This document shows positions 1 through 64,000 of a stretch of DNA of 64,000 nt, piece by piece. This DNA is from Maridesulfovibrio hydrothermalis AM13 = DSM 14728 (GTDB lineage: Bacteria > Desulfobacterota > Desulfovibrionia > Desulfovibrionales > Desulfovibrionaceae): the NCBI RefSeq assembly GCF_000331025.1, contig NC_020055.1, forward strand, positions 470,370 through 534,369, given 5' to 3'. Both the position numbers and the translations under genes were made by a program. The first letter of the stretch is position 1. Each line of letters begins with the position of its first letter. Under the pieces are notes generated by a model, which was given only the letters and a program-made list of their open reading frames with translations, did no database searches and had not been told where the DNA came from.

Positions 1-48
1 ATAGGCAGCGGCTTGGTTGCCATCCATGGTTTTCATTTTTTTAGCCAT
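1..48 (-). CDS. por: Pyruvate:ferredoxin oxidoreductase, N-terminal fragment
   Basis: Only the first 16 codons are inside the window; the gene continues beyond base 1. The peptide begins MAKKMKTMDGN and continues QAAAY, matching the start of Desulfovibrio-type homodimeric PFOR (KKM.T.DGN.A.A), which oxidatively decarboxylates pyruvate to acetyl-CoA and CO2 and reduces ferredoxin. A CGGAGA Shine-Dalgarno sequence sits about 6 bases upstream of the ATG at 48-46. It lies downstream of pta on the same strand, so acetyl-CoA production and acetyl-phosphate formation are encoded together, as known in Desulfovibrio organic-acid oxidation regions. The identification rests on a very short peptide plus context. 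Confidence 0.7.
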   Translation of the reverse strand, partial: MAKKMKTMDGNQAAAY

Positions 49-280
49 TATAAATCTCCGTGTCTTTATGGTTGGGAAGGCGTGCAACGCACACTGTAGC
101 ATACGAATATACACATTGCCTACCCGAATTTCACAGCCTCACAGCTGACACTTATGTAAAAATTGATCAGCTGTTCAAACAACCTTAAACACTTGCACTC
201 AAAAGACCAGTATCATTTAAAATAACAAAAAACATTCTCTTGAGGTGCGTTCAATCACACAAAATATTTCTTTGCTTAAA

Positions 281-2395
281 TCAGCTTTCCTGAATCTCCT
301 TTTCCGCAATCGCCTGAATGGCTGTAATTGCAACGGTGTTTACAACGTCACGCACACTGCAACCCCGACTAAGATCGTTCACCGGCTTTCTAAGCCCCTG
401 CAAAACAGGACCGATGGCCACGGAATCAGGAACTGAACGCTGTACAGCTTTATAAGTATTGTTACCAGTATTGAGATCCGGGAAAATAAGAACCGTCGCT
501 TTTCCGGCGACTTTGCTGTCCGGCATAAGCTCCGCTGCAACTTCCGGGTCTACAGCAACGTCATATTGAAGCGGGCCTTCAACCGCCAGATCAGGTGCCT
601 GTGCTCTGATAATCTTAGTCGCTTCTTTTACCTTATCTACATCCTTGCCCCTGCCTGACTCTCCAGTAGAGTATGAAAGCATTGCAACCCGCGGTTCAAG
701 GCCGAAAATGGAAGCTGTGTGCGCTGAACTGATAGCAATTCCAGCCAACTCCTCTGCATTAGGATTAGGATTCACCGCGCAATCACCGTAGGCTATAACC
801 TGATCATTCTGGCACATGAGAAATACACTGGAAACAATCGAAACACCGGGCTTGGTTTTGATGAACTCAAAAGCGGGACGTATAGTCTGCGCAGTGGTGG
901 TTATAGAGCCGGAAACCATACCATCAGCAACCCCTGTATGCACCATCATAGTCCCGAAATACGTAGGATCACTCATGCGGTCCCGCGCATCATCCATCAT
1001 AATGCACTTATGCTTACGCAATTCAAAATACTCTTTTACAAAACGCTCGAAGTATTCTGACTTAACCGGATCAACAACCTCTATGCCGTCCAGTTTGATA
1101 TCAATGCTCGAAGCGGACCGCCGAACCTCATCCTCGTTACCTAGCAGAGTTATATTTACAACGTCTCTGCGCCGCAAAATATCCGCCGCGCGGATGATGC
1201 GCTCCTCTGCCCCTTCCGGCAGGACAATATGCTGTTTACTTTCCCGCGCTTTATGCAGCAAAGTATGTTCGAACATAAACGGAGTGATTCTGGATGATGT
1301 CGATGAAACAAGCTTTTCCTGCAACTCATGAGAATTCACACAGGTTTCGAAAAGGCCCATTGCGGAAAGCACCTTAACCTGATTTTCCGGATCAATGGTC
1401 CCGTGGAGTCCACGCAGAATCTGCGCAGTTTTGTAAGTATGTCCCGGAGCAACCAAAATAGGCAGAGGCACACCCTTCCATCCTTCAATAAGATGATGAA
1501 TGGTCATGGCAGGTTTGATTCCGCCGGTAAGTAATATGCCGGAAATATTAGGGTAGGAATCAGACAGCCTTGAAGAAAGACCTGCCAGAATGATATCTGA
1601 CCGGTCACCGGGGGTGATGATTAAACTGCCGTCGTTCACATATTTTAAAAAGTTCTCGATCTGCATAGCGGCGACAACATAGTTGTCCACCGGAGTTTCC
1701 AGCCTGTCGCGACCGTAAAGGACCGTACAATTCAGCCATTTGACCACATCATTCATGGTTGGGTTGCCAAGTCTTTTGTCGTCAGGAATTACATAAGTCA
1801 AAGGCTGAGTCTTGCCATTGTAGCCGGACTTGATACGAGTGGCTAAATCCGGAGAAAATTTTCTGGAAGACCTGTTAACCATGACCGAAATCACATCCAA
1901 CCCTTTCTCCTCGAACATATCCACTGTACGGATCGCAAGGTCGCAGACCTCATCTTCATCACTGTTCATGGCATTAAGTACTGCCAGCACCGGCGAACCT
2001 ATATTTCCAACCACATCCAGATTTATATCAAATTCGACAGCGGCTTCACCGCCCAGATAATCAGTCCCCTCGCAAAGCACAAAATCGTATTTTTCTTCCA
2101 GCTCTTTAAATTTGCCGAGAATATTTTCCATGAGCAGTGAATGCTTACCGTCATTTAACAGACGGGTGGCTTCACTCTGAGTATATGCGTAAGTAGTTTC
2201 ATAATCCTGAGGCAGTTTAAAATGGCGTAAGATAAGATCAATATCATGATCCCTGCCCTGATAGTTATCATGAATAATGGGTCTGAAAATTGCCACCTTA
2301 CGCAAATGAGTCAATAGCAGCTGCATCACCCCTAAAACAATGGCTGATTTACCGCTTCGGGCCTCTGTGGCTGCGATGTATAAGCTCTTGGACAT
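281..2395 (-). CDS. pta: Phosphate acetyltransferase (long, DRTGG-domain type)
   Basis: This cytoplasmic enzyme converts acetyl-CoA and phosphate to acetyl phosphate, the step before ATP formation by acetate kinase. The 704-residue length fits the long Pta class. The N-terminal third is a P-loop-like domain (TEARSGKS near residue 10), the middle is a DRTGG-type regulatory domain, and the C-terminal half from about residue 370 is the PTA_PTB catalytic domain (HKARESKQHIVLPEG; later SYSTGESGRG and PDLNTGN). The start is supported by AGGAGAAAGG directly before the ATG. It precedes the PFOR gene on the same strand with about 230 bases between, and no obvious terminator was seen in that gap. No acetate kinase gene is in the window. 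Confidence 0.95.
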   Translation of the reverse strand: MSKSLYIAATEARSGKSAIVLGVMQLLLTHLRKVAIFRPIIHDNYQGRDHDIDLILRHFKLPQDYETTYAYTQSEATRLLNDGKHSLLMENILGKFKELEEKYDFVLCEGTDYLGGEAAVEFDINLDVVGNIGSPVLAVLNAMNSDEDEVCDLAIRTVDMFEEKGLDVISVMVNRSSRKFSPDLATRIKSGYNGKTQPLTYVIPDDKRLGNPTMNDVVKWLNCTVLYGRDRLETPVDNYVVAAMQIENFLKYVNDGSLIITPGDRSDIILAGLSSRLSDSYPNISGILLTGGIKPAMTIHHLIEGWKGVPLPILVAPGHTYKTAQILRGLHGTIDPENQVKVLSAMGLFETCVNSHELQEKLVSSTSSRITPFMFEHTLLHKARESKQHIVLPEGAEERIIRAADILRRRDVVNITLLGNEDEVRRSASSIDIKLDGIEVVDPVKSEYFERFVKEYFELRKHKCIMMDDARDRMSDPTYFGTMMVHTGVADGMVSGSITTTAQTIRPAFEFIKTKPGVSIVSSVFLMCQNDQVIAYGDCAVNPNPNAEELAGIAISSAHTASIFGLEPRVAMLSYSTGESGRGKDVDKVKEATKIIRAQAPDLAVEGPLQYDVAVDPEVAAELMPDSKVAGKATVLIFPDLNTGNNTYKAVQRSVPDSVAIGPVLQGLRKPVNDLSRGCSVRDVVNTVAITAIQAIAEKEIQES

Positions 2396-2515
2396 CCTTT
2401 CTCCTGATTAAATGACTGAACTGACAATTATCAATAACAGAAGTTCTACCATTAATCACGACCGTAAAATTACCAATATAAAATAAGCTTCCCAAGGAAC
2501 CGCCGGAGGAAAAAA

Positions 2516-2713
2516 GAATTCCCGGCAGCCTGCGCAGGAGGTGCTGATGAGGTCCGCCTAGCTGCCAAAGGTGTATGCGCTACAACCCATTGTTGCGATG
2601 AGCAGGCAAACGAGCGCAGTTGCCGGGAATTCAACCATGACTTTCAAGGCCGAAAACAGAAGTTATTTTCAAGTTGCGGGCTGGAAACACTTCTGCAACT
2701 CCGAGTCTGAAAG
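2516..2713. other. Strongly structured intergenic element, possible RNA or small repeat
   Basis: The 566-base gap 2396-2961 holds no convincing gene but is highly structured. GAATTCCCGGCA (2516-2527) is exactly complementary to TGCCGGGAATTC (2621-2632), and inside it CTGCGC (2530-2535) pairs with GCGCAG (2614-2619). Further in, GCCT-A-GCT (2556-2563) pairs with AGCAGGC (2601-2607), and a CGC.ACAA / TTGT.GCG hairpin caps the structure. A second domain pairs CTTTCA (2641-2646) with TGAAAG (2708-2713), enclosing AGTTGC/GCAACT (2672-2677, 2695-2700). On the minus strand the outer stem ends in GAATTC followed by six T, terminator-like, 121 bases before the pta start. It could be a pta leader, a small RNA, or a MITE-like repeat. 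I match it to no known RNA family. Confidence 0.55.
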
Positions 2714-2921
2714 CCATATTTACTTGACCGGAATGCCCGTGACTGACCTTGGACAATTCGAATGATCAGCAGATGGAGGGGGCACTCTTTCCACAGCATA
2801 TATCCGCTTCCGGTCAAATTTTCGGTCCATAATCAGGACGCAAACATTGAGTCCGTGACTTCTAAAGCCACAGAGAAATTTTGTAACAATGTATTAATAT
2901 TAAAGATCTTTAGCAGATCAA

Positions 2922-2950
2922 TCTCCGGACGGGATAGCCCCGTCCGGAGA
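2922..2950 (-). terminator. Terminator-like hairpin after the dicarboxylate transporter
   Basis: A perfect 12-bp stem, TCTCCGGACGGG / CCCGTCCGGAGA, with a 5-base loop lies 11 bases downstream of the transporter stop codon. Only a short T-poor tail (TTGATC) follows on the minus strand, so termination may be weak or the hairpin may protect the transcript end. Confidence 0.6.
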
Positions 2951-2961
2951 AATGGAAGGTG

Positions 2962-4500
2962 TTACTTAGCCATTACAGCCCAGTCTGGAAGCACGGTCAG
3001 ATCAATGCCCCAGAGGATGGGCAGGAAGTATACAACGGAGAGAGTAATTAACACAGCTCCGATCATATTCAACCAGAATCCGGCCGAAGCCATTTGTTTG
3101 ATCGTCACACATCCACTACCAAACACAACTGCGTTTGGCGGGGTTGCAACCGGAAGCATGAACGCAAAGGATGCTGCCACACAGGCACTGACAATCGTTG
3201 CGAAAGGATGAACTCCCATAGCGATTGCGGCACTCCCCATAATTGGGACGAGCAGTGTTGCAGTTGCGGTGTTGGAGGTGATTTCTGTCAAGAAAATAGT
3301 GATCAGAACTACCACTGCAACGAACATCAGAATGGTCATGCCTTCAAGCATGGTCAGTCTGGAAGCAATGAAGTTTGCCAGTCCGGTTTTAGAGAAACCG
3401 TTGGCGATTGCCAGACCACCACCGAAGAGCAGGATAACATCCCAGGGGATTTTTACTGCGGTCTTCCAGTCAAGCAGGAATTCACCTTTCTTAAAGTTAG
3501 TCGGGATGGCAAAAAGGATCAGCGAACCGAGAATACCGATGGTGGCATCATGGACGAAGCTGAAGTTCGGCCAGAGATCAGACATAAAAGCCGCTTTCTT
3601 CAGAAATCCGCGCGACAGCCAGAAAGCTGCCACAAAGCAACCTACTGCCACGATGTATTTTTCTTCTTTGGACATAGGTCCGAGATGAGCGATTTCTTTA
3701 TCGATAATAGCTTCACCGCCGGCAAGTTCCAGTCCTTTTGCAGGGAACAGAACCTGAGTGAGAATCCACCATGATATACCTATCATGATTGTTGCCAAAG
3801 GCACACCGTACATCATCCATTCGCCGAAACCGATCTGTACGCCGTACAATTTGTCGACCATACCAACCATAACGGTGTTGGGAGGAGTCCCGATGATAGT
3901 TCCGACGCCACCCATTGATGCAGCGTAGGCGATACCGAGCATAAGACATTTACCGAAGTTGGACTCAGGTCCAGCTGTGGGACAAGCTCTTAAAGTCTTG
4001 GTATCGAAACCTGTTGCCTGCTGAATAACAGCAAGGCCGATGGGAACCATCATCATGGTTGTTGCGGTGTTGGAAACCCACATGGAAAGAAAACCAGTAG
4101 CAATCATAAACCCGAGAATCATGCGATTAGGGCTGGTTCCTACGGCTTTAATTGTATGCAGAGCAATACGTCTGTGCAGATTCCATCTTTCCATGGTAAC
4201 GGCCAGAAAAAAACCACCCATGAAAAGATAGATAAGATGATTGGAATAAGGAGCACAGGCCGCTTTGGATTTCATTACACCCAGAAGCGGGAAAAGTGCG
4301 ATAGGCATAAGTGAAGTTGCCGGAATGGGAATCGCTTCAGTGATCCACCAGATAGCCATAAGGGCTGTTACCGCTGCAACCTTCCATGCATTAGGCTCCA
4401 TACCCGCCGGAGCAGGTATAAAAAGCATAAGCAGGAATACGATCGGTCCCAGAAAAAAACCGATTCTACGTCCGTTACCACTGTCTTTTTGATCGCTCAT
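2962..4500 (-). CDS. DASS/SLC13-family dicarboxylate transporter
   Basis: This multi-spanning membrane protein (512 residues, about 11 hydrophobic segments) belongs to the divalent anion:Na+ symporter family, which imports C4-dicarboxylates, tricarboxylates or sulfate. It carries the two family SNT signatures that form the sodium and substrate sites: VSNTATTMMMVP at about residue 160 and TSNTATATLLVP at about 408. The GTPPNTVMVG and ATPPNAVVFGSG segments are also typical. It is the last gene behind frdCAB, fumarase and malic enzyme, so fumarate, malate or succinate are the likely substrates; that is inference from context. A GAGGGA ribosome site precedes the ATG closely. Sulfate transport is a less likely alternative. 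Confidence 0.85.
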   Translation of the reverse strand: MSDQKDSGNGRRIGFFLGPIVFLLMLFIPAPAGMEPNAWKVAAVTALMAIWWITEAIPIPATSLMPIALFPLLGVMKSKAACAPYSNHLIYLFMGGFFLAVTMERWNLHRRIALHTIKAVGTSPNRMILGFMIATGFLSMWVSNTATTMMMVPIGLAVIQQATGFDTKTLRACPTAGPESNFGKCLMLGIAYAASMGGVGTIIGTPPNTVMVGMVDKLYGVQIGFGEWMMYGVPLATIMIGISWWILTQVLFPAKGLELAGGEAIIDKEIAHLGPMSKEEKYIVAVGCFVAAFWLSRGFLKKAAFMSDLWPNFSFVHDATIGILGSLILFAIPTNFKKGEFLLDWKTAVKIPWDVILLFGGGLAIANGFSKTGLANFIASRLTMLEGMTILMFVAVVVLITIFLTEITSNTATATLLVPIMGSAAIAMGVHPFATIVSACVAASFAFMLPVATPPNAVVFGSGCVTIKQMASAGFWLNMIGAVLITLSVVYFLPILWGIDLTVLPDWAVMAK

Positions 4501-4645
4501 AGTCCCTCACTTGAGCTTGTGGCGAACCGTCCGGATAAAAACATTTCTCATGCCCCGCATGGCGGGTTGTCAACGCAAGTTGAAATGTCCTGCCGAATCC
4601 GGTCAATTCGCCGGTACGTACATACTGGACCTCATCACATTTTTC

Positions 4646-4676
4646 CCTTCCCGGCCCCGTAACGAAACCGGGAAGG
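4646..4676 (-). terminator. Hairpin between malic enzyme and the transporter gene
   Basis: CCTTCCCGG (4646-4654) pairs perfectly with CCGGGAAGG (4668-4676) around a 13-base loop, in the 193-base gap after the malic enzyme stop. No clear T-run follows on the minus strand. It may partly separate transporter expression from the upstream genes or mark an RNA processing point. Confidence 0.4.
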
Positions 4677-4693
4677 AGTTTTCATTAATAAAA

Positions 4694-6013
4694 CTAGAAG
4701 TCGAGATTGTAAGTTTTGATGAATTCACCAACACGTATTCTGGAAGCAGCCAGACGTTCGCGCAGTTCTTTCTTGTACTCTTCAATATCAATCTTCTTGC
4801 GGGCTACACCGGTATCCATTGCCGCCTGTGCAACTGCCGCTGATTCAAATTCAATCAGACGCAGGTCAAGAGGTTTGGGGATGATGTAGTCGATGCCGAA
4901 CTCAAGTTTATCAACACCGTAAGCTTCGCAGACGTAGTCCGGAGCCGGCTCTTTCGCCAGAGCAGCCAGAGCAGTGGCCGCAGCGATCTTCATCTCTTCG
5001 TTGATAGAGGTAGCCTGAACGTCAAGCGCACCTCGGAAAATGAAGGGGAAGCCCAGAACGTTATTCACCTGATTAGGAAAGTCAGAACGACCTGTGCCCA
5101 TGATGGCATCTGGTCTGGCTTCTTTAGCATCGGTGTAACTGATTTCGGGATCGGGGTTTGCGCAGGCAAAAATGATGGGAGAATCTGCCATGGATTTAAC
5201 CATGTCCTTGGTGACCATTCCTTTTACGGAAAGACCGAGGAAAAGGTCAGCACCCTTCATAGCGTCAGCGAGGTCTTTGTACTCTTTATCGGTGGCAAAC
5301 ATCTGTTTCTGTTCGTTAAGACCTTCACGGCTGTTGTTGATGTGACCTCTGGAGTCGAACATGGCAACGTTTTCACGTTTAATACCAAGAGACATGTAGA
5401 AGTTGGTACAAGCAACAGCAGCTGCGCCGGCTCCGGACACAACCAGACGCATATCAGCAATCTTTTTGCCGGTGATTTCAGCAGCATTGATCAGTCCTGC
5501 GCCGGAAATAATTGCGGTTCCGTGCTGATCATCATGGAAAACCGGAATATTCATTTCTTTTTTGAGCTTTTCTTCAATGTAGAAACACTCAGGAGCCTTG
5601 ATATCTTCGAGGTTGATGCCACCGAAAGTAGGCTCAAGAGCTTTAACTATGTTGCAAAGCTCATCAGGGTCAGTAACGTCAAGGTTGATATCATAAACAT
5701 CAACATCAGCGAAAACCTTAAAAAGAACACCTTTACCTTCCATTACAGGCTTACCGGCTTCAGGGCCGATGTTGCCGAGACCGAGAACGGCTGTTCCGTT
5801 GGAAACAACAGCAACAAGGTTTCCACGGCCTGTGTACTCGTAGGATTTTTCCTTGTCTTCAGCAATTTCCATACATGCTTCAGCAACACCCGGGCTGTAA
5901 GCCATGGAAAGATGTTTCTGAGTCTCACATGGTTTTACCGGAACAACTTCTACTTTACCTTTTCTGCCCTTGGAATGGTAATCCAGAGCTTCCTGTCTAG
6001 TGAAAAGAGCCAT
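4694..6013 (-). CDS. Malic enzyme (short, NAD(P)-dependent)
   Basis: It catalyses oxidative decarboxylation of malate to pyruvate and CO2 in the cytoplasm. The 439-residue length fits the short bacterial form without the phosphotransacetylase-like tail of MaeB. Visible motifs are [11 protein letters not shown] at about residue 37, [17 protein letters not shown] at about 78, the metal-binding [10 protein letters not shown] at about 158 and the Rossmann loop [12 protein letters not shown] at about 190. The start is set by AAGGAG before the ATG. It lies 45 bases behind fumarase beta and connects fumarate/malate metabolism to the PFOR and Pta steps further downstream. The NAD versus NADP preference cannot be read from the sequence. 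Confidence 0.93.
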
Positions 6014-6058
6014 AAATATTCTCCTTAAATGTCAGTTGAAATACATACTGAGCAGTTA

Positions 6059-6613
6059 CTAAACACCCGCCGCCTTACGGTCAGGAACAGCGTACAATTC
6101 GCCACCGTGAGAATCATTAATGACCAGAAGAGGGAAATCTTCAACGGTCAGCTCACGGATGGCTTCCGGGCCAAGTTCATCAAAGGCGATAACTTTCGCA
6201 TCCTTGATGCACATGGAGAGGAGAGCACCAGCACCTCCGGTGGCTCCGAAATAAACGGCTTTATTATCTTTAAGAGCCTGCTTCACTTCGTCATTACGTT
6301 TACCCTTGCCGATGCTGGCCTTCAGTCCTAGGCTATGCAGACGGGGGGCGTAAGAGTCCATGCGGTAGCTTGTGGTAGGACCTGCAGCTCCGATAGGTCT
6401 GCCCGGAGGGGCCGGACTGGGGCCTACATAATAAACTACCGAACCTTTCAGATCGAAGGGCAGCTCTTTTCCGTCATCAAGAAGGTCAACGAGTCTTTTA
6501 TGGGCAGCGTCACGGGCAGTGTAGATAGTACCGGTCAGTTTTACGACATCTCCGGCCTTAAGCTGCGCCATGTCTTCATCAGTCAAAGGAGTGGTCAGTG
6601 AATATTCAGCCAT
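6059..6613 (-). CDS. Class I fumarate hydratase, beta subunit
   Basis: This is the C-terminal half of the two-subunit oxygen-sensitive [4Fe-4S] fumarase that interconverts fumarate and malate. The 184-residue product starts MAEYSLTTPL. I chose this ATG over an in-frame start 36 bases upstream because AGGAGGTGG lies just before it and its A is shared with the TAA stop of the alpha gene, giving a 1-base overlap and probable translational coupling. The family features LTGTIYTARDAAHKR at about residue 30, GPTTSYRMD at about 85 and the FGATGGAGALL segment are present. L-tartrate dehydratase is the closest alternative, but the fumarate reductase neighbours favour fumarase. Confidence 0.92.
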   Translation of the reverse strand: MAEYSLTTPLTDEDMAQLKAGDVVKLTGTIYTARDAAHKRLVDLLDDGKELPFDLKGSVVYYVGPSPAPPGRPIGAAGPTTSYRMDSYAPRLHSLGLKASIGKGKRNDEVKQALKDNKAVYFGATGGAGALLSMCIKDAKVIAFDELGPEAIRELTVEDFPLLVINDSHGGELYAVPDRKAAGV

Positions 6614-7452
6614 TAGAGTTCCACCTCCTCGTGCCTTGAAGAATGACACTGGATGTTTACCGCCAGCGGCAAGCTGGCAATATGGCAGGGGCGCATTTCG
6701 ATTTTAACATCGAAAACAGTTGTTTTGCCGCCCAGTCCCATAGGACCGATTCCAAGCTTATTAATATCTTCCATGAGTTCGGCTTCAAGTTTTGCTATCT
6801 CTGGATCAGGGCTGGCCTCGCCGACTTTTCTCATGAGCGATTTTTTTGCCAGCAGTGCGGAATATTCAAATGTTCCGCCGACACCAATGCCCACCATAGT
6901 GGGAGGACACGGATTAGGTCCTGCTTCGGCAACTCTTTCAATGACGAATTTCTTAATACCTTCCCAGCCCTGAGCAGGGGCCAGCATGGTCACGCGGCTC
7001 ATATTTTCGGAGCCGCCGCCTTTCGCCATGAAAGTAATTTTGATTTTATCACCGGGCACAACGTCCATATGAATAATTGATGGAGTATTGTCTCCGGTAT
7101 TTTTTCTGGTCAAAGGATCACAGGAGGACTTTCTAAGAAATCCCTCTTCGTATCCTTTGCGGGTTCCTGCATCAATGGCATCTTTGATATTCATACCTTC
7201 AACACGGACATCTTCACCCATTTCCACGATATACACGGCAAGACCGGTATCCTGACAAAGGGGAATGCCCGACTTCTCAGCCAGTTCCCAGTTCTCTTTA
7301 ATCTGCCTGAAGACTTCTTTGGCTGCCGGAGAATCTTCCGCAGCAGCACATTCTTCAAAACGTTTGCGCACATCTTCGGGCAGGTAGCGGTTTGCGCTTA
7401 CGCACATTTTCGCAACAGCATCAATGACTTGTTCAGCTTTGATAGTACGCAT
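6613..7452 (-). CDS. Class I fumarate hydratase, alpha subunit
   Basis: This 279-residue subunit carries the catalytic [4Fe-4S] cluster of two-subunit fumarase. Three conserved cysteines are in the expected contexts: Cys66 in LCQDTG, Cys182 in NPCPPTMVG and Cys269 in IQCHSSRH. The segments KGGGSEN and GIGVGGTFEYS also match the family. It starts 3 bases after frdB (AGGAAGT ribosome site) and overlaps the beta gene by one base, so it is almost certainly cotranscribed with fumarate reductase. The enzyme would link malate to fumarate, feeding or draining the reductase. Confidence 0.93.
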   Translation of the reverse strand: MRTIKAEQVIDAVAKMCVSANRYLPEDVRKRFEECAAAEDSPAAKEVFRQIKENWELAEKSGIPLCQDTGLAVYIVEMGEDVRVEGMNIKDAIDAGTRKGYEEGFLRKSSCDPLTRKNTGDNTPSIIHMDVVPGDKIKITFMAKGGGSENMSRVTMLAPAQGWEGIKKFVIERVAEAGPNPCPPTMVGIGVGGTFEYSALLAKKSLMRKVGEASPDPEIAKLEAELMEDINKLGIGPMGLGGKTTVFDVKIEMRPCHIASLPLAVNIQCHSSRHEEVEL

Positions 7453-7455
7453 GGC

Positions 7456-8193
7456 TTACTTCCTGAATATTTCTTTGATTGCGGTGATACCCATTTTGCG
7501 GCGCAGAAAACCAAGCTGGTTCTGCAGGGGCAGTTTTTTAGGACAGACATCTTCACAGCCAAGCAGGCCCATACAACCGAAGATACCTTCATCATTACCG
7601 ATAATTTCAAAGTAATCGCGGTCAGTACGCTGATCTCTGGGGTCAACGACAAAACGGGCCACACGGTTAAGCGAAGCAGCACCGAGAAAGTCATCACGCA
7701 ACCGGGCAGTACCGCATGCGGAGACACAGCAACCGCACTCAATACAGCGTTCCAGCTCGTAAATCTGCTCGGCCACTTCGTTATCCATGCGCTCTTCAAT
7801 GGCATCAGGATCAAAGATTTTGCTGGTGTGAATCCAGGACTCAGTGGTCTGGTACATTTCTCTGAACCAGACACCGGTATCAACTGAAAGGTCCCCGATC
7901 AGTTTAAAAACCGGAAGAGGCATCAGAGTAATCTGACTGGGAAGATCTACGGTTTTAGTCTGGCAAGCTAAGCCGGGACGACCATTGATTACCATGGCAC
8001 ACGCTCCGCAGATACCTGCGCGGCAACAGAAATCGAAGGTTAGACCGGGGTCCTGCTCTTCACGAAGCCTGTTGAGGGCGATGAACAGGGTCATGTTCTC
8101 GGTTTCATCCAGCACAAAAGTCTGCATGTGCGGAACCGACCCCTTATCCTGCGGATTATAGCGGAATATATCAAATTCGAGTTGTCTGCTCAT
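7456..8193 (-). CDS. frdB: Fumarate reductase iron-sulfur subunit
   Basis: This 245-residue electron-transfer subunit links the quinol site of FrdC to the flavin of FrdA. Three clusters are readable: [2Fe-2S] ligands in CRAGICGAC and the following LAC (about residues 57-77), [4Fe-4S] ligands in CIECGCCVSAC (about 149-159), and [3Fe-4S] ligands in CMGLLGCEDVCPK (about 205-217). AAGGATA precedes the ATG. It lies between frdA and fumarase alpha with gaps of 23 and 3 bases. It is membrane-associated on the cytoplasmic face as part of the FrdABC complex. Confidence 0.96.
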   Translation of the reverse strand: MSRQLEFDIFRYNPQDKGSVPHMQTFVLDETENMTLFIALNRLREEQDPGLTFDFCCRAGICGACAMVINGRPGLACQTKTVDLPSQITLMPLPVFKLIGDLSVDTGVWFREMYQTTESWIHTSKIFDPDAIEERMDNEVAEQIYELERCIECGCCVSACGTARLRDDFLGAASLNRVARFVVDPRDQRTDRDYFEIIGNDEGIFGCMGLLGCEDVCPKKLPLQNQLGFLRRKMGITAIKEIFRK

Positions 8194-8216
8194 TTTTATA
8201 TCCTTAAGTTCAGGGA

Positions 8217-10070
8217 TTATTTCTTGATAGTTTTGGCATCAATCTCAGCCTGATCGGCCTGAATGATAGATCCGCCGCCGTAACCACGGTCTCCCGGAGG
8301 AATTTCGTAGCAGGGAGTCGCATCTTCATACTGCAACTCAGGCATATCTGCGCCTTCACGCCAGTATGCGAGCGTTCTGTTAAGCCAATCACGGTCATTA
8401 CGGTCAGTGTAGTCCTCACGGTTATGAGAACCGCGGCTTTCAGTACGTTCCAAAGCACCTTTGGCGATACACATGGCGATTTTAACCTGTCCCTCGATTT
8501 TGAGAGCAGCAGCCATTTCAGGGTTAGCGCCTACGCCGCTTGAAACCAGACCGACTTTACGTGCTTTATCAAGAGTGCCCTGAAGAGTCTCAATGCACTT
8601 TTTCAGGCCGGCATCGTTCCTGAATACAAAGCAGCCGTCCATGAGTGCGTCCTGCATCTCTTCACGAACTTTGTAGACATTTTCTTTGCCGTTAGCACCG
8701 CTGGCAAGCTTATCCATTCTATCCTGCTCTTTACGAACAGCATCGCCGACCAGAGCGGTTTTGAAGTCGGTTTCATAACCTTGAAGGAATTCGGATATCT
8801 TCCTGCCGATGATGCCACCTGCAACAACAGTTTCAGCCAGTGAGTTACCGCCGAGTCTGTTGAATCCGTGCATATCCCAGCAAGCCGCTTCACCGGCAGA
8901 AAACAGACCTTTAAGTCCGTAGACCGCGCCGTCCTTATCGGTACGCACACCGGCCATTGTGTAATGCTGGGTCGGACGGACAGGAATAAGCTGTGTTCTG
9001 GGATCAACACCGAGGAAATGATGACATATTTCATCAACTTCGCGGAGTTTTGTTGAAATGTGCTTGTCGCCGAGATGGCGGATATCAAGCCAGAGATGTT
9101 CGCCATAAGCAGATTTTACACCCTTGCCCTGACGCATATGATGAGTCATCCAGCGCGACACAACGTCACGGGAAGCAAGTTCAGCTTTTTCCGGTTCGTA
9201 GATGTTCATGAAACGTTCTTCATTGACATCAAGAAGAGTTCCGCCGTCGCCACGGCAGCCTTCTGTTACCAGAATGTCAGTAGGCACGATTCCGGTAGGA
9301 TGGAACTGGATTGCTTCAGGATTACCGATGGGAACAACGCCGGTGTCATGGGCGATAATATGCCCTCCGCCGTCGCAGATTACCGCATTGGTGGTTGCTT
9401 TATAGATACGCCCGAAACCACCGGTGCAGATTGCAGTTGCCTTGGAAAGATACACTTCCAGCTCGCCGGTACGCAGACAGCGTACAACCGCTCCGGTACA
9501 GACATCGCCGTCGTGAATAAGAGAAATGGCTTCTTTTCTGTCAAAAACATTGATGCCAAGCTCGGCGCAGCGGTTGTCCATAGTACACATAACCGCATGT
9601 CCGGTACCGTCAGAAGTATAGCAGGTACGCCATTTGGCGGTTCCGCCGAAAGAGCGGGCTGTGATCAGACCGTCTTTTTCTTCTTTCTCTTCTTTTTCAA
9701 ACTTCTCGCCACCTTTGAAATAGAAGGATTTACCGGGCACAACGCGGTTCCAGGGCACACCCCAGTGAGCAAGACGCCGCATTTCGATTGGAGCCGTATC
9801 AGCGAAAAGACGGGCTACTTCCTGATCACATCCCCAGTCGGAACCGCGGACAGTATCACCGAAGTGCACATCTACATTGTCGCCTTCACCTTTGGCACAG
9901 TTGCCAAGGGCGGCTTGCATTCCGCCCTGTGCTGCAGATGAATGAGAACGGCGTGCCGGGACAATTGAGAGACAGATTACATCAAAACCGTCCTGGGCCG
10001 CCTCCACAGCCACCCGCTCGCCCGCCAGTCCGGCGCCGATAACAAGGAGATCAGAGTAATATGTTTGCAT
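8217..10070 (-). CDS. frdA: Fumarate reductase flavoprotein subunit
   Basis: This is the catalytic subunit that reduces fumarate to succinate, or the reverse. The 617-residue protein has the N-terminal FAD dinucleotide fold (LLVIGAGLAGERVA), and His43 in RSHSSAAQGG occupies the position of the covalent-FAD histidine of Wolinella FrdA. Further family motifs are QFHPTGI, GCRGDGG, DIRHLG, HYTMAGVRTD and GFNRLGGNSLAE. A quinol:fumarate reductase is favoured over succinate dehydrogenase by the C-A-B gene order and the single diheme cytochrome b. It starts 13 bases after frdC. Direction in vivo cannot be decided from sequence alone. Confidence 0.96.
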   Translation of the reverse strand: MQTYYSDLLVIGAGLAGERVAVEAAQDGFDVICLSIVPARRSHSSAAQGGMQAALGNCAKGEGDNVDVHFGDTVRGSDWGCDQEVARLFADTAPIEMRRLAHWGVPWNRVVPGKSFYFKGGEKFEKEEKEEKDGLITARSFGGTAKWRTCYTSDGTGHAVMCTMDNRCAELGINVFDRKEAISLIHDGDVCTGAVVRCLRTGELEVYLSKATAICTGGFGRIYKATTNAVICDGGGHIIAHDTGVVPIGNPEAIQFHPTGIVPTDILVTEGCRGDGGTLLDVNEERFMNIYEPEKAELASRDVVSRWMTHHMRQGKGVKSAYGEHLWLDIRHLGDKHISTKLREVDEICHHFLGVDPRTQLIPVRPTQHYTMAGVRTDKDGAVYGLKGLFSAGEAACWDMHGFNRLGGNSLAETVVAGGIIGRKISEFLQGYETDFKTALVGDAVRKEQDRMDKLASGANGKENVYKVREEMQDALMDGCFVFRNDAGLKKCIETLQGTLDKARKVGLVSSGVGANPEMAAALKIEGQVKIAMCIAKGALERTESRGSHNREDYTDRNDRDWLNRTLAYWREGADMPELQYEDATPCYEIPPGDRGYGGGSIIQADQAEIDAKTIKK

Positions 10071-10083
10071 TTAATAACCCCGT

Positions 10084-10731
10084 TTAACTTAAAGTTATGA
10101 ACCTGATCAGGGTGATGATTCCTATGACCATAAACGTCGCAAAGAGAATAGACTCAAGCTTTTTGGCCTGAGGTCTGTTCTCAGTCTTGATAACTCCCCA
10201 CTTAACACCTATGCGGTAGAAGCCTACGCTGACATGAAGCTCAGCACATGGCAGAAGGATAAGGTAGAAAAGAAGCCACCCACCTTCAGAAACACGGGCT
10301 GCCGACTTTGCAGCAGTAATAGGAAGATCGTTGAGCACAACCCACATGTGGACAGCACCCATAACGAGGATGATCATAGCGGTCACAGCCTGAACTACCC
10401 AGAGCCAGGTATCACGATGCTTTAGCATTTTAGCATGCTGCCAAATGGTAGCCTGCCCTTCCGAACGGAAAGGTATTTTTCTGGCTGCCAGTACGAAATG
10501 TAGCAGAAAAGTTAAGAAAATCAAAGGGCCACCGACCTGCGCCATGTATGTGTACTCAAAAAAACCTGCGATGGCATCCATAACACTTGTCGAAATAACA
10601 ACCGAAGAAACCAGCAGCATATGACACCACATAAAGGCAACAAGCCCTGCCCCGGTCAGCATCTGCAGCCAGTCAAGAACAGCATCCCTCTTACCAGGAC
10701 GCGCCACGTGCATACTTACATCTACAGCCAT
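10084..10731 (-). CDS. frdC: Fumarate reductase diheme cytochrome b subunit
   Basis: This 215-residue membrane anchor binds two hemes b and oxidises menaquinol. Five hydrophobic helices are visible. Histidines at 37, 78, 128 and 166 match the spacing of the Wolinella axial ligands (44, 93, 143, 182). Glu164, two residues before His166, matches the E-pathway glutamate of that enzyme. I start at MAVDVSMHV rather than 27 bases upstream because AAGGAGG lies 7 bases before this ATG. It is the first gene of frdCAB-fumarase-malic enzyme, so regulation of the whole set probably acts upstream of it. Confidence 0.94.
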   Translation of the reverse strand: MAVDVSMHVARPGKRDAVLDWLQMLTGAGLVAFMWCHMLLVSSVVISTSVMDAIAGFFEYTYMAQVGGPLIFLTFLLHFVLAARKIPFRSEGQATIWQHAKMLKHRDTWLWVVQAVTAMIILVMGAVHMWVVLNDLPITAAKSAARVSEGGWLLFYLILLPCAELHVSVGFYRIGVKWGVIKTENRPQAKKLESILFATFMVIGIITLIRFITLS

Positions 10732-10893
10732 AATCATCCTCCTTGGTACTGAAATCACTTTCGCATTAATAAAACCAACACGACCTCATCAGCATAAATA
10801 CCGCGATCAGGATTATCACAAAACAAGACTCTGCGATAACTCCAATCCCATGAACATCCACCTAAAGACTTGAATAAGCCCTTAGGAACCGGG

Positions 10894-11250
10894 TTAAATC
10901 CCCGGCTTAAAAGGCATAATCCCTGTTAAGGGAAATACTTTTGAAACTGGATCAACAATCGTATTTAAAGAGTACAGCTTACGAGCCGCACCCTTAAACA
11001 GGAGTGACTTTTTAAAAAAAGCATGATTAGTAAAGAGAGGTATAGAGAAAGCAGGAGCGGCATCCACTTTATCAACAAGCAGAATGGACCTGAGGTATTT
11101 TTCTTGAGGCAGAAAAGACGGGGAAAGCAGTGACAGAAAAAAGTTGCAGAACATGCGCATCACGAAAATGCCATGCTCACCTTTTTGTCGTCCGGACATC
11201 ACAGGCTTAACCCCGCTCATATCCGCTATGTTTTGTCTAACTAATGGCAT
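10894..11250 (-). CDS. Hypothetical protein, doubtful
   Basis: A 118-residue reading frame with a good ribosome site (AGGGGGAT, 3 to 4 bases before ATG) lies upstream of frdC on the same strand. The product has a hydrophobic patch around residues 31-50 (MRMFCNFFLSLLSPSFLP) and a basic C-terminal half, with no motif I recognise. Its stop codon falls in a CCGGG...CCCGG hairpin (about 10897-10915). It may be a lineage-specific small protein or part of a long frd leader. Codon use does not settle it. Confidence 0.3.
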   Translation of the reverse strand: MPLVRQNIADMSGVKPVMSGRQKGEHGIFVMRMFCNFFLSLLSPSFLPQEKYLRSILLVDKVDAAPAFSIPLFTNHAFFKKSLLFKGAARKLYSLNTIVDPVSKVFPLTGIMPFKPGI

Positions 11251-11374
11251 GTATCCCCCTGCATCCGAAAAACTTACTTAATGGAAATGTACACTCAAGA
11301 CTATTTCCTACGCTATTCGGAGAGACTTATTCGCACCCATAATTGCAAAACTCACAACACTAACTGTCAAATTC

Positions 11375-11390
11375 AGTGACCTGAGTCACT
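11375..11390. promoter_or_regulatory. CRP/FNR-family palindrome candidate
   Basis: AGTGAC-CTGA-GTCACT is a perfect inverted repeat and contains GTGA-N6-TCAC, the core of CRP-type operators. It lies in the 610-base AT-rich gap 11251-11860, between the minus-strand frd region and the plus-strand tetR gene, so it could serve either side. HcpR- or CRP-like regulators are common in Desulfovibrio, and an adenylate cyclase gene is present in this window. Binding is inferred. Confidence 0.4.
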
Positions 11391-11412
11391 TTTTCCCTCA
11401 TTGGGTAAATTT

Positions 11413-11441
11413 GTAATACCACCGCTTAATTGGTCGGTCAA
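11413..11441 (-). promoter_or_regulatory. Minus-strand promoter overlapping a TetR-type operator candidate
   Basis: On the minus strand TTGACC (11441-11436) and TATTAC (11418-11413) are separated by exactly 17 bases, a plausible vegetative promoter. The -35 box lies inside TTGGTCGGTCAA (11430-11441), which resembles the TTGACCGACCAA-type half palindromes bound by many TetR proteins. Transcription would head towards the 118-residue frame and frdC. The TetR gene starts 420 bases away on the other strand. The rest of the gap 11251-11860 is AT-rich without a gene that I can see. Confidence 0.35.
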
Positions 11442-11860
11442 TCAATTTTGAAAAATATATTGACATCTACATGCGTTTTTGCAGCACATCAATTGTGCCA
11501 CTAAAACATAAATAGTGCTACTTAAATTTTGTCATACAAATTTGGAAACTTAACCATCTGACAGCAATGAATCCGTTTATCAAAATATTCTAATATACTT
11601 TTTTTGACTCAATTTATTTTTGATAAATAAAACAAATTTCTATTCGCTCTTGTTAATTTTTCTGTTGAGGACTATTTAAAAAGATAGAAGTCAAAATTGG
11701 TTTGTATTCAATTACACTGAATTAACCTTTAAATCTATCCCGCCCCAATGTTTCAGGCATGCCTAACTAATCTTATTGCAAGGGACTGCATTGCCGGGCT
11801 AATCCATAAAAAGCAGGACACAGGGGCAGCTTGAAACTGCACGAATACGGAGCCATTTAT

Positions 11861-12433
11861 ATGACTAAAAAAGAGAGAATACTTCTGGCAGCCCACGAAC
11901 AATTCGGCGAACACGGATATACCGCCACGACTCTTAAAATGGTTGCGGACCACGCCGGAGTTGCATCGGGACTTGTCTCCCATTACTACGGCAACAAAGA
12001 CAACCTATTCCTTGAAGCCGGTGGAGAACTCATCGACCAGATGCTCGCAGTACTTTCGGATAAGGCCAAAGCCGGAAAGAACGGACTTGAAGCACTGGGA
12101 ATCTTTGTCGAAGCGTACTTTGACTTCACAGCAGCAAACAGGACCACCTTTCCTACACTGCTCCGAAGCTCCCCGTTCAGCGATGAATACCCGCACCTTG
12201 ACCGGACCCATATTGCCGGCAAATTCAAAAGACTCATTGATCGGATTGAAGAATACCTTATACAGGGAATGGCTGATGGATCAGTACGGGAAGTAACCCT
12301 CCCTCATACATCTTTTCTGGTCTACGGGCATATTGTCGGCGCAGTGCGTACTGAATTTCTCACCCCGTATGAAGTTCCGGGGCTGTTTGAAGAAGCATGT
12401 CAGTTTATAGTTCGAAGCGTAGCAAAAAAATAA
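11861..12433 (+). CDS. TetR/AcrR-family transcriptional regulator
   Basis: This 190-residue one-component regulator has an N-terminal TetR helix-turn-helix (TATTLKMVADHAGVASGLVSHYYGNKDNLF, about residues 22-50; quoted here only as a location) and a C-terminal ligand-binding helical domain. I start at MTKKERILLAA because CGGAG precedes that ATG by 9 bases; the frame extends 30 bases further upstream. Its 3' end overlaps the start of the MFS-ApbE gene by about 37 bases, so the two are probably cotranscribed and the regulator may control that transporter. The inducer is unknown. Confidence 0.92.
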   Translation: MTKKERILLAAHEQFGEHGYTATTLKMVADHAGVASGLVSHYYGNKDNLFLEAGGELIDQMLAVLSDKAKAGKNGLEALGIFVEAYFDFTAANRTTFPTLLRSSPFSDEYPHLDRTHIAGKFKRLIDRIEEYLIQGMADGSVREVTLPHTSFLVYGHIVGAVRTEFLTPYEVPGLFEEACQFIVRSVAKK

Positions 12434-14604
12434 CAGGGTCCAGTACAGTTATACTTATGGCGGCAGCATTTGCCGCGGCCATGGGTACAGGTGTATTCTC
12501 ATTCACCCTGCCGCTGATCAGCCTTGATGAAAAAGCAGGGGGCCTGTGGCTGGGAACCGGATTCGCCGGATATTTTCTGGCCAAGCTATGCATCGCACCG
12601 CTGTCCGGCTTTTATGCAGACCGTACCGGAGTGAAAAAACCTCTGCTTCTTGCAACAGGACTGGCGGCCATGCTGCCTTTTTTATACCTGATTCACCCAT
12701 CAATTAAATCCCTGTACGCGATCCAGTTTGCACTGGGCCTTTGCGCCGGAACGGTGCGCACAGTCAGCATGACGGCCATAGCTTTTTCCATGCGGACCGC
12801 CGCACTTTCGAGCGGCTTTGCCCGTCTGGCGGCAGTTACAAACTGTTCTTTCCTGCTCGGTCCGCTGCTTGGCGGCTTGTTATATGCAGAAAAGGATTAT
12901 TCCCCTGTATTGTGGACAATGTCTGCTTTCATGGGCGCGGCTTTCATACTTTTTGCCTTTTATCAGCAGTCAATCTCATCCACTGCTGCTCCAGAAAACA
13001 GGGAGCCGCGTAATCATGTCTCAAGAAAATCATATCTATATATAATGGGTGCGCTTTTAGGACGCGCCGCAGGAGCTGGCAGCCTGATAGCCTTTTATCC
13101 GCTACTGATAAAATCCGCCCAGCACTTAACACCGGCGGCAACGGCAATGATTTATTCAGTCCCCAGCCTTGCGACGGTGGCCCTGCTCCCGTTCTGCGGA
13201 AGGATATTTTCAACCTGTGAACGCAAGTTCACTGCAAGCAGCGGAATTCTTCTAAGCTCTCTGGGATTATATTCTATAGGGCAAAGCACAGGCATAGCCG
13301 GACTGATATTTTCAGGGTTCATTCTGGGTATCGGAGCCGCAATATCAATCCCTGCCTCCATGTCTTTATGTGCAGAGCCGGGCCGCAGCAAAGGCCGAAC
13401 TCTCGGAATTGCCAATATGACTGCCAGTCTGGGATTTATGGCCGGTCCCCTTTTTTGCGGAATTGCAGTTTCAATCTCAGGGAATATTAGCTCCCCTTTC
13501 AAATTGATTGCCATTACCGGAGCAATCTTAACGATCCCTCTGCTTCACCAAGCCTTGCGTAAAAAAAACAGAAAAATCGCTGCTGATACCTTTGCGGCAG
13601 TTCTCGCCTTACTTCTTATTTCAATAATTCCGCTTCATATTCAATCAACCGGACAGACATCCCGTCCAGACAGCTCCCGCTACAGCGATGTTGCCATGGG
13701 CACGATTGTCAACCTGACCCTGACCAGCCCGATTCAATCTTCAACAGAAAAGATTGCTCAAAACACAATAACTCTAATGCGTCAGCTGCAAAAAGATTTT
13801 GATCACCGGAACAAACTCGGATCGATCGGCAGAATCAACCATGCGGCAGGCAAAAAAAGAGTTCGCGTATCAGACAAAGCATTTAAGCTGATAAAGCGCG
13901 GACTGGAGATAAGTAAATTATCTGCCGGTAATTTTGACATAACCATAGGAGCCGTAACCACCATTCCGTTTTATTACGCACTTGATGAATCCCGCTTTTC
14001 CAGACTTGTAAATCTAGTCGACTTCCGGCTGGTTGAGATAGAACCATACGGAAATAAAGTTAAATTACCGCTAAAAGGCATGGCCCTTGATCTGGGAGGA
14101 CTTGCAAAGGGGACTATCATTAACTATGCGGCTGAGTATCTGCAAAAATCCGGCATTAAGACCGGACTGGTAGAGGCTGGGGGAGATTTTCTTGCATTTG
14201 GCGTACGCGTCTGGTCAATAGGACTTCGTAACCCCAGAGGGGAGGGGATCATAGGAACAATCAAAATAAAAGACCGCGCGGTATGCAGTTCAGGTGATTA
14301 TTATCAGTTCATCACCCCGGTCTCGCCTGATACAAAAACCAGAAAACATCACATATTCGACCCCGAAAAACTGCGATCATCCGCTGAGAGTATAGCCACG
14401 ACAGCCATAGCCCCTGACGCGGAAACCGCCGACGCTCTGGCGACTGCAATTTTCATCATGGGCCATGAAAAAGGAACCGAATTTATCACCAGATATTTTC
14501 CGGACTGCGCAGCCATGTGGATTTTACCGGACATGACTATTAAAACTACAAAAAATTTCCCTCCCATAAATTATGCCGAGACGCTGCCAATTCACCCAAA
14601 ATAA
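12397..14604 (+). CDS. MFS transporter fused to an ApbE-like FMN transferase domain
   Basis: This 735-residue protein joins two families in one frame. Residues 1 to about 390 form 12 hydrophobic segments of an MFS permease (GFYADRTGVKKP is the loop 2-3 signature). Residues from about 430 are ApbE-like: AMGTIVNL, FDITIGAV, ALDLGGLAKG, VEAGGDF, RNPRGEG, SGDYYQF, HIFDP and a TADALATAIFIMG block. ApbE proteins attach FMN to Thr/Ser of extracytoplasmic flavoproteins such as RnfG, NqrC or FMN-binding-domain reductases. The first ATG (12397) overlaps tetR; an alternative start is 12457. Canonical ApbE has GGN where this has GGD, so activity needs testing. No flavinylation target is in the window. 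Confidence 0.88.
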   Translation: MSVYSSKRSKKITGSSTVILMAAAFAAAMGTGVFSFTLPLISLDEKAGGLWLGTGFAGYFLAKLCIAPLSGFYADRTGVKKPLLLATGLAAMLPFLYLIHPSIKSLYAIQFALGLCAGTVRTVSMTAIAFSMRTAALSSGFARLAAVTNCSFLLGPLLGGLLYAEKDYSPVLWTMSAFMGAAFILFAFYQQSISSTAAPENREPRNHVSRKSYLYIMGALLGRAAGAGSLIAFYPLLIKSAQHLTPAATAMIYSVPSLATVALLPFCGRIFSTCERKFTASSGILLSSLGLYSIGQSTGIAGLIFSGFILGIGAAISIPASMSLCAEPGRSKGRTLGIANMTASLGFMAGPLFCGIAVSISGNISSPFKLIAITGAILTIPLLHQALRKKNRKIAADTFAAVLALLLISIIPLHIQSTGQTSRPDSSRYSDVAMGTIVNLTLTSPIQSSTEKIAQNTITLMRQLQKDFDHRNKLGSIGRINHAAGKKRVRVSDKAFKLIKRGLEISKLSAGNFDITIGAVTTIPFYYALDESRFSRLVNLVDFRLVEIEPYGNKVKLPLKGMALDLGGLAKGTIINYAAEYLQKSGIKTGLVEAGGDFLAFGVRVWSIGLRNPRGEGIIGTIKIKDRAVCSSGDYYQFITPVSPDTKTRKHHIFDPEKLRSSAESIATTAIAPDAETADALATAIFIMGHEKGTEFITRYFPDCAAMWILPDMTIKTTKNFPPINYAETLPIHPK

Positions 14605-14790
14605 CCACAGATCACAATATTTTATGTCATAAATATTAAACTACACTTAGATCGCCACTCCATATTCGGAAGGATCGCACCTCCCCTTAAAAACGTCAAA
14701 TAAAGCAATATTTTTAACATGTTACGAATGAAGAGCAATATCAGTGAAACATTCTGTTCACAAAAACTTTAATTTTATTTAAAATAATGC

Positions 14791-14819
14791 TTGACCAAAA
14801 AGGTGAATCTACATAGATA
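14791..14819 (+). promoter_or_regulatory. Promoter of the first tRNA-Arg
   Basis: TTGACC (14791-14796) and TAGATA (14814-14819) are separated by 17 bases and lie 12 bases before the mature tRNA 5' end. The same arrangement recurs before the second copy. Confidence 0.65.
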
Positions 14820-14831
14820 CCTTTTCAGCGC

Positions 14832-14908
14832 GCGCCTGTAGCTCAGCTGGATAGAGTGCCGGACTACGAATCCGTAGGTCAGAGGTTCGAATCCTCTCAG
14901 GCGCACCA
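14832..14908 (+). tRNA. tRNA-Arg (anticodon ACG), copy 1
   Basis: A complete 77-base tRNA with encoded CCA. The acceptor stem GCGCCTG/CAGGCGC is perfect. The D arm GCTC.AGCTGGATA.GAGT, anticodon loop CTACGAA and T arm AGAGG-TTCGAAT-CCTCT are all present. The anticodon ACG reads CGN arginine codons, with the first base probably modified to inosine. The outermost anticodon-stem pair (C-T) is mismatched in both copies. Confidence 0.98.
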
Positions 14909-14919
14909 CTAGAAAAATC

Positions 14920-14950
14920 AGGACTTAGATGAAAATCTAAGTCCTTTTTC
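14920..14950 (+). terminator. Rho-independent terminator after tRNA-Arg copy 1
   Basis: AGGACTTAGAT pairs perfectly with ATCTAAGTCCT around a GAAA tetraloop and is followed by TTTTCTTTTTC. Confidence 0.95.
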
Positions 14951-14996
14951 TTTTTCAGGACAGGTGCTAAATTTTGTTTAAAATTTAAAATAGTTC

Positions 14997-15025
14997 TTGA
15001 CCAAACTGATAATTCTGCATAGAAA
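14997..15025 (+). promoter_or_regulatory. Promoter of the second tRNA-Arg
   Basis: TTGACC (14997-15002) and TAGAAA (15020-15025) with a 17-base spacer repeat the layout of the first promoter. The sequence around the boxes is similar to copy 1 but diverged. Confidence 0.6.
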
Positions 15026-15039
15026 CTTTTCTTCAACGT

Positions 15040-15116
15040 GCGCCTGTAGCTCAGCTGGATAGAGTGCCGGACTACGAATCCGTAGGTCAGAGGTTCGAAT
15101 CCTCTCAGGCGCACCA
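15040..15116 (+). tRNA. tRNA-Arg (anticodon ACG), copy 2
   Basis: Identical over its 77 bases to the copy at 14832-14908, including the encoded CCA. It has its own promoter and terminator, so the two copies form a tandem duplication of whole transcription units. Confidence 0.98.
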
Positions 15117-15125
15117 CGTTAAACC

Positions 15126-15159
15126 AAAGGGTTGCGATCAAATATCGTGACCCTTTTTT
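15126..15159 (+). terminator. Rho-independent terminator after tRNA-Arg copy 2
   Basis: A 13-bp stem with two G-T pairs (AAAGGGTTGCGAT / ATCGTGACCCTTT) and a 5-base loop ends in a run of six T. It is unrelated in sequence to the terminator of copy 1. A separate hairpin TGGCATG-CAG-CATGCCA lies at 15184-15200. Confidence 0.92.
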
Positions 15160-15372
15160 GTGTTGCGCTAATACCTGATAGCGTGGCATGCAGCATGCCA
15201 TATTTCCACCTGCACTTTTTACAGCAGCCTGAAAAAAGAATTCAAATCCTTGTCCGATAATGCACCTGATGCTATCATAAATATTAGTAAACTGAACCAA
15301 ACAGACTTCCATACATTGTTTGGATCAGGCTTAACCGTCTGAAAACAGATTATATATACAAATGGAAATTTC

Positions 15373-17790
15373 ATGAAAAGTATCGTTTCAATGTTATCCC
15401 GCTATATGCTGGCCCTCTGTTTTTCGTCTTTTTTTATTTTCGGCGGGATCACAGTTTATTTCATGGTCTCATATTATGAAAAAGAATTAGTCGAAGTTGA
15501 AACAGAAATTCTGGGCGGAGTTGAAGAGACACTTATTCGAGAAGTCTCACGAGTACAAAATTTCCTAGAGTTCAATCGCAACAATGCACAGATTCAAGCC
15601 ATCAAGAACATAAAAAATTTCATACTGGAAGCTCACAGTCTGGCTACAAATTTATATGAAACCTATAAAGATTCTATGAGCGAGCAAGAGCTGCAAACGC
15701 TGATTAAAGAAACATTAAGATCTCTGGTTCATAACTTTAGTGACTCTTATATCTTTATTATCGGCATGGATGGAATTGAGCAGCTTAATACTGAACATCC
15801 TTCGCTGGAACAACAAAATGTAATTGATGCTCAAACTGCTAACGGACGATTCATCATCCGGGATATGATTTCACTCATTAAAGCAAAAAATGAAGGATAT
15901 ATCGACTACCTCTGGTCCAAACCCGGCAAGAAAGGAAAATCATATGAAAAAAAATCCTACATAAAGCTGTTTGCACCTTACAACTGGATCATAGGAACAG
16001 GTGCGTACCGTGATACTATCACCCTGAAAACACAGACAGAATCCCTGAAAAGAATCAGCAAAATCAATGTAGGAAAAGATGGATATATTTTTGCAGGTAC
16101 TTACTCCGGCATATCCCTGTTAGGTCCGGCAAAGGGCAAAAATATTCTCAACATGAAAGATTCCAACAGCGTGAAAATCATACAGAAAATGATTGCGCTG
16201 GCTAAATCCGGTGGCGGCTTTCTTTCCTACACCACCCCGTCAGTTGACCCCCGATACAAAACACATCGTAAACTAAGCTACTGCACCGCTGTACCGGAAT
16301 GGAACTGGTATATAGGTTCCGGAGCTAATATTGACATCTTAGAACGCAAGCTGAAAAATGAAAAAGACAAACTCTGGGAAACACTTATTATCAATATCTC
16401 AGCAGTTTGTGCGCTACTTCTTTTATATTTCATTACGATCTTATATTTTTCTGAAAGATTTAAAAGAATGCTTACTGACAATTTCAGCTCTTTTAGAAGT
16501 TTTTTCCGTAAAGGAACCGATTCCCCTGAAAAAATTGACCGCTCCCAAATTGCTTTCACTGAATTTGATCAAATGGCAAAACTTGCCAACAGCATGATAG
16601 ACAGCAGGGAGGCAGCTAAAAAGGATCTTCTCAAATCTGAAATAACTTACCGTGAAATTTTCAATGCAACTAAAGATGCCATTGCTGTAATGGATATTGA
16701 TAAACGTATCTTTATTGACGTCAATCAGGCTTTCCTTGATTTTTTTGGAATGGGCAGGACCGAAGCAATCGGCATGAGCCCTGAAGCAATCAGTTTCAAT
16801 ACGCCGCCCTATGATAATAAATACGCTGCTGAGCTTTTTCAAAAAGCCCAGTCGGGAGAGTCTGTACACTTTGAATGGATGGTAAAAAAATCAAATGGAG
16901 AACCATTCTGGACTGACAACCTCGCCAGAGTAGCCACCATCGCAGGGCAGAAAAAATTGCTTATAGTCATGCGTGATATCACTGAGCGTAAAAAAATGCA
17001 GAAAATAATGATTCAGACAGAAAAAATGATGTCAGTAGGAGGACTTGCCGCAGGCATGGCCCATGAGATCAACAATCCGCTGGGCGTCATCATGCAGGTA
17101 ACCCAGAACATCATCCGCCGCACTTCGCCGACACTTAAAAGTAATATTCCGGTAGCGGAAAAATGTAATATTGATCTGGATAATCTACGCCACTATATGG
17201 ATAAAAGGGGAATAACCGACTACCTGCACGGGATTCAGGAAGCCGGCAACCGCGCAGCATCCATAGTAAGATCCATGCTTGATTTCAGCCGCAAAAGTAA
17301 CTCCGCCAAATCTTCCGGAGATATTGAAGCCGTTATAGAAACAGCCCTGTCACTTGCATCGAATGACTATGATCTGAAAAAGCAATATGATTTTAAAAAA
17401 ATCAAAATAATCAGAGACTACAGCTCCCCGCCACTTTTTAACTTCACGGAAATGGAGCTCAGTCAGGTAATATTAAATCTGATCAAAAATGCTGCGCAGG
17501 CTCTCTCTGATGATGAGAACAAACACAAAGTTCCCACCATAACCATCAGAACCTCATCCAGTGCCAATATTATAAGGCTTGAAATAGAAGATAACGGACC
17601 GGGAATTCCTCATCAAGATATCAAAAGAGTCTTCGAACCGTTTTACACTACCAAAGGCCCGGGACTTGGAACAGGGCTGGGTTTATCAGTTTCCTACTTT
17701 ATAATAACCCAAAATCACGGAGGAACCATAACTGTTGATTCCACCGTAGGTGAAGGAACAAGGTTCACCATAACCCTGCCCATCCTTTAA
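15373..17790 (+). CDS. Membrane sensor histidine kinase with double Cache and PAS domains
   Basis: The 805-residue kinase senses an extracytoplasmic ligand and autophosphorylates. Order of parts: TM helix at about residues 10-32; a periplasmic region of about 300 residues with two Cache-like repeats (GYIDYLW..W.IGTGAY and GGFLSYT..W.WYIGSGANID); a second TM helix at about 338-358; a PAS domain at about 427-543; a HisKA domain with His564 in GMAHEINNPL; and a HATPase domain with NLIKNAAQAL, EDNGPGIP and GTGLGLSVSYF. No response regulator lies beside it, so it is an orphan kinase. The ribosome site is weak. The ligand cannot be told; Cache domains often bind small organic acids or amino acids. 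Confidence 0.93.
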   Translation: MKSIVSMLSRYMLALCFSSFFIFGGITVYFMVSYYEKELVEVETEILGGVEETLIREVSRVQNFLEFNRNNAQIQAIKNIKNFILEAHSLATNLYETYKDSMSEQELQTLIKETLRSLVHNFSDSYIFIIGMDGIEQLNTEHPSLEQQNVIDAQTANGRFIIRDMISLIKAKNEGYIDYLWSKPGKKGKSYEKKSYIKLFAPYNWIIGTGAYRDTITLKTQTESLKRISKINVGKDGYIFAGTYSGISLLGPAKGKNILNMKDSNSVKIIQKMIALAKSGGGFLSYTTPSVDPRYKTHRKLSYCTAVPEWNWYIGSGANIDILERKLKNEKDKLWETLIINISAVCALLLLYFITILYFSERFKRMLTDNFSSFRSFFRKGTDSPEKIDRSQIAFTEFDQMAKLANSMIDSREAAKKDLLKSEITYREIFNATKDAIAVMDIDKRIFIDVNQAFLDFFGMGRTEAIGMSPEAISFNTPPYDNKYAAELFQKAQSGESVHFEWMVKKSNGEPFWTDNLARVATIAGQKKLLIVMRDITERKKMQKIMIQTEKMMSVGGLAAGMAHEINNPLGVIMQVTQNIIRRTSPTLKSNIPVAEKCNIDLDNLRHYMDKRGITDYLHGIQEAGNRAASIVRSMLDFSRKSNSAKSSGDIEAVIETALSLASNDYDLKKQYDFKKIKIIRDYSSPPLFNFTEMELSQVILNLIKNAAQALSDDENKHKVPTITIRTSSSANIIRLEIEDNGPGIPHQDIKRVFEPFYTTKGPGLGTGLGLSVSYFIITQNHGGTITVDSTVGEGTRFTITLPIL

Positions 17791-17803
17791 CTCCGGCTGT
17801 AAA

Positions 17804-18211
17804 TCACTTCTGTCCGGACAAAAGCATATCCGCGTAGACCTGTGATTTGCTTTTCCTTACATCCGGAAGATATTCATCATCAGCTATTAAAGCCCAGACC
17901 AGTCTTGCAAGCCTGTTCTGGGCCACTTGAGTATAAGTATTGCCGGATTCTTCAAGCTTGCTGCGTAGCATGCGGGAAACATTGTCATCCCCGGTCAGGT
18001 CAAAAATAACATCCAGCTTCACGCCAAGCCCGACGATCTCGCTTAGCTCCACCACTTGAATATTACTTTCTTCAGCCATTCTTTTACCCTTGGTATCATA
18101 GAGTTCACAAACAGCTTTGACCTTCATAACACAATCATCGGTCAGGGTCTTTTCCAAAAAAGATGTGCCTATTCTTCCAAGTCCTACTATCGCGATGTTG
18201 TGATTTTCCAT
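17804..18211 (-). CDS. Small Rossmann-fold NAD(P)-binding protein
   Basis: This 135-residue protein begins with a dinucleotide-binding signature (NIAIVGLGRIGTSFLEKTL) followed by an alternating beta-alpha pattern (VKAVCELYD, LDVIFDLTG). It resembles the N-terminal half of Gfo/Idh- or homoserine-dehydrogenase-type oxidoreductases, but no catalytic domain follows. It may be a redox or nucleotide-sensing partner protein. AGGAGGGC precedes the ATG. It converges on the histidine kinase gene with a 13-base gap. No specific function can be assigned. Confidence 0.8.
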   Translation of the reverse strand: MENHNIAIVGLGRIGTSFLEKTLTDDCVMKVKAVCELYDTKGKRMAEESNIQVVELSEIVGLGVKLDVIFDLTGDDNVSRMLRSKLEESGNTYTQVAQNRLARLVWALIADDEYLPDVRKSKSQVYADMLLSGQK

Positions 18212-18480
18212 GCCTGCCCTCCTGTATTTAACTAAACACCTGTCTGCCGCAAAACATTATCAATACACTTAAAACTATTATAGATCACATAAACTTTTTA
18301 TCAGGTCTTTTGCAAGTGGAGTTCAACGGCCCTCTATCAGCATATTTGAAAAAAGAAATGAATACTAATTATAATAAAGATTCATTCTCTTCCACGATGA
18401 CTAGCGGATAAAAAAATGGCATTATAAACGCAGTTAACCAAACGCATAAATATTTTCTATATAAATACGAGGACAGTCAT

Positions 18481-21400
18481 ATGGATAGAGGACCTACCCC
18501 TTTCAAGGATAAAAAAAATATTATCATCGCCCTGCTGCTCATGCTCTGTACCATTCAAGCCGTAGGACTTCTAAAGAAAACTCATGAATCCGTATCTGAG
18601 CGAATGAAATCAGGTGACGGCGTCTCTGTCACAGATGTCAGTCTGGACAGTCAGGGATATTCACAGCTGCTTATAGCCTTTGACCTGCCGATCGGGCCGG
18701 AAGCTCCTTCATATGCCTTGAAAAAAGCTCCGGCTGTCATTTCACCGGAAGTAAAAGGTGAATGGAGATGGATCAACCCCTATGGCCTTAAATTCACGGC
18801 CGATCCAGCTTTTAAAAGTGACACAAGATTTAACATAGAACTCAAACCTGAAAACTTTCTGCTTGAAGGACAGACCTTCAGTGGTGACACAAATTTCAGC
18901 GTCCAGACCGGAAGTTTTGGTGTAAATGAAATCAACATGCGCACTGAACCTGTTTCCGGACAGGGCCGTATGGTTCGCATAGAAGGCGGTATCAGCTTCA
19001 GCAGTTATGTTAATCCTGAAAAGGTTCTTAACAACCTGTCTCTCATCGGCCCGGATGGACAGAATGTTCCTGTCAGCATCACTACCAACTACGATGATTA
19101 TTATCAGAGGTTTATCAGCGGCCCGATTGAAAAAACACCTGATGCAAAAACTTATATTCTTAAAATAGGCAAAGGGCTTGCTGACGGACGCGGAGCCATG
19201 CAGCTTGGAAAAGATTATGAAAAAAAGATCGAAATTATTTTTGATCCGGTCCTGAAATATTCCGGCTACAAGGCAGCCAGTTCTATCTCCGGAGCAAGGA
19301 TCGAACTTGGATTTTCAAGCCCGGTCGTTCCCGCACAAGGTCTTGAGATGATCAAAGTCACCCCCTCTTTGAATCTTTCAGCCGCCGCGTCCGGTAAGAA
19401 AATTATCCTTTCAGGACCATTCAAACCGGGCAAACAGTATAAAATAACCCTGAAAAAAGGACTGACCGCCGCAGATGGGGCGGTGCTTGATAAAGCAGTT
19501 ACTGCCCAAATAAACATCCCTGACATAAACCCCACTGTGGACTTTTCATCATCAGGAATGTTCCTTTCTGAGTCTGGCTACAAAACTCTAGGCATCAAAA
19601 CAGTCAACACCGAAAATGTTGATGTCACTGTTGCGCGCATCTTTCCTAACAACCTTTTCTCACTATTCACCCATTACGGATACATGGCCTTTGATACCGG
19701 CACTTATGGGGGCGGCATATCTCCCGCTTTAGGCAACCAAATTTTTTCCGGCAGAATTAAAGTCTCCGGCAAAAACAATATGGAAATCACCACCCCTCTT
19801 TCGTTGCAAAGTTTTCTGGCTAAGGGAGGGAAAGGACTTTACCGCGTAAGCGCAATGATACCGGGCAAAGGCCATGGAGTGCAGCGCTGGGTCATGATCA
19901 CTGATCTGGGCATTGTTGCCAAGCAGGGCGACAGTGAAACTCTTTTCTGGGTTTCATCACTTCAAAACCTTAAGCCCGTCCTTGACGCTAAAGTACAAAT
20001 CATAAGCAACCGCAATCAGGTCATAGGCAGCGGCACGACCAATGAACGCGGAATGCTGGTTATTAAAGAAAAAGATATTAAAAAGGACCTCGGCAAGCCA
20101 TACATGGCTGTAGTCACCCGCAAAAACGACATGACTTTTCTGCTGCTGGACCGCTTCGCAACAGATCGCGCAGGGCTTGATATTGCCGGCCAGCGACTTT
20201 CGCCCAAAGGGCTGACCGCCTTTACTTACGGCGAGCGCAACCTATACCGTCCCGGTGAAACAGTTAAGGGCGTAGCCGTTATCAGAAACGAAAAACTTAA
20301 TGCGCCTGAAAAAATGCCTGTGGTGCTGCTTTATTCTGATCAGCGCGGCCGTGAACTGTTACGCAAAACCGTCCATACAAACAGTCAGGGCATGGTGGAA
20401 TTTAAACGGGCCATCCCCGATTATTCTCCCACCGGACAATTCAATATAAAAATTATGGCCGGCAATGAGCGGATAGGCAGCTACCGCTATTCGGTTGAAA
20501 ATTTCATGCCTGACCGCATCAGCGCAGAAATTATCACAGACAAGACTGCCGCAGCAGGTGAAAATTTAAGTTTCGAAGTGGAAGGGCGTTATCTTTTCGG
20601 ACCTCCGACAGACAGTCTGCCCGTTACCGCGAGGGTCACTCTTGAACCTGCCGAGTTTAATCCCAAAGGATACGAAGCCTATCGTTTTAACACCGACCGC
20701 TCAGAGTTCAAGCCTCGCGAAATTATGGTTTCTGAGGAGAAGCTGGATGAATCGGGCAAGTTTTCTTTTGCAGCACTCATACCTGCCAGCCTGAAATCCG
20801 ACTCAGCAATTCAAGCCAGACTGACTGCACGCATCAGCGAAACAGGCGGGCGCGGGGTTACTGCAACCAAGGTTGCCCCTGTTGCTATTTCAAAGCTCTA
20901 CCCCGGCCTGAAAAAACTTACCAAACAGGGTTATGAGCAGGGTGATTCCGTCAAACTGGACTACATCACCCTGACTCCCGAGGGAGAAAAAACAACCGCT
21001 TCCAAGCTGATCATGACGCTCTACAGGGATCGCTGGCAGACTATTGTCCGGGCAACTCCGTCCGGTTCATATAGATATGTAACCGAGCGAGATCCGCAGA
21101 TTATTGAAACACGCGAAATTTCACCTAGGAACTCTTCCGGTTCTTTCAAAGTTAAACCTGTTGATTTCGGAAGTTACCGCGTAATTCTTACTGATCCCGA
21201 TTCCGGTGTATCTGCGCAGGCTGACTTTTTCTGCGGCGGCTGGGGATATTCCCCCTGGGCACTTGAGAATCCTGCGCGCCTTGAAATAATTCCCACCCGT
21301 AAAGGTGATTACAAAGTCGGGGAAATGGCAGAATTTCAGGTACGCACTCCCTTTGCCGGGAAAATGCTGATTACCGTCGAAGACCGTTCCATCCGCTGGA

Positions 21401-23877
21401 TGAAAACCCTTGAAGTTAAAGGTAACACCGCAAATATTAAAGTTCCGGTCCAGAAAGGGATCAGCCCCAATGCATATGTTACCGCCACGCTTATCAGATC
21501 TGTCAACAAACTTGAGGCAGGTTCTTCGGCGCGCGCAGTCGGCGCAGTACCCATTTTCGTTAACCGCGAATCCAACCGGCTGAAAATTAAAATAGATTCT
21601 CCGAAAACAATCAGGCCGGACCGGACCGTAGCTCTAAAAATTAAGACCGTGCCGCATGCCAAACTGACCATTGCGGCCGTGGATGAAGGTATTTTGCGTC
21701 TGTCTAACCAGAAGACACCCAACCCTTTTGATTATTTCTACGCCAAACGGGCGTTAGGTGTACGCTGGTCCGATACCTTCGGCCTGCTCATGCCCGATGC
21801 CGGCCCGATCAATAAATCAGCTGCCGGCGGCGGCATGGAACTGGCCATGATGAAACAATTTGCAGGCAGCGCGTCTATCAAACGGGTCAAGCCTGTCACA
21901 TTCTGGTCCGGTATCATCACGGCAGACAAGGACGGTTACGCCTCATTCAACGCAGCTATCCCAGACTTCAGCGGAGCATTACGCATCATGGCCGTTGTGA
22001 CCGATGGCAAAAAATTCGGATCAACTTCAACATTGATGACCGTGCGTTCGCCGCTTATGGTTACCCCGACCCTGCCCAGATTCCTCGCCCCGAATGAAAC
22101 ATTCGATATTCCGGTCAGTGTCCGCAACGATACTCCGGAAAACGGCAACTTCACTGTGACAATAAAAACCAGCGGTGCGATGCAGACAGAAGCACCTTTA
22201 AAAACACTGAATGTGCTTAAAGGACGCCAGAGCACCGCTTTCTTTAAAATGCAAACCGGCAATATATCCGGTGCATCTGTTTTTAAAATCTCCGCAGAAG
22301 GAAACAATGAAAAAACCGAAACCGGCGTAGACCTGACCATCCGCGCCGCTCTGCCTGTACAACGCTCAGCGCAGTCCGGTTTCATCAAGGATAAAACAAC
22401 GTTACTACCTGCCGACTTTGAAGGAATGAGAATATCAACAGCCGAGCGGACCCTGATCATCGGCGGACAGCCCATGCTACGCCTCGCCGGAAAGCTCGAT
22501 TACCTTCTGCGCTATCCATACGGCTGCGCAGAACAGACTGTCTCCGCAGCTTTTCCGCTGCTTAAATTTCCGGAACTGGCCCGTGAGCTTTCTCCCGGAA
22601 ATTTCAACGACAAATCTCCGCAATACATGGTCCAGTCAGCCCTGAGCAGACTTTCCATGATGCAAACCTCAAACGGCGGGTTCTCCATGTGGGCAGGCGG
22701 TCACCGCACCGATCAGTGGGTTTCCGTCTACGCACTGCACTTCCTCCATCAAGCCGCAATATCCGGCTATCAGGTAGACACCATGCTCTTAAACGGAGCC
22801 AGAGCTTATGTTTCAAATATCGGCAACACCATCAAAGAGAACCGGTCCTATCGCCTGCCCTGCTACGCACTCTACGTGCTGGCAAGATCAGGCAAACAGC
22901 TGCATGGCCCCATGAACTACCTTCGGGAGCAAAAAACTTCCGAAATGGATAAACTGTCTCTGACACTGCTGGCAGGAGCTTTTGCTGCATCCGGTGATAT
23001 GGCAGCCTACCGCGAACTTATCTCCGCAAAGCCTGCCGCGGCTATTAAAGACAATATCAACGATTTCAGCACCGCCACCCGTGATCTGGCTCTTGAAATG
23101 CTTATCCGCATGGAGTCCGATAAAACCGATGACGCAATACCAAAGCTGGCGACCAGATTATCCAACCTCATGGCCGATAACAGGCGTAACATCACTCAGG
23201 ACAATGCTTTAGGTTTTCTGGCTCTCGGTTCATTCTTCGCGCAGACCAAAACGGCGCCGCTTCCGGCGGGACGCATTTTAAGCAACGGAGACGAACTGGC
23301 CTCTTTTGATCAGAACGGAACTGTCCATGTAACGGTTAAAGGCGATACACCGTTATCTATAGAACTCAGTTCAGCCCCCAGAGACGGTACATTTGTCTGG
23401 GCCGTCAACAGTCGGGCTGTACCGAAACAGGATAACTGGAAGGCCTATTCCAACGGACTTAATATCAAGCGTGAATTCCTCACCCGCGATGGTGAACCGC
23501 TTGACATCAGCAATATCAGACAAGGCCGGCTGGTTGCCATGCGCACCACGGTCAGCTCAACAGGCAGACGGATATCCAACGCCGTAATAAGTTGTTTGCT
23601 GCCCTCGGGCATGGAGCCGGAAAACACCAGACTTGCCACACGCGAAGATCTGCCGTGGATTGAAAAAGGCAATGTAAAGCCAGATCATGTAGACATCCGT
23701 GATGACCGGATTCTGGTCTTCTCCGATATTCCGGCCAAAGGAAAAGTCGAGCAGATTACCCTGCTGCGCGCCGTTACCCGCGGAGAATTCAAAATCCCTC
23801 CGGCTCAGGTCGAAGCTATGTATGATCCCGAGATCAGCGCAGCTACTGATTCAGGCAGGATGACGATTAAAGAATAG
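18481..23877 (+). CDS. Bacterial alpha-2-macroglobulin with thioester
   Basis: This 1798-residue envelope protein is a protease trap of the bacterial alpha-2-macroglobulin family. A hydrophobic N-terminal anchor (about residues 13-31) suggests inner-membrane tethering with the body in the periplasm; LMLC in it is a poor lipobox. A series of MG-type beta domains follows, then the A2M core (AVDEGILRLS at about 1069; FWSGIITAD), and the thioester CAEQ at Cys1349-Gln1352 in YPYGCAEQT with the alpha-barrel TED domain behind it. GAGGA precedes the ATG. It lies 69 bases before pbpC, the classic partnership in which trapping of proteases is coupled to cell-wall repair. Confidence 0.93.
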   Translation: MDRGPTPFKDKKNIIIALLLMLCTIQAVGLLKKTHESVSERMKSGDGVSVTDVSLDSQGYSQLLIAFDLPIGPEAPSYALKKAPAVISPEVKGEWRWINPYGLKFTADPAFKSDTRFNIELKPENFLLEGQTFSGDTNFSVQTGSFGVNEINMRTEPVSGQGRMVRIEGGISFSSYVNPEKVLNNLSLIGPDGQNVPVSITTNYDDYYQRFISGPIEKTPDAKTYILKIGKGLADGRGAMQLGKDYEKKIEIIFDPVLKYSGYKAASSISGARIELGFSSPVVPAQGLEMIKVTPSLNLSAAASGKKIILSGPFKPGKQYKITLKKGLTAADGAVLDKAVTAQINIPDINPTVDFSSSGMFLSESGYKTLGIKTVNTENVDVTVARIFPNNLFSLFTHYGYMAFDTGTYGGGISPALGNQIFSGRIKVSGKNNMEITTPLSLQSFLAKGGKGLYRVSAMIPGKGHGVQRWVMITDLGIVAKQGDSETLFWVSSLQNLKPVLDAKVQIISNRNQVIGSGTTNERGMLVIKEKDIKKDLGKPYMAVVTRKNDMTFLLLDRFATDRAGLDIAGQRLSPKGLTAFTYGERNLYRPGETVKGVAVIRNEKLNAPEKMPVVLLYSDQRGRELLRKTVHTNSQGMVEFKRAIPDYSPTGQFNIKIMAGNERIGSYRYSVENFMPDRISAEIITDKTAAAGENLSFEVEGRYLFGPPTDSLPVTARVTLEPAEFNPKGYEAYRFNTDRSEFKPREIMVSEEKLDESGKFSFAALIPASLKSDSAIQARLTARISETGGRGVTATKVAPVAISKLYPGLKKLTKQGYEQGDSVKLDYITLTPEGEKTTASKLIMTLYRDRWQTIVRATPSGSYRYVTERDPQIIETREISPRNSSGSFKVKPVDFGSYRVILTDPDSGVSAQADFFCGGWGYSPWALENPARLEIIPTRKGDYKVGEMAEFQVRTPFAGKMLITVEDRSIRWMKTLEVKGNTANIKVPVQKGISPNAYVTATLIRSVNKLEAGSSARAVGAVPIFVNRESNRLKIKIDSPKTIRPDRTVALKIKTVPHAKLTIAAVDEGILRLSNQKTPNPFDYFYAKRALGVRWSDTFGLLMPDAGPINKSAAGGGMELAMMKQFAGSASIKRVKPVTFWSGIITADKDGYASFNAAIPDFSGALRIMAVVTDGKKFGSTSTLMTVRSPLMVTPTLPRFLAPNETFDIPVSVRNDTPENGNFTVTIKTSGAMQTEAPLKTLNVLKGRQSTAFFKMQTGNISGASVFKISAEGNNEKTETGVDLTIRAALPVQRSAQSGFIKDKTTLLPADFEGMRISTAERTLIIGGQPMLRLAGKLDYLLRYPYGCAEQTVSAAFPLLKFPELARELSPGNFNDKSPQYMVQSALSRLSMMQTSNGGFSMWAGGHRTDQWVSVYALHFLHQAAISGYQVDTMLLNGARAYVSNIGNTIKENRSYRLPCYALYVLARSGKQLHGPMNYLREQKTSEMDKLSLTLLAGAFAASGDMAAYRELISAKPAAAIKDNINDFSTATRDLALEMLIRMESDKTDDAIPKLATRLSNLMADNRRNITQDNALGFLALGSFFAQTKTAPLPAGRILSNGDELASFDQNGTVHVTVKGDTPLSIELSSAPRDGTFVWAVNSRAVPKQDNWKAYSNGLNIKREFLTRDGEPLDISNIRQGRLVAMRTTVSSTGRRISNAVISCLLPSGMEPENTRLATREDLPWIEKGNVKPDHVDIRDDRILVFSDIPAKGKVEQITLLRAVTRGEFKIPPAQVEAMYDPEISAATDSGRMTIKE

Positions 23878-23946
23878 GCAAGAATAAGACCTGCAGTTAC
23901 CAGAGAGGAAAACTTTAATGATTGAACGTGGCTGGATATAAACTTT

Positions 23947-26259
23947 ATGGGAAGAAAAAAGAAAATAGTACTTATCCTCGGGCAGGTTTTATTGTTTATT
24001 GTTGCGTCTTTTTTGGTGCTGGATTTTATTTTCCCGTTCCCTGAACACAAGCTTCATCGCGTAAGCGCAACCATTGTTAAAGATAATGAAGGCAACGCGC
24101 TCCGTATTTTTCTGCCGCCCGACGGAGCGCGGCGCATGCACACTGATTTCGCACAGGTCTCTCCCACTTTAAAAAAATCTCTGATTGCCTCGGAAGACAG
24201 CTGGTTCGAATATCATCCGGGGGTGAATCCCGTTTCTATAATTCGCGCTGCCATTGCCAACATAATAGCCGGAAGAATTGTTTCAGGAGCTTCAACCATT
24301 CCCATGCAGATTGCCAGAATGGCAGAGCCTAAACCGAGAACACTTTCCGCCAAGTTGCAGGAAGCCTTTAGAGCCATGCAGTTAAAGCTGCATCATTCTA
24401 ACGATAAACTGCTTGAAATTTATCTGAACATACTTCCATACGGAAGTAATATCGAAGGCGTGGCCGCAGCTTCGTATTTTTATTTCGGGCATGATCCTTC
24501 AACATTATCTCTTGCCGAGTCCGCTTTGCTGACAACCCTTCCGCGTGGACCTGTGTTTTATGATCCTATACGTCATCCGCAGCAGGCCGCAAAAGGACGC
24601 AACCGTGTCATGCTTCAACTTGAACAAAAGGGAGAGTTTCCATCTGAGGAAGTAAATAGGAATTTAAAACTGCCCCTGCCAGATAAAATCCGCCCTGTAC
24701 CGCTTAAAGCTCCTCACTTTTGCCGCATGGTGCTTGAACGGAGTGGACGTATTCCTGAAATTAAGACCACCCTTGATTATCCTTTGCAGCAGGCCGCGCA
24801 GGATATGCTTGCAACCCATGTTGCACGTCTGCGCGGTGATGATATTGATAACGCCGCCTGTGTGATCATACATATTCCCACCCGTCAAATCCGCGCCTTA
24901 GTCGGATCAGCTGATTTTTTTGAAAAAGGCTACGGCGGAGCCATCAATCTGGCTGAGACAAAACGCTCACCCGGCTCCACCCTCAAACCTTTTATCTATG
25001 CGCTGGCATTTGATCAGGGGAAACTGACTCCGGACAGTTTTGTATATGATATCCCTGTGGACTATTCCGGTTATTCTCCTGAAAACTACAACCGCACATG
25101 GAGCGGACAGGTCACTGTAAAAGAAGCACTTGCCCGTTCTCTTAATATCCCTGCAGTTAATACATTAGCCATGATCGGAGTCGTTGAATTCAGTAAGCTG
25201 CTGCAAAAAGGCGGAATCAGCACTCTAAATAAAACGCCTCTGAAATATGGCCTCCCCCTTGCCCTCGGCGGCTGTGAAATCAAGCTTACCGAACTGACAA
25301 ATCTTTACGCATCCCTTGCCGACGGCGGTAAATACCGCCCGCTGACCTTCAGTTCCGGAACAGAAAACATAAGCACCCAACTACTCTCTCCTGAAGCTGC
25401 ATGGCTGACCCTTGAAATGCTATCATCCGTTGCCAGACCCGACATGAATGAAACATGGATGCTGACCAGAGATATGCCTGAAGCTGCGTGGAAGACCGGA
25501 ACATCCTTCGGACATCGCGATGCATGGGCTGTCGGGATTTCAGGAGATTATGCAATAGGAGTCTGGGTAGGAAATCCTGACGGAAGACCACGTAAAGGCA
25601 TCTCGGGAGCCGTCCATGCAGGTCCGCTTCTCTTTGACCTGCTGCGCATGACAGTCCCCGGCGGCAAACTGCCAGCCCCCCCCGAAGGTTCTGGAATATC
25701 CGAAGTAAAGGTCTGCGCCCACAGCAGAAGACTGGTCGGACCGTTCTGCTCGGAAACCACTACCATGCGAACACTGTCCGGCAAGACCAGACTCCGCCCC
25801 TGTAAACAATGCCGTCAGGTTTTTGTTGATGCCAAGAGTGGCTACCGTTTATCTGGGGAATGTCTGGACCGTCCGAATATAAAAAAGATAATCGTCCGTA
25901 CCATTCCCACGAAGCTCGCCCGCTGGAGGGCCGAAAACAATCTTGAAATACCGAAACTGCCGCCTCCTGCCGACGACTGCGACCTGATCCCCGCAGGCAT
26001 CGCACCAAAAATAATCTCCCCGGCAGGCAATACCCCCTACCTGCTGCGCAAAGACACGCCGCTGAAATTTCAGCAGGTAGCCCTCAAAGCGGAGGCCGAA
26101 GCAGATGGCGGAATACTGCACTGGTTTTTAGATGGCAGGCTGGTAGCTAAAGGACGATTTGATGAAAAATTATTCACAGAAATAAGCACAGGGACACATA
26201 GAATATCTGTCAGTGATGCACTAGGAAGAACTGATTCTGTTATTTTTAAGGTAAAGTGA
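23947..26259 (+). CDS. pbpC: Penicillin-binding protein 1C
   Basis: A 770-residue bifunctional peptidoglycan synthase. After a TM anchor (about residues 7-30) comes the GT51 transglycosylase with Glu83 in ASEDSWFEYHPG, GASTIPMQIARM, and LLEIYLNILPYG. The transpeptidase has Ser344-x-x-Lys347 (SPGSTLKPF), the SLN motif in ARSLNIPAVN, and KTGTS at about residue 517. The end (about 680-770) is a PBP1C C-terminal domain, and Cys-rich stretches (CAHSRRLVGPFC, CKQCRQ) lie between. It follows the alpha-2-macroglobulin gene on the same strand. GGSTITMQ is altered to GASTIPMQ, as is common in PBP1C. Confidence 0.94.
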   Translation: MGRKKKIVLILGQVLLFIVASFLVLDFIFPFPEHKLHRVSATIVKDNEGNALRIFLPPDGARRMHTDFAQVSPTLKKSLIASEDSWFEYHPGVNPVSIIRAAIANIIAGRIVSGASTIPMQIARMAEPKPRTLSAKLQEAFRAMQLKLHHSNDKLLEIYLNILPYGSNIEGVAAASYFYFGHDPSTLSLAESALLTTLPRGPVFYDPIRHPQQAAKGRNRVMLQLEQKGEFPSEEVNRNLKLPLPDKIRPVPLKAPHFCRMVLERSGRIPEIKTTLDYPLQQAAQDMLATHVARLRGDDIDNAACVIIHIPTRQIRALVGSADFFEKGYGGAINLAETKRSPGSTLKPFIYALAFDQGKLTPDSFVYDIPVDYSGYSPENYNRTWSGQVTVKEALARSLNIPAVNTLAMIGVVEFSKLLQKGGISTLNKTPLKYGLPLALGGCEIKLTELTNLYASLADGGKYRPLTFSSGTENISTQLLSPEAAWLTLEMLSSVARPDMNETWMLTRDMPEAAWKTGTSFGHRDAWAVGISGDYAIGVWVGNPDGRPRKGISGAVHAGPLLFDLLRMTVPGGKLPAPPEGSGISEVKVCAHSRRLVGPFCSETTTMRTLSGKTRLRPCKQCRQVFVDAKSGYRLSGECLDRPNIKKIIVRTIPTKLARWRAENNLEIPKLPPPADDCDLIPAGIAPKIISPAGNTPYLLRKDTPLKFQQVALKAEAEADGGILHWFLDGRLVAKGRFDEKLFTEISTGTHRISVSDALGRTDSVIFKVK

Positions 26260-26320
26260 TATCCCGTAAAGTCTTCCACGAGTTTTCGATTAAAAGTCCG
26301 AAGACAAAAAGAATTGATCT

Positions 26321-27901
26321 TTAAACTTCACGGGGCCATCTGTCGCCAAGCGACTTGGCGGCAATGCAGCACCCTGCTGCCATGGCAGACCATTCAATTA
26401 TTTCCGGCAAGGATATTGCGCCGTTGAAATTCCCCAAGTGAGGCCCTGTTGTGAGCGGGATATCTTCTTTATTCTTTTCTATAGCGCAAGCTTTTTGCGG
26501 CTCCATGCCGCACTTAATCAGGTACTTGCGAAATTCATCGTCACTGAGAATTTCCTGATCGACCACCCGCATAAATTCGAACATGTGGTTGTCCACGCCC
26601 ATTTCATTGATCATGGACTGCACAAGGCCGGAAAGATGCAGATCTATTTCATTTTGAAATTCATTCCCGGTGAAGCCGTGGTAATAGTTGCTGAAACAAA
26701 TCATAATGGCCTGTTCAAAAAGCTCCGGGTCAAATAAATGCCGCGCGTCTACCGGGTCACCATTTTTATCCAGACCGCATAATTCTGGCTGCCTTGCCCT
26801 GAACCAGCTTCCCAACACAAGCAGGATAGACATAAAATGAGAACCGATTGCCCAGTAAAATGAATCCCTGCCGGACTTCATCACTTGAAGGTGTTCAAAA
26901 TCACGCAACCCGGACAGCCCGAAATTCGGATAGCGGCATGAATCAAGCCAGCGGTCGAGTCTTCCGAATCGGTGCCATTGATAAACGCCCTCATCGGTGC
27001 GACGGGTGGCCTGAACTCTGTTGTGGAAAAGCGGGATGGGTGCATCATGAACAATTCCGCGCCCGGCAAGCCAGCCAAGAATATAAGAGTTGCGCCCCAT
27101 GATTTCCAGCATTTCATCTGGACTGGACTGCTTCTCCGGCCGGTCATCGTTAGGGTAAACAAAATAATCGCTGTGTGCATGATAGGCCATAGCGTAGCCT
27201 TCTTCATGCAAATTATCCGGTGCTGAATCCGGCAGGCCGGTGATTTTAAAAACTATCCGGTCAGCTACATGGAAAGGTCTGGGACAGTCAAAACGGACTT
27301 TGCAGCACGCAGACTCACGATTCAGCCTTTCCATCCATTTTCCCTCCAGATGCAGCCCGTCAGGAGCTTCGCCTTTGCGGGCAATCTTTACCGCAAAAAT
27401 CTGATCCTCACCTGTTGCTTTCATTACCGCACTGCGGCCTGAAAAGACCGGCTCCTCTGTCACACCTGCGGAGCGGATAAGCTTATTCCATGAGATTGCA
27501 GGAGCTTCACCTGAAAAAGGACTCGGGGCCTGCGGCAGAATGACTTCAACAGGAAGAAGCCCCAGCCCGCCGGAAGCCTCAACCGATGCATACTTTGTGC
27601 AGGTTGATGCGGCCTGTATTTGCAGCTTCAGAGCCTTACGGGAAACAAACTGATTCATACAGCCGGCTCCGACTGCCGCAAGGCTTTTGGCACATTCACG
27701 GTAAAGCAGCTGACACATACGCTGCGTGCTGTATCTCTCTTCCATCAGCAAGCTGTACAACGCTTTGATTATTTCATCAGTTGCACAATCAGGAGTCTTC
27801 TGCAGAAGTCCCCGCAAATTTCTAAGATCCATATATGCTGCGCTGAATTCCCTTTCAGGAGTCAGCCCACGGGCATAAGCCGTTGCTTCCGCTTTTTTCA
27901 A
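26321..27901 (-). CDS. SidJ-like kinase-fold protein, putative pseudokinase or polyglutamylase
   Basis: A 526-residue soluble protein with no signal peptide. After a helical N-terminal part (1-145) the order fits a divergent protein-kinase fold: a nucleotide loop FSGRSAVMKA (153-162), a VAIK-like lysine at 172 in FAVKIAR, a candidate helix C glutamate at 186, a catalytic-loop-like GIVHDAPIPLFHN (282-294) in which the Asp-to-Asn spacing is longer than in true kinases, then GRLDRWLD (313-320) and a conserved-looking CRYPNFGLSGLRDFEHL. It reminds me of proteins annotated as SidJ-related pseudokinases in Desulfovibrionales; Legionella SidJ is a calmodulin-dependent glutamylase. That assignment is from memory of the family and uncertain. 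It converges with pbpC. Confidence 0.55.
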   Translation of the reverse strand: MKKAEATAYARGLTPEREFSAAYMDLRNLRGLLQKTPDCATDEIIKALYSLLMEERYSTQRMCQLLYRECAKSLAAVGAGCMNQFVSRKALKLQIQAASTCTKYASVEASGGLGLLPVEVILPQAPSPFSGEAPAISWNKLIRSAGVTEEPVFSGRSAVMKATGEDQIFAVKIARKGEAPDGLHLEGKWMERLNRESACCKVRFDCPRPFHVADRIVFKITGLPDSAPDNLHEEGYAMAYHAHSDYFVYPNDDRPEKQSSPDEMLEIMGRNSYILGWLAGRGIVHDAPIPLFHNRVQATRRTDEGVYQWHRFGRLDRWLDSCRYPNFGLSGLRDFEHLQVMKSGRDSFYWAIGSHFMSILLVLGSWFRARQPELCGLDKNGDPVDARHLFDPELFEQAIMICFSNYYHGFTGNEFQNEIDLHLSGLVQSMINEMGVDNHMFEFMRVVDQEILSDDEFRKYLIKCGMEPQKACAIEKNKEDIPLTTGPHLGNFNGAISLPEIIEWSAMAAGCCIAAKSLGDRWPREV

Positions 27902-28105
27902 ATTATTCCCCGCTAAAATTGTTTAGCGATGAGTTATACGAATAAAAAAATTTAGGCCAGCAGCAATACTCTGGTGTTATTTGCATAACAAATCCATTCA
28001 TTACAGATCGATAAATTATAACTATTTGTCCAAACCATACAACTCATCTATTTCAGATAATGCAAATTAAACCATAAATAACAACTTTTCACGGGAGATC
28101 GGGAC

Positions 28106-29383
28106 ATGACAGAGCCATCTTACAGAGAAATGTGGGAAAATCTGAATCTGGACATTGAAGCCCATGATGGACTTCTGGAAGTGCTGGGTAAATTTTACGG
28201 GGATATCTACATGAGCCAGCAAGGCCGCTTGCAGGGCATGGAATATCTGGATTTCGTGCTTTCAGAGGTGCACGGCCTGCGTGTGAAGGAACTGATCGAT
28301 GCCAAAAATGCCGGACGCAAAATAATCGGTTCATTCTGCGTCTTTGTGCCGGAAGAAATCACTCTGGCTCTTGATGCAATTCAGGTCGGTCTCTGTGCCG
28401 GCGCAGATGCCGGAACAGAAGCTGCCGAAACGGTTGTACCACGCAATACCTGTGCTCTGATCAAATCATTCATCGGTTTTAAGATGGCAAGGATCTGTCC
28501 TTACACCGAATCATGCGACCTGATCATAGGCGAGACCACCTGCGACGGGAAGAAGAAAGCATACGAAGCATTCGGTGAAATGGCTCCCATGCATGTGATG
28601 GAAGTACCCCAGCGCAAAGAAGCAGACGATCGCGTTTTATGGAAAGCAGAAGTGCTGCGGTTCAAGGATAAACTGGAAAAACTTACCGGGAAAAAAGTCA
28701 GTGCCGCAGCTCTCAAAAAAGGCATAAAAACAGTCAATGACAAGAGACGCGCCCTGCAAAGACTTAACGTTTTGCGCGCAGCTGACCCGACTCCTATTTC
28801 AGGGCGTGATGTACTGCTTATCAATCAAATCAGTTTCTATGATGATCCGGTTCGTTTCACTCAGTCCATCAATACCCTCTGCGATCAGATTGAAGAACGC
28901 ATTGACAGAAATGAAGGTATTGCTCCGGCAAAAACACCCCGGCTCATGCTGGCCGGTTGTCCTATGGCTGTCCCCAACTGGAAACTGCCATATATCATTG
29001 AAAGCTCCGGAGCGGTTGTTGTTTCAGAAGAATCCTGCATAGGAACCCGCAACACCCGAGACCTCGTTGATGAATCAGGCGAAACCGTTGATGAAATGAT
29101 CGATGCCATCTGTGATCGATACATGAAAATTGACTGCGCCTGCTTCACTCCCAACAACGAACGCATGGAAAACATCAAAAAACTGGCCGAAGAAACAAAA
29201 GTTGACGGCGTTATTCATTACTCTCTCATGTTCTGCCAGCCATACACCCACGAGGCTTTCAAGGTAGAAAAAACTTTGACACAGGCGCAGGTTCCCATGC
29301 TTTCAATTGAAACCGATTACAGCATGGAGGATGTGGAGCAGTTGAAAACACGGGTAGAAGCCTTTGTTGAAATGATTTCGTAG
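28106..29383 (+). CDS. Double-cubane-cluster reductase (2-hydroxyacyl-CoA dehydratase D-like)
   Basis: A 425-residue cytoplasmic protein of the HgdB/BcrC-like superfamily. Family features are GSFCVFVPEEI (Cys78), GLCAGADAG (Cys97), NTCALIKS (Cys116), CPYTESCDLIIGETTCDGKKK (Cys131, 137, 146), GCPMAVPNWK, EESCIGTRNTR and MFCQPYTHEA. The partnership with a single activator ATPase and absence of a second dehydratase subunit match the double-cubane [8Fe-9S] protein DCCP described from Carboxydothermus, which carries out ATP-dependent low-potential reductions. The natural substrate is unknown. GGGAG precedes the ATG. The 2-hydroxyglutaryl-CoA or benzoyl-CoA type is less likely because those are multi-subunit. 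Confidence 0.82.
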   Translation: MTEPSYREMWENLNLDIEAHDGLLEVLGKFYGDIYMSQQGRLQGMEYLDFVLSEVHGLRVKELIDAKNAGRKIIGSFCVFVPEEITLALDAIQVGLCAGADAGTEAAETVVPRNTCALIKSFIGFKMARICPYTESCDLIIGETTCDGKKKAYEAFGEMAPMHVMEVPQRKEADDRVLWKAEVLRFKDKLEKLTGKKVSAAALKKGIKTVNDKRRALQRLNVLRAADPTPISGRDVLLINQISFYDDPVRFTQSINTLCDQIEERIDRNEGIAPAKTPRLMLAGCPMAVPNWKLPYIIESSGAVVVSEESCIGTRNTRDLVDESGETVDEMIDAICDRYMKIDCACFTPNNERMENIKKLAEETKVDGVIHYSLMFCQPYTHEAFKVEKTLTQAQVPMLSIETDYSMEDVEQLKTRVEAFVEMIS

Positions 29384-29425
29384 AGCTTAAGACAAGAACA
29401 AATGCGCGCGTTTAATTTCCGGCAG

Positions 29426-29448
29426 CCGGAGGGGATAATCCCCTCCGG
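29426..29448 (+). terminator. Hairpin between the double-cubane reductase and its activator
   Basis: CCGGAGGGG pairs with CCCCTCCGG around ATAAT. No T-run follows, so it may cause partial termination or protect the mRNA. A second weaker repeat AACAGCA...TGCTGTT follows about 50 bases on. Confidence 0.45.
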
Positions 29449-29611
29449 ACTCTCTGTCGACAAAAACATTATTTATTAAGATGCCCTGCTGTCAGCACTA
29501 ACAGCAGCCTGTGCTGTTCCGGCAATTCGAAACATCATAAAAAGTTTAAAAGTCCCCGTATAAACGCGTAATGTATCAAAATCATGTTGTTTTATTTTAT
29601 CAGGAATATTT

Positions 29612-30376
29612 ATGATCGCGGGAATTGATATCGGCTCACGCTCTATGGAGCTTGTTGTTCTGGATGGCGAAAATATTTTTCTTAAACGCAGACTGCCTAC
29701 AACCTTTGATCCGGCCGGTCAGCTGGATATCATTCTGGATGGAACTGAAGTGGACCTGATTTCCGCCACAGGATATGGCCGAAAACTGGTTACGCAGGAT
29801 CTTACCGGCGTGGAGTGTGTGTCTCTTACCGAGATTAAAGCATATGCACTCGGGGTTTCGCACCTTTTCCCTCAGGCACGGACCATTTTAGATATAGGCG
29901 GGCAGGATACCAAGGCTATTTCACTTCTGAAAAACGGCAAAGTCGCAAAATTTGAAATGAATGACCGCTGCGCTGCCGGAACAGGTAAATTTCTGGAACA
30001 TCTCGCCACTGTTTTTCAAATTCCCATTGAAGAATTCGGTGACTATGCTTTAAAAGGAGACAAGGCATTGCAAATCAATAGCATGTGTACTGTTTTTGCA
30101 GAGACCGAAGCCACCTCCCTTATGGCGCAAGGCAGGAATCCCCGCAACATTGCTCTTGGGCTGCATAGTTCCATTGTACGGCGCACCACGAATATGCTTA
30201 GCAGGGTTGGACTTGTAACTCCTCTGGTCTTTGCCGGCGGAGTCGCAAATAACCCCTGTGTTATCAGTATGTTGAAAGAGTCACTCTCGATAACTCCGGT
30301 TATTCCGGAGGAGCCTGATTTTGCAGGTGCATTAGGCGCGGCTATCTATGGACGGTCTTTATCTAAAATATCTTGA
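29612..30376 (+). CDS. Activator ATPase of the double-cubane reductase (BadF/BcrA/HgdC type)
   Basis: A 254-residue member of the ASKHA ATPase family that uses ATP hydrolysis to fire a low-potential electron into its partner protein. It shows the phosphate-1 loop GIDIGSRS, phosphate-2 DIGGQDTKA, and adenosine-loop VFAGGVANN. Cys120 (NDRCAAGTGKFLE) and Cys159 (NSMCTVFAETE) are the two cysteines that bind the intersubunit [4Fe-4S] cluster in HgdC homologues. It follows the presumed partner by 228 bases on the same strand. An AGGA site precedes the ATG. The short length agrees with the single-domain activator class. Confidence 0.9.
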   Translation: MIAGIDIGSRSMELVVLDGENIFLKRRLPTTFDPAGQLDIILDGTEVDLISATGYGRKLVTQDLTGVECVSLTEIKAYALGVSHLFPQARTILDIGGQDTKAISLLKNGKVAKFEMNDRCAAGTGKFLEHLATVFQIPIEEFGDYALKGDKALQINSMCTVFAETEATSLMAQGRNPRNIALGLHSSIVRRTTNMLSRVGLVTPLVFAGGVANNPCVISMLKESLSITPVIPEEPDFAGALGAAIYGRSLSKIS

Positions 30377-30420
30377 ATAAATCGTTTGAAAGTTGTGCCT
30401 TTTCCCGTTAGGTTCCCAAT

Positions 30421-30455
30421 GTTCCGGTACTATAAAAAAATCCAACTTCCGGAAC
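30421..30455 (+). other. Inverted repeat in the S1 leader or promoter
   Basis: GTTCCGG (30421-30427) pairs with CCGGAAC (30449-30455). The 21-base loop contains TACTATAAA, which could itself be a -10 region. It may be an operator or, if transcribed, a leader hairpin; S1 is known to autoregulate in enterobacteria. Confidence 0.3.
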
Positions 30456-30482
30456 CAATTTGCCCTCCAGGAGTAACAGAGC

Positions 30483-31988
30483 ATGTCCGAGAAAAACTTG
30501 GAAACAAATGGCGAAGAGAACTTTGCCGAACTGTTTGAAGCCTTCCAGTCCGAATCCAACGACAATCTTCAGGTCGGAGATCAGATCAAGGGAACTGTAA
30601 TTTCCATCACTAAAGATTCCGTGTTTATCGACACCGGATCTAAAGTTGACGGAGTTGTAACCCGAGACGAACTGACCAATGAGGAAGGTGAACTGACCGT
30701 TAACGACGGAGACATCGTAGAACTCTACGTAATCTCCATGAACAACAACGAAGTCGTCCTTTCCAAAGCCATGTCCGGCGCAGGCGGACTCAATATGCTG
30801 CGTGAAGCATTTGAGAACTCCGTCCCTGTTGAGGGCAAGGTTGAGGAAACCTGCAAAGGCGGTTTCAGAGTAAAAATGATGCACCGCAAGGTGTTCTGCC
30901 CTGTCAGCCAGATTGACACAACCTTTGTGGAAAATCCCGAAGAGTATGTCGGCAGCACCCACAATTTTCAGGTCATCAAGTTCGAAGAAAACGGTCGCAA
31001 CATTGTTGTTTCCCGTAGAGTCCTTCTCGAACAGGAACAGGAAAAAGCACGCGAACAATTCATGCAGGATGTTCAGCCCGATGCAGTCCTTGACGGACGC
31101 GTTACAAAGCTTATGCCTTTTGGCGCATTCGTAGAACTTACCCCCGGGGTCGAAGGCATGGTTCATATCTCTGAACTCAGCTGGTCCCGTTCTGCCAAGC
31201 CTGAAGACGTTGTACAGCCCGGCGATGAAGTCACCGTTAGAATTCTGTCTATGGAACCGCGCAAAGATGGAAAGGGCCTCAAAATAGGTCTTTCCCTCAA
31301 GCAGCTTCAGGCTGATCCGTGGGATGAGCTGGGCGACAAATTCAAAGCGGGCGATAAAACAACTGGCACAGTTGCCCGTTGTGCTGACTTCGGCGTATTC
31401 GTTGAAATCGCTCCCGGCATTGAAGGGCTCGTTCACATTTCTGAAATGAGCTACACAAAACGGGTTCATAAACCGGAAGATGAAGTCACTCCCGGTCAGG
31501 AAGTTGCTGTAATGATCAAAGACGTTGATCCGGTTAAACGCCGTATCGGTCTGTCCATGAAAGATGCAGCAGGTGATCCGTGGCTCGACGTTGAAGATAC
31601 CTTCAAAGTCGGTCAGGAAGTAGAGGGAACCGTTGAAAATAAAGCCGAATTCGGTATTTTCATCAACCTCGCCCCCGGTATTACCGGTCTTCTCCCCATG
31701 TCCCGCATCTCCCGCTCCGGCAAACAGTCAGAGCTTGAGTCTTTAAAACCCGGTGACAAGGTGAAAGTATCTATTGAAGAACTTAACACCTCTGACCGTA
31801 AGGTCACTCTCACTGCCGGTGATGCTAAAAAAGAAACCGGCGACAGTGACTGGAAAGAATACAATAAAACTACAGCCTCCAGAAGATCTGCACCACGCAA
31901 ATCAGCTGCTAAAACCTCCGGTGACACTGGTGGATTCGGCGGCCTGCTCGGACAGAAACTTCAAGAAGCCATGAATAAAAAGAATTAA
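30483..31988 (+). CDS. rpsA: 30S ribosomal protein S1 (five S1 domains)
   Basis: A 501-residue RNA-binding protein that helps the 30S subunit recruit mRNA. Five OB-fold S1 domains follow one another: about residues 30-97, 112-180, 196-268, 282-354 and 369-437. Repeats 3 to 5 keep the canonical GxFGxFVExxPGxEGLVHISE pattern, while repeats 1 and 2 are divergent, as usual for the ribosome-binding end. The C-terminal 60 residues are basic and low-complexity. CAGGAG precedes the ATG. E. coli S1 has six domains; five or fewer are common elsewhere. Whether it is the only S1 in the genome cannot be told. Confidence 0.9.
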   Translation: MSEKNLETNGEENFAELFEAFQSESNDNLQVGDQIKGTVISITKDSVFIDTGSKVDGVVTRDELTNEEGELTVNDGDIVELYVISMNNNEVVLSKAMSGAGGLNMLREAFENSVPVEGKVEETCKGGFRVKMMHRKVFCPVSQIDTTFVENPEEYVGSTHNFQVIKFEENGRNIVVSRRVLLEQEQEKAREQFMQDVQPDAVLDGRVTKLMPFGAFVELTPGVEGMVHISELSWSRSAKPEDVVQPGDEVTVRILSMEPRKDGKGLKIGLSLKQLQADPWDELGDKFKAGDKTTGTVARCADFGVFVEIAPGIEGLVHISEMSYTKRVHKPEDEVTPGQEVAVMIKDVDPVKRRIGLSMKDAAGDPWLDVEDTFKVGQEVEGTVENKAEFGIFINLAPGITGLLPMSRISRSGKQSELESLKPGDKVKVSIEELNTSDRKVTLTAGDAKKETGDSDWKEYNKTTASRRSAPRKSAAKTSGDTGGFGGLLGQKLQEAMNKKN

Positions 31989-31991
31989 CCG

Positions 31992-32034
31992 TTAAGGCCG
32001 GATTCCCTTTCCGGGATTCCGGCCTTAATTTTAC
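31992..32034 (+). terminator. Rho-independent terminator of rpsA
   Basis: TTAAGGCCGGA (31992-32002) pairs with TCCGGCCTTAA (32018-32028), with inner TCCC/GGGA pairs, and is followed by TTTT. It ends only a few bases before the start codon of the next small gene. Confidence 0.92.
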
Positions 32035-32040
32035 CATGCC

Positions 32041-32286
32041 ATGAATAACAACGACACTATTGACTGCTGGACAGATTGCTGAACAGGCTTAAAGAAGGCG
32101 AGTTCCCGCCTGCACCACCTTAAGCCCGGCATGACGGCATCCGTTGAAATCACCAGCAATAAAATAGACAGAATCGAAAGCATTGCCAGAGTAAGGCGTG
32201 CCGAGATTATTGAAGAACTTCCCGCCGAAGAAGGGCGAGTCATTATCGTTCTTCGCAAAAAAGAAATTTCTTCCACTTTCTTTTAG
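32041..32286 (+). CDS. TusA-like protein with in-frame UGA, candidate selenoprotein
   Basis: Reading from ATG 32041 the frame meets TGA at 32080-32082 and then stays open to TAG at 32284-32286. Read with selenocysteine it encodes 81 residues: Cys9, Cys13, Sec14. The part after Cys13 aligns without gaps to E. coli TusA: the PG turn is 16-17 residues after the catalytic Cys in both, and an RK pair falls at Cys+59/60 in both. TID before it parallels TLD of TusA. Thus coding similarity spans both sides of the TGA, with Sec where TusA has Pro of its CP motif. TusA proteins carry persulfide sulfur. A SECIS-like hairpin follows. No good Shine-Dalgarno is visible, which is the main weakness. A TSUP transporter follows 41 bases on. 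Confidence 0.68.
32083..32126 (+). promoter_or_regulatory. SECIS-like hairpin directly after the in-frame UGA
   Basis: GGCTTAA (32086-32092) pairs exactly with TTAAGCC (32120-32126), and within it AGGCG (32096-32100) pairs with CGCCT (32107-32111) around the loop AGTTCC. The loop has G in its second position followed by T, and begins 18 bases after the TGA, inside the 16-37 range known for bacterial SECIS elements and equal to the E. coli fdhF spacing. Confidence 0.6.
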
Positions 32287-32327
32287 CTGCAACAAGCGTG
32301 CAGCTTATCCTCTTTTAAGGATCTGCC

Positions 32328-33050
32328 ATGTATCCCTTTCTGCTTGTGCCACTTATTTTTCTGAGTGCCGGAATGCTGCAAGGCCTTACCGGCTTCGGCT
32401 GTGCGCTTATTGCCATGCCCCTTCTATCATACATAATTGATATCAAGATTGCTGTTCCGGTCTGCACACTCTGCGGAGTGTTTATCAACCTCAATATGGC
32501 CCATAAGCTGCGCGCAAATATTGACCGTAAAAAAATTATGCCACTCATTATCGGCAGTGTGCCCGGCTCCATTTTCGGGACTATCGCTCTCAAGGAAATT
32601 AACAGTGATTACATCAGACTTTTTCTCGGTGTGCTTATTGCCGGCTTTTCAACCTATTCTCTGCTGACCAAACCCGCCAAGTACAACATCAGTTCCAAAT
32701 GGGGCTACTTTTCCGGCTTTCTTACCGGTGCGATATCCGCGTCAGTCAGCGCGGGCGGACCTCCGACCATAATCTACTCCTCGCTTAGCGGCTGGAGCAA
32801 AGACGATTTCAAAGCAACCCTTGCCAGCTTTTTTCTCGTGGCAGGAGTCATGGCGGCAATCGGCCATCTGATCAGCGGCCTGACTACCGTCTATGCCTTT
32901 CAGCTTTTTATGGCCTCACTGCTTCCTATTGTCCTCGGAATATATCTGGGCACTAAATTATCGAGCAAAGTTTCTGAAGAACTTTACAAAAGAATCGTCA
33001 TGATCCTGCTTGTCTTCATGGGAATCATGCTTATAATTCAGAACGTATAG
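32328..33050 (+). CDS. TSUP (TauE/SafE) family membrane transporter
   Basis: A 240-residue protein with about seven to eight hydrophobic helices and the duplicated family pattern (GLTGFGCALIAMPLL near residue 20; GAISASVSAGGPPTIIY near residue 135). TSUP proteins move sulfite, sulfoacetate, thiosulfate or related sulfur anions. It follows the TusA-like gene closely; an AGCTGCA/TGCAGCT hairpin (32285-32305) lies between. TusA-family proteins are repeatedly found with sulfur-compound membrane carriers, so a role in sulfur or selenium compound movement is inferred. AAGGA precedes the ATG. Confidence 0.88.
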   Translation: MYPFLLVPLIFLSAGMLQGLTGFGCALIAMPLLSYIIDIKIAVPVCTLCGVFINLNMAHKLRANIDRKKIMPLIIGSVPGSIFGTIALKEINSDYIRLFLGVLIAGFSTYSLLTKPAKYNISSKWGYFSGFLTGAISASVSAGGPPTIIYSSLSGWSKDDFKATLASFFLVAGVMAAIGHLISGLTTVYAFQLFMASLLPIVLGIYLGTKLSSKVSEELYKRIVMILLVFMGIMLIIQNV

Positions 33051-33081
33051 ATAAAGAATTAAAGCACGGAGTTAAGAATTA

Positions 33082-33582
33082 ATGTTTGCGAAAATTTTCA
33101 TCGCTTTTGTTGTCATCCCTCTTTTTGATCTTTTCCTTCTGGTTCAGGTTGGATCAAAAATCGGAACTTTAAATGCTATCGCCTTATGCCTGCTCACTGC
33201 CTTTGCAGGGGCGTCACTTGCCCGTTCACAAGGTATGGCAACCATGCAGAAAGTCCGTGAGAATATGGATAAAGGCATTACGCCGGCTGAAGATATTCTA
33301 GACGCTGTAATTATATTTGCAGCAGGACTGGTGCTGCTGACACCCGGATTCATTACCGATGCCTTCGGTCTGCTGCTTCTGTTCCCGCTCACCCGCGGCT
33401 ATTTCAAACGCTGGCTCAGAGTTCAGCTCGAAGCAAAAATGAAACAGCCCAATGTACACGTCACCTATCACAACACAGAATTCAAAGCGTGGACCAATCA
33501 GGATCAGCCTAAACAAAGAATCGACAACGTCATCGACATAGATGTCGAATCTGACCATAAAAATGATAAGCCGCTTCAATAA
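33082..33582 (+). CDS. fxsA: FxsA family membrane protein
   Basis: A 166-residue protein with the FxsA core in residues 1-110: FVVIPLFDLFLLVQVGSKIG, an ALARSQG-like loop (ASLARSQG) and GLVLLTPGFITDAFGLLLLFPLTR. In E. coli FxsA overproduction relieves exclusion of phage T7 by F plasmid; its normal role is unclear. The C-terminal 50 residues are charged and probably cytoplasmic. GGAG lies about 10 bases before the ATG. It probably shares a transcript with the TSUP gene 31 bases upstream. Confidence 0.9.
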   Translation: MFAKIFIAFVVIPLFDLFLLVQVGSKIGTLNAIALCLLTAFAGASLARSQGMATMQKVRENMDKGITPAEDILDAVIIFAAGLVLLTPGFITDAFGLLLLFPLTRGYFKRWLRVQLEAKMKQPNVHVTYHNTEFKAWTNQDQPKQRIDNVIDIDVESDHKNDKPLQ

Positions 33583-33590
33583 GAAGCGGC
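33570..33590. terminator. Bidirectional terminator-like hairpin, fxsA / rlpA
   Basis: GCCGCTT (33570-33576) pairs with AAGCGGC (33584-33590) between two convergent genes; the fxsA stop codon lies in the loop. On the minus strand the tail is TTATCATTTTT, so it is better suited as the rlpA terminator. Confidence 0.55.
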
Positions 33591-33609
33591 CGCCTCTCAG
33601 AAAGTCCCT

Positions 33610-34335
33610 TTACTTATCCTGAATAACGTCAGCGAGCACAAAAGTTCCGGGGAATCCAGAGCCTATTTTCATATTGGCGGCCCGGACTTTGGCGAGTGTT
33701 TTGTACAAACCGAGTTGAACTTTAAAAATCTGTGCACTGTCGGTTACAACTCGTACAATTCTGGAATTATGAAAACCGGCTTTGCGCAGCCTTTCGACCA
33801 GACGGTCAGCGTTATCTTTTACCTTGTACGCTCCGACCTGAATATAAAATGCTCCGTAGAGTTTCTTTTGCGAAGGTCCGGCAATTGCAGCGGAATCTTT
33901 CTTTGCCTCGGCCCGATACGGACGGATTAAAACTTTGGCTTTTCCGGCATCAATGAATCCTAGTTGCCGGGCGGCGGCGCGGGAAAGATCTATTATACGA
34001 TCAGGTACAAAAGGCCCCCGATCGTTGATGATCACAGCTATGCTTTTATCGTTGCCTAGATTTGTAACTGTAACTTTCACTCCGAGCGGCAGATAATTGT
34101 GTGCCGCTGTAAGTTTTTCCATGTCATACGGGTCACCGCTGGCAGTAACTTTTCCCTGAAATTTCTCCCCGTACCATGAGGCAATGCCCTCTTCCTTGTA
34201 ATCAGCGGGGATTACGGGAGTATCTGATGCGTTTTTTTCTGTAGTGGAATTCTGATCATTGTCCTGTGCGAAAACAGGACTTGCAACAGCCATAAGCAGC
34301 AAAGCCAGCTGCATAATAAAAAAACGTATGATCAT
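33610..34335 (-). CDS. rlpA: RlpA-like septal lytic transglycosylase with SPOR domain
   Basis: A 241-residue exported protein. The signal peptide runs to about residue 23 (ALLLMAVASPVFA, AxA-type cleavage before Gln). A double-psi beta-barrel follows at about 48-140 (GIASWYGEKFQGKVTASG, LTAAHNYLPLGVKVTVTN, INDRGPF, IDLSRAAARQLGF). The C-terminal SPOR domain (about 160-240; FYIQVGAYKVKDNADRLVERL) binds denuded septal peptidoglycan. In Pseudomonas RlpA cleaves denuded glycans during daughter-cell separation. There is no lipobox, unlike E. coli RlpA, so this version is a soluble periplasmic protein. Confidence 0.93.
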   Translation of the reverse strand: MIIRFFIMQLALLLMAVASPVFAQDNDQNSTTEKNASDTPVIPADYKEEGIASWYGEKFQGKVTASGDPYDMEKLTAAHNYLPLGVKVTVTNLGNDKSIAVIINDRGPFVPDRIIDLSRAAARQLGFIDAGKAKVLIRPYRAEAKKDSAAIAGPSQKKLYGAFYIQVGAYKVKDNADRLVERLRKAGFHNSRIVRVVTDSAQIFKVQLGLYKTLAKVRAANMKIGSGFPGTFVLADVIQDK

Positions 34336-34415
34336 TTATCTCTCCTGCCGGATGTTGTAGAGGTGAATTGTTTTATTTTTATGGGTATTTTCCATGTATT
34401 GCAATAGGCGGGAGA

Positions 34416-34724
34416 TTAAAGTTTTTTCATTTTCCGTTCGCGCATTTGTTCGTCATATTCGCCAAGCTCGTACATGCGAATCTTATTACTGCGGGGAAAT
34501 TCTCTTTTAAACAGGGTTTTCAAGAGCTTGCGCACCCCTTTCAACTTCACTTCGTGCGTATTTTTTTCATATCCATCCTCATAAATAATGAATTCATGAT
34601 CTTTTATATGTATAATGAGCAAAGAACGGTTGCGTTTGTAGGTCCGCAGGTCTATGCAGTGCCCAACGGGAAGCTTTTTCAGCTTCCGCAAAACTGATTC
34701 CAGAGCAGTCGCTTTATCAATCAT
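34416..34724 (-). CDS. Small basic conserved-looking protein, function unknown
   Basis: A 102-residue protein beginning MIDKATALESVLRKLKKLPVGH. It is rich in Lys and Arg, has a beta-rich middle (SLLIIHIKDHEFIIYEDGY) and a charged C-terminus. I recognise no family. The frame extends to a TTG at 34760, but the promoter described next would start transcription about 2 bases before this ATG, and no Shine-Dalgarno is seen. It may be translated from a leaderless mRNA. It is divergent from the rlmD-like gene. Confidence 0.65.
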   Translation of the reverse strand: MIDKATALESVLRKLKKLPVGHCIDLRTYKRNRSLLIIHIKDHEFIIYEDGYEKNTHEVKLKGVRKLLKTLFKREFPRSNKIRMYELGEYDEQMRERKMKKL

Positions 34725-34732
34725 GTGATGAC

Positions 34733-34760
34733 GATATAGCGGCAAAAGGAGAACTGTCAA
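34733..34760 (-). promoter_or_regulatory. Promoter for the small basic protein
   Basis: On the minus strand TTGACA (34760-34755) and TATATC (34738-34733) are separated by 16 bases. The predicted start near 34726 is just upstream of ATG 34724. The promoter lies within the ribosome-binding region of the divergent methyltransferase gene. Confidence 0.5.
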
Positions 34761-34762
34761 AT

Positions 34763-36160
34763 ATGAGTAATGAAAACACCCCTATCACTAAGGGTTCTAC
34801 TATAGAAGTAACGATTGAGTCACTGGCATTCGGAGGTCAGGGTATTGCACGCCATGAAGGCATGACCATTTTTGTGGACCGCGCGGTTCCCGGTCAGGTT
34901 GTTCGCTGCGAAATCACCAAACTTAAAAAAAGATTTGCTGAAGCTAAACGGGTAGAAGTTGTTACAGCTTCTGAAACAGAACAGGAACCTTTTTGCGAAT
35001 ACTTCGGCACGTGCGGCGGCTGCGTCCATCAGGACATGAAATATGATGCGCAGACTTACTGGAAGGGAAGGCAGGTCAGCGAAACTCTTACCAGAATAGG
35101 TAAAATTGCGGACGATATTGAGGGCATGGGCGCAGAGGCACTGCCTTCGCCTTTACAAAAAGGCTACCGCAACAAAATGGAATTTTCTTTTTCAGGCTAT
35201 GCTGATGATTTAAAGGTCGGATTCAAAATGCGTGGCTCTGAATATGATGTACTCAGCATTGCAAGCTGTCCTCTGCTTCCAGAAACCTGCGCTGGTATTC
35301 CGGCTCTGGTGGAAGAATACTGTCAGGCAAGTAAAATAGGTTCACACCGTCATGGCAAAGGTGGATACTGGCGTAAACTGGTTGTCCGTGTGGCTCATGC
35401 CACTGGCGAAATCATGATTCACCTGATTACTGCTCCGGCAAAAAGTCATCACGCTGTAAAGCCTCTCGAAAAACTGCTTTATAACAACCTTGCGCAGCTT
35501 AAAACATTTGCCCACTCCACCCGTAAAGGCCGCGCCGACTTTGCTACCGGAGAACGCCTGATTTCTCTCGGCGGAGAGCCAACCATCACCGAGACTCTGA
35601 CCAGAGACGATGGACAGACTGTAGACTACATGATTACACCTAACGCATTCTTTCAGACCAACTCTGTCGGAGCGCAGGTGCTGTATAACCGCTGTGTTGA
35701 AATAGCCCGACCACGCAAAACTGATGTCGTTTACGATCTTTTTTGCGGTTCAGGCGGCATCGGGTTGTTCATGGCTAAGGATGTCAAAGAGGTGATCGGC
35801 ATTGAACTTTCCAAAGAAACAGTTCATTCAGCGACACAGAATGCAAGACTGAACGGTATAGAAAACACAAAGTACTTTGCAGGCAATTTGTCATCGGATA
35901 AGGACTTTCCTGCCGATCTGCCAAAGCCTGACATGATCATTGTGGACCCTCCCCGCAGCGGCGTTCCGGCCCCGACCCTTAAAAAGATGAAATCTCTTAA
36001 ACCAGAGAAGATATTATATATATCCTGCAACCCCGCCACCCTCGCCCGTGATGTGGCAGAGCTTGGAGACGGTTATACCCTGGAGCGTTTCTCCGCAGTG
36101 GATATGTTCCCGCATACATCCCATGTAGAATGCATCGCACTGTTGACGAAATCCAGATAA
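34763..36160 (+). CDS. rlmD: RlmD/RumA-type 23S rRNA (uracil-5)-methyltransferase
   Basis: A 465-residue SAM-dependent methyltransferase. An N-terminal TRAM RNA-binding domain (about 8-66; VTIESLAFGGQGIARHEG) is followed by the iron-sulfur cysteines of RumA proteins (FCEYFGTCGGCVHQ, about 74-87). The SAM domain has YDLFCGSGGIGLFMAK at about 325 and VDPPRSG at about 394. The nucleophilic cysteine is in YISCNPATLARD at about residue 420. AAGGAG precedes the ATG. The exact uridine cannot be read from sequence; RlmD (U1939) and RlmCD-like enzymes are hard to separate. Confidence 0.9.
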   Translation: MSNENTPITKGSTIEVTIESLAFGGQGIARHEGMTIFVDRAVPGQVVRCEITKLKKRFAEAKRVEVVTASETEQEPFCEYFGTCGGCVHQDMKYDAQTYWKGRQVSETLTRIGKIADDIEGMGAEALPSPLQKGYRNKMEFSFSGYADDLKVGFKMRGSEYDVLSIASCPLLPETCAGIPALVEEYCQASKIGSHRHGKGGYWRKLVVRVAHATGEIMIHLITAPAKSHHAVKPLEKLLYNNLAQLKTFAHSTRKGRADFATGERLISLGGEPTITETLTRDDGQTVDYMITPNAFFQTNSVGAQVLYNRCVEIARPRKTDVVYDLFCGSGGIGLFMAKDVKEVIGIELSKETVHSATQNARLNGIENTKYFAGNLSSDKDFPADLPKPDMIIVDPPRSGVPAPTLKKMKSLKPEKILYISCNPATLARDVAELGDGYTLERFSAVDMFPHTSHVECIALLTKSR

Positions 36161-36227
36161 AGCTGACACAATCAGCTTGCAATCAGGGAGGGGAAAGCTT
36201 CCCGCACACAACTTCAGACTTTTAGCA

Positions 36228-36256
36228 CTGAGGCAGATGCTTAGCATCTGCCTCAG
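36228..36256 (+). terminator. Hairpin after the rRNA methyltransferase gene
   Basis: CTGAGGCAGATG (36228-36239) pairs perfectly with CATCTGCCTCAG (36245-36256) around CTTAG. No T-run follows, and the next ATG is 13 bases away, so it may instead structure the leader of the cyclase gene. Confidence 0.45.
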
Positions 36257-36268
36257 GATACTATAATT

Positions 36269-39200
36269 ATGGCTGAACAAGTAATATTTGACACTCTGCT
36301 TAGAGAGTTACGCAGGCTGAACCTCTACCCTCCTGAAGAACGGCAGCTTAAAGATTTGCGTTCAAAAATAGAACGCAAATTTGATAATTCCGACAATTCG
36401 CCCGAAGACATTGATGCCGGTAAATATGCGGTGCTCCTTTATGGACTGGCTTTAAAAGCCCTCGAAGCCGAAGCTGAGGAAAATAAAAAAATTTCCTACG
36501 CTCCGGAAAAAGAAGATTCCGCAACAATAATCTGTCTTGATTATCTGGCTCTTATGGGCACTTGCGGCAGAATGCTTGCCGCACAAATTCTCTGCAACAA
36601 ACTGCTCCCTCTACCACAAGTTAAAGAATGGCTGTCACAAAAACCAGACCGGATCACCATTGCTGTTGCTGACCGCATGCTTGCACTGGAAGCCGCAGAC
36701 GTACCGAAACGGGTTAAGCTGGCACAGTCCATTACCGAAAAAGCGTCTGCAATGAATATCGCTGATGCCACATGTTTTTTTAAAGTCAACGGAACCCGCA
36801 AAGGACAGCTGACTTTCCGCACGCTGGAAAATTTCATGACCGGCAGATATGGACTCGAATGCCGCAGAAGGCTCATCCACCCTGAAACACTTGAAGAAAT
36901 TACAACATGCACCGAAAGCATGCCCTCGTACCCGGATAAAAATCTTGTGGAGGATGTAGCTTTCCATTTACGCACGATGGACCCCATCGTCATGGAAAAA
37001 GTCCTGCGCACAGTCGAAAGACTGGCTGATGAAGTTGATAGTGCAACCCTGAAAGAGATCATTCCTCATACTCTTTCCCCTTCCCTGCCGCTGGCCAAAG
37101 CAGCTATGGATGTCATAGCCAAATTCGGCCGCAGCAAACGGGGCCGTATTTTTGCTCAGATTTTCAATGAGTCACCTAGAATCAGGGCTGAAGTAATTAA
37201 CAGACTTCCTTTGCTCAGCAGTGACAATTTCGCAGCATTCATGGGCAGAATTTCTGATGGATTTCATACCCCGGTTCTTTCAGCTCTGTTTTCAACTCTG
37301 TCGGAAGAAGACTCCCACCGCTTCGGATCAATCCTTTCAGCCGTTCTTAAAAGTTCGACCAACGGTAAAAAAAATACCCTGAAACCGGTTCTGAATAAAA
37401 TCTTGAAGCAAGATAAACTAAATGAACCGGAAAAGCCGGTGTCTGAAGAAGGCAGAACTGTTTCAGGACTTGATTATATCAAGCTGGGTGCTCCCATTGT
37501 CCTAAACATTGAAAAAAAACAAAAACAAACTGGATTTAAAAGAATTTTTGGAAAAGAAACGGCACAGCCCGACAGCCTGCCGGATATATATACCGGAGGG
37601 CAAATCTCGAACCAGCGCATCCATAAGCTCAACCGCTGGAAAAGTCAGGCCCAGAAAATTACCTTTCAAAATTGCCGCTTTGCTGCCTGTGATTTCAGGG
37701 ATTCTTTTATGGAAACCTGCATATTTAAAAACTGCTCTTTCGACTCCTGCTCATTCGGCGAAGCAGTTTATAGAGAATGTGAGTTCGCAGACTGCACTTT
37801 TTCCAGCTGCTCATTAAATGAAACCACCTTTTATAATTGTTCATTTGACGGCTGTTCATTCCAGTATTCACACTTTGACTCAGCTGTTTTCTCACTTTGT
37901 TCTATTGAACTTTGTGAGTTCACGGCCATAGCTGCGCCCGGAAGTTTCTTCTGCAGATGCCGGTTTATTTCCTGTGAATTCAATGTTGCTGATTTTCGTG
38001 AGGCATTTATCTACAAAAGCCTGATGAAAGGATTACTCTTTATTTACAGCGAATTTTCCAGCACGCTGTTCAGTGAAAGCGAAGTCAGAAGCACCGTATT
38101 TCACGACTGCTCAACTCTCGAATGCAAGGCTTTAGGCATCCAAACAGACTCAGCTCAATTGCTGAACGCTCTACAACGCACCCTAGCTGCAAGACTTTGT
38201 CAAAGAGAGCAGCTCAAAAAAAGATCCAACGGCATGGGCAACATGGGTCAATATGAACGGGGAATTATATATAAAGCAATCAAACGCTGGTTTGCCCAGA
38301 AAGACATTGACCTGAGCCATGCCCGCTTTGCTGAAAACAACAGCCGCCGCCTTGAATGGACCGCAGCCAAAATGAACAGCAAAAGGAAACTCTTTTTATA
38401 TATGCTCCCGGCCCTGCTGCACTCCGACGTATTTGAACAGGCTAATGAGATTGAGCAGCTCTGCATGCCCTCACACATCGACGGTTACAGCATACCTCTT
38501 GATGTGATTAGATCCCTTAAAGGAATTTTCCCTGATATAAATATTGAAACCGGAAAAAATGATTCTGTTCCCATCAAAGCACTGATGTCCATCGGCAGCA
38601 CCGGAACAATTGCCCAGACTCCTGAATCAGATATAGACTGCTGGGTCTGCTGCGATTTTTCTAAATGCCCGCCGGACAGCCGTGAACGTTTACAATTCAA
38701 GCTACGTGCTGTTGAAGAATGGGCCGCTAATAACTTTGATCTTGAACTGCACTTTTTTACTATGGACGTAAAAGATATCCGTGAAAACAAATTCGGACTA
38801 AGTGATGAGGAAAGTTCCGGATCAGCTCAAAGTGCAATCCTCAAAGAAGAATTTTACCGTACAGCTTTGCTGATAGCCGGCAGGCCGCCGCTGTGGTGGT
38901 TCACTCCCGTAGAAGCTGATGAAAAAACATACGCCGCTATGGCCAAAAAAACAGCCGTGCTCAAAGGGACTGATTTTTGCGTTGATCTCGGCAATGTGCC
39001 GCGCATTCCCATGGAAGAATTTTTCGGAGCTTCTCTCTGGCAGATTGTAAAAGGAGTGAAAAGCCCCTTTAAATCTATCATGAAATTCGGACTGCTGGAA
39101 ATGTACACTTCGAGCAACAAATACTGCCTGCTCTGCGAAAGCGTAAAAAAGAATATTCTGGCAGGTATGCGTGGACTCCGAAGAGTCGACCCCTACATGC

Positions 39201-40186
39201 TGTTATACAAAGAGCTTGCCGATTTTTACAAATCTCAGGAACAGCCTGAGTATAAATGGCTGACCGCCATGGCCCTGCGTCTTAAGTGCGGACTCCTTGA
39301 TGAAAAAGGAATCAGCGGGCATCCTACCCGACCTGAAGAAAAAGAAATCATCGAATTTGCAACAGGACTCTCCGGTGAAAACAGCGTCGGCCATTTTAAA
39401 GCTTTTAAAAGCCTTTCTGATTTCAGGTCCGTTGTTACTCTGGGTGAGAAAATCAACCTGTTCATGATCAAGACTTACATGAAAGTCCGCGGTGAACAGG
39501 ATAAAATATCAGGCGCAGCCATCACTCCGGAAGATCTTGCCCGTCTGGGGAGAATTGTTTTCTCCAACTTTGCCAAGCGTAAATTCAAGGTAGCACGGAT
39601 AAGTCTACCCGGCCCTAAAACACATTTTTTTGACTCACTTATTATTACCCGTGATCTAAATAAAGTATGGGAAATCAGCGGTGAATATCCTGATGAATCC
39701 GGAGCCAGAAATATCCAGACCAGAATCGAATCAGGAAAAGATCTCACAGCCATATTAATATGGCTGGTGCTGAACGGACTCTATGACTCTAAGATGAGAC
39801 TCAAAACAGACCTCAGCTCCGCCCCCCTCAGAGATAGAGATCTTAAAAAACTCTTTGCCAATCTCACAGCATTCTTTCCCCGCAAAACAATTTTCAATAC
39901 TCCGGTGGAAGAAACTTTAAACAGCGAGCAGATGCGCAAAGCATACTTCATAATAAACCTTTGCGCGCCACGCGAAAGTAACAAAATACAAGAAGTCCAC
40001 CTTGTATACAGCACTAACTGGGGTGAGGTATTCTGTAAACCTGTCAAAGTTACTGCCGCCCTGATCGAATCGCCGGAAAGATATCTGCAGAAAGAAATGG
40101 CGGATATACATTCCGGCCCGATTCAGATGGGACAATTCGTGCCTCCCGGATCGGAATGTCCATCTCTAAAAATCCCCGTCCGCTGA
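36269..40186 (+). CDS. cyaA: Class I adenylate cyclase with pentapeptide-repeat insert
   Basis: A very long (1305 residues) cytoplasmic protein. Residues 1 to about 390 are helical with HEAT-like stretches. Residues about 455-620 form a Cys/Phe-rich pentapeptide-like solenoid (F-x-x-C-x-F repeats). Residues about 710 onward match the class I cyclase catalytic region: LYMLPALLHSD, then the nucleotidyltransferase core IGSTGTIAQTPESDIDCWVC at about 773-792 with the paired Asp of the metal site, SAQSAILKEEFYRT, PLWWFTPVE and DLGNVPRIP. The product would be cAMP. E. coli CyaA is 848 residues and lacks the solenoid. An AGGA site lies 10 bases before the ATG. The HD hydrolase follows by 64 bases. 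Confidence 0.88.
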   Translation: MAEQVIFDTLLRELRRLNLYPPEERQLKDLRSKIERKFDNSDNSPEDIDAGKYAVLLYGLALKALEAEAEENKKISYAPEKEDSATIICLDYLALMGTCGRMLAAQILCNKLLPLPQVKEWLSQKPDRITIAVADRMLALEAADVPKRVKLAQSITEKASAMNIADATCFFKVNGTRKGQLTFRTLENFMTGRYGLECRRRLIHPETLEEITTCTESMPSYPDKNLVEDVAFHLRTMDPIVMEKVLRTVERLADEVDSATLKEIIPHTLSPSLPLAKAAMDVIAKFGRSKRGRIFAQIFNESPRIRAEVINRLPLLSSDNFAAFMGRISDGFHTPVLSALFSTLSEEDSHRFGSILSAVLKSSTNGKKNTLKPVLNKILKQDKLNEPEKPVSEEGRTVSGLDYIKLGAPIVLNIEKKQKQTGFKRIFGKETAQPDSLPDIYTGGQISNQRIHKLNRWKSQAQKITFQNCRFAACDFRDSFMETCIFKNCSFDSCSFGEAVYRECEFADCTFSSCSLNETTFYNCSFDGCSFQYSHFDSAVFSLCSIELCEFTAIAAPGSFFCRCRFISCEFNVADFREAFIYKSLMKGLLFIYSEFSSTLFSESEVRSTVFHDCSTLECKALGIQTDSAQLLNALQRTLAARLCQREQLKKRSNGMGNMGQYERGIIYKAIKRWFAQKDIDLSHARFAENNSRRLEWTAAKMNSKRKLFLYMLPALLHSDVFEQANEIEQLCMPSHIDGYSIPLDVIRSLKGIFPDINIETGKNDSVPIKALMSIGSTGTIAQTPESDIDCWVCCDFSKCPPDSRERLQFKLRAVEEWAANNFDLELHFFTMDVKDIRENKFGLSDEESSGSAQSAILKEEFYRTALLIAGRPPLWWFTPVEADEKTYAAMAKKTAVLKGTDFCVDLGNVPRIPMEEFFGASLWQIVKGVKSPFKSIMKFGLLEMYTSSNKYCLLCESVKKNILAGMRGLRRVDPYMLLYKELADFYKSQEQPEYKWLTAMALRLKCGLLDEKGISGHPTRPEEKEIIEFATGLSGENSVGHFKAFKSLSDFRSVVTLGEKINLFMIKTYMKVRGEQDKISGAAITPEDLARLGRIVFSNFAKRKFKVARISLPGPKTHFFDSLIITRDLNKVWEISGEYPDESGARNIQTRIESGKDLTAILIWLVLNGLYDSKMRLKTDLSSAPLRDRDLKKLFANLTAFFPRKTIFNTPVEETLNSEQMRKAYFIINLCAPRESNKIQEVHLVYSTNWGEVFCKPVKVTAALIESPERYLQKEMADIHSGPIQMGQFVPPGSECPSLKIPVR

Positions 40187-40250
40187 CCGGTTTACCGCTG
40201 ACAACCATGAACAAAATAAATGCACACACTGCAAATACCTTGAGGTTCAT

Positions 40251-41495
40251 ATGCCCGTTATCCGTAAAAGCCTGCTTCAATTAATTTTTTCAGGTTCCTT
40301 CATGAAACGATGGAACGACAAGCTGCGTCCTATGGAGCTTGTGGAAGTTGACAAACAAGCTCATAAAATGATCGCTGCATGGATACTTTTCACCCTTAAC
40401 AGCGAAAAGCTTGATGAACGGGAAAAGATTAAACTTGGCGATGAAATTGTCGAAGGCGGCATATTTGAATATCTTTTCCGCATGGTCATAACTGACATTA
40501 AGCCTCCCGTATTTTACCGCATCAAAGAAAATCCCGAGCACTACCGCAGGCTGACCGAATGGGTACTGAAACAACTTCGTCCCAGACTCATGCCCCTCGG
40601 CGGGGAGTTCTGGGAACGGCTGAGCCGGTATCACTTAAACCCTGATGAAGGCTCCCTCGCCAGAAGAATTCTGAATGCAGCTCATATGTATGCCAGCTAT
40701 TCTGAATTCAAACTGCTTAAACATCTCAATCAACCTGACGGAGAACTGGCCGAAATCGAACAGAGCTTCATCGACCGTATGGAGAAATGCTCCGACCTGA
40801 AAGGAGTGTCCCAACTGCTCCATTCGGAATCCACCCCTCTGGGCAGATTTGCCGACCTGTGCGGCCGGCTGCGGTTTCAAACCAGATGGTCCCAGACTCC
40901 ACGTGTTCCAGAAACTTCCGTACTTGGACATGTATACATTGTGGCCGCCTTTGCATGGTTTTTCAGTATGGAAAAAGGAGCCTGCTCTGCAAGACGGCAG
41001 AATAACTTTTTCACCGGGCTTTTCCATGATATCCCTGAGCTGCTGACCCGTGATATTATTTCTCCGGTTAAAAAATCCGATCCCACCATCGGCAATCTTA
41101 TCAAGGAGTATGAAGATCAAGAAGTTGAAAGTCGTATCATGGTCCCCCTGAAGGAGAACGGTTACGAAATCATTGCATCAAGATTAAGCTATTTTCTGGG
41201 AATTAAAACCGGATCAGAATTTCATGCTGCGGCAATTATTGACGGTACTCCAAAAAAGATTTCCACCGAAGAGCTGGATGCCCGGTACAATGATGATTCA
41301 TACGACCCTAAAGACGGCGAGCTGCTCAAACTGTGTGACCATCTCGCTGCCTTCCTTGAAGCGTACAATTCTCTGCAGAACGGAATTACTTCCGCCCACC
41401 TGCAACAGGCATACTGGCGCATCAGCCAGAGCTATCTGGATAATCCGGTTGTGGCCGGAATTCATGTGGGACCGCTGCTGGCTGACTTTGAATAA
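40251..41495 (+). CDS. HD-domain phosphohydrolase (YfbR-like)
   Basis: A 414-residue soluble protein. The HD superfamily residues lie in the second half: His in LGHVYIVAAFAWFF at about residue 226, the HD pair in FFTGLFHDIPELLTRD at about 257, and a later Asp in LLKLCDHLAAFLEAYN at about 363. The pattern H...HD.xE..xRD is that of YfbR-like 5'-deoxynucleotidases. The first 190 residues are unfamiliar. It lies directly behind the adenylate cyclase gene, so a role in nucleotide or cyclic nucleotide turnover is possible but unproven. GAGG precedes the ATG. Confidence 0.82.
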   Translation: MPVIRKSLLQLIFSGSFMKRWNDKLRPMELVEVDKQAHKMIAAWILFTLNSEKLDEREKIKLGDEIVEGGIFEYLFRMVITDIKPPVFYRIKENPEHYRRLTEWVLKQLRPRLMPLGGEFWERLSRYHLNPDEGSLARRILNAAHMYASYSEFKLLKHLNQPDGELAEIEQSFIDRMEKCSDLKGVSQLLHSESTPLGRFADLCGRLRFQTRWSQTPRVPETSVLGHVYIVAAFAWFFSMEKGACSARRQNNFFTGLFHDIPELLTRDIISPVKKSDPTIGNLIKEYEDQEVESRIMVPLKENGYEIIASRLSYFLGIKTGSEFHAAAIIDGTPKKISTEELDARYNDDSYDPKDGELLKLCDHLAAFLEAYNSLQNGITSAHLQQAYWRISQSYLDNPVVAGIHVGPLLADFE

Positions 41496-41651
41496 TTACT
41501 TTTTTACAAGATAACCATTTGATTAGGCCCAGTCTGGACTTTACGCCAATGCCCCTAATATGGTTTAACTATTGTGAATGACTGCTTGCTCATTAAAATA
41601 GATACCGATACTTTTTATAAATAATAAATTTTGTTTCAAAAGGAGATGCAG

Positions 41652-42137
41652 ATGCTGCTGAGAAAAAGAGCCTGGGATATGATGAGAGAAGAATTTACCA
41701 CCATTGACGAATCCGCAAGCCTCGCCGAGGCCATTCGTGCTTTACGCGATAGCATGAAAGAAGCCCCGGACAACAATGTGGTCGTGGTAAAAAAGAAAAA
41801 CGGTTCCCTGCGCGGAGTAGCCTCCATCTGGACCATGCTTAAAGCGGTTGAAGATCAGGTTCTCAAAGATGAAGATCTCAGCCTTACCGAAGAAACAGAC
41901 TGGGACCGCGCTTTTAAAAGAGCCGGAACAGCATGCTGCTCCACTTCCCTTGATGAACATATTGAAGAAGATGTAGCCATTCTCAAACCCACCGACCCCA
42001 TGCTGGTAGTGCTGGAGATTTTCCGCAAGAAACACCGCTCATGGGCGCTGGTTCAGGAAGGCGGCAAAATAATCGGAGTAGTACTCCTCAGCGATGTATA
42101 CCGCGAACTGACCAGAGATCTGGTTACCCAGTTCTAA
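41652..42137 (+). CDS. CBS-domain pair protein
   Basis: A 161-residue protein made of two CBS motifs, about residues 8-70 (AWDMMREEFTTIDESASLAEAIRAL...GVASIWTMLKAV) and about 92-158 (VAILKPTDPMLVVLEIFRKK..WALVQEGGKIIGVVLLSDVYREL). CBS pairs bind adenosyl ligands and act as regulatory sensors. I start at ATG 41652 because AAGGAG lies 7 bases before it; the ATG at 41646 is too close, and a TTG at 41631 has no site. It ends in a strong bidirectional terminator. It stands alone, with no enzymatic domain. Confidence 0.9.
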   Translation: MLLRKRAWDMMREEFTTIDESASLAEAIRALRDSMKEAPDNNVVVVKKKNGSLRGVASIWTMLKAVEDQVLKDEDLSLTEETDWDRAFKRAGTACCSTSLDEHIEEDVAILKPTDPMLVVLEIFRKKHRSWALVQEGGKIIGVVLLSDVYRELTRDLVTQF

Positions 42138-42147
42138 AGTATCTAAA

Positions 42148-42187
42148 ACAAAAAAACCCCGCTTTCTGTAGAAAACGGGGTTTTTTT
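42148..42187. terminator. Bidirectional Rho-independent terminator
   Basis: An A-run, CCCCG-C-TTTC, TGTA loop, GAAA-A-CGGGG, T-run hairpin lies between the convergent CBS and HD-GYP genes and should work in both directions. Confidence 0.95.
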
Positions 42188-42203
42188 GTCAAAATAATAC
42201 TAT

Positions 42204-43217
42204 TTATTTCTTCAAAGTAAGCGCCCATGCCTGAATAAGCTTGGTCACCTCAGGATCATAAAGAGGGTCGCGCGAGATAAGCGCTGCAGCCTTTAACGGG
42301 TCAATGGCCTCAGCATAGGGCCGCTTGCTGATCATTGCACAGTAGGAATCCACCGCAGCTATGATTCGGCCCAGCTTGGAAATATCACGGCCTGATTTTT
42401 TTTGGGGATACCCTTTCCCGTTTATACGTTCGTGATGCTCAATAACACAAGCTTCAATCTCTTTATATTTTAAATCAAGCTTACCCAGCATTTCGTAGCC
42501 AAGCCCGGGGTGCTTATCTATTTTAGCACGCTCGTCCGTAGTAAGCGGCTTTGGCTTTTCGCGGATAAATGCGGGAATTTTGGTCATACCTAGATCATGA
42601 AGAAAAAAGCCGACAGTAAGCCTGTCAAAATGATTACGGGTAATATCACCATTGGCAAAAGCTTCAGGCTTTTGCCTGATGAATATTGTCAACGCCAGAA
42701 TTCCACAGTTCACGCTATGATTGGCAAGGGAGTGCTCTGTATGGAGTCTCTTGGAAAGAGCCTTGATGCGATACACATCATTCCAGAGATATTCAGTCAA
42801 AACCATTAGATCAGTCCAGAGTTTTTCCTTAACAGCAGCCACAGGCTGATCAAAAAACTCATTCATGCGCATGGTCAGTGCTTCAAGAAAAATATCAGCA
42901 ATTTCCCGCTCTTTAAGATTGCGGTCAACAAGCACCAAATCAAGCTGATAGGCAATATGCTTTACATAAACAGGATGGTCATTACGGGAAACAAAAATCA
43001 ATCCTTCCTTTACCATATTCGCCAGAACTTCAATCTGCTCTTTAGTCAGTCTTCCTCCAACCTGATAATATGGAGCAATGCGCCCCACCTGCTCTTTGAA
43101 CATATAAATATTAAGCGGAGGCCGAAATTTATTAAAACTCTGCAAGATATCAGAACTTATCTGATAATATTCTTCGTTGAGTCCATCGGGGACATCCATC
43201 CTACCTTTTGCATTCAT
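42204..43217 (-). CDS. HD-GYP domain protein, probable cyclic-di-GMP phosphodiesterase
   Basis: A 337-residue soluble protein. An N-terminal region (1-150) of unknown fold is followed by the HD-GYP domain: His in EHSLANHSVNCG, HD in GFFLHDLGMTKIP (about residue 207), and the signature HHERINGKGYP (about 262-272), which has Asn in place of the usual Asp before GxGYP, a common variant. Such proteins hydrolyse c-di-GMP to GMP or pGpG. No receiver domain is present. GTGGAG lies 7 bases before the ATG. Confidence 0.9.
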   Translation of the reverse strand: MNAKGRMDVPDGLNEEYYQISSDILQSFNKFRPPLNIYMFKEQVGRIAPYYQVGGRLTKEQIEVLANMVKEGLIFVSRNDHPVYVKHIAYQLDLVLVDRNLKEREIADIFLEALTMRMNEFFDQPVAAVKEKLWTDLMVLTEYLWNDVYRIKALSKRLHTEHSLANHSVNCGILALTIFIRQKPEAFANGDITRNHFDRLTVGFFLHDLGMTKIPAFIREKPKPLTTDERAKIDKHPGLGYEMLGKLDLKYKEIEACVIEHHERINGKGYPQKKSGRDISKLGRIIAAVDSYCAMISKRPYAEAIDPLKAAALISRDPLYDPEVTKLIQAWALTLKK

Positions 43218-43597
43218 ATTTCAACTCCACTCCAAATGTATTATAACCAGCTGTAACATTTGAAAATCACACACAACAACAATCACTGCTGGAAGTCGTC
43301 AGACGAAAAAAAAGAAACCCCGTACAGGCCGCCCTGCACTGAAAAAGCAATCCCTATTTAAAGGCCCTATAGCACTCATATTGCTCTTCGTGAAGACTAT
43401 CTCACTCAGGATAATAATTTTCGCTATTATTTTTAAAAAAACCTAAAGTTTTTTTTACAATTTTTTTATTTTTTCTAAGGTCCGTATATTTATGCTTTTA
43501 GACTATTGAAAAGCCCGATTAATCACCGAAAACAGCGCAATTTTAACCCTCTCATTTTGGAAAGGGGCCTTGACTTTTTCCCTATTTTCACACACAG

Positions 43598-43645
43598 GTG
43601 GGGAGACGGGGGGAATTGGTGGTAGAATTGTGTGATTAGGTGGTA
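43598..43645 (+). promoter_or_regulatory. MraZ-type G-rich repeat operator
   Basis: TGGGGA (43599), GGGGGA (43609), GTGGTA (43619) and GTGGTA (43640) repeat with a period of about 10 bases, like the TGGGN repeats bound by MraZ upstream of its own operon. The last repeat coincides with the mraZ ribosome site (AGGTGG). The upstream gap 43218-43597 is AT-rich with long T- and A-runs; a TTGACT at 43570 has no good -10 partner. Confidence 0.7.
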
Positions 43646-43648
43646 AAA

Positions 43649-44098
43649 ATGAAATTCAGAGGTCACGCACATAGAAGCATGGATGCCAAAGGCAGACTGA
43701 TGCTTACACCGGAGTATCGGGATCAAGTATATGCCGATTCTGCGGATGGTTGCGTTACTTTGACTATTTTCGAAGGAAATATAGTCGGCTTCACACCGCC
43801 GGACTGGGCTATTCTGGAAGAAAAACTTACCAGCATCAAGAGTCCAAGCCGGAAACTTAGAAATTTCATCCGTATAATCATTTCAGGTTCTGAAGAAATT
43901 CGCCTTGATAAACAAGGCCGAATCACCATCCCTTCCCATCTGCGGAAAAGCGGAAAACTCGGCAAGGATGTAGTCCTTGCCGGAGTCGGAGACAGATTTG
44001 AAGTCTGGGATAAGCGGGAATACGAAGCCCTGCTTGAACAGGAATTTGATGATGTATCCGAAGAACTGGCCGAATGCGGAGTTGAACTCCCGTTCTAG
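43649..44098 (+). CDS. mraZ: Transcriptional regulator MraZ
   Basis: A 149-residue protein with two AbrB-like MraZ motifs: MKFRGHAHRSMDAKGRLMLTPEYR at the start and EEIRLDKQGRITIPSHLRK at about residue 80. MraZ represses the dcw operon by binding the G-rich repeats in its own promoter. I prefer ATG 43649 over the GTG at 43640, because the AGGTGG site lies 5 bases before the ATG. It is the first gene of the division and wall cluster. Confidence 0.96.
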   Translation: MKFRGHAHRSMDAKGRLMLTPEYRDQVYADSADGCVTLTIFEGNIVGFTPPDWAILEEKLTSIKSPSRKLRNFIRIIISGSEEIRLDKQGRITIPSHLRKSGKLGKDVVLAGVGDRFEVWDKREYEALLEQEFDDVSEELAECGVELPF

Positions 44099-44236
44099 TT
44101 CTTGCGCTGTCCCCCGCGCCACTGACACATATTTTTTATTAAGCTGTAAGCTTGATTTTCCAAACCACCACAGGTTCGTGCCATCTCCCCCCAGAGTAAT
44201 GTTCACAGCCCTGAAAACGGTTTGAATCAGGAAATT

Positions 44237-45214
44237 ATGGAAAGCAACGAAACAAAGCCTGAAAAGGTCCACACCTCGGTTCTACTTAATGAAGTCATCG
44301 AATGGCTCGCCCCTAAACCGGGCGGCCTGTATCTCGATGGCACTTTAGGTATGGCAGGTCATTCTAGTGCCATTCTGGATGCTGCTGGCGAAGGCGCGCA
44401 ACTGGCCGGACTGGATAGAGATGAACAGGCTCTGAAACTGGCTGGAACCCGTCTTGAGCCATACGGCGAACAAGCCCACAGGTTCCATCTGGCGTTCAGT
44501 AAATTTGAAGCAGCTCTTGATGAACTGGGCTGGGACACCATTGACGGAGTCGTTCTGGATCTCGGCGTATCATCTCTACATCTGGACCGTGGCGAACGCG
44601 GTTTCAGCTTCATCAAGGAAGGCCCTTTAGACATGAGAATGGACCCCGCAGGCGGAATGCCTCCGGCTTCATCCATTATTAACAAAGGTTCATACTCCGA
44701 TATCAACAGAATTTTAAAACTGTACGGAGAAGAGCCGCTGGCCTCCAGAATAACAAAAGCGATCATCAAAGCCAGAGAAGAAAAAAAAATAACCACCACT
44801 CTGGAATTAGCTTCTATTGTAGAAAAGGCTTACCCCGCTAAACGCAGAGCTTTGTCCCGGACTCATCCGGCGACCAAAACATTTCAAGGACTGCGCATCG
44901 CGGTGAACTCGGAACTGGAAGAACTGCAGAAATTTCTGCAAAGAATTCCCGACCGTTTAAACCCCGGTGCCAGAGTGGCGATCATTTCTTTTCATTCACT
45001 TGAAGACCGGATCGTTAAAAAAGCATTTAAAGCGGAATCACAAAACTGCGACTGCCCGCCCATGCAGCCCATCTGCACCTGCGGAAAGGTAAAACGACTC
45101 AATATATTGAGCAAGAAGCCGATTCTTCCCACTCAGGAAGAAATGGCGGTCAACCCACGCAGCCGCAGTGCCAAACTTCGGGTGGCCGAAAGAGCCGCAG
45201 AGCACGAGTCATAA
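44237..45214 (+). CDS. rsmH: 16S rRNA (cytosine-1402-N4)-methyltransferase
   Basis: A 325-residue SAM-dependent enzyme that methylates C1402 in the ribosomal P site. Motifs: HTSVLLNEVIEWL, LDGTLGMAGHS (SAM loop), GVVLDLGVSSLHLD, RGFSFIKEGPLDMRMD, ALSRTHPATKTFQGLRIAVN and FHSLEDRIVK. ATG 44237 is preferred to the TTG at 44222 because AGGA precedes it. A Cys-rich segment near residue 275 (NCDCPPMQPICTCGK) is typical for the family. It is 4 bases upstream of ftsL. Confidence 0.96.
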   Translation: MESNETKPEKVHTSVLLNEVIEWLAPKPGGLYLDGTLGMAGHSSAILDAAGEGAQLAGLDRDEQALKLAGTRLEPYGEQAHRFHLAFSKFEAALDELGWDTIDGVVLDLGVSSLHLDRGERGFSFIKEGPLDMRMDPAGGMPPASSIINKGSYSDINRILKLYGEEPLASRITKAIIKAREEKKITTTLELASIVEKAYPAKRRALSRTHPATKTFQGLRIAVNSELEELQKFLQRIPDRLNPGARVAIISFHSLEDRIVKKAFKAESQNCDCPPMQPICTCGKVKRLNILSKKPILPTQEEMAVNPRSRSAKLRVAERAAEHES

Positions 45215-45218
45215 GGAT

Positions 45219-45509
45219 ATGAAAGACGACTCTAAGGGAATAGCTATGGCTCTGACTTTAACCATGGCCTCGGCCCTGATTCTGGGGCTTGTATCGGTCT
45301 GGCTCAATATTGAACGAGTCGACAAGGCTTATGATTTAAGAAGTATGGAAACAAGGCTGGATCAGCAGGAAGCCCTTGCTGCTAAACTTGAAGTAGAGAA
45401 AAACAACCTGCTGTCTCCCATAAGATTAAGGGAACTGGCAAAAAAATACGGTTTCGGTCCGGCTTCGCAGGGACAGATCAGAAGGCCTAGAGAAACGGCG
45501 AAACCATAG
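45219..45509 (+). CDS. ftsL: Cell division protein FtsL-like
   Basis: A 96-residue bitopic membrane protein with a TM helix at about residues 8-27 (MALTLTMASALILGLVSVWL) and a coiled-coil periplasmic segment (residues 30-70). Position between rsmH and ftsI, size and topology identify it, since FtsL sequences are poorly conserved. The start at 45219 has AAGG very close; the ATG at 45246 is an alternative with better spacing to AAGGGA but would begin at the TM helix. Confidence 0.85.
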   Translation: MKDDSKGIAMALTLTMASALILGLVSVWLNIERVDKAYDLRSMETRLDQQEALAAKLEVEKNNLLSPIRLRELAKKYGFGPASQGQIRRPRETAKP

Positions 45510-45533
45510 CAAAAACACAACAGGAGCTGGAAA

Positions 45534-47492
45534 GTGGCAAAAAGGAAAAAAGAAAGCATGAGGGCGAGCAGAAATAAGCTGCTCTTCGTCATGGTCCTTT
45601 TCGCCCTGGTGTGGACGGCTCTTCTCGGCAGGGCAGCGTGGCTGCAACTGTTTATGGGAGCGGATCTTTCGCGCCTAGCCTCCCGTCAGCACCTTGCTGC
45701 GGAACTTGAGCGCGGTGAACGCGGCTCTATTTATGACCGCAACGGCAACCTGCTGGCTACCAGTGTGGAAGCTTCTTCACTCTACATCCGTCCGGTCAAG
45801 GTCAAAGATGTTGCCGGAACAGCAGCCAGACTTTCAAAGATTCTCGGAATTTCAAAGGCGAGGCTTATAAAAAAGCTGTCCAGCAAATCAAATTTTGTCT
45901 GGATCAAAAGACAGCTCAACGACCGTGTCGCCAGCAAAATTAAGCAGGCCGGCCTGACCGGAGTATACCTGACAACTGAATATGTCAGACTTTACCCCAA
46001 TAACCAGCTTGCCGGACAGCTGCTTGGCTTTGCAGGCATTGACGGTAACGGACTTGAAGGGCTTGAAAAAGAATTCAATGACCGCCTTGCAGGACGCAAA
46101 GCGCAATTTGTTGTCCAGCGTGATGCCTCCGGACGCAGACTCTATCTTGATGCAATGGGCCGTGAAGTTGACATCAGAGGTAAGGATATCCACCTGACCA
46201 TTGATTCTCACCTCCAGTCAGTAACAGAGAATGCACTGGCTGACGCAGTGAGAAAATACAATGGCAAATGGGGCGCGGCTATTGTTGTTGAAGCATCATC
46301 AGGTGACATTCTGGCTATGGCTAACTGCCCGAGGTTCAACCCGAATATTTTCCGCACCAGTTCTCCGGATATATGGAGAAACCGTGCGGCTCTTGACATT
46401 GTGGAACCGGGATCGACGTTCAAACCATTTTTGATTGCTGCGGCACTCGAACATGGGGTGGCGACACCGGAAAAACTCTTCGACTGCGAAAATGGACGCT
46501 GGAAGCTGAACGGAAAGTACATAAAAGACTCTCACAAGTACGGCTGGCTCCCGACACATAAAATACTGCGTTACTCCAGCAACATCGGTTCGGCAAAAAT
46601 AGGGCTGGAGCTGGGCGTGCAGAACTATCACAAGTTTATAAGTGATCTGGGCTTCGGGCATAAAACAGGGCTGCCTCTGCCCGGCGAACGTAAAGGGTTG
46701 ATCCGTCCCCCTTCAAAATGGAATGAGATCGACCTTGCAGCCGGATCATTCGGGCAGGGCGTGGGCGTAACTGCCGTACAAATGGCAAAAGGCTTTATGG
46801 CCATTGCCAACAAAGGTGTTGCCAAACCTCTCAAACTGGTGCAATTCCCCCGCTCCGGGGAAGAAGAACCTCCCAAACGGGTCTTCAGTGAAGATGTAGC
46901 CGAAAAGGTTCTCTCCATGATGCGCGAGGTTGTACAGGAAGATGGAACAGGAACCAGATCCAGAATAAGCGGAACAACAGTTGCCGGAAAAACCGGTACG
47001 GCACAGAAGGCTCATAAAAAAGGCGGATACGGCACAGAATATCTGGCATCATTTATCGCTCTGGTTCCGGGGTACAACCCTGAATACATAGTTTTCATGA
47101 TGGTGGACGACCCCAAGCCGAACCATTACGGCGGAACGGTTGTAGCTCCTGCGGTTAAAAAGATCATGACCGAAACACTTGCCTATTACGGCAAGCTGCC
47201 GGAAAAACGCAGCAAAACTCCAGTCATGGCAGCCGGGCATCAGATGTATTCTGAAATGCCCAAAAAAGCACTGAAATCAAACTCAGCGCATTTTGATGTT
47301 TCCGATGACAAAGTGCCGAACCTGACAGGAATGCCCATTCGCAGGGCAATTGAAATTTTAGTGCAGAAAGGATTTGTCCCCAGACTTAAAGGTCAGGGGA
47401 TGACCATTACCAGACAGCTTCCCAAAGCAGGCGATAAGTGGCCTGAAGAACGGAATGCCGAAATGGTTCTCTGGGTTTCTAAGGAAAGCTGA
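45534..47492 (+). CDS. ftsI: Division-specific transpeptidase (PBP3) with C-terminal PASTA domain
   Basis: A 652-residue membrane-anchored class B penicillin-binding protein that cross-links septal peptidoglycan. TM helix at about 15-36; PBP dimerisation domain with RGSIYDRNGNLLA at about 63; catalytic Ser294-x-x-Lys297 (EPGSTFKPF); SSN at about 344 (RYSSNIGSAK); KTGTAQ at about 485. A PASTA repeat closes the protein (about 585-650; VPNLTGMPIRRAIEIL). The start is GTG 45534, supported by AGGAG 9 bases upstream. SpoVD-like naming is also used for PASTA-bearing forms. Confidence 0.95.
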   Translation: MAKRKKESMRASRNKLLFVMVLFALVWTALLGRAAWLQLFMGADLSRLASRQHLAAELERGERGSIYDRNGNLLATSVEASSLYIRPVKVKDVAGTAARLSKILGISKARLIKKLSSKSNFVWIKRQLNDRVASKIKQAGLTGVYLTTEYVRLYPNNQLAGQLLGFAGIDGNGLEGLEKEFNDRLAGRKAQFVVQRDASGRRLYLDAMGREVDIRGKDIHLTIDSHLQSVTENALADAVRKYNGKWGAAIVVEASSGDILAMANCPRFNPNIFRTSSPDIWRNRAALDIVEPGSTFKPFLIAAALEHGVATPEKLFDCENGRWKLNGKYIKDSHKYGWLPTHKILRYSSNIGSAKIGLELGVQNYHKFISDLGFGHKTGLPLPGERKGLIRPPSKWNEIDLAAGSFGQGVGVTAVQMAKGFMAIANKGVAKPLKLVQFPRSGEEEPPKRVFSEDVAEKVLSMMREVVQEDGTGTRSRISGTTVAGKTGTAQKAHKKGGYGTEYLASFIALVPGYNPEYIVFMMVDDPKPNHYGGTVVAPAVKKIMTETLAYYGKLPEKRSKTPVMAAGHQMYSEMPKKALKSNSAHFDVSDDKVPNLTGMPIRRAIEILVQKGFVPRLKGQGMTITRQLPKAGDKWPEERNAEMVLWVSKES

Positions 47493-47495
47493 ATT

Positions 47496-48956
47496 ATGCA
47501 GAATAAAGCAACTGATAAAATCAAATGGGACGCGCTTCTCGCTAAGGTTGGCGAGGGGCTTATGGTCCGTACAGATTCTCGCGAAGTTTGTGATGGTGAT
47601 GTTTTTGTCGCCATTTCCGGCCCCTTGCTTGACGGCACTGACTTTATTCCCAAAGCCCTTGAGAATGGAGCTTCCTATATTGTCTGCGCAAACGAAGTTG
47701 ATACAAAATCAGCAGAGCTGATTATTCACGACTCTCCCCATGAAGCTCTGGGGGAACTGGCTACCGCCTATTTCAAAACTGATCAAAACAAGATCAAACT
47801 GATAGGTATAACCGGAACTAACGGCAAGACAACAGTCGCCTATCTTATTGAACAACTTCTCTCCTGCGCAGGAATGAAGGTTGGCGTACTGGGCACGGTG
47901 AGCTACCGCTGGCCCGGATATGAACAGGAAGCTCCGCTGACCACCCCCGGATGCTGGAAGATTCATGAACTGCTAGCTGAGATGAGCAAAGCGAAAGTTG
48001 ATGTGGCAGTGATGGAAGTATCTTCCCACGCCCTTGATCAGAAACGGGTGGCCGGACTTAAATTTGACGCCGCAGTTATCACCAATGTGACTCAGGATCA
48101 CCTTGATTACCACGGTGACATGGAAACATATTTCAAAGCCAAGTGTATGCTTTTCAAGCACTACCCCAATGCTCTCAAGCGCGGGATCATTAATTTTGAC
48201 GATCCATATGGCAGAAGACTTTTAGAATGCTACTCGCCCTCTATCGGGTTCGGCCTTAAATCAGCAGCATCCTCTGACGAAAATTCACTGTGCGGTGAAA
48301 TGGTTTCCTGCACCGGACATGGAATGCAACTCAAAATGCGCTTCGGCGATAAAGAGTGGCAGATTGAGTCCGACCTTATCGGCAGATTTAACGGTTCCAA
48401 CCTGTTGGCTGCGCAAGCTGTGGGCCTGCATCTGGGGCTTGCCCCTGAACAGATGGATGCTTTTGCTAAATTTGACGGAGTCCCCGGACGGCTGGAACGG
48501 GTTAGAAATAAACAGGGTTTTAATATTTTTGTGGATTATGCCCACACTCCCGATGCACTGGATAATGTTCTGCGTACATTACGGGATTTAAATTTCAAGC
48601 GCATCATCACCGTATTCGGATGCGGCGGCGACCGTGACAAGGTCAAACGCCCCATTATGGCTGAAGCGGCATGCAGATACTCGGATGTGGCGGTACTTAC
48701 CTCCGATAACCCGCGCACCGAAGACCCGCTTCAGATTATCGAGGATGTCCGCCCCGGCCTCAAGGGCTGCGCTGTGATCATTGAAGATGTCGACCGGTCC
48801 GCAGCCATCAGAAAGGCTGTAGCTGAAATGAATATTGAGGATGTTTTACTCATCGCCGGTAAAGGGCATGAGACTTATCAGATTATCGGAACAGAAAAAC
48901 GTGACTTCAGCGACAGCGAAGAGGTCATGAAAGCCATAAAGGAGATTTACGGTTGA
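47496..48956 (+). CDS. murE: UDP-MurNAc-L-Ala-D-Glu:meso-diaminopimelate ligase
   Basis: A 486-residue cytoplasmic ligase adding the third residue of the peptidoglycan stem. ATP loop GITGTNGKTTVAYL at about residue 107; substrate motifs TTPGCWKI and EVSSHALDQKRV; the DNPRTEDP motif at about 405 indicates meso-DAP rather than lysine. It begins 3 bases after ftsI and overlaps murF by 4 bases (TTGA). AAGGAAAG lies upstream of the ATG. Confidence 0.97.
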   Translation: MQNKATDKIKWDALLAKVGEGLMVRTDSREVCDGDVFVAISGPLLDGTDFIPKALENGASYIVCANEVDTKSAELIIHDSPHEALGELATAYFKTDQNKIKLIGITGTNGKTTVAYLIEQLLSCAGMKVGVLGTVSYRWPGYEQEAPLTTPGCWKIHELLAEMSKAKVDVAVMEVSSHALDQKRVAGLKFDAAVITNVTQDHLDYHGDMETYFKAKCMLFKHYPNALKRGIINFDDPYGRRLLECYSPSIGFGLKSAASSDENSLCGEMVSCTGHGMQLKMRFGDKEWQIESDLIGRFNGSNLLAAQAVGLHLGLAPEQMDAFAKFDGVPGRLERVRNKQGFNIFVDYAHTPDALDNVLRTLRDLNFKRIITVFGCGGDRDKVKRPIMAEAACRYSDVAVLTSDNPRTEDPLQIIEDVRPGLKGCAVIIEDVDRSAAIRKAVAEMNIEDVLLIAGKGHETYQIIGTEKRDFSDSEEVMKAIKEIYG

Positions 48957-50344
48957 AACTGACCTTATGTGAACTCGAAGAACAGCTCATGGGGAGCAGT
49001 GACATTCCCTGTGCAGTAGACACTGCCATCGCCAGCGTCCGTATTGACAGCCGGCTGGTGAGTAAGGGTGATGTCTTTTTCTGCATTGAAGGGAATAACT
49101 TTGACGGCCATAACTTTGCACAGGCGGCTCTTGATGCCGGTGCGGTTGCGGTTGTTGTTTCGCAGTTCCTTCCCGAACTGGATGGCAAACCGGTCATCAT
49201 GGTCAGAGATACTGTACAAGCCCTTGGTAAACTGGCCGCTTACTGGCGTCAAAAATCAAACGCCCGCATGATCGCCGTTACAGGCTCAGCCGGAAAGACC
49301 ACCGTAAAAGAAATGCTGGCCCATGTGCTCGCAGGTTCTCATACAGTTCATAAAAATTTCATGAACCTTAACAACCAGTTAGGGCTTCCTCTCTCCATGC
49401 TTGAGGCAAGCGGAGAAGAAACATACTGGGTAATGGAACTGGGCATCAGCCTGCCGGGCGACATGGCAGAACTTGGTGTTATCGCCATGCCCGATATGGC
49501 CATAGTGCACAACATCGGTCCTGCCCACCTTGAAGGACTTGGCGACATGGAAAAAGTTGCTGCTGCTAAAGCCTCAATTTTCAAATACCTGCACCCGCAA
49601 GGCAAAGCGATGTGCTGCAAAGATTATGAACTGCTCTGGAATGCGGCATCCGGCATCACTGATCCAATAGGCTTTTCATCTCAGGATGAAAATGCGCCCT
49701 ACTACAGCACGCTTCTGGAAACCCTTCCTGATGGAAGTGGTAAATTTCTGATCAAAGCCGGAGATGAAACAATTGAAGTAATCCTGCCCACCTGCGGTTC
49801 CCATTTTGCGGAAAATGCAGCAGCAGTGACCGGCGCTGCGCATACGCTCGGCATGGAACTTACTGAAATTGCTGAAAGACTGGCCACCGTGAAGCTGCCA
49901 AGACAAAGATTTCACTGCCACACTCACGGAAAATGGACTCTCATTGATGATTCGTACAATGCCAATCCACTTTCCATGAACAAGGCAATTGAGACAGCAA
50001 AAGACATTGCCGGAGAAAGACCACTGATTCTGGTTCTGGGCGATATGCTGGAACTGGGTGATGAAGCCGGCTGCGCCCATTGTGATCTGGGCGATAAAAT
50101 AGCTGACATCAAACCTGCTGCAACTTTCTACCACGGAAGACATTACAGCGAAGTAGCCTCCAAGACTAACGGCTCCACACTTGTTCCTGTGAACAAGCCT
50201 GATGAATTTTTAAACGGAATTCATGAACTGGGTTTAAGCGACGCGGTGGTTCTTTTTAAAGGGTCAAGATCCTGCCGCATGGAAAAATATTTCCACGCTC
50301 TTAACAGCAAAATCAATGGGGAGACCGGAGGAGACAACGCATGA
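48953..50344 (+). CDS. murF: UDP-MurNAc-tripeptide:D-Ala-D-Ala ligase
   Basis: A 463-residue ligase that completes the UDP-MurNAc-pentapeptide. ATP loop [15 protein letters not shown] at about 104; [38 protein letters not shown] at about 333. The start is TTG, chosen because AAGGAG lies 8 bases upstream and the TTG overlaps the murE TGA, a coupling arrangement also seen at ftsW. It overlaps mraY by ATGA. Confidence 0.96.
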
Positions 50345-51420
50345 TTTATCATTTTCTAGTCCCCCTAAGTGCGCAACTGGGTATCTTTAACGTATTTAGA
50401 TACATCACGTTCAGGTCCATATACGCCCTGCTTACTGCGCTTCTTATTACTATTGTACTCGGCCCCATTATGATGCGCTGGCTGCAAAAAGTTAAATGCG
50501 GACAGTACATTCAGGAAGACGGGCCTTTGCAGCATCAGTGCAAGGCGGGAACCCCTACTATGGGCGGCCTGCTTCTGGGATTTGGAGTACTGGTCTCCAC
50601 CCTGCTATGGGCAGACCTGACCAATGTTTACGTCTGGCTGACTATGCTGGTTTTTGCCGGATTCGGAATTGTGGGCTTTGTGGATGATTATACCAAAATC
50701 AAACGCAAACAGAACAAGGGAATTTCCGCATCGGCGAAGCTTTTCGGCCAATTGCTTGTTGCCGGAACAGCCGTTGGATTTTTGATTATGCAGCCGGCTT
50801 ATTCCACAGAACTGGCTGTACCTTTTTTCAAAAACTTCACTCCCGATCTGGGCTGGATGTATCTGCCTTTCGCCTTACTGGTAATGATCGGGGCTTCTAA
50901 CGGTGTAAACCTGACAGATGGACTGGACGGGCTGGCAATCGGACCATCCATTACAAATGCCACCTGTTACGCCTTTTTTATCTACATTGCTGGTCATGTG
51001 GGTATGTCCACCTACCTCAATGTCCCCCACGTTCCGGGAGTTGGCGAGGTTACAGTTTTCTGCGGAGCCTTAGTGGGAGCAGGGCTTGGTTTCCTCTGGT
51101 ACAACGCTTACCCCGCCCAGATATTCATGGGCGATGTAGGTTCACTCAGCATCGGCGGAGTACTCGGATTTATCGCGGTTCTGTGCAAGCAGGAACTGTT
51201 GCTTACCATCGTCGGCGGAGTTTTTGTTTTTGAAACTGTCTCTGTGATTATGCAGGTCGGCTATTTCAAAGTAAGCGGCGGCAAACGAATTTTCCGTATG
51301 GCCCCGCTGCATCATCATTTTGAACACAAAGGTGTTTCCGAATCTAAAATTGTAATCAGATTCTGGATCATCTCAATTCTGATGGCCCTCATGGCCCTCA
51401 GTACTCTGAAAATCAGGTAG
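50341..51420 (+). CDS. mraY: Phospho-MurNAc-pentapeptide transferase
   Basis: A 359-residue, ten-helix inner-membrane enzyme that makes lipid I from UDP-MurNAc-pentapeptide and undecaprenyl phosphate. Motifs: [26 protein letters not shown] with the paired Asp, [26 protein letters not shown] and [16 protein letters not shown] precedes the ATG, which overlaps the murF stop. Confidence 0.97.
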
Positions 51421-51426
51421 CAGGTT

Positions 51427-52731
51427 ATGGATAGCGCATTCGTACAACAGGTCACAACGACCCGCATGTTTACCGACCGGCTGGCAGTAGTTGCCGGAGC
51501 CGGACGTTCCGGTATTGCTGCAGCAAAATTGCTGCACGCTCTCGGAGCGACTGTGCGCATTGTTGATGCGAATAAAAAGCTGACCGGCGCAATCCTTGAA
51601 GGACTCGGTGATGAGGCCCGGCTAATGACAGGACCGTTCTGTCAGGAACAATTTGCAGGCGCGGACGTTATCGTGGTCAGCCCCGGAATTCCGGTTCGCA
51701 AGATCAGGCCTTTTATTGGTGATCTGCCCGCGCGTAAAATAATTTCCGAACTGGAGCTGGCCTCGTGGTTTGCTGATGAGCCGAAAATCGCCATCACCGG
51801 AACAAACGGAAAGACAACTACCACTGCACTGATCAAACATATTCTGGAACAGTCCGGCAGAACAGCTTTTGCCGGAGCAAATTACGGCACTCCGCTCTCT
51901 GAATATATCCTTGAAAAAGGACAGTGCGATGTACTTGTTCTGGAAGTTTCCAGTTTTCAGCTTCAGAACTGCCGCCTGTTCAGGCCCAACGCCGCGATCC
52001 TGCTCAATGTTTCAGCCAACCATCTGGACTACCATCTGGATATGGCTGAATACCTTGCTGCAAAGCTGAAAATATTTGAACGCCAGAGCAGTGATGGTCT
52101 TGCAATTCTTCCGGCTGAAATGCGCGCCGTGCTTGATCCTAAAACTTTCACCCGCGCGGAAGTAAAATGGTTTGACGGGGAGAAGTTTCCGCAGCAGCCC
52201 AATCTGCCCGGAAATCATAACCGCCTCAATATTGAAGCGGCGTGGCTGGCACTGGAAAAGATTGGACTGACTCTCGAAGAATTTGAGGCCGGTCTTAAAA
52301 CTTTTACAGGTAAGCATCATCGCATTGAAAACATCGGTACTGTCCGAGGAGTACAGTTTATCAACGACTCCAAGGGAACCAACCTTGATGCCGTCAAGGC
52401 TGCTCTGAGAAGTTTTGAAGGTCCGGTTAAACTGCTGCTCGGCGGAAAATTTAAAGGCGGAGACGTGACTGAACTTATTCCTGCCATGAAAGGCAGGGTT
52501 GACGAAGTAGCCCTGTTCGGTGCCGGACGGGAACATTTTGAACCGGCCCTGAAGAACCATTTCAAAATTTCATGGCACGAAAATCTTGATAAAGCTGTGC
52601 ATAAACTTTTTGCAGACAGCGCGGCAGGAGACACTATTCTGCTTTCGCCGGGCACAGCAAGCTTTGATGCTTACACAGGATATGAGGCTAGAGGCGATCA
52701 TTTCAAAAGGATCATGGAGGAACTGTCTTGA
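51427..52731 (+). CDS. murD: UDP-MurNAc-L-alanine:D-glutamate ligase
   Basis: A 434-residue cytoplasmic ligase adding D-Glu. N-terminal Rossmann-like region VVAGAGRSGIAAAKLL; ATP loop AITGTNGKTTTTALIK at about 118; EVSSFQLQ; LNVSANHLDYH; HHRIENIG; NDSKGTNLDA. It starts 6 bases after mraY with a weak ribosome site; the ATG at 51466 (MFTDRLAV) is an alternative. It overlaps ftsW by TTGA. Confidence 0.96.
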   Translation: MDSAFVQQVTTTRMFTDRLAVVAGAGRSGIAAAKLLHALGATVRIVDANKKLTGAILEGLGDEARLMTGPFCQEQFAGADVIVVSPGIPVRKIRPFIGDLPARKIISELELASWFADEPKIAITGTNGKTTTTALIKHILEQSGRTAFAGANYGTPLSEYILEKGQCDVLVLEVSSFQLQNCRLFRPNAAILLNVSANHLDYHLDMAEYLAAKLKIFERQSSDGLAILPAEMRAVLDPKTFTRAEVKWFDGEKFPQQPNLPGNHNRLNIEAAWLALEKIGLTLEEFEAGLKTFTGKHHRIENIGTVRGVQFINDSKGTNLDAVKAALRSFEGPVKLLLGGKFKGGDVTELIPAMKGRVDEVALFGAGREHFEPALKNHFKISWHENLDKAVHKLFADSAAGDTILLSPGTASFDAYTGYEARGDHFKRIMEELS

Positions 52732-53843
52732 ATAAGAAAAAGAACCTCTCCGGCAAACCGGAACGCCCTGATTACTGGCTGCTGGCCGCGGCATTGCTGC
52801 TGGCCTGCTTCGGCCTGATGATGGTTCTGTCTGCCAGCGGAATCATGGCAGAGCGTTTCTTTGACGATAAATACCTGTTCTTCAAAAAACAGGCTATGTT
52901 TCTCGTTGCCGGTACTTCTTTGATGTACCTCTGCTCCCGTCTGCCCAAGGCTGTATTTTATAATATGGTTTATGTCTGGCTCATGGGCGCATTCATATTG
53001 CTGCTGCTTTGCGATTTTTCGCCCTTGTCGTTCTCGGCAGGCGGCGCAAAACGCTGGATCGTTTTAGGCCCTGTGCGCATTCAGCCTCTTGAATTCTGCA
53101 AGCCTGCACTGATTTTTTATCTGGCTTACTTTTTCTCGCGCAAACAGGATATGATCAAAACTTTCAGTGTAGGATTTCTACCGCCTTTTGCCATTACCGG
53201 TGCACTTTGCATACTGCTCATGATGCAGCCGGATTTCGGCGGTTCAGTCTTTTTGTGCATGATCCTTTTCTTCATGAGTCTGGTAGGCGGAACCCGCATA
53301 TCATATCTGATCATGTCGCTGTTTTTTGCCGGCGGGGCCGGATATATGCTCATTACAAGCTCTCCTTACCGCTTAAAGCGCATGACTGCATTCATTGATC
53401 CGTTCAAAAGTGCCCATAATGAAGGCTACCAGTTGGTGCAGTCGCTCTACGCCTTCGGCTCAGGAAATATTTTCGGCCAGGGACTTGGCGCGGGTAAACA
53501 GAAACTATTCTTCCTCCCGGAAGCACATAATGACTTCATTATGGCTGTTGTGGGTGAAGAACTGGGCTTTATCGGTGTGACTGTTGTATTTCTAGTTATC
53601 GGTTTCCTGCTCTGGCGCGGGTTCAAAATTGCCCTTGCACAGGATGACCTGCAAGACAGATTTACAGCTTACGGAATGACCATCATGCTGGCTCTGGGAT
53701 TCACCCTGAATCTTGCTGTGGTTATGGGAACTGTTCCACCGAAAGGAGTACCCATGCCCTTCGTAAGCTATGGTGGCTCCAGTCTGCTTGTTTCATGTTT
53801 CTGCATCGGCATCCTCCTTAATCTGTCGCGGGGGAAAGTCTGA
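52728..53843 (+). CDS. ftsW: Septal peptidoglycan glycosyltransferase FtsW
   Basis: A 371-residue SEDS-family membrane protein with ten hydrophobic helices that polymerises lipid II together with FtsI. Family motifs: [21 protein letters not shown], the [10 protein letters not shown] segment, [20 protein letters not shown](M)AVVGEELGF and the C-terminal [10 protein letters not shown]. It starts with TTG, supported by GGAGG 7 bases upstream and overlap with the murD stop. Confidence 0.96.
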
Positions 53844-54925
53844 TGAAACGCATTATTCTTACCACCGGCGGCACAGGGGGTCATGTTTTTCCCGCCCTTG
53901 CTGTTGCACATGAGATTAAATCCAGATTTCCTGATTGCGAAATTCTGTTCCTCGGCGGCAACGGTCCGGAAAAGGAAATGGCTAAACGCGCAGGAATCGC
54001 ATTTAAAGGACTCCCCGCTAAAGGAGTCATGGGCGGCGGACTGGCAAAAATTTTAGGCTCTTTCTGGATTGTCCCTTCCATGACACTGGCAATTAAAGAA
54101 GTCATGACGTTCAGCCCTGATGCAATTATCGGATTCGGTGGATATGCGGGATTCTGTCCGGTGCTGGCTGGATGGATGCTTGGTATTCCAACAGCCGTTC
54201 ACGAACAAAACAGCGTGCCCGGAATGACCAACCGTATTTTGGGCAAGGTTGTAAAAAAAGTTTTCACCTCATTTGCGGACAATTCAGGATCATTTCCGGA
54301 AGGCAAAGTTGCAGTCACAGGTAATCCGGTTCGTAAAGAGATCATAAACTCCGGCAAAACTGCGGCTGATAAATCCGTGCTTGTTTTCGGAGGCAGTCAG
54401 GGAGCGGCAGCTATCAACAACGCGATAGTTGAAGGACTTTCCCGGATAAAAGACAGCGGAATAACCCTGCGCCACCAGACCGGAAAAGCGGATTATGAAA
54501 AAGTCCGTGCCGCATACGAGCAGGCAGGATTCAGCGGTGAAGCAGTCTCGCCGTTTATCCATAATATGGCTGAGGCATATGCTAACGCACAGCTTGTTGT
54601 GTGCAGATCAGGAGCCTCGACGATTTTCGAAGTTGCGGCAGCAGGAAAGCCTGCGATTTTCATCCCGTTTCCTTATGCCACCCATGATCACCAGACCGGA
54701 AATGCTAATTCTCTGGCAGGTATTAACGCGGCAATAGTCATCCCCCAAAAAGATTTGAACGGGGATTTGCTGGCCGAAGAAATTTTGAAACTGATTTCGG
54801 ATCAGAACAAGCTGAAAGAGATGGGAAACAATGCTCTTTCATTTGCAAAACCTGATGCAGCATCCGTCATTGTTGACGGCATAGAAAATATTATTCGAAT
54901 GAGAACAATAAGAGGTGTGGCATGA
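53843..54925 (+). CDS. murG: MurG GlcNAc transferase (lipid II synthase)
   Basis: A 360-residue GT-B glycosyltransferase acting on the inner face of the membrane. It has the G-loops [16 protein letters not shown] and [38 protein letters not shown] and the UDP-GlcNAc site [31 protein letters not shown]. It overlaps ftsW by one base (TGATG) and murC by ATGA. Confidence 0.97.
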
Positions 54926-56391
54926 TCGCAGCAGAAGGCCCCAGTGTTCCTTTGGTTACAGATGCAGCTTGTCCCATTATGCGCAGCAGAGTGGGTAACA
55001 TTCACATGATCGGGATCGGTGGTTCAGGCATGAGCGGTATTGCCGAAGTTCTGATCAACATGGGTTTCACTGTGACAGGCTCCGACCTCGCTGCCGGTGC
55101 ACCAGTGAAGCGTCTACTTAAAATGGGCGCGCAAGTATTCATCGGGCATGGCGGGGATAATGTTTCAGGTGCAGATGTTGTGGTTAAATCAACTGCTATC
55201 TCTGAGAATAATCCTGAAGTCGTCAAAGCCCGCGAACTGGGTATTCCCATTATTCCCAGAGCGGAAATGCTGGCCGAACTGATGCGGCTGCGCACCGGAA
55301 TCGCAGTGGCGGGTACTCATGGAAAAACAACCACCACCTCGCTGCTGGCTACAATTTTCACCGAAGCGGAACTTGACCCTACTGTCATCATCGGCGGCCG
55401 GCTCAATACCTTCGGCAGTAACGCCCGTCTCGGAGATGGACAATATCTGATTGCTGAGGCTGATGAATCCGATGGTTCATTTCTCTGCCTTTCTCCCATC
55501 ATCACTATTGTGACCAATGTGGATAAAGATCACATGGATTTTTACGATGATCAGGATGCGATTGATGAATCTTTCCGCAAATTCATGAATTCTATACCTT
55601 TTTACGGAATGAATATTGTTTGCGGCGATGATAAAGGTGTAAAAAGACTGCTGCCATCCATTAAGCGTCCCTGCATGACCTACGGTCTGGAAAAAAGTAA
55701 CAGGCTGCGCGCGGAAATTCTGTCCTGCGAAGTACGTTCTCTGTTCAAAGTTTTTCTGGATGATGAACTTCTGGGTGAAGTCTCCCTTGCTCAGCCCGGT
55801 AAGCATAACGTGCTGAATGCGCTCGGCGCAATCGGCGTGGCCCTTGAAGCAGGAATTGATAAAAAAGCAATCCTCTCGGGCCTGTCAAACTTCATGGGAG
55901 TCGGGCGCAGATTTGAGAAAAAAGGTGAATGCAAAGGGGTCATGGTTGTTGATGACTACGGGCATCATCCAGCAGAAATTCAGGCAACCATTGAAACGGC
56001 CAAATCCTGCTTTCCGGGCCGCAGACTTGTGGTTGCATTCCAGCCGCACAGATTCACCAGAACACAAGCCCTGTTCGGTGAGTTTTGCAAAACCTTTGAA
56101 CTGGCTGATGAACTGCTCTTAACTGAGATATACCCAGCTTCGGAATCTCCTATTCCAGGTGTAAACGGCATGTCTCTGGCGCAAGGCATCAGACAGATCA
56201 GCTCCACCAAAGTCCGTTTTTACCCGGACTTTGAAATGATGGAAAATGAACTGCCGAATATTTTGAAACCGGGCGATCTGTTCATCACACAGGGCGCAGG
56301 ATCAATTTACAAGATAGGGGAAAATTACTTGAGATTTCTGGAGGAACAAGGCTGCGACTGCAAAATCGCACAACCCTGCACACCGGAATAA
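54922..56391 (+). CDS. murC: UDP-MurNAc:L-alanine ligase
   Basis: A 489-residue ligase adding the first amino acid of the stem peptide. N-terminal [18 protein letters not shown]-like Rossmann loop; ATP loop [17 protein letters not shown] at about 130; [44 protein letters not shown] precedes the ATG. The last residues ([12 protein letters not shown]) are a Cys-rich tail beyond the usual family end. A structured gap follows before murB. Confidence 0.97.
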
Positions 56392-56392
56392 T

Positions 56393-56457
56393 ATATTTTT
56401 GTAAGGCAGAACATTAACTGCGAAAGACGCAGGACACATATAAAAACTCAAAAATAT
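56393..56457 (+). other. Structured gap between murC and murB
   Basis: ATATTTTTG (56393-56401) is complementary to CAAAAATAT (56449-56457) and encloses the hairpin CTGCG-AAAGA-CGCAG (56418-56432). TCAC/GTGA follows at about 56457-56468. This is the largest gap in an otherwise overlapping stretch of the dcw operon, so it may tune or process the transcript. Confidence 0.4.
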
Positions 56458-56507
56458 CACTCCCGTGACTCAAAATGATCACCGGAGGAAAAGGTAAAAG
56501 AACAAAA

Positions 56508-57380
56508 ATGACACTGGAACTGCTTCATAAACCGAGCATGGCTAAGCTCACCTCACTTGGCATTGGCGGCACTGCGCGCGCCCTCGCCAGAGTACGTGAT
56601 GAAGCCGGACTTGATGAGCTGGCCCGCTTCATTGAAAAGGAAGGGACCGGACTCATCGCCCTCGGCGAGGGAAGCAATATTCTAGCAGATGACGGAGAGC
56701 TGAACTTTGCCTTTGTTCAAATCGACCGTCCTGATAAATCCGAAGCCGTAATTTCAGGTCAGACTGTCCGTGCCCCCGCAGATATGCGACTGCCTAAACT
56801 GCTGGCTCACCTCATTCACGCAGGACTTGGCGGTATGGAAGGACTTGCCGGAATCCCCGGATCAATAGGCGGCTCAGTAGCCATGAACGCCGGATCATAC
56901 GGAACCGATATGGCTGCTTCAGTAAAAAGGCTCAAACTCTGGACTCCGACCAAAGGGCTGTTCTGGAAAAATGCAGCAGACATGGAATGGGGATACAGAC
57001 ATTTTTCCCCCTTGACAGACGAATTCACTCTGGTCTGGGAAGCCGAATTTGAACTTTCCAGATCAACTGAAAACGTCGTCATGGAAAAGATAAAAGAGAC
57101 ATTCAGCAAAAAGAAAGCGAGTCAGCCGGTACTTCAAAAAACCGCCGGATGCGTTTTCAAAAACCCCGAAGGACACAGCGCGGGAAAACTGCTGGATGAT
57201 GCTGGATTCAAGGGTAAAAACCTCGGAAACATGAGCTTTTCTGAAATGCATGCCAACTTCCTTATTAACAAGGGCGGCGGAAACGGAACAGATGCACTGG
57301 AGCTTATGTCATTGGCCGCAAACGCCGTTGCTGAAAAGTTTGGCGTAACTTTAATGCCGGAGGTCATAATACTGCGATGA
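56508..57380 (+). CDS. murB: UDP-N-acetylenolpyruvoylglucosamine reductase
   Basis: A 290-residue FAD enzyme making UDP-MurNAc. FAD-binding part: LTSLGIGGTARAL, GEGSNILADD, GMEGLAGIPGSIGGSVAMNAGSYG. Catalytic part: TAGCVFKNPEGHSAGKLLDDAGFKG and FLINKGGG. It is the short type (II) MurB, without the Tyr loop of E. coli. I give ATG 56508 (MTLELLHKPS) because it fits the family start; 56475 is an in-frame alternative. GGAGG lies 19 bases upstream, an unusually long distance. Confidence 0.92.
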   Translation: MTLELLHKPSMAKLTSLGIGGTARALARVRDEAGLDELARFIEKEGTGLIALGEGSNILADDGELNFAFVQIDRPDKSEAVISGQTVRAPADMRLPKLLAHLIHAGLGGMEGLAGIPGSIGGSVAMNAGSYGTDMAASVKRLKLWTPTKGLFWKNAADMEWGYRHFSPLTDEFTLVWEAEFELSRSTENVVMEKIKETFSKKKASQPVLQKTAGCVFKNPEGHSAGKLLDDAGFKGKNLGNMSFSEMHANFLINKGGGNGTDALELMSLAANAVAEKFGVTLMPEVIILR

Positions 57381-58243
57381 GTGTAGCCGGATTAAATAAA
57401 AGCAGACTGGGCCTTAACAAGTCAGGGAAGAAAAAAAGCCGCAACACCAGCAAAAGGCGCAAGGCTGCATCTTCTCAGTCATTTTCACAGTTCATGTCCG
57501 CACTGGTGCGCAAGGCTTGCATCTCCGGTGTGTGCCTGCTGCTGCTTGCGGTTATTGGTGTAGGCTGCATGGCCGGATACCGCTGGCTTACAGCTCATAC
57601 ATATTTTGCACTGCATGATATCAAAGTTACCGGCAATCATCGACTGACCTACGGAGAAATCCTGTCCATCGCTGAAGTTGGACTGAACAAAAACAGTCTG
57701 GCCATAAACATAGGCGATGTTGAAAACAGACTCAGCAACAACAGCTGGATCAAATCTGCAACGGTTAAACGGCAATTACCGGACAAACTACAGATTCATG
57801 TGCGGGAGAAGAAACCGTATTTTATGGTCCGCCAGCATGATAAACTTTTTTATTGCGACAGCAGCGGAGAACTGATCACCCCGGTAGTTCCCGGAAAATT
57901 CAGCTCCCTGCCGTTTTTAAATATCGAGTCCGATGCAATGGACAAGGCTGCAATATTGCCGGAGTTCATGAGCATCTTAAGCAGAAGAGAGCTTCCCTTT
58001 GATCCGGGCCAGATTGCATGGATCGACATCAAAGGCGGCAACAGGATGGAAATTTTTATGGACGGTCTCGGCCTTAAAGTTTTGCTGAGTCTGGACAACT
58101 GGCATGAACAGCTTTCACACCTGAACACCGTTTGGAATGACCTCAAAAATAGGGGAGAGTTCAGGAATGTGGCGACCATATCCACTGCCAAAGGCAGAGT
58201 CTGGGTTGAAAAACGCAGCTCCGGAAACAGATCGCTGCAATAA
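57377..58243 (+). CDS. ftsQ: Cell division protein FtsQ
   Basis: A 288-residue bitopic division protein. A basic cytoplasmic tail (about 1-45, rich in Lys/Arg/Ser) precedes a TM helix (about 48-70; GVCLLLLAVIGVGCMAGY). A POTRA domain follows (FALHDIKVTGNHRLTYGEIL, about 76-145), then the FtsQ beta domain with LPDKLQIHVREKKPY. FtsQ links early and late divisome proteins. ATGA overlap with murB. The Cys in the TM is not in a lipobox. Confidence 0.93.
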   Translation: MSVAGLNKSRLGLNKSGKKKSRNTSKRRKAASSQSFSQFMSALVRKACISGVCLLLLAVIGVGCMAGYRWLTAHTYFALHDIKVTGNHRLTYGEILSIAEVGLNKNSLAINIGDVENRLSNNSWIKSATVKRQLPDKLQIHVREKKPYFMVRQHDKLFYCDSSGELITPVVPGKFSSLPFLNIESDAMDKAAILPEFMSILSRRELPFDPGQIAWIDIKGGNRMEIFMDGLGLKVLLSLDNWHEQLSHLNTVWNDLKNRGEFRNVATISTAKGRVWVEKRSSGNRSLQ

Positions 58244-58281
58244 TATTGCCCCACTTTTAAAGGTGATGAGGAGAAAAAATT

Positions 58282-59511
58282 ATGTCCAAATCTGATCTGA
58301 TAGTCGGCCTTGATGTCGGCACCACAAAGATCTGCGCAGTAGTTGGAGAAGCAACTGCTGACGGCGTTGACATTGTCGGCATCGGAACGGCTCCATCCAC
58401 GGGCCTTAGAAAAGGCGTTGTGGTCAACATCGAGCAGACAGTTCAGTCTATCAAGAAAGCTCTTGAAGAAGCTGAGCTTATGGCCGGATGTGAAATCCGC
58501 TCTGTCTACGCAGGTATTGCAGGCAGCCACATCAAAGGGTTCAACAGCCACGGTGTTATTGCTGTCAAAGGCGGAGAAGTAACCCAGAAAGATGTCGACA
58601 GAGTCATTGATGCAGCCAAGGCTGTAGCCATTCCGCTGGACAGGGAGGTTATCCATACCCTGCCGCAGGAATACATAGTTGATGACCAGCGCGGTATTGC
58701 CGATCCGCTGGGCATGGCCGGCGTACGTCTTGAAGTAAAAGTACACATCGTAACCGGGGCAGTAACCTCGGCCCAGAATATCATTCGCTCCTGCCATCGT
58801 TCAGGGCTTGATGTATCTGATATTGTTCTTGAATCACTGGCATCAAGCAAGGCTGTACTTTCTGAAGAAGAAAGAGAAATCGGCGTTGCCATCGTGGATA
58901 TCGGGGGAGGTACCACGGATCTGGCAATCTTCGCTAATGATTCAATCAAGCACACATCCGTTATCGCTCTTGGCGGTAACAACCTGACTAACGACATTGC
59001 ATTCGGGCTGAGAACACCTATGGGATCTGCGGAACAGATCAAAGTAAAATACGGTACTGCGCTTACTGATCTTGTCACCACAGACGAGACCATTGAAGTG
59101 CCATCCGTAGGGGGAAGAGATCACCGCAAGATGTCTAAACGGGTTCTGGCTGAAATATGTGAACCACGCTGTGAGGAAATCATGGCTCTGGTTGATCAGG
59201 AACTTGTACGCAGCGGTTACAAAAATATGATCGCTGCAGGAGTTGTACTGACTGGCGGAACTTCTTTGGTTAACGGTATGCAGGAACTGGCTGAGCAGAT
59301 TTTTGATCTGCCTGTACGTATCGGCTACCCCGCTGGAATCGGTGGTTTGAAGGATGTTGTAAACAGCCCGAAATACGCAACAGCTGTAGGGCTGCTTATG
59401 TATGGAGCGGAAAAAGAAGGCAGCTCTGAGCAGGTTTTCCGTATCCGTGATGAAAATGTTTTCAACCGCATTCTGGGCAGGATGCGCAAATGGTTCTCTG
59501 ACATAGCTTAA
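58282..59511 (+). CDS. ftsA: Cell division protein FtsA
   Basis: A 409-residue actin-like ATPase that anchors FtsZ to the membrane. Phosphate-1 loop VGLDVGTTKICAVVG; SHIKGFNSHGVIAV of the 1C domain; phosphate-2 VDIGGGTTDLA at about 205; adenosine loop VLTGGTSLVNG at about 327. The C-terminal amphipathic helix is RILGRMRKWFSDIA. GATGAGGAG precedes the ATG. Confidence 0.97.
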   Translation: MSKSDLIVGLDVGTTKICAVVGEATADGVDIVGIGTAPSTGLRKGVVVNIEQTVQSIKKALEEAELMAGCEIRSVYAGIAGSHIKGFNSHGVIAVKGGEVTQKDVDRVIDAAKAVAIPLDREVIHTLPQEYIVDDQRGIADPLGMAGVRLEVKVHIVTGAVTSAQNIIRSCHRSGLDVSDIVLESLASSKAVLSEEEREIGVAIVDIGGGTTDLAIFANDSIKHTSVIALGGNNLTNDIAFGLRTPMGSAEQIKVKYGTALTDLVTTDETIEVPSVGGRDHRKMSKRVLAEICEPRCEEIMALVDQELVRSGYKNMIAAGVVLTGGTSLVNGMQELAEQIFDLPVRIGYPAGIGGLKDVVNSPKYATAVGLLMYGAEKEGSSEQVFRIRDENVFNRILGRMRKWFSDIA

Positions 59512-59534
59512 GGCAGAGCAGGTCAGATGAAGGC

Positions 59535-59562
59535 CTTTTCCGGCTCCGATCAACCGGAAAAG
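59535..59562 (+). other. Hairpin between ftsA and ftsZ
   Basis: CTTTTCCGG (59535-59543) pairs with CCGGAAAAG (59554-59562) around a 10-base loop. No T-run follows, so it is more likely an mRNA-processing or stabilising element than a terminator; it could raise ftsZ relative to upstream genes. Confidence 0.4.
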
Positions 59563-59598
59563 ATAAAATTAACGAAAGTTAAAACAGGGGATTCTAAA

Positions 59599-60888
59599 AT
59601 GATGATGGATTACATGGAAATTGAAAATGACGGTCAGGCAAAGATCAAGGTTATCGGTTGTGGCGGTGGCGGTGGTAACGCTATCAACAACATGATTCAG
59701 TCCGCTCTTTCCGGTGTTCGCTTTATTGCGGCAAATACAGATGCGCAGGACATTAATAAGTCTCTGGCAGAATACAAAATCCAGCTTGGCGACAAACTGA
59801 CCAAGGGCCTCGGCGCAGGAGCCAACCCCGATATCGGCAAAAATGCCGCCATGGAATCTCAGGATCAGATTCGCGAGCTGGTCGGTGACTGCGATATGGT
59901 TTTTGTCACCGCAGGCATGGGCGGCGGAACCGGAACCGGCGCAGCTCCGGTTATTGCCAGCATTGCAAAGGAAGCTGGTGCACTTACTGTAGCCGTTGTA
60001 ACCAAACCATTTTATTTCGAAGGCAAACGCAGACTTCTTCAAGCTGAAAAAGGCATTGAAGAACTCAGAACTGTTGTTGACGCTATCATTACCATTCCTA
60101 ATGACCGTCTGCTTCAGCTTGCCGCTAAAAAAGCAGCTTTCTCCGAAATGCTGAAAAAGGCTGATGAAGTCCTCTACTACGGTGTTAAAGGCATTGCTGA
60201 TCTGATCACAGTCCATGGTCTGATCAACCTTGACTTCGCCGATGTACAGGCTGTTATGTCCAACTCCGGACTGGCCCTCATGGGAACCGGCATTGCGAGC
60301 GGTGAAAACAGAGCGCGCGAAGCAGCTCTGCAAGCTATCACCAGCCCCCTGCTCGAAGATGTTTCCATTGAAGGCGCGAAAGGCGTGCTTATAAACATCA
60401 CCTGCTCCCCTGACATGACTATTGATGAAGTCAGTGAAGCTGCAAATATCGTCCACGAAGAAGCGCACGAAGATGCACAGATCTTCTTCGGTACTGTTTT
60501 TGATCCCGATGTAGGCGATGAAATGCGTATCACCGTTATTGCTACCGGCATCGATACAGCTGACGACCAGAATGCTGCCCCGACAATGGAATCCCAGCCG
60601 CAGCAGTCACAGCCACAACCAGTGCGCCAGACTCTGACCCCCAGAGGCATGACTCCGAAGACTAAAGAGACTGGCAACGTACGTCACATCGGCAGCTCCC
60701 ACGCTGAAGAAGACCGTTCTATCCCCGCATACCTGAGAACCGGAGCAAAGCCCCGGGACACAGCCGGCCACCCCGAGCCGGTGCACCAGCCGAAACAGGC
60801 CGCTGTAAACTCAGGCGGAGAAGAATTCATCTTTCACGATGATGATGATTTTGAAGTCCCCACTTTCATCCGCAAGCAGGCTGATTAG
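59599..60888 (+). CDS. ftsZ: Cell division protein FtsZ
   Basis: A 429-residue tubulin-like GTPase forming the Z ring. GTP-binding motifs: [22 protein letters not shown], the signature [14 protein letters not shown], and the T7 loop [12 protein letters not shown] Gln/Pro-rich linker (about 320-400) leads to the C-terminal peptide [11 protein letters not shown] that binds FtsA. I start at ATG 59599 (MMMDYMEIE), which has AGGGGA 8 bases upstream, not at the ATG at 59527. Confidence 0.97.
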
Positions 60889-60956
60889 CTTCGCAAGCGT
60901 ATGAACTTTAATGTGGAAACAGAGCGGACCATAAGATCCGGACCGGAAAAAAAGAC

Positions 60957-62645
60957 ATGTCAGTAACTGAAGATTTCTTCTATTACGGACTTGAAGACCC
61001 CATAGCGGAGGAAATCGGAGGCCGTCTGCCCACGGCACTGGTTTTCCCCGGCAGGAAAGGTGCGGGATTGTCAACCTTAGGCTGGCAGGCCGTATACAGA
61101 CTGCTTGCACCGGACGCGGAGCTTGCTGTCGAGAGGTTTTTTCTAGGTGATCCCGGAAAACCGTCTGTTTCAATGGACAGTGATAAAGAACTGTCCGAGT
61201 TTCCCCTGATCGGCTTTAGCATCAATTTCGAGGAGGAGTATCTCCACCCCGTACGGATGCTGAAAGATTCGGGCGTTCCGCCTCTTACAGCGGAACGCCC
61301 GGACTTCCCGCTGGTTATGGCAGGAGGTCCAGTTGCATTCCTTAATCCCGCTCCCATCGCCCCCTTTTTTGACCTGTTCTGGGTGGGCGAAGCAGAATCA
61401 GGGCTTAAGGAACTATGCATAGAACTCAAGCGCCATATTTATAACGGAGGGACAAAAAAAGAATTTCTGGACCTGATTAAAGACCGGGATGGAGTTTATG
61501 TTCCCGGCATGACAAAAGGTCAGGTCCGCAGGGCGGTGCTTCCACCCGGCACAGTTGAAGACGGACATGGAGTTCCCCTGCTCTCGGCTCCTGCATATTC
61601 CTGCTTCATCAGTCCGGAAGCAGTCTTCAAAGACATGTTCCTTGTTGAGGTCAACCGCGGCTGCCCCTACGGATGCCGTTTTTGTGCTGCGGGATTCATT
61701 TACCGCCCTCCCCGTCATGCATCAATTGATCAACTCAAAGAGATTGTTGAACTTGCCGATCCGCCTAAAGTAGGGCTTGTCGGAACAGCTTTAACGGACT
61801 GGCCCGATCTCATCCCCTACATTGAATGGCTGAAAAAACGCAAAACCAAATTTTCACTTTCATCAGTTCGCGCCGACGGGTTAACTGAAGAACTGCTTAA
61901 CATACTGCGCGCTTCAGGTGTTCGCACCGTGACCCTTGCACTTGAAGGAGCAAGCAAAAGGCTGCGCGATGCCACTAACAAGAATCTTGAAGAAGAAGAT
62001 TTTCTTCGCGCGGTCGAACTTTGCGCAGCAAAGGGAGTCAACCACCTGCGGGTATACGTAATTGTCGGCTGGCCCGGTGAGACTGACGCAGACTATGATG
62101 AACTTGCTGAAATGCTGCGAAAAATGGATGAGGCCCGCAGCAGAGTGCAGGGTAAAAAGAAAAAACAGTTTATGCGTATCACTCTTGGTGCAAGCTGTCT
62201 GGTTCCCAAACCCTGGACCCCGCTGCAATGGACCGCCATGCCCACTGAAAAAGAACTCAAAGATGTGCTTGCCAAGGTTAAATCCCTGACCAAAAAGTAT
62301 AAAGGGGTCGCATTTTCTGGAGATTCTCCATTTCAGGCCCGTTTGCAAGGCATTCTTTCCCGTGGTGATGAAAGCCTGTCTGAATTCATCACCATTGCGG
62401 CGGAAAAAGGCGGCTGGAAAAAAGCTTTCAAATTTTACAAAGGTAATCCAGAAAAATTCGTTGATGTTCCCCTCACAAAAGAATCACCACTTCCTTGGGA
62501 TTTCATCAATACAGGGGTAAAAAAATCATACCTCTGGCGGGAATGGAAACGCTTTCAAGAAGGTTTAAAAACCCCGCCCTGCCCGCCATCAGGATGCTCA
62601 GATTGCAAATCCTGCGGCATGTATCAGTGGCTTGAAGAAAAATAA
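60957..62645 (+). CDS. Radical SAM protein with B12-binding-like N-terminal region
   Basis: A 562-residue protein. Residues 1 to about 190 resemble the B12-binding-like domain of TIGR03960/YgiQ-type radical SAM proteins (PDFPLVMAGGPVAFLNPAPIAPFFDLFWVGEAE region). The radical SAM core has CPYGCRFCAAGF at about residue 237 (CxxxCxxC) and GWPGETDADYDEL. The end is Cys-rich (CPPSGCSDCKSC), possibly a further metal site. Substrate unknown. It follows ftsZ by 68 bases and ends at a strong terminator. Related proteins act on RNA, hopanoids or tetrapyrroles, so no role is assigned. Confidence 0.85.
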   Translation: MSVTEDFFYYGLEDPIAEEIGGRLPTALVFPGRKGAGLSTLGWQAVYRLLAPDAELAVERFFLGDPGKPSVSMDSDKELSEFPLIGFSINFEEEYLHPVRMLKDSGVPPLTAERPDFPLVMAGGPVAFLNPAPIAPFFDLFWVGEAESGLKELCIELKRHIYNGGTKKEFLDLIKDRDGVYVPGMTKGQVRRAVLPPGTVEDGHGVPLLSAPAYSCFISPEAVFKDMFLVEVNRGCPYGCRFCAAGFIYRPPRHASIDQLKEIVELADPPKVGLVGTALTDWPDLIPYIEWLKKRKTKFSLSSVRADGLTEELLNILRASGVRTVTLALEGASKRLRDATNKNLEEEDFLRAVELCAAKGVNHLRVYVIVGWPGETDADYDELAEMLRKMDEARSRVQGKKKKQFMRITLGASCLVPKPWTPLQWTAMPTEKELKDVLAKVKSLTKKYKGVAFSGDSPFQARLQGILSRGDESLSEFITIAAEKGGWKKAFKFYKGNPEKFVDVPLTKESPLPWDFINTGVKKSYLWREWKRFQEGLKTPPCPPSGCSDCKSCGMYQWLEEK

Positions 62646-62650
62646 TCACC

Positions 62651-62691
62651 AAAGGCCACTTGTGCAAAAATTTTGCACAAGTGGCCTTTTT
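62651..62691 (+). terminator. Very strong terminator after the radical SAM gene
   Basis: AAAGGCCACTTGTGCAAAA pairs fully with TTTTGCACAAGTGGCCTTT and runs into TTTTTC. Its upper arm also contains TTGTGCA/TGCACAA, the half-sites seen in the palindromes upstream of the two genes that follow. Confidence 0.95.
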
Positions 62692-62836
62692 CATCTCATA
62701 TTCCTGATAATTGATTTACTTTTTCATAAACTCCCATGACCTATTGCACGCAAAGATGGCTCCGGAACCAATCTGATTGGAAAATGGATGCATTGCCGCT
62801 CAAATCTACCGGTACTTGTGCATTAATATGCCATAG

Positions 62837-62853
62837 CTGCACTTATTGTGCAG
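62837..62853. promoter_or_regulatory. Palindrome CTGCAC-N5-GTGCAG, candidate enhancer site
   Basis: A perfect inverted repeat whose centre is 95 bases upstream of the sigma-54 promoter. The same TGCACTT-x-TTGTGCA element sits before the paralogous gene at nearly equal distance. Extra half-sites TTGCAC (62744) and CTTGTGCA (62815) lie nearby. It is probably the binding site of a sigma-54 activator. The gap 62646-63005 otherwise holds the terminator and promoter only. Confidence 0.6.
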
Positions 62854-62939
62854 TAAATGCGCAGTATTTTGCAGCTCCTTTATCCAACTAATTCAGTATG
62901 TTTTACCAGTAAACACTGAAATCACTGACTATTCAGAAA

Positions 62940-62955
62940 TGGCACAGCATATGCT
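62940..62955 (+). promoter_or_regulatory. Sigma-54 promoter of the first Spy/ZraP-like gene
   Basis: TGGCACAGCATATGCT matches the -24/-12 consensus TGGCAC-N5-TTGC, with GG and GC exactly 10 bases apart. Transcription would start near 62966, giving a leader of about 40 bases. Confidence 0.75.
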
Positions 62956-63005
62956 TTAAGAAATTTCAAGAGGGCAGCAACAACCAACTATTACAGGAGA
63001 CTCAC

Positions 63006-63470
63006 ATGAAGAAAAAAATAATACTCCCTGTTATCGCAATCCTTGTACTGGCCACGGCCGGAGCAGCTATGGCCCGCGGCGGTTATCAAAATGGAAAACA
63101 ATACAGCAAAGGGCATATCTTCAGCCAACTGACCCCGCAAAAACAGCAGCAGGTAGAAGCGATATTTAATAAGTACGAAACAAAGCTCGAAACCATCAAA
63201 AGTCAAATGTGGGCTAAACGGACAGAACTCAACGCTCTTGTAAATTCAGGAAATGCGGACACAAAAACAATCAAAACTCTTGTTTCGGACATATCAGGCC
63301 TCAGAAATCAGAACTTCAGTCTCCGCAAGCAAATTTCCAGTGAAATTGAACAAGCAACTGGAATTGTAATGCCGGTCGGCGGACAGGGCATGCATCATAA
63401 CAACAAAGGACACGGCAACCACAGGCAAGGCTACCGCAAAGGTGGCGGTTGCTGGAACTTTAACTCTTAA
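63006..63470 (+). CDS. Spy/ZraP-like periplasmic protein with His-rich tail
   Basis: A 154-residue exported protein. Signal peptide to about residue 23 (ILVLATAGAAMA, cleavage before RGG). A helical, charged middle (LTPQKQQQVEAIFNKYETKLETIKSQMWAKRTELNAL; given as location, residues 42-78) matches the LTPEQ-type motif of Spy/CpxP/ZraP proteins. The C-terminus is Gly/His-rich (GMHHNNKGHGNHRQ) and may bind metal. ZraP is a zinc-dependent periplasmic chaperone, sigma-54 controlled in E. coli, which agrees with the promoter here. GGAG precedes the ATG. A paralog follows downstream. Confidence 0.88.
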   Translation: MKKKIILPVIAILVLATAGAAMARGGYQNGKQYSKGHIFSQLTPQKQQQVEAIFNKYETKLETIKSQMWAKRTELNALVNSGNADTKTIKTLVSDISGLRNQNFSLRKQISSEIEQATGIVMPVGGQGMHHNNKGHGNHRQGYRKGGGCWNFNS

Positions 63471-63522
63471 CGATCTTATTCATCATCACTCCTTCCGCGT
63501 AACAGAAATACCCCCATTGGAT

Positions 63523-63552
63523 AAGGGAGAGCCATTGTGGCTCTCCCTTTTT
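63523..63552 (+). terminator. Rho-independent terminator of the first Spy/ZraP-like gene
   Basis: AAGGGAGAGCC pairs with GGCTCTCCCTT around ATTGT and ends in TTTTTCTTT. It separates the two paralogous units, so each is expressed from its own promoter. Confidence 0.93.
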
Positions 63553-63677
63553 CTTTGCCTTTTTTAAAAGACCGCAGACTTTTGACAGGCAATCTTCCTC
63601 TCTGCGGAGCCAAGGCTTTCTTTATGACTCCCCTTTTCTGTTTCTTATTCTGAAAATATATCCTTTTGATGTGAGTA

Positions 63678-63692
63678 TGCACTTCTTGTGCA
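63678..63692. promoter_or_regulatory. Palindrome TGCAC-N5-GTGCA, candidate enhancer site of the second unit
   Basis: TGCACTTCTTGTGCA corresponds to the element at 62837-62853 and is centred 94 bases upstream of the second sigma-54 promoter. Further half-sites ATTGCACAT and CGTGCACAA lie at about 63710 and 63732. The rest of the gap 63553-63843 shows no gene. Confidence 0.6.
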
Positions 63693-63778
63693 AAATTTAG
63701 CGCAACGGATTGCACATAAATTAACATCCCTCGTGCACAAAAACGCATAACACACTGTCATTAAACACTTTTTAAATT

Positions 63779-63794
63779 TGGCACGGCACGTGCT
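63779..63794 (+). promoter_or_regulatory. Sigma-54 promoter of the second Spy/ZraP-like gene
   Basis: TGGCACGGCACGTGCT fits the -24/-12 consensus almost fully. The stretch from TGGCAC to CTTTAAGA is conserved with the first promoter, while flanking bases differ. Confidence 0.78.
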
Positions 63795-63843
63795 TTAAGA
63801 TAAACTGAGAGGGCAACAACATCTAACCACACCTGGAGATCAT

Positions 63844-64000
63844 ATGAAAAGAAAAACTCTGATCCCGATGATTGTCGTGCTTGTGCTTTCAATGGCTGCT
63901 GTTGCCATGGCGCGAGGCGGCTACCAGCAAGGCGGCTACCACAGCGGCAACTGGGCAGCATACAACCAGCTGACACCTGAAAAACAGCAGCAGGTTCAAG
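63844..64000 (+). CDS. Spy/ZraP-like periplasmic protein, 5' part only
   Basis: The first 52 codons are present and the gene runs off the window end. The product starts MKRKTLIPMIVVLVLSMAA with cleavage expected after AMA, then RGGYQQGGYHSGN and the LTPEKQQQVQ motif. It is clearly a paralog of the protein at 63006-63470, with the same ARGGYQ after the signal peptide. GGAG lies about 7 bases before the ATG. Confidence 0.88.
   Translation, partial: MKRKTLIPMIVVLVLSMAAVAMARGGYQQGGYHSGNWAAYNQLTPEKQQQVQ

Follow-up and report, generated by a model that had tools for sequence, protein, structure and literature searches.

A conserved in-frame UGA beside the cysteine of a small TusA-like protein points to a selenoprotein family in one bacterial phylum

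The window, a 64,000-nucleotide stretch of a 3.71-Mb genome (G000), carries a short gene between rpsA and a gene for a membrane protein. It had been proposed, from the letters of the DNA, to encode a TusA-like selenoprotein translated through an in-frame UGA. The features of the locus are as follows.

30483-31988, + strand: rpsA (30S ribosomal protein S1; NF010379, 772 bits), upstream in 16/16 carriers of the window's genus
32041-32286, + strand: putative TusA-like selenoprotein CDS, with stop codon TAG at 32284-32286
32077-32079, + strand: Cys13 codon TGC, Cys in 79/79 accepted genes, paired by hhalign with the active Cys of TusA
32080-32082, + strand: putative Sec14 codon TGA, in the place of Pro in the TusA CP motif, TGA in 79/79 accepted genes
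32086-32126, + strand: lower stem as in the window sequence, GGCTTAA (32086-32092) with TTAAGCC (32120-32126)
32096-32111, + strand: apical hairpin of the putative bSECIS element, stem 32096-32100 with 32107-32111, loop AGTTCC at 32101-32106
32328-33050, + strand: TauE/SafE (TSUP) membrane protein (PF01925, E 2e-37), downstream in 16/16 genus carriers
33082-33582, + strand: FxsA family protein (PF04186), the next gene downstream of TSUP, within 4 kb in 16/16 genus carriers

A single frame indeed runs in the window from ATG 32041 through TGA 32080 to TAG 32284 and gives 81 residues when TGA is taken as Sec, and the PG at +16/+17 and RK at +59/+60 that had been pointed out, counted from Cys13, are present in its product. 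The start lies ~15 bases 3' of an inverted repeat with a T-rich tail after rpsA (31996-32041, recognised by eye). This repeat is absent from the output of a terminator scan, which gave one candidate, at 32285-32305, where 0.8 would be expected by chance. No Shine-Dalgarno sequence was evident before the ATG in the start regions inspected in the window's genus; GGAGG precedes the start of the gene in several other genera.

A protein search matched 21 of 58 genomes, the window's own included, and every match contained an in-frame TGA; most of these 21 matches share CWxDCUxGF on the correct strand. With a profile of these matches, at least 54 of 348 genomes of the class were found to carry the gene, with one TGA within each match. 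A profile of the 54 class genes matched 24 of 395 genomes of the phylum, 23 of them with a TGA (the window among them), and the 22 new genes mostly have DYR or D-S-[RK] before xDCU/xECU in place of CW. The 24th match (G613), 15 residues antisense to a 2403-aa ORF, was dropped. We next built a joint profile from 57 of the 76 genes known at that stage; among 218 of the 395 phylum genomes it matched 20, of which 12 had a TGA (three of them new) and eight were weak matches lacking a stop. Leaving out G613 and these eight genomes, we accepted at least 79 genes, 54 from the class and 25 from the rest of the phylum; the first pass of the genome search was loose and the number of candidates it scored was capped, so these counts are lower bounds and some members may be missed.

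As anticipated for a genuine selenoprotein, the relatives keep the TGA at the same codon: it directly follows an invariant Cys in 79/79 accepted genes, within a motif [D/E]-C-U whose first residue is Asp in 76 and Glu in three. A second Cys, four residues N-terminal of Cys13, occurs in 53 genes and is absent in 26. We also searched contigs with a DNA pattern and found 22 loci, ten of which belong to the family and lie in the same records as ten whole-genome carriers, so that they were not recounted; the other 12, which come from other taxa, are unlike the family in sequence and were taken as chance matches. Since it specifies Glu after GFx, this pattern is blind to the second clade, which has Asp there, and the family as delimited here spans one phylum. 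A back-translated protein-alignment search of genome contigs, with Cys at the Sec place of the pattern, returned no relative.

The proposed SECIS-like hairpin was also recovered. The 48 bases after the TGA fold, the lower stem beginning three bases and the AGTTCC loop 18 bases behind it, with an upper stem of 5 bp. Taken alone, the window hairpin is unexceptional (z -1.27 when compared with dinucleotide shuffles and -1.11, p 0.15, with synonymous recodings), which would suit the view that UGA 32080 is an ordinary stop and that the similarity behind it reflects chance or a decayed gene. Across the class set of 54 genes, mean z against synonymous recoding is -1.97 for the 36 bases that follow the TGA, as compared with -0.14 and -0.72 for the next two stretches, and p is at or below 0.05 in 33/54 genes versus 5/54 and 6/54. 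The pairing of the upper hairpin is kept in 76/79 genes, as against 15.5 expected from synonymous recoding; shifting the structure by 3 to 12 bases leaves it in only 1 to 8 of the 79. It occurs in two registers one base apart, with 31 genes perfect in one and 45 having at least 5/6 pairs in the other; each gene was assigned to the register that fitted it best, a choice that favours pairing, and the recoding control was given equal freedom. Paired bases change on both sides (17 GC, 11 AT and 2 CG at positions 19-30 in one register; 20 CG and 19 TA at positions 20-27 in the other), and AGTT occupies positions 22-25 in 62/79 genes. The pairing fails in G106, G279 and G251.

The part of PMC13188914 consulted describes a bSECIS element by a loop of 3-9 nt, an upper stem of 4-16 bp, a spacing of 16-37 nt, a G in the first two loop positions and an MFE of -7.5 or lower. 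Scored with the upper limit of stem length not enforced, the window and 76/79 genes agree with this model, versus 12.0 expected from synonymous recoding, the exceptions being G279, G118 and G611. The 79 sequences are related, so that none of these hairpin counts is independent. RNAalifold found no pair in the 54 class DNA stretches because the two registers differ by one base. An Rfam match to a Tetrahymena snoRNA (30.6 bits against a gathering score of 100; E 0.00023) was taken as spurious.

Behind the hairpin, dN/dS was below 0.3 in 49 of 50 close pairs and 0.67, from few changes, in the last; these pairs, selected for equal length and low divergence, overlap one another, and the window is in none of them. 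This stretch evolves as coding sequence in close relatives, in which we saw no frame decay behind the TGA. The invariant TGA, the hairpin in 76/79 genes and the purifying selection behind the UGA stand together against an ordinary stop, a reading to which we give next to no probability.

The genome also has the machinery that had been called for: selA (602 bits), selB (390 bits), tRNA-Sec (selC, 83.3 bits against a cut-off of 47 bits) and selD (331 bits) are all over their cut-offs, and selA and selB lie close together. The match to selD itself (L130, G000:C2:575466-576386) contains an in-frame TGA, and this selD is probably a selenoprotein too. In the 395-genome search, selB was over cut-off in 23/23 TGA carriers, which is a weak test because 353/395 genomes have selB. 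Among the class carriers, a selB match of E 1e-88 or lower was obtained in 50/54, and a full-strength match is absent in four drafts of 230 to 590 contigs (G029, G112, G251, G279). None of the observations named beforehand as refuting the proposal was made. Comparison between genomes supplies the gene, the conserved UGA, the Sec machinery, the hairpin and, for close relatives, purifying selection behind it, and we infer that UGA 32080 is almost certainly read as selenocysteine.

What kind of protein results is a separate question, and here the sequence-only reading, which called it TusA-like, is supported. AlphaFold2, given an alignment of 11 sequences with Cys substituted for Sec, predicts a model (pLDDT 83, pTM 0.67) with the order E-H-E-H-E-E and helix 1 beginning at residue 13, and this predicted order is that of the TusA fold, beta-alpha-beta-alpha-beta-beta. 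Foldseek placed TsuA-TsuB at ranks 1-3, IscS-bound TusA at 4, HP1264 at 5, YhhP at 6 and a SirA-like protein at 8. The TusA-type rows have a TM to query of 0.65-0.73. An E of 0.001 is reached by just two rows, and from rank 7 on the ranking includes methyltransferases and other unrelated proteins. In hhalign, a 57-row profile aligned with 12 TusA-type sequences at a probability of 88% (E 3.1e-6) and paired Cys13 with the active Cys of TusA and Sec14 with the Pro that follows, just as had been claimed; the alignment obtained with the 54-row class profile is weaker (58%) and begins behind Sec. The CP pair is invariant in 12/12 aligned ordinary TusA sequences, and the CPxP motif is altered in the family, which retains the Cys and has Sec for the first Pro.

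By its curated rule, the family is outside Pfam TusA (PF01206). The model matches 7/54 members at E 10 and 4/57 at E 0.01, and two of ten scanned members score 27.9 and 22.2 bits, below the cut-off of 28.6, the higher value belonging to the member with the best E-value in both Pfam TusA searches; the other eight scanned members gave no match to it. Searching Pfam with the window protein gave no match, and the family profile, run by hmmsearch against PDB sequences, returned nothing related. The TusA likeness thus stands on the predicted fold and the profile alignment and falls short at the Pfam cut-off; the family probably descends from TusA. The window's own genome has one PF01206 match (L185, G000:C2:2775186-2775374), which is over the cut-off and has CPQP in a 220-aa frame, and it appears YedF-like by length and motif.

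Several known systems resemble the family in part. With TusA/SirA proteins (PF01206) it shares the predicted fold, the length and the conserved Cys with which helix 1 begins, whereas Sec in place of the Pro after that Cys leaves it without CPxP. YedF, which combines SirA-like and DsrE-like domains, also offers a TusA-like domain with a selenium link, but it has an ordinary CPxP and a second domain, and the portion of PMC5322559 consulted describes no Sec in it. YeeD/TsuB with YeeE/TsuA (8j4c, 8k1r), a thiosulfate-uptake complex, fills the top three Foldseek rows; the neighbour of the window gene, in contrast, is TSUP, and in one genus only. Finally, an adjacent Cys-Sec pair is found in SaoL, SaoC, SaoB, HgcA, MbdU, KCU-star and CopZ-type form 2 (PMC13188914 Table 1), but these belong to other families with other domain ids.

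We surveyed the neighbours by tblastn within about 5 kb, contig ends cutting some loci. The order rpsA - gene - TSUP, with fxsA further along, is found in 16 of the 54 class carriers. The adjoining TSUP transporter had been offered as a clue; it is there in all 16 genus carriers and in none of the other 63 loci. We therefore rejected TSUP as a general partner (16/79 loci) and regard it as a weak clue to function, since it is a neighbour in one genus only among the loci examined. The genes before rpsA, at 28106-30376, encode a double-cubane-cluster reductase (NF040772, 493 bits), present in 16/16 genus loci, and an acyl-CoA dehydratase activase, present in 15/16; a 2-hydroxyglutaryl-CoA dehydratase subunit and its activase are linked with selenium genes in Slackia in the consulted part of PMC5322559 (Table 1).

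A second arrangement is found in 34/54 class loci, with a nucleotide-sugar dehydrogenase upstream and futalosine hydrolase, an enzyme of menaquinone synthesis, downstream; ubiE is present in 33 of these loci, a polyprenyl synthase in 32 and the menaquinone-biosynthesis gene PF02621 in seven, the names being taken from single representatives. One genome (G338) has an additional ORF between the dehydrogenase and the selenoprotein gene. This quinone-gene context, together with the vicinal Cys-Sec pair, favours the main rival to the carrier role discussed below, namely that the same selenoprotein is a redox module in which Cys13 and Sec14 would form a vicinal selenenylsulfide, cycle between reduced and oxidised states and act on a partner that could be a disulfide, a polysulfide, a peroxide or linked to quinones. 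In mammalian thioredoxin reductase, the Gly-Cys-Sec-Gly tail cycles as a selenenylsulfide in this way. The Cys adjoins Sec in every accepted gene, and the extra Cys four residues before Cys13 would also fit, but that Cys is missing in 26/79 genes, the menaquinone context was found by the tblastn survey neither in the window's genus nor outside the class, and the relatives of TusA fold are carriers. We consider the redox role possible, on the doubtful side.

The other class loci, four of the 54 (L107, L081, L076, L101), have the gene beside a conserved gene and show neither of the two usual contexts; a representative of that conserved neighbour has no Pfam or NCBIfam match. Outside the class, the 25 loci have LysR upstream (six), a CbiK-like gene downstream (seven), DusB downstream (six) or none of these (six). 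DusB is over its NCBIfam cut-off and the CbiK-like protein below (204 of 400 bits). Of the six LysR proteins, four were compared with NF040786 (selenium metabolism-associated LysR), and all four scored above its cut-off, at 254.6 to 273.3 against 250; we infer that NF040786 corresponds to the LysR_Se subfamily of PMC5322559, which that paper, in the part consulted, confines to SelD-containing organisms. In five of the six loci in which the gene precedes dusB (L158, L159, L160, L163, L172, L173), it lies behind a metal-type ABC transporter ATPase whose best NCBIfam match, zinc AztA, is below cut-off. The neighbours thus differ by lineage and mark no single pathway.

A close same-strand gene lies downstream in most class loci and in 6/25 of the others, as would be expected if passage of the ribosome over the UGA served as a selenium sensor setting the next gene (TSUP, mqnB or dusB), with the peptide itself of minor importance. 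This is improbable in our view, given that AlphaFold2 predicts a domain fold for the protein, that the part encoded behind the UGA shows purifying selection in close relatives and that the downstream genes differ among lineages.

We also looked for members with Cys at the Sec position, which are usual for bacterial selenoproteins, if not required, and found none. No Cys form was accepted in the class (348 genomes), phylum (395) or joint-profile (218) searches, in which the matches of G357 and G451 were left unopened; since Cys filled the Sec column of the profiles, a Cys form should score no worse. Among the matches lacking a stop, those of G506 and G363 are ordinary TusA, those of G349 and G510 lie in a different frame of a longer ORF, that of G554 lies opposite a longer ORF, and that of G531 is an unrelated repeat by its reading. 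One genome of the window's own genus (G016) gave no match in either the protein or the class profile search. We further checked the same locus in 40 chosen non-carriers, 31 of which have futalosine hydrolase, and fetched 30 loci. In 20 of them 8 to 193 bases separate the end of the dehydrogenase match from the hydrolase match that follows, and there was no match to the profile (best E 6.6); in the remaining ten, no dehydrogenase was seen within the sequence fetched. So far the family has been encountered in a Sec form alone, a pattern suggesting that the protein's work requires selenium.

This pattern may bear on the absence of the family from existing lists. NCBIfam has no fitting model, the one match among 57 members at E 0.01 being to an unrelated TrkA model. 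There is no TusA/SirA entry among the 119 families of PMC13188914 Table 1, and the words are absent from its text; nor did we find SirA/TusA in the consulted parts of PMC12013277, PMC5029168, PMC9312934, PMC8318568, PMC2398784 and PMC1794560. The Sec-containing sulfurtransferase of several such lists, as far as these parts go, is given either as rhodanese-type or by a COG number (COG0607 or COG2897), its type being unspecified in PMC8318568. In the open-access literature consulted in part, PMC2432076 included, there is no report of a Sec-containing TusA/SirA, and an entry outside that literature or in supplements is possible. Transcripts of tusA and tusD rise under selenium depletion in Methanococcus maripaludis, where the consulted part of PMC11097638 does not treat them as selenoproteins. 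Numerous Cys homologues are known for almost all selenoproteins, and homology-based search relies on them (PMC12013277, in the part consulted). A Sec-only family would escape such a search, which may explain its absence from the lists searched. It is very likely that the gene encodes a true selenoprotein of a family absent from every catalogue searched, a judgement that concerns identity and not function.

As for mechanism, SelB and tRNA-Sec would decode UGA 32080 with the help of the bSECIS hairpin just behind it. The product would be a small protein of the TusA fold, a fold known here by prediction only, with Cys13 where TusA carries sulfur and Sec14 in place of the conserved Pro, so that a neighbouring Cys-Sec pair opening helix 1 would form the active site. 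Acting as a TusA-like carrier, it would take up a single chalcogen atom, either sulfane sulfur or selenium, and hand it on; the selenol would serve to attack the donor or to release the cargo. The bacterial group in which the gene occurs includes sulfate reducers. Because of the TusA fold, the retained Cys and the selenium-type LysR neighbour, we favour such a sulfur or selenium carrier as the most likely role, and we hold this tentatively.

A narrower form of the chalcogen-carrier reading, which we consider unlikely, is a strictly selenium-dependent carrier whose Cys-Sec pair would bind selenium and deliver it, for example to SelD, in a sulfide-rich cytoplasm. The in vivo form of selenium and its donor for SelD are incompletely elucidated according to the consulted part of PMC13188914. 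If selenium delivery is true, the protein would be a candidate for this unsettled donor and the family would be one of selenoproteins that has no functional cysteine form. The family would place Sec in the active site of a TusA fold, and the gene described here offers a concrete case in which discrimination between selenium and sulfur may be tested.
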